Source of the DNA: Planoprotostelium fungivorum
Lineage: Eukaryota > Evosea > Variosea > Cavosteliida > Cavosteliaceae
DNA length: 39,523 bases
Reading direction: 5' to 3'
NCBI GenBank assembly: GCA_003024175.1
Contig: MDYQ01000242.1
Location: forward strand, 1-39,523
The notes beneath the pieces were generated by a model. It was not told the origin of the DNA, ran no database searches, and saw nothing but the letters and a program-made list of their open reading frames with translations. Below, piece after piece: positions 1-39,523 of the stretch. How positions within the stretch are numbered: the first letter of the stretch is position 1; each line of letters opens with the position of its first letter. The translations under genes and the position numbers were made by a program.

Positions 1-506
1 TCGATACAAAGTCTCTGGATGATGTTGAACAGTGCAAGATGATGTAGATTACGTAAGATGAATCGTGAAGCTGAGCACCTCCAACTGACGTAAGCCCCTG
101 ATGAAATGAAATCGTTCAATCCAAAGACGGGAATAGCAAAAATTAAGAGGTACTACGAGAGTGAGATCGTGATAGGACATGGATCGTTACCAAAAAGTTG
201 TTGATTGCGGCTTGGAATGCACCGCCTTCATCTTTCGACTGCAAGGTATCTGTCAACATCCTCTGAGCGTAACTGAAGGAGGTGAACCATTATATCGTAC
301 GAGATTACCTTAGATAGACAACCACACTCGACTGCGTAGTCCCTAGGATCAATAGACATGTCAAATGAAAATAGGCCTGTTTTGGCTGTTCTCGCTCAGC
401 TGACATCATCATCCATCGATGTCACTCTCACTCGTTCTCTGAAAAAGGGTTTGACTAAACTGAATAGTTTCTTGGCATTCTCGAAACCACTCTTCACCTG
501 TTGCAT
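1..506 (-). CDS. ABC transporter, SbmA/BacA-like (ABC_membrane_2) N-terminal part, truncated by window edge
   Basis: Four exons read on the minus strand: 506-432, 385-309, 272-191 and 152 to the edge, with introns of 36-46 nt. The spliced frame stays open for about 120 residues. It starts MQQVKSGF, then has a short 'LVKPFFRERPKQAYFHL' segment, a first hydrophobic stretch (about LTCLLILGTTQSSVVVYL), a 'TDTLQSKDEGGAFQAAINNF' loop, a second hydrophobic stretch and a WR motif (SWRCSASRF). This order (KPF/Y, helix 1, 'daLq..d...F', helix 2, 'WR..Lt') is that of the SbmA/BacA/YddA and plant ABCD2-like half-transporters. The last residues visible (RLCID) sit where the family has its DNPDQR motif. 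The ATPase domain lies outside the window. Substrate cannot be told. Start is the first ATG of the open frame. The gene diverges from ATP11, with starts 73 bp apart. Confidence 0.72.
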
Positions 507-578
507 CTTGTCGATGCGATGAAGTGATGTGATGTCGATTTTTTTTGATGTGATGTGACACCAAACAACAATCACGAG

Positions 579-1542
579 ATGGCAGCCGCATTCACCAGTC
601 GTCTGACTCACCATGCGTTCCTAAACCGTTCAATTCAGCTGAGCAAACCCGCCCTGATGAGTCGAAATGGTAGGTTCTGTCCCTCCATCCAATTCAATCG
701 ATCTGTGGTCCGACATCCTCTTTCTCGAGCTCTGTCCACTTTTTCACCGACAAAGAAGAGTCTGGGTTCGATGGCGAAGGTCGATTTGCTTCAATCGTTA
801 CCAGCCGATGAGGTAGACGATCATCTGATGTCATTCTCAATCTGTTCGACAGGTGAAGAAGGTGTGGATCACTCACCTCAGAGACAAAGACGCTCTCGGT
901 GCTGTAGTTCCATCAGAGACGTTCCAAAAGATCTCTTCTCGTTCAACAGAGAGGTGCAGACAAAAATCGCAAGTTCATCCTTGACACATCATACAGCCCC
1001 CTCTTTGTGGTTCCGATGCCATTCAACGGAGGCTTCCTCAGCATCTTACTACAGGCTGATGTGAAATACAATGACAACACAATCGCCATCCATTTCACTC
1101 GTCTGGAGATGTATCAGAAGGAAGGATCAGCCGCACAACCCATCTTGAACCTCTTCTTCTTCACTGATTTTCAAGGTGCAATTGAAACCAAAGTTTCCAA
1201 GATGAAGAGATGGAGTCGACTGACGGAATTATAGCTGCTAAAGACATCGTCCTCATGAAGGGAGAATACGGTTTCACTTCGAGCGATCTCACACCGACGC
1301 AATGTCAACAGGTGATCCATCTCATTGGACCATCACTCTTTCTCTAACACTTGCATCAGTTGATACAGTTATGGCAAATGTTCGTTCTCAGCGATAAGAA
1401 TTACGAGCTGATGAGAAAATTTAACCATGAACCCAGCACCTTCAAGTTTGATGATGTCTTAGACGTCGTCCGAAACTTCTCATCAGAAGGAGATGGGGGA
1501 CTGCCGAACATCACCCTTGACCAGCGAGACATAAAGTCATAG
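579..1542 (+). CDS. ATP11: ATP synthase F1 assembly factor 1 (ATP11/ATPAF1 family)
   Basis: Five exons: 579-812, 853-953, 997-1175, 1235-1311 and 1360-1542. All joins keep the frame. The first about 60 residues are rich in Arg, Ser and His with almost no acid (MAAAFTSRLTHHAFL...), as expected of a mitochondrial presequence. Then comes the ATP11 core: 'DKDALGAVVPSETF', 'SPLFVVPMPFNGGF', 'HFTRLEMYQKEGSAAQPILN', 'IVLMKGEYGF' and 'YELMRKFNHEPSTFKFDD'. Family members bind free F1 beta subunits in the mitochondrial matrix and prevent aggregation before alpha/beta assembly; that role is known from yeast and human, not shown here. Length (about 255 residues) is close to the usual mature protein. It converges on MCMBP, leaving about 284 bp between stops. 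Confidence 0.9.
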
Positions 1543-1826
1543 AATCATATCTTACTTCTCTACATCTCAACCATACATCATCATCTCGCACGCATGCCAA
1601 TCACTTGAAGAAGATGAACCATGTGTTGACAAGAGACTGCACGACTTGGTCTCTATGTTGTCCACTCTATGATAGACGTTCATCTGAAATGCATCAGACT
1701 TGGGATGTCTATTTCTATTGCGATCAGGAGAACGAGTGCACGACAAGAGGTAGCGAGTGAGAAGAGTGAACCACTCTTTATGTGCTAAAATAGATAGAAC
1801 ACTGATCGAACGAACGTTTCATTGAT

Positions 1827-4524
1827 TCAAGAGCGAGCGACCCTCTTCTTCTCAACGTCTAAGGTGTAATTCCACCTCTCTTCACTCAGCTGTGACTCTC
1901 CGAAGCTCTTACACTGTAATCTGTTCTTCATCAGCTACCATCGTCTTTATCTGCATGATGCTGATGATCGGCTAGATGGTGATGTAGATGATGATGATCG
2001 TGCACCTTGCTAGTGTCAACCAGAGGTGAAGTGTGTCTTGTCGTACTTCGCTGTCCGTCTTCCTCGCGTGAACGAAAGTGTTCTGCATCACCTGTTCCCA
2101 TCAGTTCCCACACATTCTCCACGGATGCTCCACGGATTCTCCACTCACCGCACTCGTGGCTTCATCGATGTCCATGTTTAGATAACGACAGTGTGCGATG
2201 TATCTGTCAGTGAGTGAGAATTAGAAGAGAATGTGATGACACCTTCTCATCATGTGCAGCTGATCGGGGGTGGGGGAGACAGTTGGGGTTTCTTCTTCTC
2301 GAACGGAAACGCTGATCATGGCCTGGTGATCATTTGAGGAGGTGATTGAAGATATCGCTGATGAAGGAGGTTGATTGGAAGATGATCATGATGGATGGGA
2401 TGATGATGGATGATGTGATGATGACACATGATGAGTGATGTGATGTAGTGTGATGTCCATGACGATGTCCATGTGATGTCATCATCCACGATCTCACCTT
2501 GATGAGAGAATTACCGTGAGACAGAGTGATGGCCGGAACATCCACCGGAAACGGAATCCTCTGATACTGAAAGTCGTATTCCACCCTCTGCCACGTCATC
2601 ATATTCCCCAGAGCCGTTACATTGGATGTTCCGTGTGCAGTCAGCTGTCCCGCCCGCAACTTGCCTTCATCGATGACCATGATCGTGCCCTCTGATACCT
2701 CCACCGTGTCACTTGATCGTTGTAGATGAGACATTTCGATCACCTGCAGGACGCCAGCGTGCAATCGATTCGTGTCGATGTCTTTCTTTGGAACGAACGT
2801 CGTCTCGTTTAAGTGTTCGACCGTTAAATTCAAGAGGACGTCGCGTGTTACGATCTGAACGGGTGAGTTGAAATGAATGGGAAGGCTTAGTGTCATTCAC
2901 TTGTGAAATGACGTGGGAGAGTGGGGCTGCAGTGAATGTGGACTGTGGTGCGTACTTTACATTCAGTGAGAGACTGCCCAAAGGTAATGCCTCGGCTCGG
3001 TGGTGACTGGGATGATGTCATGACGATTTGTCGCGATATCGTGACGAGTTGTAGTGCGACTCACATCTTCGATAAGAGGTTGAGGAGGACGTATTCGGCA
3101 GCCAATTTGTCTCCGTGTAAGGTGCTGGCCAGCCAATCGATGATGAGTCGTCTGGTCTCTCTCACTTGTTCCACTTCCATCTGTGCGTTCGAGCCTGTAT
3201 TCTTGAGAAATGGAATGATTCAGAGAAGTTTCCGTGAAAAATGGGAGAAATTTGAGTGTAGAATGAGAGAATATTCCGAGAAAAATGGAAGAATATTCCG
3301 AGACTTTTCACGGAAAAAAGAGATGAAGAAGGATAACAGAGGCGAGCAAAATGTGAAAGAGATTCACCTTCGACCAATCTACGATCATCCACTCTCCTGT
3401 ACTGTATGCATTCTAACCTGGGCATGGCACTCTGACCCGGTATGACCGTCTCGAAATCGTCGACATCCATTTGACTGTCTACGTTAACGTTTCCATAGTC
3501 GACATTCTTTCGCTCACGCCTCTTCCTGGGGTCCAGAATAGTGGAGGATTCCAACGAACTCGAAGGTGTGATTCAACTTGAAGGAATCTGAACTCGCATC
3601 GTATACGCGAACCAAGCAGGGAGGGCTGAGGCTGGCCTTTCCCTTCTGTATGGGATAGACGCTGGGATCAGAATTTCCCGCCAAAATGTTCTCGGAATGT
3701 TCTTGGACCTTCTAGGATCAGCCCTCTCGTGTCGATGATGAAGATGATGATCACCCTCGGACGTTGGAGATCGATGGAATCTTCCATGTCGGAGGGCTCT
3801 TCGGGTGCTCTCCTCTTGTTTCCTCTGGACTCCATCACATCGGACGATGGGATGGATGACGATGAGACGGATGACGTCGTGATCGGCGTCGGGGGTGTGA
3901 CGTTCTCGTCCGCCCACGAGTTGAGACCTGGAGGTGACACGCACAGACTGTAATGTGTGAATGATTGATGGGATGGAGTGGTACGCACAGGGGATATCTC
4001 TCTCCAAATTTCTGGCTTGTTTCGTCCAATTCGTAATCATCCTGTAGATGGTTGATTGAGACGATGGAATAAATGGCTCACCTGTACGTCTAATCCATCT
4101 CGATATTTCGAAGTGCATAAACACTGTTATCCATGTCAATGATTGCATTCATCATGTTCGTTTTACTTTGTGTCCTTGATCATTGGAGGCATATACACTC
4201 TCCAAGAAGAATTCAGGATCGAATGTGTCTTGAATCATCGCACGGACTCGAACTAGAGAGCCATTAGAGAGTTTACCCGAGCTCGCTTGACTTAAGAGGG
4301 GAATCTATCATCATCTTCAGGCCTCTGAGAAGACGATGATGTCGCCTCACTTGCGTCCAATTGTCTCCGAACGCTTCTTCAAATGATTTCTTCACGTTCC
4401 AAGGATCATCTGCAGACGATATCGTAGAAGACGAGTGGGACTTTTCGAACAATTTTTGTGTGATTTGTAATGGTTGGTTGATCCATTCGTTCGTCAACTC
4501 CATAACCATCGTGGATCTTTGCAA
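1827..4524 (-). CDS. MCMBP: Mini-chromosome maintenance complex-binding protein (MCMBP/ETG1)
   Basis: Minus-strand gene of about ten exons. From the N-terminus it has 'WINQPLQITQKLFE', 'NGSLVRVRAMIQDTFDPEFF', 'SKYRDGLDVQ' and an acidic, Ser-rich linker with a KKRRAPEE-like basic patch (about 3770-3930). The middle has 'CLVRVYDASSDSFKLNHTFEFVG' and 'RRLIIDWLASTLHGDKLAAE'. The C-terminal half has 'LHAGVLQVIEMSHL', 'NVTALGNMMTWQRVEYDFQY', 'YIAHCRYLNMDIDEATSA' and 'LSEERWNYTLDVEKKRVARS' before the stop at 1827-1829. This order is MCMBP throughout. The family binds MCM3-7 in place of MCM2 and helps unload the helicase from chromatin late in S phase. Alternative in-frame starts are 4509 and 4503. 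Around 3541-3549 the conserved frame shifts by one base (see findings). Long ATG-rich and foldback introns lie at about 2230-2500 and 3195-3368. Confidence 0.88.
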
Positions 4525-4527
4525 TAA

Positions 4528-4568
4528 TCACGTTCGCGCGGGATGTTCGCGCGGGAAAGGTCACGTGA
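4528..4568 (-). promoter_or_regulatory. Candidate E2F sites and E-box upstream of MCMBP
   Basis: The 12-mer GTTCGCGCGGGA occurs twice in direct repeat (4532-4543 and 4545-4556). Read on the minus strand the second copy gives TTTCCCGCGCGAAC, a match to the E2F/DP consensus TTTSSCGC. The first copy gives TCCCGCGCGAAC. A perfect E-box, CACGTG, lies at 4562-4567. The group sits within about 45 bp upstream of the first ATG of MCMBP, a gene whose plant ortholog was named E2F TARGET GENE 1. The sites are seen; their use is inferred. Confidence 0.55.
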
Positions 4569-5178
4569 TTAAACCTGAAACTGCACATCAACACATTGAA
4601 CACGATGCAAAGGATATCAGCTTTCTCGGGCATGAGCACGACCTTTGATGCTTTGACTATGCTGCTTCATTATTGAGCTTGAAAACGATGATCACGGGTA
4701 GAAATAGACTGAACCAAAATCATCCGGTCGCTAAAATGATCTACAGGCTTCAGCATAAACGCTGAACTGCTGAATCCAGTCACCTGCCGCTCGCACACCA
4801 GGTACACTTCTGCCAGTCTGCCGCGATGCCGTGGCTGAGTGAACGGATGAAATTGTCAGCTCATTCGTCTCCTCTGTTGGTGGTCACTATTAATACACAG
4901 AGTGCTCCACTTAACATAAAAACGATGGGAATCCTGTTTTATTGTCAGGCGGGATCAAAAAATTATTCTCAAGTTACAAGATCGTTTATGCTTAGCATCC
5001 TCACGCTAAGTTACCGCATCTTAACAAAAAGGTCACCTTTCCTGACGGTTAAATACTCCGGGGCAGACATGAACCAACAAAATGACAAAACAGGATGCCA
5101 AGGCGGACATGTTCCCTAGGCAGACAAGTGAGTTGACAAGACAAGAGCTTCTCAGACGCAACAGAATAAACGCACAGC
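4569..5178. other. Intergenic region between MCMBP and the LRR receptor kinase
   Basis: No convincing coding exon. An open frame runs across 4826-5119 but has no recognisable motif. A perfect 6-bp stem with 8-nt loop (CTTAGC...GCTAAG) lies at 4991-5010 and a TTCAGC/GCTGAA dyad near 4745-4775. AT-rich runs (for example near 4965 and 5023) and the position suggest this is the upstream region and 5' leader of the receptor gene. I see no tRNA or other RNA gene. Confidence 0.4.
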
Positions 5179-8100
5179 ATGAACTCTCGGTGGCTACTGG
5201 TCCTCCTCTTCGTCTATCTCGGCGCAGCGCAGACAGATCCTGCTGTACTCAGCGCTTATCAGTCCTTCTATAATTCCACAAGAGGTGAAGTTCTCTGTCA
5301 TCTTCACCGTGCTGTCTCTAACGTCGGATGTGCAGGATCTCATTGGTTGAATCACACTGGGTGGGACAACGACAATAATGTGTGCAACTTCTTTGGTGTT
5401 ACATGTTCTCCGGCAGGAGTCGTCGCGGTGAGAGACGAGCATGCCTCTATAACCCCTGAAGACTTGTAGATATCTCTGTCAGGAAACAATTTAACGGGCT
5501 TCATAGATCCGACATGGTTCGCGGCCATCGCCAATGTGTCAGCTCTAGACCTCTCTTTGAACCAGTTGCAAGGGTCTCTACCGACGGAGATCAATCAGCT
5601 GACATCTCTCAAGTGAGCTACATGATATGCCGTCGGCTGATAGACGACACAGGTCGTTGGACATCTCAGACAACCGATTCCAGAGTATCTGTAATATATC
5701 TTCTCTTCGCCTGTCATCGCTCGATGTGGCTAACAATGCCTTCTATAATGCAACCTTCGACTCCGTAGCTCCTCTGCTTCCCTCTTCCCTCTTCAGTCTC
5801 AACATCTCATTCTGTCATTTGACGGGACAGATGGACGCATTGAGCTCACTGAAGAATCTGAGGTGAGACACACATCTTCATCTTCTCGTTCCTTTGAAGA
5901 CATGCCAACATTACAATCAGAAAATTGGACGCTTCGAACAATTACGCCACTGCATTCTTCTCGGATGCATCCTCACTCTCCTTTCTCGCCTTCTTAAACT
6001 TCTCTCGCAATGCAGCGCCTGGAAATCTTACCGCCCTCTCTTTCAACATGTGAACATCTTACATCACGATGTCGTATCACGTCCAAGTGATACTCATGAA
6101 CGTCGCAGATATCTTCAAGTCATCGATCTGGGAGGCAACAGGATTGTCGGCAACCTCCACTATCTAGAACGTCTGGTGTCCATCCAGTTCATCCGTTGCA
6201 GCAGTAATCTCATCGACGGCATCATCCCCAACTTTGTTGGAAATCTACAGAACCTCACCGTCTTTGACATGGCTTCGAATCAACTGTCTGGTCCTCTGCC
6301 TGATAACATCGCCATCCATCAGAAGGTGAACGTCCACACCTCGATACCCTCTCGAAGCAATTTTTTCTCACGCTCGGTTACAGTTACAAGTGTTGGTCTT
6401 GCCATTCAATCTGTTGGGAGGACCTCTACCTTATTATTGGAATGCATCTTCTCTTCTGATATTGAGTCTGGGCACTTGTCAATTTAACGGGACGATTCCA
6501 CCCTCCATGTTTCAACTGAAGAGCATGATTGTCTTTGTAACGGGAGCCAATCGATTGACGGGAGAGCTACCATCTGATCTCTCTTCTCTCTCTTCTCTAC
6601 AGGTGAATATCTCATCTCATAGTTTATTCGAATTTAAATGGATTTATACACATCCATTGATATACATACATTTGAGACATGAAAGAAGAATTGAAACTAA
6701 CGAAATCAGGAGTTTTACGTGTCAAGTAACTTCCACACTGGACCTCTACCTCAAATCTGGCCACCCCGAACGAGGATCGTAGAGATAGATTACAACTCCT
6801 TCTCCGGTGACCTTCTATCTCCTCTCTCTCCTCACACCATCACAGGTTCCATTCCTGATTCCATGTGCAACCTCTTCATCTTATCCTCTATCATCGCCAC
6901 ATCAAATAACTTGTCTTCCAATTTACCTCAATGTATGGGAAGACTTCAGAGATTGACTTCGCTCAAATTGGGGTTCAATTCTTTCTCTGGAAACGTTCAT
7001 TCGCTGGCCAACTTGAGCAGCTTGACCACTCTGACTCTCACGAACAACAATTTCACGGGAGATCTATCCACCGTATTCAGCCTCCCCTCACTGCAGGTGA
7101 CCCACCTCTTAAGGATGTCGCTGTTCATCTCACGTTCTATCGTAGGTCGTCGATCTGTCTTCGAATGGGTTCAGTGGTGTCATACCTTCCACCGTGGAGA
7201 AACTGAAAGGCCTGACGCAACTCAATTTGAACGACAACAAATTGACCGGAAGAATTCCAACGGCCCAATTGGGATCGATCCCCCTACAGAAATTGATCCT
7301 GTCCAACAATGAGCTGACGGGTGACATGTGACATGTGACTAGTGACGTCTGACGTTCACAGGCTACGTACCTTGTTTTGGATCCAGCCTGGCTTATCTCG
7401 ATGTGTCACACAATGATCTGACCTCCATGGATGTTCGATGTTACGAGAGCAATTATCAGTTGACTTATCTCGATATCTCTTACAACAGGATATCTTCTAC
7501 CATGCCATTTGGGTCGGCAACGAAGAAACTTCAGGTGAAAATTCTTGGAGAGGAAGATTTTGACTCGTTGTAGACGCTCAAGATCAGTAACAATCTCATC
7601 TACGGATGGCTGGTGACGGGAGCGAACTTCAGAGATTATCTATTGGGATTAGAATATCTCGATGTGAGTTGGAGTTTGTGGATGGAATTGATGGATGGAA
7701 GGTGTCGAACAACCTGTTGAGTGGAAGTGTTTCATTCGGTCTGTCTCAGTGCAAAGAACTGACTTACGTCAACCTCAGCCGGAACTCATTCTCAGGTGAG
7801 AAAGTTGGCGCGTTGTAGATTGAATAGGTCAGGATATTTTCCGTCCATCATCACGCCTCAACTGACGTCGATCGACGTGTCTTACAATCTCCTGGGTGAT
7901 TTATTCTATTTTAAAGTTTTTTCTCATTCGTACAGAGGGAAGCCTACCGGAGATGTGGTCGAGCAATCTACAACAGATCAGCGTCAAGGGAAACCGTTTA
8001 GATGGCACTATACCCAGTAATTTGTGTTCTCTCACTTCTCTCAATCTACTGGACCTCTCAGACAACTCGTTCACCGACCAAGTGAGGACGATGCTGTCGA

Positions 8101-10765
8101 TCCAAACTGAACAAATCGATGTAGATACCAGCCGACATCGCCTACGCATTCTCTCTCTCGTACTTGGACTTGTCGAACAATCGACTCAATGGTCGCATCA
8201 CAGCTCTGTCTGGCCTCACTAATTTGAACCACATTGATTTGGGGTGAATTCGATCGAATCGAACACTTCTCACTCGAAACAGTTCGAACCAATTCGAAGG
8301 ACAAGTTCCACCGCTACGCAGTAATCCACAGATGATCGACGTCAGTAACAATCGATTAAGTGGATCCATCACTTTCATCAACAGCCTCGATGCATTGAGA
8401 GTCTTAGACTTACACAACAATTCGTTCAGTGGCAGCGTCAGCTTGCTGTCGAAAAATGCAAAGTTGATCTCGCTGGACTTGTCACACAATTTGTTCAACG
8501 GATCGCTGGATGTAGGACTTTCGAGTCAGATCGTTCACGTCAACGTCAGTCACAACAATATGACGGGATCGATTTCCATCGGGTCGACGTCACTTCAAAC
8601 GATCGATGCCAGTTATAACAGGTGAGGAACATGACTGATCATCATCACGATCATCATCACGATCATCATCACATACATCTCACACACTTAGTTTCACCAT
8701 CGTCGATTCTCTCGATGTCTATCCAACCACCACCACCTGTGATCTCTCCACGAACAACCACATCGAATGTCCCTTGCCTTGGTCCGTCTTATCTCGATGC
8801 AACGTCCCCCGCTGCATCGTCAGCAACTCTACCACTGCCACCGTCGTCTTTCACATGGAAGGACAAGTGTCATCTTTCGACCGCATCAAATTCCTCGCAT
8901 CAATCGCCGCCATCACGAACAGCAGCTCGAATCGATTTCGCATCGACGATGTGAAGAGCGGCAGCGTCATCGCTCAAGTGTCGATTTCACCTCCATCAAG
9001 CGATGCCATCAACGAGGGATCTCCCATGCGAGTGGCGCAGCAGCTCACGACCCTGAGTCAGACGTCACGTGACGTATTCTCCACGGAAGGTATCGATCTC
9101 ATCGATGATATCACCGCCCCGGCCCCCCAATCGAGCAACAGCGATGGAAAGATATCATCAGGTGCCATCATTGGCATTGCCGTGGGCTGTACTGTCCTCC
9201 TTGTATTGGTCATCGTCATCAGTGCCATCATCATCCAGCAGAGGAACAAGACGAGATTGCATCGAAACAGTCTCATCGCGATCGATCTATCGCAGATCAA
9301 TTTGGGTGCGGCAAAGAAGAGCATTGTAGATCACACGGAGCTGAAGGACTTGAACATGATTGGTTCCGGAGCTTTCGGTGTCGTGTTCAAGGCAAAGTGG
9401 AGAGATATTTCCGTGGCAGTGAAGCAGGTGAGAAGAAAAAGTGGACGGAGGGTGATGGAGACAGATCAAAGCGGAGTACATCACAGAAGAACAGTTGAAA
9501 GCTTTCTTGAGCGAAGTGGCCATACTGCAGGGCTTACGATCACACCCGGTGAGTTTCATCGATATGTCCGAAAATCATATTTTATTTCGTTTTCAAGTTT
9601 TTGACTCGCCACAGAACGTCGTCCTCTTCATGGGTGTGTAGAAATATGCGACGTGTCGTCTTAGCGTGACACGCGATTGACATGCGACAGGTGTTACCTT
9701 TCCACCTCAACCTCTGAGTATGATCACTGAATTTTGCGGCGGCGGCAGTCTCTTCGATTACCTGAGAAAAAACCAAGTCAACTGGGAAACGAAGCTTAAA
9801 TTCATCCAAGGCATCGGTGAGGATTAAAATACGATATATCCTATTTTTATTCTTTAATTTTCGTATTCGATAGACAGAAATCGATGTGAAATTGACGGAG
9901 AGTACAGCTGTGGGAATGCTCCATCTTCACATGGAGAAGGTGATCCACAGAGATCTCGCCGTTAGGAACATCCTCCTCACCGAACATCTGGTGCCCAAGG
10001 TAGCCGATTTCGGTATGAGCAGGTGAATGATCGTGCATCACGATCACATTCGATTGACCGAACGACAGGGAGCAGCAGACGGAAGATGCAGGCACCACAC
10101 AGGTCAGTCTTCTTCATCATGATCTCATCATGATCTCATCATGATCTCATCATGATCTCATCATGATCTCATCATGATCTCATCATGATCTCATCATGAT
10201 CTCATCATGATCTCATCAACTGACTCGAAATAGAGTTTGGTCGGACCACTCAAATGGATGTCTCCCGAAGCCATACAGAAATCAGAGTACTCCACCAAAT
10301 CAGACGTCTTCAGTTTCGCCGTCACAGTGTGGGAGATCATCACAGGTGCACCTCCCCCGATCATCATCACGTCACATTTTAAAGACATCAACAGTTCAAG
10401 ACCCCTGGCCTGGGATGAGTGGAGTCGATGCCGCTATCGCTGTGACGCTGGGAGATCGAATGCCCATTCCTGAAGGAGTCGAGCCAGGCATGGCCGATCT
10501 CATCGAACGTGAGCTCGTCGCATGATCCATCACGTGCGGTTGACACGTGTGGACAGAATGTTGGCAAGCAGAACCAGACAGGAGGCCCAACTTTAAGAAC
10601 ATCGCACAGATGCTGTCATGCAACACCGAAAAGGAGGCGGCGTCAGATGAAGTTCAAGTCTTTCAGAGAAGCACGAGCGATGAGAGCGACATATCACAAG
10701 CAGCACCAGAGTACGAGCCTCTATCTCAAAATACCAACTACACCACACCTTTGGGACAAGTGTAA
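5179..10765 (+). CDS. Leucine-rich-repeat receptor kinase with tyrosine-kinase-like catalytic loop (TKL group)
   Basis: Large gene with many short introns. Exon 1 encodes a signal peptide ([19 protein letters not shown]) and a Cys-containing LRR cap ([12 protein letters not shown], 'WNHTGWDN...CNFFGVTC'). From 5470 to about 8625 come many plant-type LRRs, such as '[14 protein letters not shown]', '[16 protein letters not shown]' and '[13 protein letters not shown]'. A membrane-proximal domain (about 8690-9110) precedes a single TM helix at about 9160-9235 ([22 protein letters not shown]). The kinase follows: glycine loop [14 protein letters not shown] lysine, '[10 protein letters not shown]', HRDLAVRN (near 9945), DFGMSR and [16 protein letters not shown] and KWMSPEA resemble tyrosine kinases, whereas NVVLFMG resembles Raf/TKL kinases. 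All catalytic residues are present, so it is probably active. Ligand unknown. The tail is acidic with several Tyr. Start chosen for the signal peptide. Confidence 0.88.
10116..10214 (+). repeat. 11-bp tandem repeat, 9 copies, inside a kinase-domain intron
   Basis: Nine uninterrupted copies of ATCATGATCTC, starting at 10116 and stepping by 11 to 10214, with a partial tenth. The array fills most of the intron between the codons for 'TTQ' and '[11 protein letters not shown]' (about 10101-10233), making it roughly three times the length of its neighbours. The copies are identical, so the array is young or homogenised. Each unit holds the palindrome ATCATGAT. Confidence 0.95.
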
Positions 10766-10801
10766 ACCCAGAATAAAACATGATGAACGACATTTATAGT
10801 T

Positions 10802-12157
10802 TTACAACTTTGGAAGGACAGAAGAAATTTTGGCCAAGATGTCATCGTGTCCCTTCAAAGTTACGATGAGACCGTCGGTGTTTGGCTTAGGAGTGTCTAT
10901 GGTGTAGCGAATGCTTCTACCGTGAGCGTCGGTGAAAGAACCACCTGCACTCTTGATGATGGCCTCCGGACCACAAGTGTCCCACTTCTTCGTGCCGGGG
11001 ATAGGGAAGAAATAAGCGTCGATCTCTCCTGTTGGAGATTCAGACGAACGAGGCGATGATGAGAAGTCGTGTGATCTCGAAGATGTGATGATCATGGTGA
11101 TAGCTTGTGATGATGTGTGTCATAGAGCGACCATCAGATCGTATGTGGACGATGATGTGACGATCTCGATCTGATGTGGCATTCGATCGCACTGACCTCT
11201 GAGGACGAGAAGACACTTGTAACCTGCTCCTCCCACTTTCACTACGCGATCCGCCTTCACAGCCTGCGTGGCCTTCTCTAAGAACTCGGTCGCATGCGAT
11301 CTTGTCGTGGCGATGACGAAATCTTTCTCGTCTCTAGCCTTAACCGGTACGTTGGTTCCCATACCTTCTCCACATTCAGTTGAATTACGATGACAAGTGA
11401 AGGATGGCTCACCCAACATGCCGTAGATGGTGGTGCCGTTGCTGTCGTCATCATTTCCGACGAAGGGCTGGAACATCACTCCGGCGATGGCCTCACCTGC
11501 GATGATGTTTTCAGACGATGTTGGATGATGTGACGTGGAACGTCACCTCGGTAAGAGATGCCGATTAGAGTCATGACGGCGGGCAGGTTACCGTCTACGA
11601 ACTCTCTCGTGGCATCCAATGGATCGACAAATACACACACCTGCGATAGATCAGATGTGGTCTGCAATTGTCGATGGATGGTGTGGACGTCCGAGACATC
11701 ACCTCTTTCTTATCTACATTCTTGTATTCCTCTGGTATCTGATACAGGGTGAGATGTGGTGAACGATTGATCTGGGTATCACCTTCAATTGATCCAAAAG
11801 ATTGAGATTGGGGATCTCTTCAGTCTCTGGAACATCTGTGTCCTCTTCGCCAACCATCGGAAGGTCTTTCCCAAAAGCCTAGAAGTCGTATCAGTCTAAT
11901 ATCCACTGGTCAACATTACTTTGTAGAGGAGACCAAAGATGAGTTTCTGAGCTTGTACGTCGGCTTCGGTCATGGGATCATTGACTCCCTTCCATTCGAC
12001 TCCCAGTTTACTGCGAGCTCTCAACGGTGATGCGAACGTATCCAAGTGCTTACCCTGACTTCCACACCTGGCGGATCACTGTGCCTGCCTTCTGTGAAGC
12101 ATCGATGGCCACAGAGAGGATGGAGCCCAGATTGACTTTGTCGCTGTTGTTTGACAT
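10802..12157 (-). CDS. BPNT1: 3'(2'),5'-bisphosphate nucleotidase (BPNT1-like, inositol monophosphatase superfamily)
   Basis: Minus strand, several exons. It starts MSNNSDKVNLGS at 12157 and continues with 'AIDASQKAGTVIRQVW', 'VNDPMTEADVQAQKLI' (the family has T-x-AD here), 'PMVGEEDTDVPETEE' (metal-binding GEE), 'VCVFVDPLDATREFVDGNLP', 'FVIATTRSHATEFL', 'RVVKVGGAGYKCLLV' and 'GTKKWDTCGPEAIIKSAGG'. It ends 'KISSVLPKL'. The series follows animal BPNT1 step by step. The enzyme hydrolyses PAP to AMP, removing the by-product of sulfation, and usually acts on inositol 1,4-bisphosphate too. The signature DPLDGT reads DPLDAT here (about 11610-11630), a small change in the metal loop. Convergent with the receptor kinase (36 bp between stops) and divergent from the CCCH gene. 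Confidence 0.88.
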
Positions 12158-12312
12158 ACTGAAGGGACGGGTAGAAGAGAAGGGACGGTAGAGATATGTT
12201 TTGTTTCGTGGGATGAGTGAGCGTGTGACGCGCAGAGCAATGCTCATCCGATGTGCGTGGAAAATCAATAAAACATCCGTTTATATTCAGCATCACATCG
12301 ACGCCGTGGAAG

Positions 12313-13706
12313 ATGTCCAATCCTTACAGCCCCAGTGACTATCGTGGAGATGGATATCAGTCTACGCGGGGAAGAGATGGATATCAGTCTTCACGCGGAA
12401 GAGGTGGATACCAACATTCCTCTCGTGGAAGAGGTGGAGGGAGAAGCAAACCGTCTGAGCAGCCTTGCAAATTCTTTGCTACTAATTCCTGTCGCAATGA
12501 TCCGTGTCAGTTCAAACACGATGCTCCTCAACAGAGTAGAAATAATCCCAATCGTACCCCACTGCTTGAAACCAGTCGAGATCCATACACAGTGGAAGAA
12601 GCCCTGCCAGAACATTACGCCGACCGTGTCGATGACGTCTCTAGTGGTGTCTTCATCATCGGACCCAAAATCCTCATCGAGAGATGTTCCAAAACGGTCA
12701 ATCAGCTAATGGATGAGAACTTTAAACGGTCTGCCCCCAAATTACAGGACAATGCCAAGAAATGTAGCCCTGATGGATACAAGACTTTCTATTTCGATAA
12801 GAAGATTCCAGGACTATCGAGGAGAAAATTAAGAGCCATGTTTTACGAGGATAAAAAGCTCGATACGCAGGTGATCCTCTTCAGCGGACGATGGTCTAAT
12901 CGGTCATGACAGGTATTAGACGAGACGGAACATGTGACTACCTTTGCAATTCCCCTGACTCAGAGCATGCATCAATACTCTGCAAAAATGCCAGAAGACA
13001 TCAGGGCTGATGCATTGAAGGTGAAGACCAACATCATCCATCACCCACGATACGCAGAGAGTGAAAGCAGCCAACACTGCAATATTCGGACAACAAGAAG
13101 ACTGGAACCGTTGGATCATGGAAGATAGACATCCCAAAGACTTTCGACCCTTCGCATGCAACCCCAACATGAGCATCATCGTCGACAAATTTCGCGAGAG
13201 GTTGAGAGACACGAGAGTGTATGAAGAATGGTACTACCTCATTGGTTGTGAACCGGACAGCATCAAGAGTGTCTTGAAAGCTGGTTGGGGGAGAGACAGA
13301 GAGTGGAAATGCAGGAGAAAAGACGAACCATCTGCAGATTTATCCGGTTTCAGTGGAAAGTGTGCAGGGCTGAATGCAAGAGAGGTGATGAATAAACACA
13401 TTCAATTTATTTTTATTTACATTGGGCATATCGGGATTGAACGGGTCACAGATTGCCATACAAGAAGTGAAGGAAGAGCTCCACCTTGATCTGAGCGACG
13501 CTTTAGATCATGAGAAACAGAAGTTGCATGAGAAAGAGTTTGGTGTTCCCCCATTGGTCTGCAGAGAGATCGTGAAGGATGATGACAGGGGAGAGAGCAA
13601 GGAGATGCAGAGGATCTTCCTCATCGTTCTCACGGAGAGCAGCCTCTCAGCCGACGTCGATCTGGTCGAACAGCTGCAGTCCTTAAAGTTGGAAGGAAAA
13701 GAATGA
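12313..13706 (+). CDS. RGG-like / CCCH zinc finger / Nudix-like protein
   Basis: Four exons in clean phase: 12313-12870, 12913-13020, 13058-13384 and 13452-13706, about 415 residues. The N-terminus (about residues 9-45) has repeated R-G-x-G-Y-Q / S-R-G-R units typical of RNA-binding tails. One CCCH finger follows (CKFFATNSCRNDPCQFKH, C-x7-C-x4-C-x3-H). The middle (about 90-290) is not recognised; it has 'DDVSSGVFIIGPKIL' and 'YEEWYYLIGCEPDSI'. The last 130 residues look like a Nudix domain: 'RRKDEPSADLSGFSGKCAG' then 'NAREIAIQEVKEELHLDL'. The EVKEE core, with its two metal-binding glutamates, is kept, but the usual R is Q, the G before the last hydrophobic is H, and the loop is about two residues short. 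A role in RNA binding and perhaps cap or nucleotide hydrolysis is inferred. In-frame ATG at 12253 is an alternative start. Confidence 0.72.
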
Positions 13707-14077
13707 AGCTGTATTGCTGTCGTTTCTTGCAAGTATCATATTCGAATGTAGATCGAGCTTCAGCACATGTAGGGAAGAGATCAGTCAACTCGGCTGTGTG
13801 AAGGATCTGAAGAAGTCTTCTGTGATGTGATTTATCGCGGTAAATACGATCGATGCCATCTTTATGCGAAGTGCACACCCTGAGTTAGATCAGGATAGAG
13901 TCAGATATGGAAGCTGAAGATAGTTGAGGGAAGAGTGGGTGGATCATCAAAAGACGGTGTCGTTTTCGGTGGGAAAGAGGCTGAACTGTTAACCAATTGA
14001 CGTCGGAAGGTCTATGGATATGGAGCTAGTACAACGAAACATTTGATACGGGTTTTATTGTACAATGCCCTTAAGGT
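13707..14077. other. Convergent intergenic gap
   Basis: About 370 bp between two convergent stops. No open frame with recognisable protein features and no RNA gene seen. AT-richer stretches near 14040-14060 probably belong to 3' ends. Confidence 0.4.
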
Positions 14078-14701
14078 TTAATCCAATCTTGCTCTCTTGG
14101 GTGATGCGGCATTGTGAGGTTTTCGATTGTAATTCCTGGGTGAAAAATGAGACCTGTGCTTCGTCAAACATACTAACCTCTTTCTAGCTGTCCTCACTTT
14201 CTCGGGGAACTTTTCCGGCTTGGTTGCGGTGATGATGTTCTGGTTGACGGCTCTGCGTTCATCGTCGCTCATCTGGACCATCATATGAACATTGACATCA
14301 GTGGCTTGATTCTTCGACTTCATATTTGGAGTCTTGAAGAGAGAGAATCTTGGCATCTTTTCTCCTTCGATAAAAGTCCCGTCACTCTGGATCTCAACGG
14401 GCTGATCGACTGTGTGTTCCATCTCGTCTACTCTGAAGGTCATGAAGAGAGTGGCCTGTGTTTGATTGTATAACATGGCATCCAATGGACAGAGTCGGAA
14501 TGTGATGCGCTTCTCTCCAGCCGTGTTCAGAATGCGTTTGTCCCAGCATTGCCAACGTTCGAGATTGGTGAACAGCCTGACTTGCCCAAATGAGTAGTCG
14601 GCAGCGTCCACAGAGCTCAAGGGGGTCGGCTGTTCGGTGTAGCCCCCAAAGAGAACATCGAACAAGTCGATGTCCAGAATGTCTTCCATGTTGTTGCCCA
14701 C
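14078..14701 (-). CDS. Uncharacterised protein with basic nuclear-type tail
   Basis: Single open frame of 207 codons, or 193 if the 42-nt segment around 14140-14181 (GTTAGT...CCCAG) is removed as an intron; both keep the same frame. I do not recognise the family. It begins acidic (MEDILDIDLFDVLFGG). A run of probable beta-strands follows: 'FTNLERWQCWDKRIL', 'KRITFRLCPLDAMLY', 'ATLFMTFRVDEMEH' and 'PVEIQSDGTFIEGEKMPRFS'. After 'VNVHMMVQMSDDERRAVNQN' the chain turns basic and ends NAASPKRARLD, which looks like a monopartite nuclear signal. An immunoglobulin-like DNA-binding or chromatin domain is one guess; evidence is weak. Starts at 14701 or 14686. Upstream, about 14765-14808, are GGCGGCG-rich repeats. 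Confidence 0.6.
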   Translation of the reverse strand: MGNNMEDILDIDLFDVLFGGYTEQPTPLSSVDAADYSFGQVRLFTNLERWQCWDKRILNTAGEKRITFRLCPLDAMLYNQTQATLFMTFRVDEMEHTVDQPVEIQSDGTFIEGEKMPRFSLFKTPNMKSKNQATDVNVHMMVQMSDDERRAVNQNIITATKPEKFPEKVRTARKRLVCLTKHRSHFSPRNYNRKPHNAASPKRARLD

Positions 14702-15295
14702 GGTTGGAAGAAGAGGCGCTTGTTGGTTGTCGGTTCGGTCAGATTATGAAAATGCGAACAAGGTGTACTGAGGGCGGCGGCGTGGGCGGCGTGAGCTTGG
14801 GCGGCGACTGACGATTCTCTCCTTGAACGTGACTTGAAACAAAGACGAGAAGGCTTCTATGGGGAGTGCATGGAGATCTTTTCCATTTCCAATGTACATC
14901 ATCATCGTGTTAATCACTCACCGGAGCCACGGACTACATACCCAGGTATTCTTGATTTTTAGATTAGAAGATATTAGACGATAAACGAGTTAAGTATGCA
15001 AAGTAGTTTCTGTTTCGGTCTGTCTGATTGGACACCCAAATGGTCGAGCATTGATTTCATCATTATTCTCTATACTTCAAACGATATTTATATTCTCAGT
15101 TGAGCCCTCCTGGATTGTGTTGTTTGATTTTGAAGACGATGTGTTGCTGATCTGAGAGTCTCAACCATTTGGACCACTCTAATTTTAGTACCCAGTGGAA
15201 CGCAGCGGAGATCTTACGCCCATCATCACACGTTCAGAGTTACAGGCCGTCATTCGTTCCCTTCTATAATCATCACTGGCTGCCAAACAAATTCG
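14702..15295. other. Divergent intergenic region with GGCGGC-rich patch
   Basis: About 590 bp between divergent starts (14701, minus; 15296, plus), so it must carry both promoters. A G/C patch of GGCGGCG, GGGCGGCGTG and GGGCGGCG motifs at about 14773-14808 is the only strong compositional feature, close to the minus-strand gene. The rest is AT-rich with no coding exon that I can support. Confidence 0.4.
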
Positions 15296-18200
15296 ATGAT
15301 GGTAGACACACGAGGGCCGTTTTCATTTCAAACTGAACCGCGTCCACTAAGTGAGAGAAGCAGAAGGAGCCAACAGCCAGAACACAGGTCACCCGATTTA
15401 ACCTCAGAAAAAGGTGATGCATCACATGACGCGCCGTGTTCAATCTCTTTCAGATCAGCAAGACAATCACACGGAATCGAACTCAAATGAGAGAGGTCGC
15501 CGAAGTGCTTCAAATGAGAGCCGAGGTGGTGGCAGGGACATCATCGTAGCGAAGAAGGTAAAACCTTTGAAGCACGTGAGACACTCAACGTCGCAGATCA
15601 CAGACCACATCGTGATGGATCCAGGGTTGAGTGAAGTTCCGATGAGCGTTTTGTTGACAAAATCAATGGAGCCTCGACGCGACGGTGACGGAAATTATCT
15701 GTCGAGGTGTGTACGGTCATCCGTTCACGAGTGTGAAGAAATACCAAACAGATCCATGTTGGGTCAACCGACCGATTATCAAGACATGAAATCGTCGATC
15801 GTCGGCAAGACCGACGATGACCTCCGATACGAGGGTCAGAGCTACAGTCGAGAGCAGACACAACAAGAAGAATTCCTCAAGAAAATCGAACGGAAGAAGA
15901 AGAAGGTGGGGTGGCTCGTTCATCACGCGTGACACTCAGCAGGAAGAGCGAGAACGAGCGAAGAACCTGCAAAGTATGCAAGTGTTCATGAAGACGCAAT
16001 TCTTGCGGCAGGAGAGAGCGTTGGAAAGATGGAACAAGATGTTGTCTGAGTGGGACGACATCAAAACGGATCTCATGTTGAAATCGAATAAGGTCAGGCT
16101 CGTGATCGCCTGATGATGTGACTCAAACTGAATTTCGCAGAATCGTGCGAGCGATCTGGTCATCGCACGAAGTGAAGAGTTCCGCTACGTGAAAGAATCC
16201 CGTGACATCGCAGAACAGAAGATCAGAACATCGAAGGGAAGACCACTGGATGACCTGTGGACTTCATTCGAGCCCATCGGCAACCCTTCTCGAGGTATAT
16301 TCAGTTTCAAGAAACAGCCGACAGATGAGCCGTGAGACAACAAACCGTGTAATTCCTCCTCACTTCTACTCAGAGTCGAAATCATAAGAAATCCAAAGCT
16401 GGCGAGGCCGACCACAGGAGACGCGATACGTCACGAGCTGTTGGCTCACCAAATGAAACCCTCGCTGGGTACTATGGTGATTCGCATATACATTGGTCAT
16501 TGTTGATGCAAGTTTAGGACGTACAAGGCTTAGAAATCGTTGGACGCGGTTTACAAGTGACACTCAGCGCTTCGTCAACTCGACAGGGTACTGTACAATC
16601 TTCTTTAGGATCGTATGGTGTCAGAGAAGACGAGTCCTTCCTTTCAGAAGGTGAAGGAGAGTTGTTCATCTCAGAAGATATGGATCAATGCTCCCCCTCG
16701 TCCAAAGGCCCAGCTGCAGCTTTCGATCGTAACGAGTGAGGATGATAATCAGATGGATCTGATGTGCCATCACAGTATCTTCATGGAAGTAGAGTTAAAT
16801 CGTCTCAAGAAAGAGAGGGTGGTATTGAAAAATACGGGAACAACTGCGGTTTATTATTCTTGGAATCAAATTGAGAAGGAAAGTTTCTTCTCTATTCCAA
16901 AAGACGATATCAGAAGGTGAGGTCGAAACGATCTCACATCTGACGTGCAAAGATTTTATTTCGATCAACACAACGGGGTCATACTTCCAGGACAAGAGGT
17001 CTCGTTCATTTTCATGTTCCGCTCGCCAACTCACGGAGTGAATGACATCATCGAGAATTAACAATCTGATAACAACAGATATATAACCAATCGTGGAGAC
17101 TGACAACACGGCCCACATTGACAAACATGAACGAGTTGATCATCAACGTCAAAGCTGTCGCGATCAGAAGAGACGAATTTACAGCAGAGAGGGAATCTTT
17201 AGAGCAACGTTTAGCCCAGAGAGAGTGAGACTATCGATCTCGATGTCACTGATGGGACCAGAATCGTCGCTGGCGTGCAGTCCATCATTGAAGACGTGTT
17301 CAATCGTACGCTGGATGCAAGAAGCCGAAAGGACAAAATAGTCGAAGAAGTATTGGAAATCACGGCGTTTAACAATGAAGAGAGGCAACGCGAACAATTG
17401 GCCACACAGAATACGGAAATCCAATTATTTTACAGTCCACACTTGTACTCATCCATCGTGGATCTTGCCTCCAAGATTACTTCAACACCGACAGTATCTG
17501 TCTTAACTTTGGGACAGGTATTGTATCCATTTGCAGATAACAATGCTGATCGAGTTTCAGCTAATTCAAAAGGTCGAAGATATCAACGTACAAGCTCATC
17601 TGTACGAAGAATTGAATGAAATCGTATCGAGGGGTTCTGTACCACCGCCGCCGTCGGTCGAGCCCACCTTTATGAAGAGAATCGCAAACGCTCTCCTCTT
17701 AGAGCTAGTCTTTGGCATCCCTGACTTATCTAGAAGAGAAAGGGATCGACTGAAACTACCTCCCAAGGTGAGACGAGAAGAAGACCGGGAGTTGAACGAC
17801 TCCAGCGATTCCTCGTGTCACACGAAGAAGAAGGTGTAGCCACGCAGCATATGGAAGAGAAAGAACAAGAGGTGGGCACGCAAGATGGTGTGTCGGTCAA
17901 AGATCGAGACAGAAGCACTGCCTCGAACAGACGTAGACGTGCAAAGAGGGTGAGACATTTCTCCTCGATCAGATGAACACAAGTCGTCGGCTCACCGTCT
18001 GATCATCACTAGGGAAATCACGCGTCATCCACTCTACTGTTGACAACTTCCACTACCCAATTGCAAAAGCTGGAATCTATCCGGAAGATCGTTCCACCGA
18101 CGCACGAGGAATCTGTGCAAAGTGTGGAGAACTCAGCAGAAGATAAGAGGTTAGACGGAGAGTACAGGAAAAATATCTACGGCGCGGTGAGAAGGCTGGA

Positions 18201-18530
18201 TGATGTCGACGACGACTGACAGTGATAACAGATCAGAGGTGTCGTGGCGGATATGCTAATTCGATTTGAGTTCTTGACTCAACACCTACCAAAAAAGATT
18301 ATCCAAAAGAAAGAGACGATTGTGAAGACAGAGCAGACGGAGGTATAGTGGATAAGCACGATGCGACGTCGATTGATGGGCTGCAGACGAAAGATGAGCC
18401 CGTACAAGAGACGACGGAGGAGAACAAGGCCGATACAGATGAAGAAGCAGAAAAGAAGGAGGAAGAGAACGCCAAGAAACGAGGAAGGAGGAGAATGGCA
18501 AGAAAAACGGGGGGACAGAGAAAGACGTGA
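15296..18530 (+). CDS. MYCBPAP: MYCBP-associated protein homolog (MYCBPAP/AMAP-1)
   Basis: About a dozen exons, roughly 900 residues, near the length of the human protein. A polar N-terminus is followed by a coiled-coil-prone stretch (EEFLKKIERKKKK, then 'QEERERAKNLQSMQ'). The family signature is clear: 'NRASDLVIARSEEFRYVKES', 'VEIIRNPKLARPTTGDA', 'DVQGLEIVGRGLQV', 'VVLKNTGTTAVYYSWNQIEK', 'FYFDQHNGVILPGQEVSFIF', 'SWRLTTRPTLTNMNELIINV' and 'VEDINVQAHLYEELNE'. The 'TGTTAVYYSW...NGVILPG' part is an ASH/MSP-like immunoglobulin fold found in many ciliary proteins. The C-terminus is Glu/Lys-rich and ends RRRMARKTGGQRKT. In animals MYCBPAP belongs to the sperm-flagellum central apparatus; presence here suggests a flagellate stage (inference). 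Two ATGs in tandem at 15296 and 15299. Confidence 0.85.
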
Positions 18531-18837
18531 CGAGTTTGGCGCTGTTTACTATCGTTGTTGTTAGGAGGAGCGGTTTGGTCTATTCTAATATCGAAAGAGA
18601 ATGAATGAAGTGAAGCTGTGGTATTTTGTCGTTATAGTTTTCGATGACCTCGAAATCACAGCAACGAAGAGAGCATCAGATCCTTCGAATGTTTCTTGTG
18701 CCAAGACGGATTTGAAATCAAGAGGTATGTCATGAATGTAGTGATGATCTACGCCTTGGATGAAGTAATCAGACGGAGTCATCTGTCTCTGGGCTGAGAA
18801 GCAGACGCTCCTTTTTGTACACTACCCCTGAACTCTC
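18531..18837. other. Gap between MYCBPAP and the sacsin-like pseudogene, with one small minus-strand ORF
   Basis: Contains a 65-codon minus-strand open frame at 18585-18782 (starts MTPSDYFIQGVDHHYIHDIP). It has protein-like composition but no recognisable domain, no clear upstream exon and no related copy in the window. It could be a small gene, an exon remnant or chance. I do not call it a gene. Confidence 0.25.
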
Positions 18838-19945
18838 ATGGCTCTCACGTTTCGACCGCATGCTAGCGAAGAGACAGATCAACGTCCATTGTGGCTGATG
18901 ATGGAGACAGATCGTCACGGCTTCGGAAGTCTAGCAGTGGTTGGAGAACTGCGAGCGCAAGCTCTCAGATGCAGAATCGACCCATTTGACACCCAGAACA
19001 AGACAGTACATCAAGGTCAATCCCAGGAGAGGTGGGGCAGTCTCGCTGACGAGAGAAGGCTTACCGTAGAAGTGTCAGGGCACAAATCAAAGTGGGAGGA
19101 GCACAGGAGACGATAGTCTTTAGCAAGAACTTGTCCACCACATCTATCCTATCCGTGACATCGAGCCAGCAGACCTCAGCGCAAGCGGCCTCAAACGACA
19201 CGTGAGGAAGCAGAATAGATACAATTTTCTCTCTCCATCCGATGTCATCCCTTCAAGTACTACCATCGAAACGGACAGATGATGACTGCCGCACAAGTCG
19301 CCGTGTTCGATCGACCACCTGTCGTACTCAATTCACTGAAATAAGTGCGACATTTCATCCGTCATGATCTCACCTGATGACGATCGGGTGATCACCAGGT
19401 CTCTTACATCACGACGCCCATCGACGAGGCGATGGTCATTCAATTCGGGGCTAGACCGATGGATCCCATACAAACATTCAAGAACCTTTGGGCTCAAGAT
19501 AAATTCACGCTCCATCATCAGATGGCGCATCGAATGTTTGCCTGCGAAATGAATTCTTCTCCCTGAGCCAATCGGTTGACCCCAAATCTGCCCTTGTCGC
19601 TTGGACTGTCCTTTCATCTCAAGAGAAGTCATCGCTGCTCGACTTCCCATCGAGGTGCACGTGCGGAAGCTGAGATCAGACGATGTCATCCATCACCTAG
19701 AATCTATCGGATCCAACAGAAACGACAGGATGCACAATACTCTGTACAAGGAGATCGCTATATGCTTGCAGTGGATCACGAAGAACGGAATGAAGAACAT
19801 TGTGAAGCTAAAAGCGATGTGATCACATCGATCGTGACATCGACGTTTGACACCTCGTCGGCTGTGAATCATCTACAACGTAAAGTGCGGAATGTGGGTC
19901 ACCGGCTTCTTTCTTGTGTGAGTAGTCACCACTTCTCTTCTTGAC
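18838..19945 (+). pseudogene. Decayed, internally deleted copy of the adjacent sacsin-like gene
   Basis: Three blocks align in order with the intact gene at 20130-25467. Block 1 (about 18965-19090) matches 21205-21330: 'GCAGAATCGACC', 'AACAAGACAGT', 'CATCAAGGTCAA', 'CGCTGACGA' and 'GTGTCAGGGCA' recur with substitutions. Here ACAGTACATCAAG has one base more than ACAGTCATCAAG, which breaks the frame, and CCGCAG has become CCGTAG, a stop. Block 2 (about 19395-19545) matches 23040-23165 ('VIQFGARPMDPIQTFKNLW' against 'AIQFGAKAVDPIDTFKKLW'). Block 3 (about 19570-19822) matches 23770-24030 ('NTLYKEIAICLQWITKNG' against 'GTLYREISECLKWIDKFG'). About 1.4 kb and 0.6 kb are missing between blocks. The GHKL ATPase part was never copied or is lost. 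No open frame covers more than one block. Confidence 0.8.
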
Positions 19946-20129
19946 GTTGAGATCGAGTGGCTTTTTTCACAGCTGAGGAGTCTGAGCGTATTTAGACATC
20001 CAGTTTGGTGAAATTTCGGTTGTATATTCGAATATTACGGGAAAAGTAAGCCATTCCGAAGAAAGGGCTCAAGCGCTCCAGACGCCATGTTGGAGCGGAA
20101 AAATCTTTGGTCCACAATCAAAAACAGAG

Positions 20130-23100
20130 ATGGTCCTCACCACAGACCTAAGACAAGAACAATCCTTTGAAGTCACTGTCAGGAATACCCTCGCCAAGTA
20201 TCCATTCGGAATAGGTGCATTTCAAGGTGACTCATCTCGTATTCAACGTCTTTTTCATCCAATACGCAGAGTGGATCGCGAATGCAGATGATGCAGGAGC
20301 CAGAAGGTGTCATGTGATCTTCAACGCAGACAGAGGATGGATCGACATCTTCAACGACGAATACTTTCGAGACGAGAAGAGAGATTGGCAAGGATTTACC
20401 AAGAACATCGGTAACAGTGGAAAGAAAGAGAATGTCAATGCCATTGGTGGGCATCCGAAGTGTTCCGCATGCATACATCCAACATTTTGTCAGGAACTTT
20501 CGGACTAGGAGCGATCACCATGTATCACCTCAGCAACGTCATCGCTGTGGTCAGCGGAGACAAAGCACTTCTCTTAGACTCCTTCAGGAAAGAAGGTCTG
20601 GCGAAGAAAGGCTTGGACGGTAGCGAGGTCAGCCTGCACGGCGAGTTCAAGGGAGAGAACTTGCAGCGATTCAAGATGTTCCAGCCCATCGTGGAACAAG
20701 AGGAAGAGGCCAAGTGGTCCGAGAATCAAAGATACCCTGGCACTCTCATCGCGTTGACTCTTCGCACGAAAGGAAGTGAAGTCAAGCCCATGGTAAGGTA
20801 GCCACGTGAGACATCCGATAACGCTGGTGGCAGTGCATCATTGTGGCTGAAGTGAAAAAATGGTTGGAAGATTGTGGCAGCAGACTCTCCGGTATGTTGA
20901 TCTTCCTCAGACACCTGGAGGAGATCAAGATAACCATCATCGAGGTGACCCGACATTGTAAAATTGAAATATTGAACGATATAACAGGGCAATAGGAAGT
21001 CCATCTACAAAGCTGCCATTCAACCTGATGACCATCAAGTGATCCCTACCATCCCATCTTGTCGCTGATCGTCATCAGGTCAACAGAGAGACATTCAGAC
21101 AACTTCGTTCGAAGAACCCAATCGATTACCTACACTACCGCATCACCATCGACAGCACCTGCCCCACCGATGCTCTCTCCAGAGAAAAATTTCTCATCGT
21201 CAACGGCAGTGGCAGAATCGACCAATTCGACAACAAGAACAAGACAGTCATCAAGGTCAACCCCAGGGGAGGCGTGGCTGTCTCGCTGACGAAAGAGGGC
21301 ATACCGCAGAGGTGTCAGGGCAAGGCGTACACATTCATGCCCATCTTGAAGGACGATCTCAACCTGCCCGTGCATGTGAACGGCATGTTTGAGCTGAACG
21401 ACAATCGTACTGATTTGTGGATGATGTCGAACGATGACAGGACGAGGTGGAACATTTTTCTGTTGGAAGAGGTGCGTCATACAAATATGTGATGGTGAAT
21501 CACATGGACAATTGACTCTTCGATAGATCATCAACGTGCTTTGGGCCAGGGCATTATTGGTATTAACTCAAGATGTGGTGTGTAAAGACGTCAAGATCGA
21601 TGAATGGTATTCTCTGTGGCCCCACAGTGGCATCGGTGCACCCTGGAACAAGATCGCTACAAAGATGATTCCATACCTTAAGTCCTATCCCATCAGCATG
21701 TCGTACGGTGAAGATAGACAGTGGATCTATGCATCAGATAAAATCTTAGTCACCAGTCACACATGGAAGGGCCAAGCAGAATTTCATATGGGTGGGACAG
21801 AATCTCAACATCTGGGCTGACAATGCGTCAGTTGAATCGTTGGCCAAGATGGGCATCTTGGTCGTGGATGCACCGAAGGACACAATCACTCAGCTGACAG
21901 GAAAAGAGGACAGACAGTTAGTCAAGGCAAACAGGAGTTTCATCAAGGAGCTCCTACTCAATCATTACAAAGCGAGAATTTTCACCAGTCTGATCTGTAG
22001 AGATCTCATCAACCTCTTAGAGGGCGATCTGAGTGGATTACCTGTCGTGCCCCTGTCTAACGGATCGTACACCACGGATAAGACGAAGTACAAGATGTGG
22101 AAGCAAGCTGGACTATTGCCTCTAGTAAGCATCGAATCTTATTACCATAGATTGAGATCTGTAGACGTTTCCAGATCTGGTGTACATCAAATCGGAAGAT
22201 GCCGCCGGCAATCCACTCAAGTTTTTGGAAAAACACATGAATCTCCAGTGGGCATCCATCAATGATGTAGTTGTAGCCGTTCACCCAGATCACAAGAGGT
22301 CTGGCTTTTTCAGAGAAGACGAAACACTTTCCTCAGATCAGAGAACTAGAGTGATGATGCATAGATGAGATCGAACTGAACGGACATAGATCATCGACAT
22401 ACTGAAGAAATTCTCTCAGCGGAGTGATCAAATCGAAAATCTTCAGCTGGTTGAGTTGACGAACGGTCAGGTCTGCAATTTTGCCACGGCGAAGTGCGTG
22501 AGATCGATTCGCTATTCATAAACCTACTCAGGACTGTGGGTTCTCGCTGAACGCCACAGGTTCAAAGTCCTCTTCGCAGATTCAAAATTGGATGAACACA
22601 TCAGACAAGCCATCGATCTCATGGGTTTCTTACAATGCAAGAATCTGGAGGACGTGCACAAGATCTACCCCGTCAATAAAATCGAACCGTGCGATCTGGT
22701 AGCCAGCGGATTAGAAGATTACCTGAAGAGATCGAGTGAGTGCATCCTTACATCAGATTTCCACCGTTCATATCCTCGCAGATCAAGACATCAGTTGCTT
22801 CTTAAGGGATCCTAAGAACGCCTGCGTACTCCAGTGTCTGATGGAATCGAAGCAGAAGGAGAAGTACATCAATAATCTGTCCGGTTGCAGTATCATCCGA
22901 ACTCAGAGCGGACACATGTTGTCAGCATCCGAAGTGAAAGTCTTTTTACCTCCTTCCGTCAAGATTGCCTCGCTAGACCAAGTGATTTGATTTCACATAG
23001 TTTCGAATGTGACACGTCCAGGTCCTCTCTCGTATCTTCCATCACCAGTTACCTGCCGACAGGAAGATGGCAATTCAGTTCGGTGCCAAGGCGGTAGACC

Positions 23101-25467
23101 CCATCGATACTTTCAAAAAACTGTGGGACGAGGGTAAATTGACACACGAAGATAAGGAGAAGGTGGCGAAGGAGATGTGCACTTGTTTCAACCTTCGGAA
23201 CGATTTCGTGAGGTGAGAAAATGAACTGAGATGAGACCAAATAGAGGACAGCTTCTTGAGGGACAGACCTTGTGTTTGGGATGGCAATCAATTGCTACCG
23301 ATGAGTCGGTTGACGAGGTCTGCCGATCTCTCCGGAATATTGGGACACGGTTTTCTGCCTCACAGTTGGGTGGAAGTGCCCGTAGATGTACTTCACAGGT
23401 TAGGTCTTGAAAGTGACCTCATTCCTATCATTCCATCAGTTCTGGACGATTATCCAGAGCGAGCATCTCTGGTGAGGAGTCGAACCATTCTGAATAAGAG
23501 ATGTGACAAAGTCCATGATACGATAGATGGTTTGGATGATACATTGATGGAACGAGGTATTACAATGGTTGTCCACGGTCCAAGACATAACGAAGATCAA
23601 AGATCTGAAGATCTTCAAGGCGATGCCACACACTGGCCCCCACGAGACGAGGTGAAACCCTCGACGCATCTATCCTTCCATTGTCTCACAATGATCAGCT
23701 GGCGGCTTCAATTCTTGCCCGACAACCAAAACCGATTCTTCTCCTTGACTGAACTCGTTCGCCCCGATTCTGCCACATCTGCTTGGACGGCCGTCAGTTG
23801 TATCTCGACCGAAGCCTTCACATCTCATCCAAAGATCTCACAACACTTGAAGATACTCTCACCAGATGATGTCATGGAACATCTGCTCAACATCGTGAAT
23901 CGCATCATCCCCGTTCACGGAACGAACGAGATGATGTACGGGACACTCTACCGAGAGATCAGCGAGTGTTTAAAATGGATCGATAAGTTTGGTGTATTGA
24001 AAATTGTAACCAAGCTCAAGACGGTGAGATACGGGAGACGATCCTCAAGTAACGATCAAGCAGTTGAATATCGTTCACAACGTAAATCAGAAGAAGTGGA
24101 TGACCCTCGATCGCATCGATTTCGACATGAACGAAGATGACGAAGATGAAGAATTTACCGTGAGTAAGATTCTATTCCATCGATACGATGGACATCATGA
24201 TAATAATCAAACTCGCAGGTGATGTTGCCAGATTATCTTAAGCCGTTCGAATCTTTGATGGCAAGATGTGGATTCGCTCGGTCTGTTGCGTCATTGAGTG
24301 TGAAGATCAATCCTCCACCGAAACCGAAGCCCATGGTTTACCAATTCGAGAGGTTGCGAGCTGAAACGAACGTTTTAAATGAAGAATCAATAGGTTCTTC
24401 ATGAAGAAAGAGATGGCCGACGTATTTTATGTCTGGGAGGAAAGAGAAATACCTGCACACAAGATTATCCTGGCTTGTCATTCAATTCGCTTTATGACAC
24501 AATTTGAAAAATTTCACGATCATCGTGTCTTGTTGAAGACGGAAGAAGAATTTCATGCCATGCAGAAGATCATGCGGTGAGAAATGTCACACAGCAGACG
24601 CCAATTCATCCATGATAGATACCTCTACACCGGCATTATGGATGATCCTCATCAAGAATTCGGTACTATTTTAGAACTGAGCAGGATGTACATGCTATCA
24701 TCGGTCATAACGGAGTTGGAGATCGCGATGTTTCCTCGATGCAGAGGATTGAGAGACGTCGATCTCCTCCACCTCTTCGGTTACGCGAAAGATTACAAGA
24801 TGGACGCGTTGAAAAGGTGTTCTCCGTCGATCGAACGTGATTGACGCTCTTCAGATACGTCAAAGCCCTTTTAGAGAAGAAGAGGGAAAAGATGGTCCAC
24901 AAGACAAATTTGCACATGTATTTGGACGTGGATCCTGAAACGTTGGTAGAGACTCTGGGCGTTGAATTTGCACTTCGAGTGGATGCTGTAGGTTTTGTCA
25001 AAGGGTATCAACGCGACAACAAGAAGATTAATTTTGAACTTGACGAAGAGCTCATCGGATTTCCGAAAGAGGAGGCTCCGAGAGACCTAAAGCTTCAAGT
25101 CAAGATGAAGACGGAGAAGGAAGTCAATGCGCATGTTCCAAAGACCAAAACTGCACCGAGTCGCCCGAGTGATCTCCACAGCAACCCGACCGTATCTATG
25201 AGACAAACTCAGGTAAGAGGGAACGTGATTTTGAATCAGACAATGAACGATGCTCAGAGACCCCAGCAGGCGCCAGTCAAGAAGGCTGTGGCGACCCCTC
25301 CAATCGCCTTTGAAATGACGCCCCGTAGGGGGGCGACACAACAAGCCGAAACGCAAGTACCAGGATACAAAACCAAAGATTGTATCTACTTCCTCGAAGG
25401 AAAATGTTTCAAGGGAGACAACTGTACTTACATCCACGACAAGCAGAAGAAGCCGTATTATAAATGA
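20130..25467 (+). CDS. Sacsin-like GHKL-ATPase protein fused by splicing to BTB/POZ and CCCH zinc finger
   Basis: Long multi-exon gene. The N-terminal exons give 'SFEVTVRNTLAKYPFGIGAFQ', then 'EWIANADDAGARR' (the GHKL N-box, as sacsin's ELIQNADDAGA), 'WQGFTKNIGNSGKKE' and 'GTFGLGAITMYHLSNVIAVVSGD' (G-box region). This is the sacsin repeating region, related to the Hsp90 ATPase. It continues with 'LPVHVNGMFELNDNRTDLW' and 'LLEEIINVLWARALL', again as in sacsin. Later parts (22000-24150) are divergent. A 41-nt intron (about 24355-24395) joins 'MVYQFER' in frame to 'FFMKKEMADVFYVWEEREIP' and 'AHKIILACHS', a BTB/POZ domain (to about 24840). A helical and polar region and a terminal CCCH finger (CIYFLEGKCFKGDNCTYIH) end at 25467. 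Sacsin family members act as co-chaperone-like scaffolds with ubiquitin links. If the 41-nt intron is wrong, the BTB-CCCH part is a separate gene starting near 24402. Confidence 0.75.
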
Positions 25468-25547
25468 GAACGAACCGTCTTCTGCATTCACTCTTTACTT
25501 TTCCTCTCTTTGCATCACGAACGTCACATGGATAATCCCTCCCCTCT

Positions 25548-27219
25548 TCACACCGATAGAGAAGCGTGCTTCCTATCATAACCGACATAGTACTCTCTGT
25601 CTGGCGGCACAGTGACGTAGCTTCCGATCTTCCCTTGCGCCTCCAGCACGATGAGTCCACTCGTCAGGTCCAACACGACTGCCGGCTCCTCTTCGCTGAA
25701 TCCGCTCAGCTTGCTCATCGTCTCCCGATCCAATTTGTATCTCAAATTCTGTATTCTCATCAGGTGATCCCTCATCGTGAAATAAATTCATTGATATATG
25801 ATCATCATGATCATGATCGCAAGCGATTATGAGAGAAAGATGAGGATTGACGCTCACCTCTTGCATGTAATTTCGTAATACCAAATTTTTCGGCCACCTC
25901 ATGATCGAATGACCTCTCCCCCTGATCTGATGCAACTCCGAACTCGTCACGAAGACGACCTCCGGATGCTTCCTCCTCAGATAATCCACAGAATGCAAGA
26001 AAATGCCCCTTAACTGATCCGATTCCTCCGTAGTATAAACGGCCCGAATCCAATTCTGAGCGTGCCACATCAGGATGGCGAACGGTTGTCTCTTGTCTTC
26101 GAGAGTTGAAGTGACGAGCTCCAGCTGCCTCGTCGTGTTCCACCAAGTGACCATACCATCGAATCGAACTCGGTCGAGGTAAGAGATCTTCTTAGACGTC
26201 TTCTCAACGTAGGTCTCTGTGGCCACGATGTGCTGCAGGTTGTCCAAAACATTAAATTGTTGCGGGTGAGAGATGTTGTGGGGGCAGTTGTAGATGGTCG
26301 GTTTGTAGCCCCAAAAGCGCTCAAAGTATTGGATGCCGACCTTCTGCCATTCTAAGAGGTCCTTCCAATCGTTGAACATGGTGTTCTCCGTGCGAAGGTA
26401 GGTGTAGTCGTCTGATGGATGTCAATTGAGAGCGTGGACGACGATGTGATGGGGTGATGATCGTCGCATGGAACACACCTGCACAAGCCAGGTTCTTTTC
26501 GAAACATTTCTTGGCATTGACGTTTCCCTTCTTGAGCAGGTTCTCCCACAGAAATTTGTCAAAGTGGATCCTTCCATGATACTCTGGATGCCACCAACCC
26601 TCTTCATCGATTCAGTGACACAAGAGAGACATCGCTCACCTTGATACAATTTCTTGTACATGTGTTGGATCGATTTCAACTTCTTCGTCTCCTCTGGGTT
26701 GTCGATCCGTGGTACATCGAAAGGTCTTTCTATGTAATTGCAGGTCTCTGCTTCACTGATTCCCGGTTCGCATCCTGCCTTCTTCATGGCAAGATAATCG
26801 GGCCCGCCCACGATAAAGTAAGGAGTGATGGCCACTCTTTGACGAAACGGGACATTGGATTGAGTGTCCCACAGGTTGTTTCCTCCTCCGTTGATTCTCT
26901 GCAGTGCTTCGTGAAAATCGATGAGATCTTGTTGCGTTTCTGCTCCACATTTTCCCCAGACAGGATGGTGCATCTGATTGCCATCCTCTAGCCATTGTGT
27001 AAACGTGGCACGATCTGGCCAGACTGGTACTGCATCCGTCCACCTCCCCCAATCATCTGAAGAGAAGACCACGAATTGGTGACCGTGGAGGTAATTATCA
27101 GCCGCGCTTCCTGACGATTGCCACCATACTATAGTGACGAATCCATACACGCACAGGAGCAACGCGAAGAGACGAAATCGTTTCGAAGAGAAGAGCTTCC
27201 TCTGTCGTCCAGATCCCAT
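25548..27219 (-). CDS. Type II membrane protein, polysaccharide-deacetylase-like lumenal domain
   Basis: Minus strand. The first exon starts MGSGRQRKLFSSKRF, a basic cytoplasmic tail, followed by one TM anchor (about residues 16-34, LFALLLCVYGFVTIVWW). The lumenal part has 'HQFVVFSSDDWGRW' (an early Asp pair as in NodB-type deacetylases), 'VAITPYFIVGGPDYLAMK', 'EGWWHPEYHGRIHFDKFLW' (HGxxH-like), 'FERFWGYKPTIYNCPHNI' and 'PFAILMWHAQNWIRA'. Introns of about 38 and 68 nt lie near 26600-26640 and 26400-26480; a further intron of about 110 nt near 25750-25860 precedes the last exon, which ends KHASLSV. A catalytic aspartate early, a mid-protein HG-x2-H and a late WHAQNW pattern suggest a carbohydrate deacetylase or related hydrolase in the secretory pathway. 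Substrate unknown. Convergent with the sacsin/BTB gene. Confidence 0.6.
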
Positions 27220-27567
27220 GAGTCAGCTGCTCTCCTCTGATGCCTCGGCTATCTTCTCCAATTTCCGAGCGGGCTGCTACCTTTCACGGAAACAGCTTTC
27301 CTTAAGTTTTCTACCCGAAACGCTGCGACCGAGGTCGCCGACCGAGGGTTGTGGATAGGAAAGAGGTGTGGTATTGAGGAACCATCCTGCATATAACGGA
27401 AGATGGAAGCCGTGATATTCAATCACGCCATCCAAAAATGAAGAGATTAGCGGAGAACATAAACCGAATGCTCAAGTAAGCCTGAATTCAGTGTGTATGA
27501 TCGAATCACATCATCTCATTCAGCTCGCGATTGATATCGTTGGTCATCGACAAATGAGTTCATTCCT

Positions 27568-30500
27568 TCACTTGAGGAGACCATTCTGACTGTTTCTTGG
27601 ACTAACGTTCTGTCCCGACAGCAACTTCCCACTGAGAGATCTGACCAAAGGTGATTTCAACTCTTCCTCCACCTTCACGGCCTCCTTCATCCTCTGTTCG
27701 ACTTGTAATGCCATCTGTTCGCACGTCATCCCTCCTTCCATCTCTTCCTCTCCATCTCACCTTGACCCTGAGGTTCTGGTGGATGCTCATCAGACGTTTG
27801 AAAGAATGTTTCTTCAGCTCTAATACGACAGTTTGGTCTTCGTTCGCGTAAACGGAGGCAGTGCGAGGGAGCCCAGTTAAGACAGTCACCTCTCCAAACA
27901 TCTCTCCCACTCCCAGAGTCAACAGGATCCTCGGTGTTCCATCTTCACCCATTCTCTCCAATCGAACGGAACCCTGCAGATATCAGCCATGATGAGACAC
28001 AACTTGATGACGTGATGATCGATGATGATGTGATCATGTTGCAATGAGGTTGTAGGTGATGATGTTATGTTGATCGTGATGATAATGATGACGGTGGATA
28101 ATGACAATACCTGTTTGATGAGAAAGAGGCTCGCATCCCGATCTCCTTCCTTGATGAGTATCGAGTCCTTTGAAAAAATCCTCGGCTCCTCCAACATGGC
28201 CGCAATCGCATTGATCTGTTCCGTGTTCACATCCTTGAACAAGTACGTCTCGCTCAGAACTGATCGCACAAACTCTCTGTTCCTCGTGATCTTTTCGATG
28301 TCGTAATCGATGCGAGACTCTTGCAGCTCATCCCTTCCACTCTTCAGCCTTCCTCCTCACGTTTCATCACCTCTGTATGATGTTGCGGAAGGTCTCGGCA
28401 GTCATAGTGAGTAGATGAGTTTCAGTCTTTGCGATGACGTTGGCAGCTCTGGGTATGAGTCTGGCCATTCGAAGTGCATTTTCACCGAAGGCGTCGCCGC
28501 CGCGGAGTGTGGCGGTGGTCTCTCCGGTCTCTTCGTCGGAGACAGTGACGGTTCCTCGCTCGATGATGAAGAAGGAATCGGATCTGGTCTTAGCGGTGAT
28601 GATGACGTGACCGGCGGGGACCTGTGTTCTTTCGGTTATATTTTGGTCGTGATGACGATGTCGAGCGTGATGTTCTTCGTGATGATGATGATGCTCACGA
28701 TGACGAGTCGGAAATCAGTGTAGAGGCTGTATAGTGTAGGTGGAGAGACTTTACGGAAGAGAAATACTTCGCTGATCAATTTGAACCTCCTGCTGGCGAG
28801 ACAGTAACCCTCCTATCAATACCAATGAGAAATGGTGTGATACGAGAGAAAACCGAAGGAGCACGAGATGAAAATTCACCTCGAAAGGTGGGACGGGTAG
28901 ACGTATGGATTGATCTAATCCACATTCTGGGATTCTCAGATCAGTGACAGGCACCGTAACCTTCTTTCCATTCATCAACTCCTTCTCGACTGCGGTACTG
29001 TATCAGCCTCTCCTCTCCTTCCTCGCTCACCCGTGGGAGGTATCTGTGCACAGTGCACGACGACCATCTTCTTCTTGATGGAACGAGGTAGCTCGTTCAG
29101 TGTGGCGATGGATGTGTGGATGGGAGGCACTCCTGATTCGTGGATGATGAGATCGGCATCGAAGACAAACATTCGAAGGGAGATCTGATGTCATCACGAT
29201 TTCGTCTTCTCTCGCGATGACTTCACCTCTCTCTCCGGACTGATCACTTTTCGCTCTCTCAAATCACTGAACGTCTGATTTCTCTGTCAGATTTCGACAC
29301 GAAAGGATGAGAAATAAGCAGAGTGTTTTGCGGAGAGATAAAGATGAGAGAGGACGTACCTTTGGATCGTAAAACGTGTCGCTCGAGTAAGATATCGATT
29401 GACCTGCGTAAGATACTTTGAATCGAACAGTTGGAATGGTGTGGAAGCTGTAATCAAACTCAAAGAGGGCACCAGCGATGGGCATGGGTAGTCCTGATGG
29501 ATTCAGAAGAGAGAAGAGGAAACGTTCGATATACCGATGGATACGGGGATGAAATGATAGTAATCTGTGATGTTGAGCCCAGTCGAAGCGTTCATCTTTC
29601 TGACGTAGCTCTCGTGTACGGTCTTCGTCGTGTACAATTCAATCTTCTCTCCCGTGATGATCTTTCGAATGATACCTGTCTCTCATCACACTCTGCATCC
29701 ATCGTACATTTCTACACGCTACCTGAATCATGATCGGAGTGACAGTGAGTCAGAATCACCTTATCCACGATGGATGTTTTAATTCCCTGTGAATGGAGGT
29801 AGTCTGTCGTCTGCACCGGAGGATCTACAACGATACCTCTCCCGTTGATCCAGATGATGAATCCTACTCTGCCTCAGTATGTGTCACGCGAGAGGGATGA
29901 TCACCCGTAGTGTTTCCGTTCTTGTCAAATCCATGACTGGTACCGAGGAAGGTGACGCCGAAGGTGGGCGGCTCGAATGTACATTCGGGAAGCTGGGCGA
30001 CTTCTTTCTTCTCGCTCTGATGTCCTCTCGATTGGTAGATGTTCGTGTCCACTGCGGCCGTGTATCTTGGACGTCGTCAGATTGTATGGAGATCTGGATG
30101 AGGAGACTTACTTTCCGTTCTCGTAGAATCGAATCAATCCATCGAGGTTGGCAATCTTGAGCTCTTGCTTCTGTCCGTCTTCTGTTTTGCGTCAGTCTCT
30201 TCTCTTTCTCGTGAAACTATCGTGATCACTAGGTGAGATGATATACAAATGAAGTTGCATCGTATTCAGAGGAATGTGTGGAAGACAACGAGACGTGTGG
30301 TATCACCTAAATCTTTTGTGATGGTAGCGATACCGTTCTCATCGAACGGAAGGAAATTAGCGAAATCGGTCAATTTTGCGGAGCTTCCATCTTTGTTCTT
30401 GTGAGCTAACGCGTCCCTATTCAACGTCACACACAATATCATCCCATTCACGAAGAAGAGTCTCTTATTGTACAGATGGGATGGACGTGTATGTCTACAT

Positions 30501-31840
30501 GCACAGAGACGCACTCACCTTTCTTTGTCCATCTGAATGGTGTATCCAAACTGTTTCCTCTCCCCACTGATTTCCTCCTCTCTTTGAGTAAAAACGATAC
30601 GGTGTGTCACCTCACCTGATTGACAAATGTTTGATTTGGATCTGGACCGAAGATAGACTCTTTGAACACGGTCTTCACCCTCTCCAGGTGCGATGCATTG
30701 CCAACTACGTACACTTTCTTGGATGGGTCCTGTCTACGTTATTTCTCGTCTCTCTCTCTTCCTCACCTTGAAAGCCTGTTTGATGAAGAAATTGAAGAAT
30801 ATGGGAAATTCAACTTCACCAAAGTTGATGTCCTCTGCGAACAAGAGTGGAGGTAGGACGTAGTACTGAGGTACATCCTCTGTCGAGAATCAGTCCTGAT
30901 GAAGATTCTCATCGTCTCATCATGTTGCACCCCGCATCATTCTCACATACACAGAGAGTGAAACACGAGAGGACGGGCAGACGAAAAAGAGAAGACTTCA
31001 CCTCTGTTCCTGAGGGAAGTTTTGATGGTCTCCGGTGGTATTCCAATCTGCACCGGTCCCATGATCGTGTCGTACACGAACGTCTGTGTCTCTTTCAATC
31101 TCACGTGACCATCCACGTAGGGTTCGGTGGTCGTGGGTGACGAAATCCATTTTTCGAATTCTCTCATAGGTTCGGGTTCTTTAGACAACAACGCTTCAAT
31201 CTGATGGATCAGTCACGTTCTACTATGAAGATGAATCTCACGAGTGTGGTGGTCTTTTCGAGACAGAGTCGAATCTGGTAGAAACAGTTTTCAAATTGGA
31301 TGGCGGAGATGGATGGAACGTTATAGATGGAGATGAAAAAGTCCAGGTGAGAGGGTAGGACCCAGGCTCTCGGTATCTGTCCTCCGTTCTGAGCGAATGT
31401 GTCATTGTCGTCTGATGTTGAATCAGACGAGGAGTAAGAGTTTTTGGCTCACCTGATCCTCTGTTAACAGTTTCTTCTTCCATGAGTTGTGCGACTTCCG
31501 TCTGCGTGATCTGCTCTGATGTTGAGACAACATCATGTTCAAGATCACATCACCTCTGTCAGGGGGAGTCGAATAGAACTCTTGATGGCCAATAGACCCA
31601 AGAATATCCTCGCGCACTCGGAGCTATACGCCACTGCATCATGATTCTTCAGAGCATCGAGTACCTGCGGAACGAATGATTTTTCGGGCTTATGATCAAC
31701 CCAAAAGGATGACCCACCGCTTTCAACGAGAGATCCCAATTTAGAGCGTGGAATGCTTCTTCGATCTTTCTGTAACCAAATCAATTTTCGAAGCGACTTT
31801 GAATGATTCACTCTTTGGATGAACTCTCTTCGTAATTCAT
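27568..31840 (-). CDS. cGMP-stimulated-type phosphodiesterase: metallo-beta-lactamase domain plus two cyclic-nucleotide-binding domains (GbpA/GbpB, PdeD/PdeE-like)
   Basis: Minus strand, many exons. The start MNYEESSSKEKIEEAFHALN (31840) is chosen because a 40-nt intron then gives a continuous frame. The N-terminal third (to about 30200) is unrecognised. The hydrolase part begins 'FGVTFLGTSHGFDKNGNTTG' (about 29990-29900) and carries the zinc signature 'VILTHCHSDHDSG' (about 29760-29722). 'YAGQSISYSSDTFYD' and 'DADLIIHESG' follow, as in metallo-beta-lactamase hydrolases. Then come two cNMP-binding domains with phosphate-binding cassettes: 'FGENALRM...PRAANVIA' (about 28500) and 'FGEVTVLTGLPRTASVYA' (about 27870). 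Both keep FGE and the key Arg. This architecture is described for Dictyostelium GbpA and GbpB, where cNMP binding activates hydrolysis of cyclic nucleotides in chemotaxis signalling. The stop at 27568 follows from a 67-nt intron after 'SIHQNLRVK'; reading through instead ends at 27602. Confidence 0.83.
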
Positions 31841-32262
31841 GTCTGTGCCTGCTGTCCCTGGGTGACCGAAAATACACCGAAGGAATGGGAAGCTATCTAC
31901 AGCGACGAACGATTATTCCGTAAGTAGAAATACAGCAGTTGGCACGTTGTTTATGAGGATTAGATCGATCATTGTGGGGGTCATAGATTGAATAGATTCA
32001 GTTGTTGATAACCATAGCTGTCCCAGTTAGGTTAGAGATTGGGCTGCGCCTGCATAATACAGAAGAACTCCGAAGGAATATGTGATGAGTTTTGATTCGG
32101 CTCATGGCTAGCCAACTGATCAATCGTATCTGTTCATAACCGTTCAACTCCCACTTCGAGCAACACAGCATAGGACTCTCACCTGTGATTCATCTATTGC
32201 ATGTCGAGTGAAGAACGCGATATCTGCTGATGAAGACAGAAACGAGAGAAGGAACAGAGTGT
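31841..32262. other. Intergenic region between PRP4 kinase 3' end and phosphodiesterase start
   Basis: About 420 bp with both neighbours on the minus strand, so it should hold the phosphodiesterase promoter and the PRP4 terminator. AT-rich around 31915-32100. No coding exon, tandem repeat or RNA gene recognised. Confidence 0.4.
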
Positions 32263-34591
<2,329 letters not shown>

Positions 34592-34693
34592 TTTGTTTCT
34601 GTGCTGATGTGATCTTCAGCATTTTCGAAGAATATTCATCTCGGTTCATCGCTATTTTTCAGAGAATTACATCGACATCATCGACAGAAGACG
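34592..34693. promoter_or_regulatory. Compact bidirectional promoter between PRP4 kinase and AMSH
   Basis: Only 102 bp separate the two opposed start codons. Both 5' UTRs and both core promoters must fit here or overlap coding sequence. No clear TATA box; the stretch has 'TTTTCGAAGAATATTC' (34621-34636) and 'TATTTTTCAGAGAATT' around 34653. Inferred from gene layout. Confidence 0.5.
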
Positions 34694-36974
34694 ATGACCG
34701 CAGTGAGTCCTTCTGACAACACTATGCTGGCTCGCAGCGTCGTAGAGCTGACTGAGCTGGCTGAGTCAGTCGTCAAGATCGATCCCAACACTCCCGTACT
34801 TCGGTGTGTAGAGATGCATGGATCTTCGATTGTGACCTGCGACAGTTATTTCTATGCTACGAAGAGTCTACGTCTTCAGGCAGACAGGTATCTCTTGGAG
34901 AGGGGTGAGGACGTGATGCATCCACGGTATAACATGGAATCAAGATATCGAGAGAGCCTATCTGTATATGTTCAGATACTGTACATTTGTCAATACGATG
35001 AGAAAAATACCCGGATGGGCTGTAACAAAGAAGGAAACGAAGAGCGAATTGGTCAACGTGAGAAAGATGAATTCATATCCAACTCGAACCATTCGTGACG
35101 GAAAGATAGCAAACCATGAAGTACGTTAAAGAGATGGAAACGATGAACAGCCTACTCAAAGACATGTACCAACAAATCGAGACAGACGAAAGAGTGAGAT
35201 CAAGCGATGTGAGAAACCATTCTGATGGTCGCAGATGGAGAGGGAGAAGAGAGAGAGAGACGCGAGGGAGAAGGAACTGAGAGATCAGATGAACGAATTA
35301 GAGCTCGAGAGGTTAGAGAGGAAGAAGAGAACAGAACAAGCCAAACAACCGGTCGATCAACTACAGATGATGAAACTGAGAGAAGAGGTGTGTGAGAATG
35401 CTGTCACCCATTGAAGGAGATAGGTATCACAGCAACAAGATCATCTCCTGGGAAGAATGGGAATCAAACGAGAAGAGATGATCCATCAGCCTGTCAGAGA
35501 GAATAAATACGCAGGGGCTTCTGAATTGAGAGACATGTCCAAGAGACTCGAAGAGATCAGACCCGAGCAAGGTGTCGCCACGATGATCGATCATGAGATA
35601 ACGGATGACAGGGATCATGATACCGGGAGCAGACAGGTACTCACAAGAGGTCGCTACCATGCAGCAGGTGAACTCCCCTTCGTCAACGGATGACATCGAC
35701 ACGATTGACATGCGGCAGAGCTACGTGATGAACGATGTACATCCACCACCCACAATACAACCACCACCAGAAGATCCACAGACGAGAATGCTCGTGGAAG
35801 GGCTCGCGCAGGTGACACGTTGACGATCTTCGTTTTACCGATCATCACAGGTGCAAGAGAAATTAGAATCGAAGAGGGGAGGACAGGCCGTACCCGTAGA
35901 CAATCCCAATGGATTACTCGTAGACTTTGATGAGGCTCCGAGACCCATCGAGACGCACAAGAGAACGGATATACAGATGCCGACGGATCAGCCGCACATT
36001 CGAAAGAATCACACATCGACGTCGACGGACACGACGAGAACGAACGGAAGCGAACACTACGTGTCCATAGAGGCTGCCACGGCGGCCATGCAGGTACCCC
36101 CCGGATTTGACAGTGGAAGGACGAGTGTGACAACCAAGCAACGACCTCCAACGTCGAATGACAACATTCATCCGCGGGGAACGTACGGGACACCCGCCTC
36201 TCTCGTTCCATCGAAGCCGAGTAAGCCCGTCGATGAGACGAGGAGAGTCTTTGTAGAGATGAATGTGAGTGTGTTACAGAGGAGGGAGGGGACTGAGAGG
36301 AAGGACAGATGTTCGATGCGTTCATGAGAAAGGCGGAGAGGAACACGAGATCGAACGTGGAGACGTGCGGCATCCTCGCCGGTGAACTGGTGAGATCTTT
36401 CTGATGTGATGTGACGCGGCTGAGCGACATTTCAGAGAGGAAACGTGCTCTACATCAGCACTCTGATCATACCCTCCGTGAGTACATCGACGCGATTACG
36501 ATCTGATCGCAGCAGCAAGAAGGAACGTCGGACACGTGCGCCATGCTCAACGAAGAAGATGTCTTTGAGTACATGGACAAGCACGATCTCCTCACCGTAG
36601 GGTGGATCCACGTGAGTCTGCCTTAGAGTATAACAAGTGACACGCTCAGACGCATCCCAATCACAGATGTTTCATGAGTGCGGTAGATCTGCACACACAC
36701 GCACCGTATCAGTCTCTACTGAGAGAAGCCATCGCCGTGGTCATGGCACCCACCGATAGCGTCAAGTGAGTGACTGGAGAGATAGACGATTGAGAGGTGT
36801 AGGTGTGGAATCTTCTCGCTGGTGGACCCCGGGGGCTTGAACGTCATACAAAAGTGTAATCAGAGGGGATTCCACGAGCACAATCCACCGTCTAGCACGT
36901 TGTATCATAACGCACCCCACGTCACTACGATCGCCGGAACCAACGATTTCAAGATTGCTGATCTTCGACGATGA
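34694..36974 (+). CDS. STAMBP: AMSH/STAMBP-like JAMM deubiquitinase
   Basis: Multi-exon. The N-terminal part ('LRLQADRYLLERGRAYLYMF', 'RKIPGWAVTKKETKSELVN') matches the MIT/USP8-dimer helical region of AMSH, after splicing around 34905-34950 and 35058-35109. A strongly charged helix follows (many RER/EL repeats, 35230-35400), then a polar linker with PPP runs (35745-35770) and T/S-rich segments. The catalytic part is clear: 'VETCGILAGEL', 'GNVLYISTLIIPSQQEGTSD', 'NEEDVFEYMDKHDLLTVGWI', 'HTHPNHRCFMSAVDLHTH' and 'CNQRGFHEH'. Residues E (in ETCG), H-x-H and S-x2-D of the JAMM zinc site are all present, as are AMSH-specific inserts. An intron (about 36613-36650) falls between the first H and TH of the motif. 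AMSH cleaves K63-linked ubiquitin on endosomal cargo with ESCRT-0/III. Confidence 0.9.
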
Positions 36975-37412
36975 TGATGGTGTCCGACATAAAGATCTTT
37001 TGTTGATGTGTTTAAGATAGATCAGATGCGTCTCAATGATACCCATGACAATGAAATGTGATCGTCCACTTCTACTTGATCTCTAGTATATCCTGCCGCA
37101 GCTATGCTAGTTTTTTCTAGAACTCAGAGGCCCGTGGAGACTACAGACTTTCAATCGACTACAGCTGGAACAAGAGGAGACACAAGAATGGACGGAAGAA
37201 CATGGACGATAATGGCAGAGTAAAATGTATCATAGGCTGTCAGGAGGCTGAATATCTATATATGAGAACGTATTTCAAAGAGTTTCAAGTGTGCTATTGT
37301 TTGGTCCATGGGTTCCTCATTACGATGCTGTAGATGGCACTAAATTGTAACGAAATAAAAACGAAACGGATATCTGATCCGTCTGGACAAATCAACAATC
37401 ATCAACCAAGTC
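36975..37412. other. Intergenic region between AMSH and the CCNDBP1-like gene
   Basis: About 440 bp, both neighbours on the plus strand. The left part probably holds the AMSH 3' UTR; the AT-rich right part (37200-37390) is the likely promoter. No coding exon or RNA gene recognised. Confidence 0.4.
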
Positions 37413-38612
37413 ATGGGCGATAAGAACACAGAAACAAGTAGAATCGCCGAAGGTTTACAAGAATTTATCAATCATCTGGTGAATTGGCAGAGTCTGATCC
37501 AGGATCTACCACCCGCTGCGTCAACAGAGACATCTATTGCCACAGAAAAAGAGATCATCGATGCAGCGGACAACATCCATAATGTAGCAACCAAATGTGA
37601 TCTCAGGGTCCATCTCACCATGCACTCACTCACTCAGTCACAATCGCACATAACATTCCCTTCAAAGAGTTGCTATACGATCACACACATCCCTTCGTCG
37701 AAATGCTAGAGAGAGCGCTGTGGGCACTCTTCTCACTGCTATCTTCCGCTGCCGCTCGTTCTGATCTCTGCCGCCCGATGAAGAAAGAACTGCTCTCCAA
37801 GATGACCGTCATTCTTTCCTCAGCCTGCTCGTTAGCTGAGGCATACAGAGACAGAAGGACCGATACGAAAGTTAGTCCTCACCTCACGGGAAAGGTGAGA
37901 CGATGCGATCGACAGAAGAGTTGATAGGAAAGGTGTGGGAGGGTTGTAAGGCTCTGATGACGAGTCCTCTGGATCAGCACATGTTCTTCAAGCGATCGCA
38001 GTGCACGTGGCTGTCCATGATCAAAGATGCCACGAAAGAATTGGAAGAGCAGGCCACGTGAGTATGAGGGGAGATGTTGTCAGTGACAGACTCAGATCGA
38101 CACAATCCGAATTCGCCGATGAAGATGATGAGTTTGGCCTGGAGACGGAAGTGTCTGAGGAGACTCGCAAAGCCATACCGTTGATCAGTGATCTGTGCAA
38201 GTGTGCATATGCGATGGTTCGAAGAGCTGATGTCATTGCATCCCACACAGGTCTCTCTTTTTCATCTTTCACTTCTTCCACAAATCTGATCCATCTCAGA
38301 GAACGTTGCGGACACCAATGGTAAATATCCCCTGAACGAGCTATTCGATCTCTGTTCCCTCGTAGTCGAACGAGTCGATGACCTCGGATCGTCCATCTAC
38401 GAAGACGATAAAGAGGTGCACGAACCCCTCTCATCCAACTGATGAGATGACAGATACTCCATGAGGCCGCACAAAGTCTCTCCTCTTCGTTGGATGCCCT
38501 CCGCAGTCGATTCCTCAACACTTCATCGGAGTCAGACCATCAGACCACAGAGATCTTAGAGAAGAAGAAGCAACAAGCGCTCGTTGGGTTGAGACAGTGG
38601 AAGGGTACATAA
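37413..38612 (+). CDS. CCNDBP1: Cyclin-D1-binding protein 1-like (GCIP/CCNDBP1 family)
   Basis: Several exons joined by short introns, about 320 residues. Visible segments: 'LQEFINHLVNWQSLIQDLPP', 'ELLYDHTHPFVEMLERALWA', 'LIGKVWEGCKALMTSPLDQH', 'TWLSMIKDATKELEEQA', 'DEFGLETEVSEETRKAIPLI' and 'LCKCAYAMVRRADVIA'. After a 38-nt intron at about 38416-38453 the chain continues 'ILHEAAQSLSSSLDALRSRF' and stops at 38612. All-helical sequence with 'VWEGCKAL' and an acidic break before 'FGLE...IPLISDLCKCA' follows the GCIP fold, which binds cyclin D1 and HLH factors in animals. Without the last intron the protein would end at 38443. Function here is inferred from the family. Confidence 0.72.
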
Positions 38613-38996
38613 AAAGATCGGAAGCCAGAAGGGATGTATAAGATAGATTGACAGCTGTTGTGACCAAACGGCAATGGATGTCGTGTCAGTGCTTTGTAAC
38701 GGTAGTGAAGCCAAGCTGATGGAGGAAACGATCCAAGTGGTGGGAGAAAATTGGATGCGTTGCGTTGGAGGGATGCGTGAAGCCTGGTGGATTCAGAATG
38801 AATGAATATGGAGTTGTCATAAATGCGCTCTTGTCACCACGGGTGGATCAAACAATTGTACCGAAAGACATTTTCTGGTCGTAGCCTGGAGAACATTTCC
38901 ATAAGAGGGAAGCACATTTCAACCAAACACAACAGCAGCAGCAGGTGAGGGAGACATCGACTGGTATCCACCGACGCTCACCTACGATAGAGAACA
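38613..38996. other. Intergenic region upstream of the LIM gene
   Basis: About 380 bp, tandem-oriented neighbours. It holds a (CAG)n run of four units at about 38932-38943 shortly before the LIM start codon. No coding exon that I can support; a short upstream non-coding exon ending at the CAG/GTGAGG donor near 38944 is possible. Confidence 0.35.

Positions 38997-39523
<527 letters not shown>

Follow-up and report, generated by a model that had tools for sequence, protein, structure and literature searches.

Sacsin (SACS) is a protein of 4,579 residues (PMC3629688) with three SIRPT/SRR units, in which an Hsp90-like ATPase (sr1) is followed by an sr2 region, and with UBL, J and HEPN domains in addition. 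ATP binding and turnover by its Hsp90-like units are still under debate (PMC9880540), and sacsin has been proposed to act on RNA as well as on protein by way of the HEPN domain (PMC3710099). Two further kinds of protein are of interest here: KBTBD2 and KBTBD4, which carry a BTB domain and Kelch repeats, and Roquin. Roquin consists of RING, ROQ and CCCH domains and is not known to have a GHKL ATPase. Its single chain combines a ubiquitin-ligase module with an RNA-binding part (PMC4614863).

In the window analysed here (39,523 nucleotides of Planoprotostelium fungivorum contig MDYQ01000242.1), positions 20130-25467 of the forward strand form one gene: 22 exons separated by 21 short introns (37-85 nt, median 42 nt), with the ATG at 20130, the TGA at 25465-25467 and a product of 1454 residues. 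From its sequence, a SACS-BTB-CCCH architecture of one chain is well supported, and the gene is best read as a putative single-SRR sacsin relative with a BTB that continues into a 3-box-like extension and, at the C-terminus, a CCCH finger; the start, end, strand and domain order given in the original prediction are all borne out by the gene model and Pfam. That prediction had also named no described protein with this order, and none appeared in our searches of paper abstracts and passages. The novelty would lie in the domain combination, the protein family itself being already known.

Twenty of the 21 introns have to be removed, since retaining any one of them would shift the frame or bring in a stop and so close the chain; the only one that could be retained, a probable in-frame linker intron of 45 nt (25213-25257, +, GTAAGA...TCAG), is for that reason less firm than the others. 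It was added because a partial second copy of the gene on contig C90 of the same genome has an intron there (modelled as 38 nt, phase 0, at approximately the corresponding place). Intron 14, drafted as 23511-23556 with a GTCCAT donor, was replaced by 23472-23556, since, by eye, the corresponding site of the C90 copy carries a GTGAGA donor. Re-placing these two introns took the product from 1482 to 1454 residues and, because both were fitted to the paralogue, they are no independent evidence. Intron 22494-22559 was picked by frame, without paralogue support, and acceptors other than CAG or TAG (GAG and AAG, respectively) close introns 23472-23556 and 24024-24060.

The N-terminal part is a SACS domain (sacsin sr1, Hsp90-like ATPase) at residues 15-233, encoded by exons 1-5 (20172-21002, +). 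Pfam PF25794 matches it at E 4.5e-25 (89.3 bits against a cut-off of 32.8) and PDB sacsin sequences match residues 18-235 (5v47, 1.6e-12; 5v44, 6.2e-11), with the NCBIfam model P_loop_sacsin below its cut-off (34.7 vs 50 bits). Mapped through the PDB sacsin alignment onto Table 1 of PMC9880540, the ATP site retains eight of ten Hsp90/sacsin-invariant positions (E33, N37, D40, A41, the three glycines of IGTFGLG and the threonine of PGT) along with the equivalents of Asn160, Phe164, Asp168, Ser178 and Lys180; the two changes are Leu to Trp34 and Phe to Ala98. Farther along lies an sr2-type motif, VNGMFELNDNRTDLW (residues 345-359; 21376-21420, +), recognized by its match to the genome's own tandem-SACS gene on contig C150 and containing a candidate catalytic-loop residue, Arg355, which we infer to be the equivalent of human sacsin Arg474. 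At E up to 1, Pfam is indeed silent across the “divergent” middle that had been proposed, from the SACS domain to the BTB; the C150 gene, however, matches residues 325-378 (41% over 54 aa, E 3e-9). For the srX and sr3 subrepeats, the middle gave no Pfam match at E up to 1 and nothing better than E 0.5 against the C150 gene. The chain holds one SACS domain and, in Pfam at E up to 1, no match to DnaJ, HEPN or UBL; taking three SIRPT units, J and HEPN as the mark of a sacsin orthologue, it would not be one.

The likeness to sacsin thus consists of an sr1 ATPase followed by an sr2-type region, with most ATP-site residues kept, whereas there is one unit here against three, similarity to srX and sr3 is undetected, UBL, J and HEPN are unmatched, and a BTB and a CCCH finger come after the sacsin-type unit. 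The C150 gene shares the SACS domain and sr2-type motif but has two SACS domains on its contig and no BTB match among those listed or in a one-strand scan of 10 kb; a protein of DUF3684 (PF12449) type on contig C211 shares the SACS-type N-terminal ATPase but continues into a DUF3684 body with GAF matches further along, and scanning 10 kb of a single strand there gave no BTB match. With KBTBD2 and KBTBD4 the common element is the BTB (for KBTBD2 also the stretch after it); their Kelch repeats are unmatched here in Pfam, and the role of the substrate part would instead fall to the sacsin-type region, which precedes the BTB in the chain. Roquin likewise unites a ubiquitin-ligase module with an RNA-binding part in one chain, through a RING where this gene has a BTB.

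The sacsin-type region ends in exon 18 (24219-24352, +), which is joined to the BTB across a 41-nt, phase 2 intron (GTTGCG...ATAG); an in-phase intron of this size had been placed at about 24355-24395, and its exact position is 24353-24393 (+), with GT...AG borders and a length that is normal for this gene. In our reading, the strongest support for the fusion is the C90 copy, which runs from residue ~922 to the end and conserves exon 18 (57% amino-acid identity, 44 codons, pN/pS 0.34), the place and phase of the join intron (46 nt, GTGAGG...ACAG), the BTB and the finger. Of the introns modelled within the part that both copies share, all six, the join intron included, agree in place and phase, with one shifted by a single alignment column next to a gap. 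Between the copies, pN/pS is 0.28-0.51 across six exon groups on both sides of the join, indicating purifying selection; for the 81 codons around the join it is 0.34 (bootstrap 0.22-0.48), with 38 third-position changes against 20 and 19 at the other two. The intron letters themselves do not align better than the best of 200 shuffles in any of the six pairs, yet every pair exceeds its shuffle mean. The C90 piece upstream of residue ~922 (L001 7104-7205) appears, by eye, to be displaced by one base from the frame of the remainder and was excluded from the comparison, unmended; the ATPase piece of that copy is inverted and downstream (L001 9236-9550) rather than in place. A complete fusion, ATPase included and in position, is seen at one locus only.

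These data bear directly on whether the locus might instead be two adjacent genes, a sacsin-type gene ending at the TGA at 24402-24404 and a BTB-CCCH gene starting from the ATG at 24401. The 41-nt intron can be read through stop-free until 24402, just as a read-through stop near 24404 had been anticipated on retention of the intron, and the methionine coded at 24401 is conserved in C90. In the C90 copy, however, the frame stops right at the start of the intron, so that nothing is read through, while the intron's place and phase are identical. On the spliced chain, the BTB match begins two residues ahead of the join and five ahead of the nearest methionine, so that the profile takes in the two residues directly before that methionine, an aromatic pair in each copy (FF and YF); in addition, the two frames would overlap by three bases, leaving neither a 3' end nor a promoter any room. 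Because the C90 copy keeps the join intron in place and phase, with purifying selection on both sides and intron letters hardly above background, we consider two separate genes very unlikely. It is just as improbable that the gene is decaying and without function: its tandem neighbor is broken and its join intron has the sole GTT donor among the 21 (GTGAGG in the C90 counterpart), but the frame of 1454 residues is intact and amino-acid change has been selected against in the shared stretch.

The BTB/POZ domain (residues ~1137-1234; 24345-24721, +) spans the join and the intron 24577-24618 and is matched by Pfam PF00651 at 8.3e-13 (1.9e-13 in a second run), with 48.9 bits against a cut-off of 20.5 and 54.2 bits for the C90 BTB. 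The stretch that follows (24722-24966, +, with the intron 24817-24854 within it) resembles a 3-box or partial BACK by its alignment to KBTBD2. A two-sequence profile of the BTB and this stretch aligns unbroken with KBTBD2 residues 20-184 as its best match (E 1.2e-4); the window sequence alone gives weaker matches, the best to KBTBD4 (3.7e-4) and one to KBTBD2 at about 0.01. Zinc-finger or NAC1 type BTBs (ZBTB9, PLZF, ZBTB7A, NAC1/ZBTB17) make up six of the 13 matched PDB sequences, the first three within about twentyfold of KBTBD2 in E-value. Several BTBs of this ZBTB/NAC1 type mainly dimerise. An AlphaFold2 model of the BTB of both copies, with the 42-nt intron 24577-24618 read through (its TGA as W), had a mean pLDDT of 40.2 and a pTM of 0.26, too low to be of use. 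The “cullin-3-type adaptor” of the original prediction is supported in part, by a KBTBD2-like BTB with helices after it and by a cullin-3 gene in the genome (a C364 exon matches Cullin-3 best, at 2.9e-35, followed by Cullin-4A at 9.9e-30), and is weakened by the share of zinc-finger and NAC1 BTBs; CUL3 binding and ubiquitination are predicted roles.

The chain ends in a single CCCH zinc finger (C-x7-C-x5-C-x3-H; 25366-25443, +), a pattern also found in the C90 copy. Pfam PF00642 lies just over its cut-off of 20.5 (21.6 bits for the full chain, 23.9 for the C-terminal part), and among 14 control genomes this short profile also passed that cut-off once, in E. coli. Judging from its type, the proposed “RNA-type finger” may bind RNA.

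What such a chain would do can be framed in several ways. We put at about an even chance that it serves a cullin-3 ligase as a substrate receptor of sacsin type, driven by ATP and carrying a finger with possible RNA binding: the sacsin-type region would open and close around misfolded or aggregated clients, the BTB would dimerise and dock CUL3, and the finger would tether the complex to RNA or ribonucleoprotein, where clients could be refolded or ubiquitinated. A single sacsin-type unit fused to a BTB would also offer a small, testable version of sacsin, at 1454 vs 4,579 residues. The chain may also be real and ATP-driven with a BTB that serves for dimerisation or scaffolding only, making it a self-assembling chaperone or ribonucleoprotein scaffold; this we regard as possible, if tentative, given the six zinc-finger and NAC1 type BTBs and a CUL3 contact motif that reads F-H-D / F-N-D at the presumed phi-x-E place. 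Against it stand the best profile match, to KBTBD2, which extends past the BTB into the following stretch and concerns a protein solved with Cullin-3 (PDB entry 8gq6 contains both), and the cullin-3 encoded in the genome.

Returning to the cullin-3 receptor, a bolder and rather unlikely form of it holds that the sacsin triad was independently rebuilt in one lineage: vertebrate sacsin unites its Hsp90-like platform with a ubiquitin-side UBL and an RNA-side HEPN, and here an Hsp90-like platform would be combined with a cullin-3-recruiting BTB and an RNA-binding CCCH instead, giving an ATP-gated ubiquitin-ligase receptor that acts on RNA-bound clients. Such a platform/ubiquitin/RNA triad would parallel, with other modules, the HEPN proposal for sacsin (PMC3710099) and, if confirmed, would suggest that the three functions are coupled through selection rather than by accident. 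Less probable still is a conflict or immunity protein, in which a duplicating and decaying sacsin-like gene, of a sort that other eukaryotes fuse to further signalling modules, would sense invaders and mark them for ubiquitination: the tandem copy is broken, the C90 copy is rearranged and sacsin-like proteins of a sponge are fused to DEATH domains (PMC3710099), but selection between the copies is purifying and a locus with all three domains was found once only.

In viral and bacterial/archaeal contigs, searches with the C-terminal part (residues 1095-1454; tblastn at E 1e-3, starting from two peptide patterns each) returned no relatives, and no Rfam families or tRNAs were found in the window. 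Upstream of the gene, at 18790-19903 (+), the sacsin-type region recurs in tandem as a partial, degenerate copy, made up of pieces of residues ~166-1076 and with no match found to the BTB or the finger. Copies of this gene decay, as this broken tandem copy illustrates.

The original prediction of a sacsin-like frame that starts at position 20130 and continues into BTB and CCCH domains held when the plus strand was read with GT-AG introns joined by frame: a single open chain, with no internal stop, runs to 25467. The intron of 41 nt anticipated near 24355-24395, between the sacsin-type region and the BTB domain, was placed at 24353-24393 (41 nt, phase 2; here the join intron). The first gene model had 20 introns and 1482 aa, and the final one, revised after comparison with a partial second copy on contig C90 of the same genome (the C90 copy), has 21 introns and 1454 aa. 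Intron sizes range from 37 to 85 nt (median 42); retention of 20 of the 21 would shift the frame or bring in an in-frame stop, 25213-25257 being the sole retainable one, and only the join intron has a GTT donor.

Pfam recognized a SACS domain at residues 15-233 of the first model (E 4.5e-25; 89.3 bits, cut-off 32.8), BTB at residues 1150-1247 (E 8.3e-13) and zf-CCCH at residues 1450-1474 (21.6 bits against a cut-off of 20.5), the last two in first-model numbering, from which 13 and 28, respectively, are subtracted for the final model. The NCBIfam sacsin domain stayed below its cut-off (34.7 bits vs. 50), and the best PDB sequence matches were sacsin Hsp90-like domains (5v47, 1.6e-12; 5v44, 6.2e-11). 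The BTB profile starts 2 residues ahead of the join and 5 ahead of the methionine coded at 24401, so that it just reaches across the join. Judged from the genomic sequence, SACS, BTB and CCCH are predicted to lie, in that order, in one chain.

Searching with the C-terminal part revealed one further locus in the genome, C90 337934-339147, with pieces also farther upstream; its 524-aa model, which begins at residue ~922 and includes the C-terminus, carries the same BTB (1.8e-14) and CCCH (22.9 bits) domains. Within the shared stretch, each of the six introns in the window model then used has a C90 counterpart that agrees with it in phase and in its place in the alignment, a single one being off by one column beside a gap; they include the join intron, which in C90 is 46 nt long with a GTGAGG donor. 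The linker intron pair is not independent, since it was found in C90 and then served to place 25213-25257 in the window. The intron letters show very little resemblance: alignment scores exceeded the shuffle mean in all six pairs, and in none did they exceed the best of 200 shuffles. Successive exon groups gave pN/pS values of 0.41, 0.34, 0.39, 0.28, 0.51 and 0.34; around the join (81 codons) the value was 0.34 (bootstrap 0.22-0.48), codon positions 1, 2 and 3 differing 20, 19 and 38 times. The exons shared by the two copies thus resemble each other and show purifying selection. If the join intron is read through, the window frame stays open to 24402, whereas the C90 frame stops at once, so an end of the coding sequence by read-through is not conserved; mainly for this reason we rejected the reading as two separate genes.

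As an incomplete counterpart, the C90 copy supports the predicted join of the end of the sacsin-type region to BTB. The sequence that precedes L001 7104 (coordinates of the C90 stretch) is a different one, by eye resembling a portion of a transporter gene. The C90 ATPase piece (residues 7-105) is inverted and downstream, at L001 9236-9550 (minus), directly after the BTB-CCCH copy, which suggests an inversion or rearrangement. As the C90 copy has no ATPase in place, the SACS ATPase-BTB fusion in an intact chain is seen at one locus only. Just upstream of the gene, at 18790-19903, the sacsin-type region recurs as a partial tandem copy that is broken, with stretches missing and stops present, and in which no BTB or finger match was found. 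The final 129 nt of the coding sequence, 25339-25467, share an unusually high 84% nucleotide identity with L001 9023-9151, compared with 66% over the preceding 1306-column match; this is perhaps a conversion tract or an RNA constraint.

According to PMC3710099, sacsin combines a UBL and three Hsp90-like units with a J and a HEPN domain, and some animals have versions that carry DEATH domains; PMC3629688 describes the internal repeats. The term BTB is absent from both papers and from PMC9880540. A search of the literature, judged by titles and abstracts, gave no description of SACS with BTB or CCCH. Against this literature, SACS-BTB-CCCH is a new arrangement of domains in a known kind of protein.

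Table 1 of PMC9880540 calls ten positions invariant between Hsp90 and sacsin. Placed on that table through the 5v44 alignment, with human residue numbers located by motif, the window protein keeps eight (Glu33, Asn37, Asp40, Ala41, the glycines of IGTFGLG and the threonine of PGT) and changes two (Leu to Trp34, Phe to Ala98); residues equivalent to Asn160, Phe164, Asp168, Ser178 and Lys180 are all kept. The stretch containing VNGMFELNDNRTDLW matches one containing VHGSFAVQSNRSSLW in the genome's own tandem-SACS gene on contig C150 (41% over 54 aa, E 3e-9), and Arg355 would correspond to human Arg474.

By analogy with the families concerned, the sacsin-type region would clamp clients in an Hsp90-like, ATP-driven manner, BTB and the helices behind it would provide dimerization and CUL3 recruitment, and the CCCH finger would tether RNA. 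We give roughly even chances to the protein being an ATP-driven CUL3 substrate receptor; that BTB is used for assembly only seems possible and clearly less probable, and the remaining explanations rate below both. With the window BTB sequence alone, the PDB matches were weak (7 sequences; KBTBD4 3.7e-4, KBTBD2 about 0.01), and a two-sequence profile gave 13, the best being KBTBD2 (1.2e-4) over its residues 20-184, that is, BTB and the following stretch; KBTBD2 and Cullin-3 are both in PDB entry 8gq6. Other profile matches were KBTBD4 (2.1e-4), ZBTB9 (4.1e-4), PLZF (1.6e-3), ZBTB7A (1.8e-3) and a ZBTB17/NAC1 construct (2.9e-3). Several cullin genes are present in this genome (29 exon matches), one exon of the gene on contig C364 matching Cullin-3 best (2.9e-35, vs. 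9.9e-30 for Cullin-4A). CUL3 adaptors have a phi-x-E contact motif, and at what we take to be its place the window BTB has F-H-D and the C90 BTB F-N-D.

Profile searches of the genome returned at least 10 SACS matches on 8 contigs (4 above the curated cut-off), at least 24 BTB matches and at least 29 zf-CCCH matches (E up to 0.01). Among 14 control genomes, none matched SACS or BTB and one (E. coli) matched zf-CCCH, so that a single zf-CCCH match at such a level is no proof alone. Among the matches listed, SACS and BTB share a contig only in C194, the contig of the window, and BTB and CCCH only in C194 and C90. Outside the window, and apart from the C90 copy, which was examined separately, we inspected the SACS loci on C150 and C211 more closely: the former, the strongest SACS gene, has two SACS domains, with no BTB in a 10-kb scan that began at 10000 (three frames of one strand), and the latter belongs to the DUF3684 type (one strand scanned over 10 kb). 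In three contig pairs, C364/C391 (cullin), C131/C277 (BTB) and C35/C112 (CCCH), both members scored equally for one family, so that the assembly may include duplicated or haplotypic contigs. Elsewhere in the window, a neighboring gene encodes a cyclic nucleotide-binding domain (27602-27982, minus strand; PF00027, 1.4e-12), and an 11-base repeat array of unit TCATCATGATC occupies 10092-10240 in about ten copies in register.
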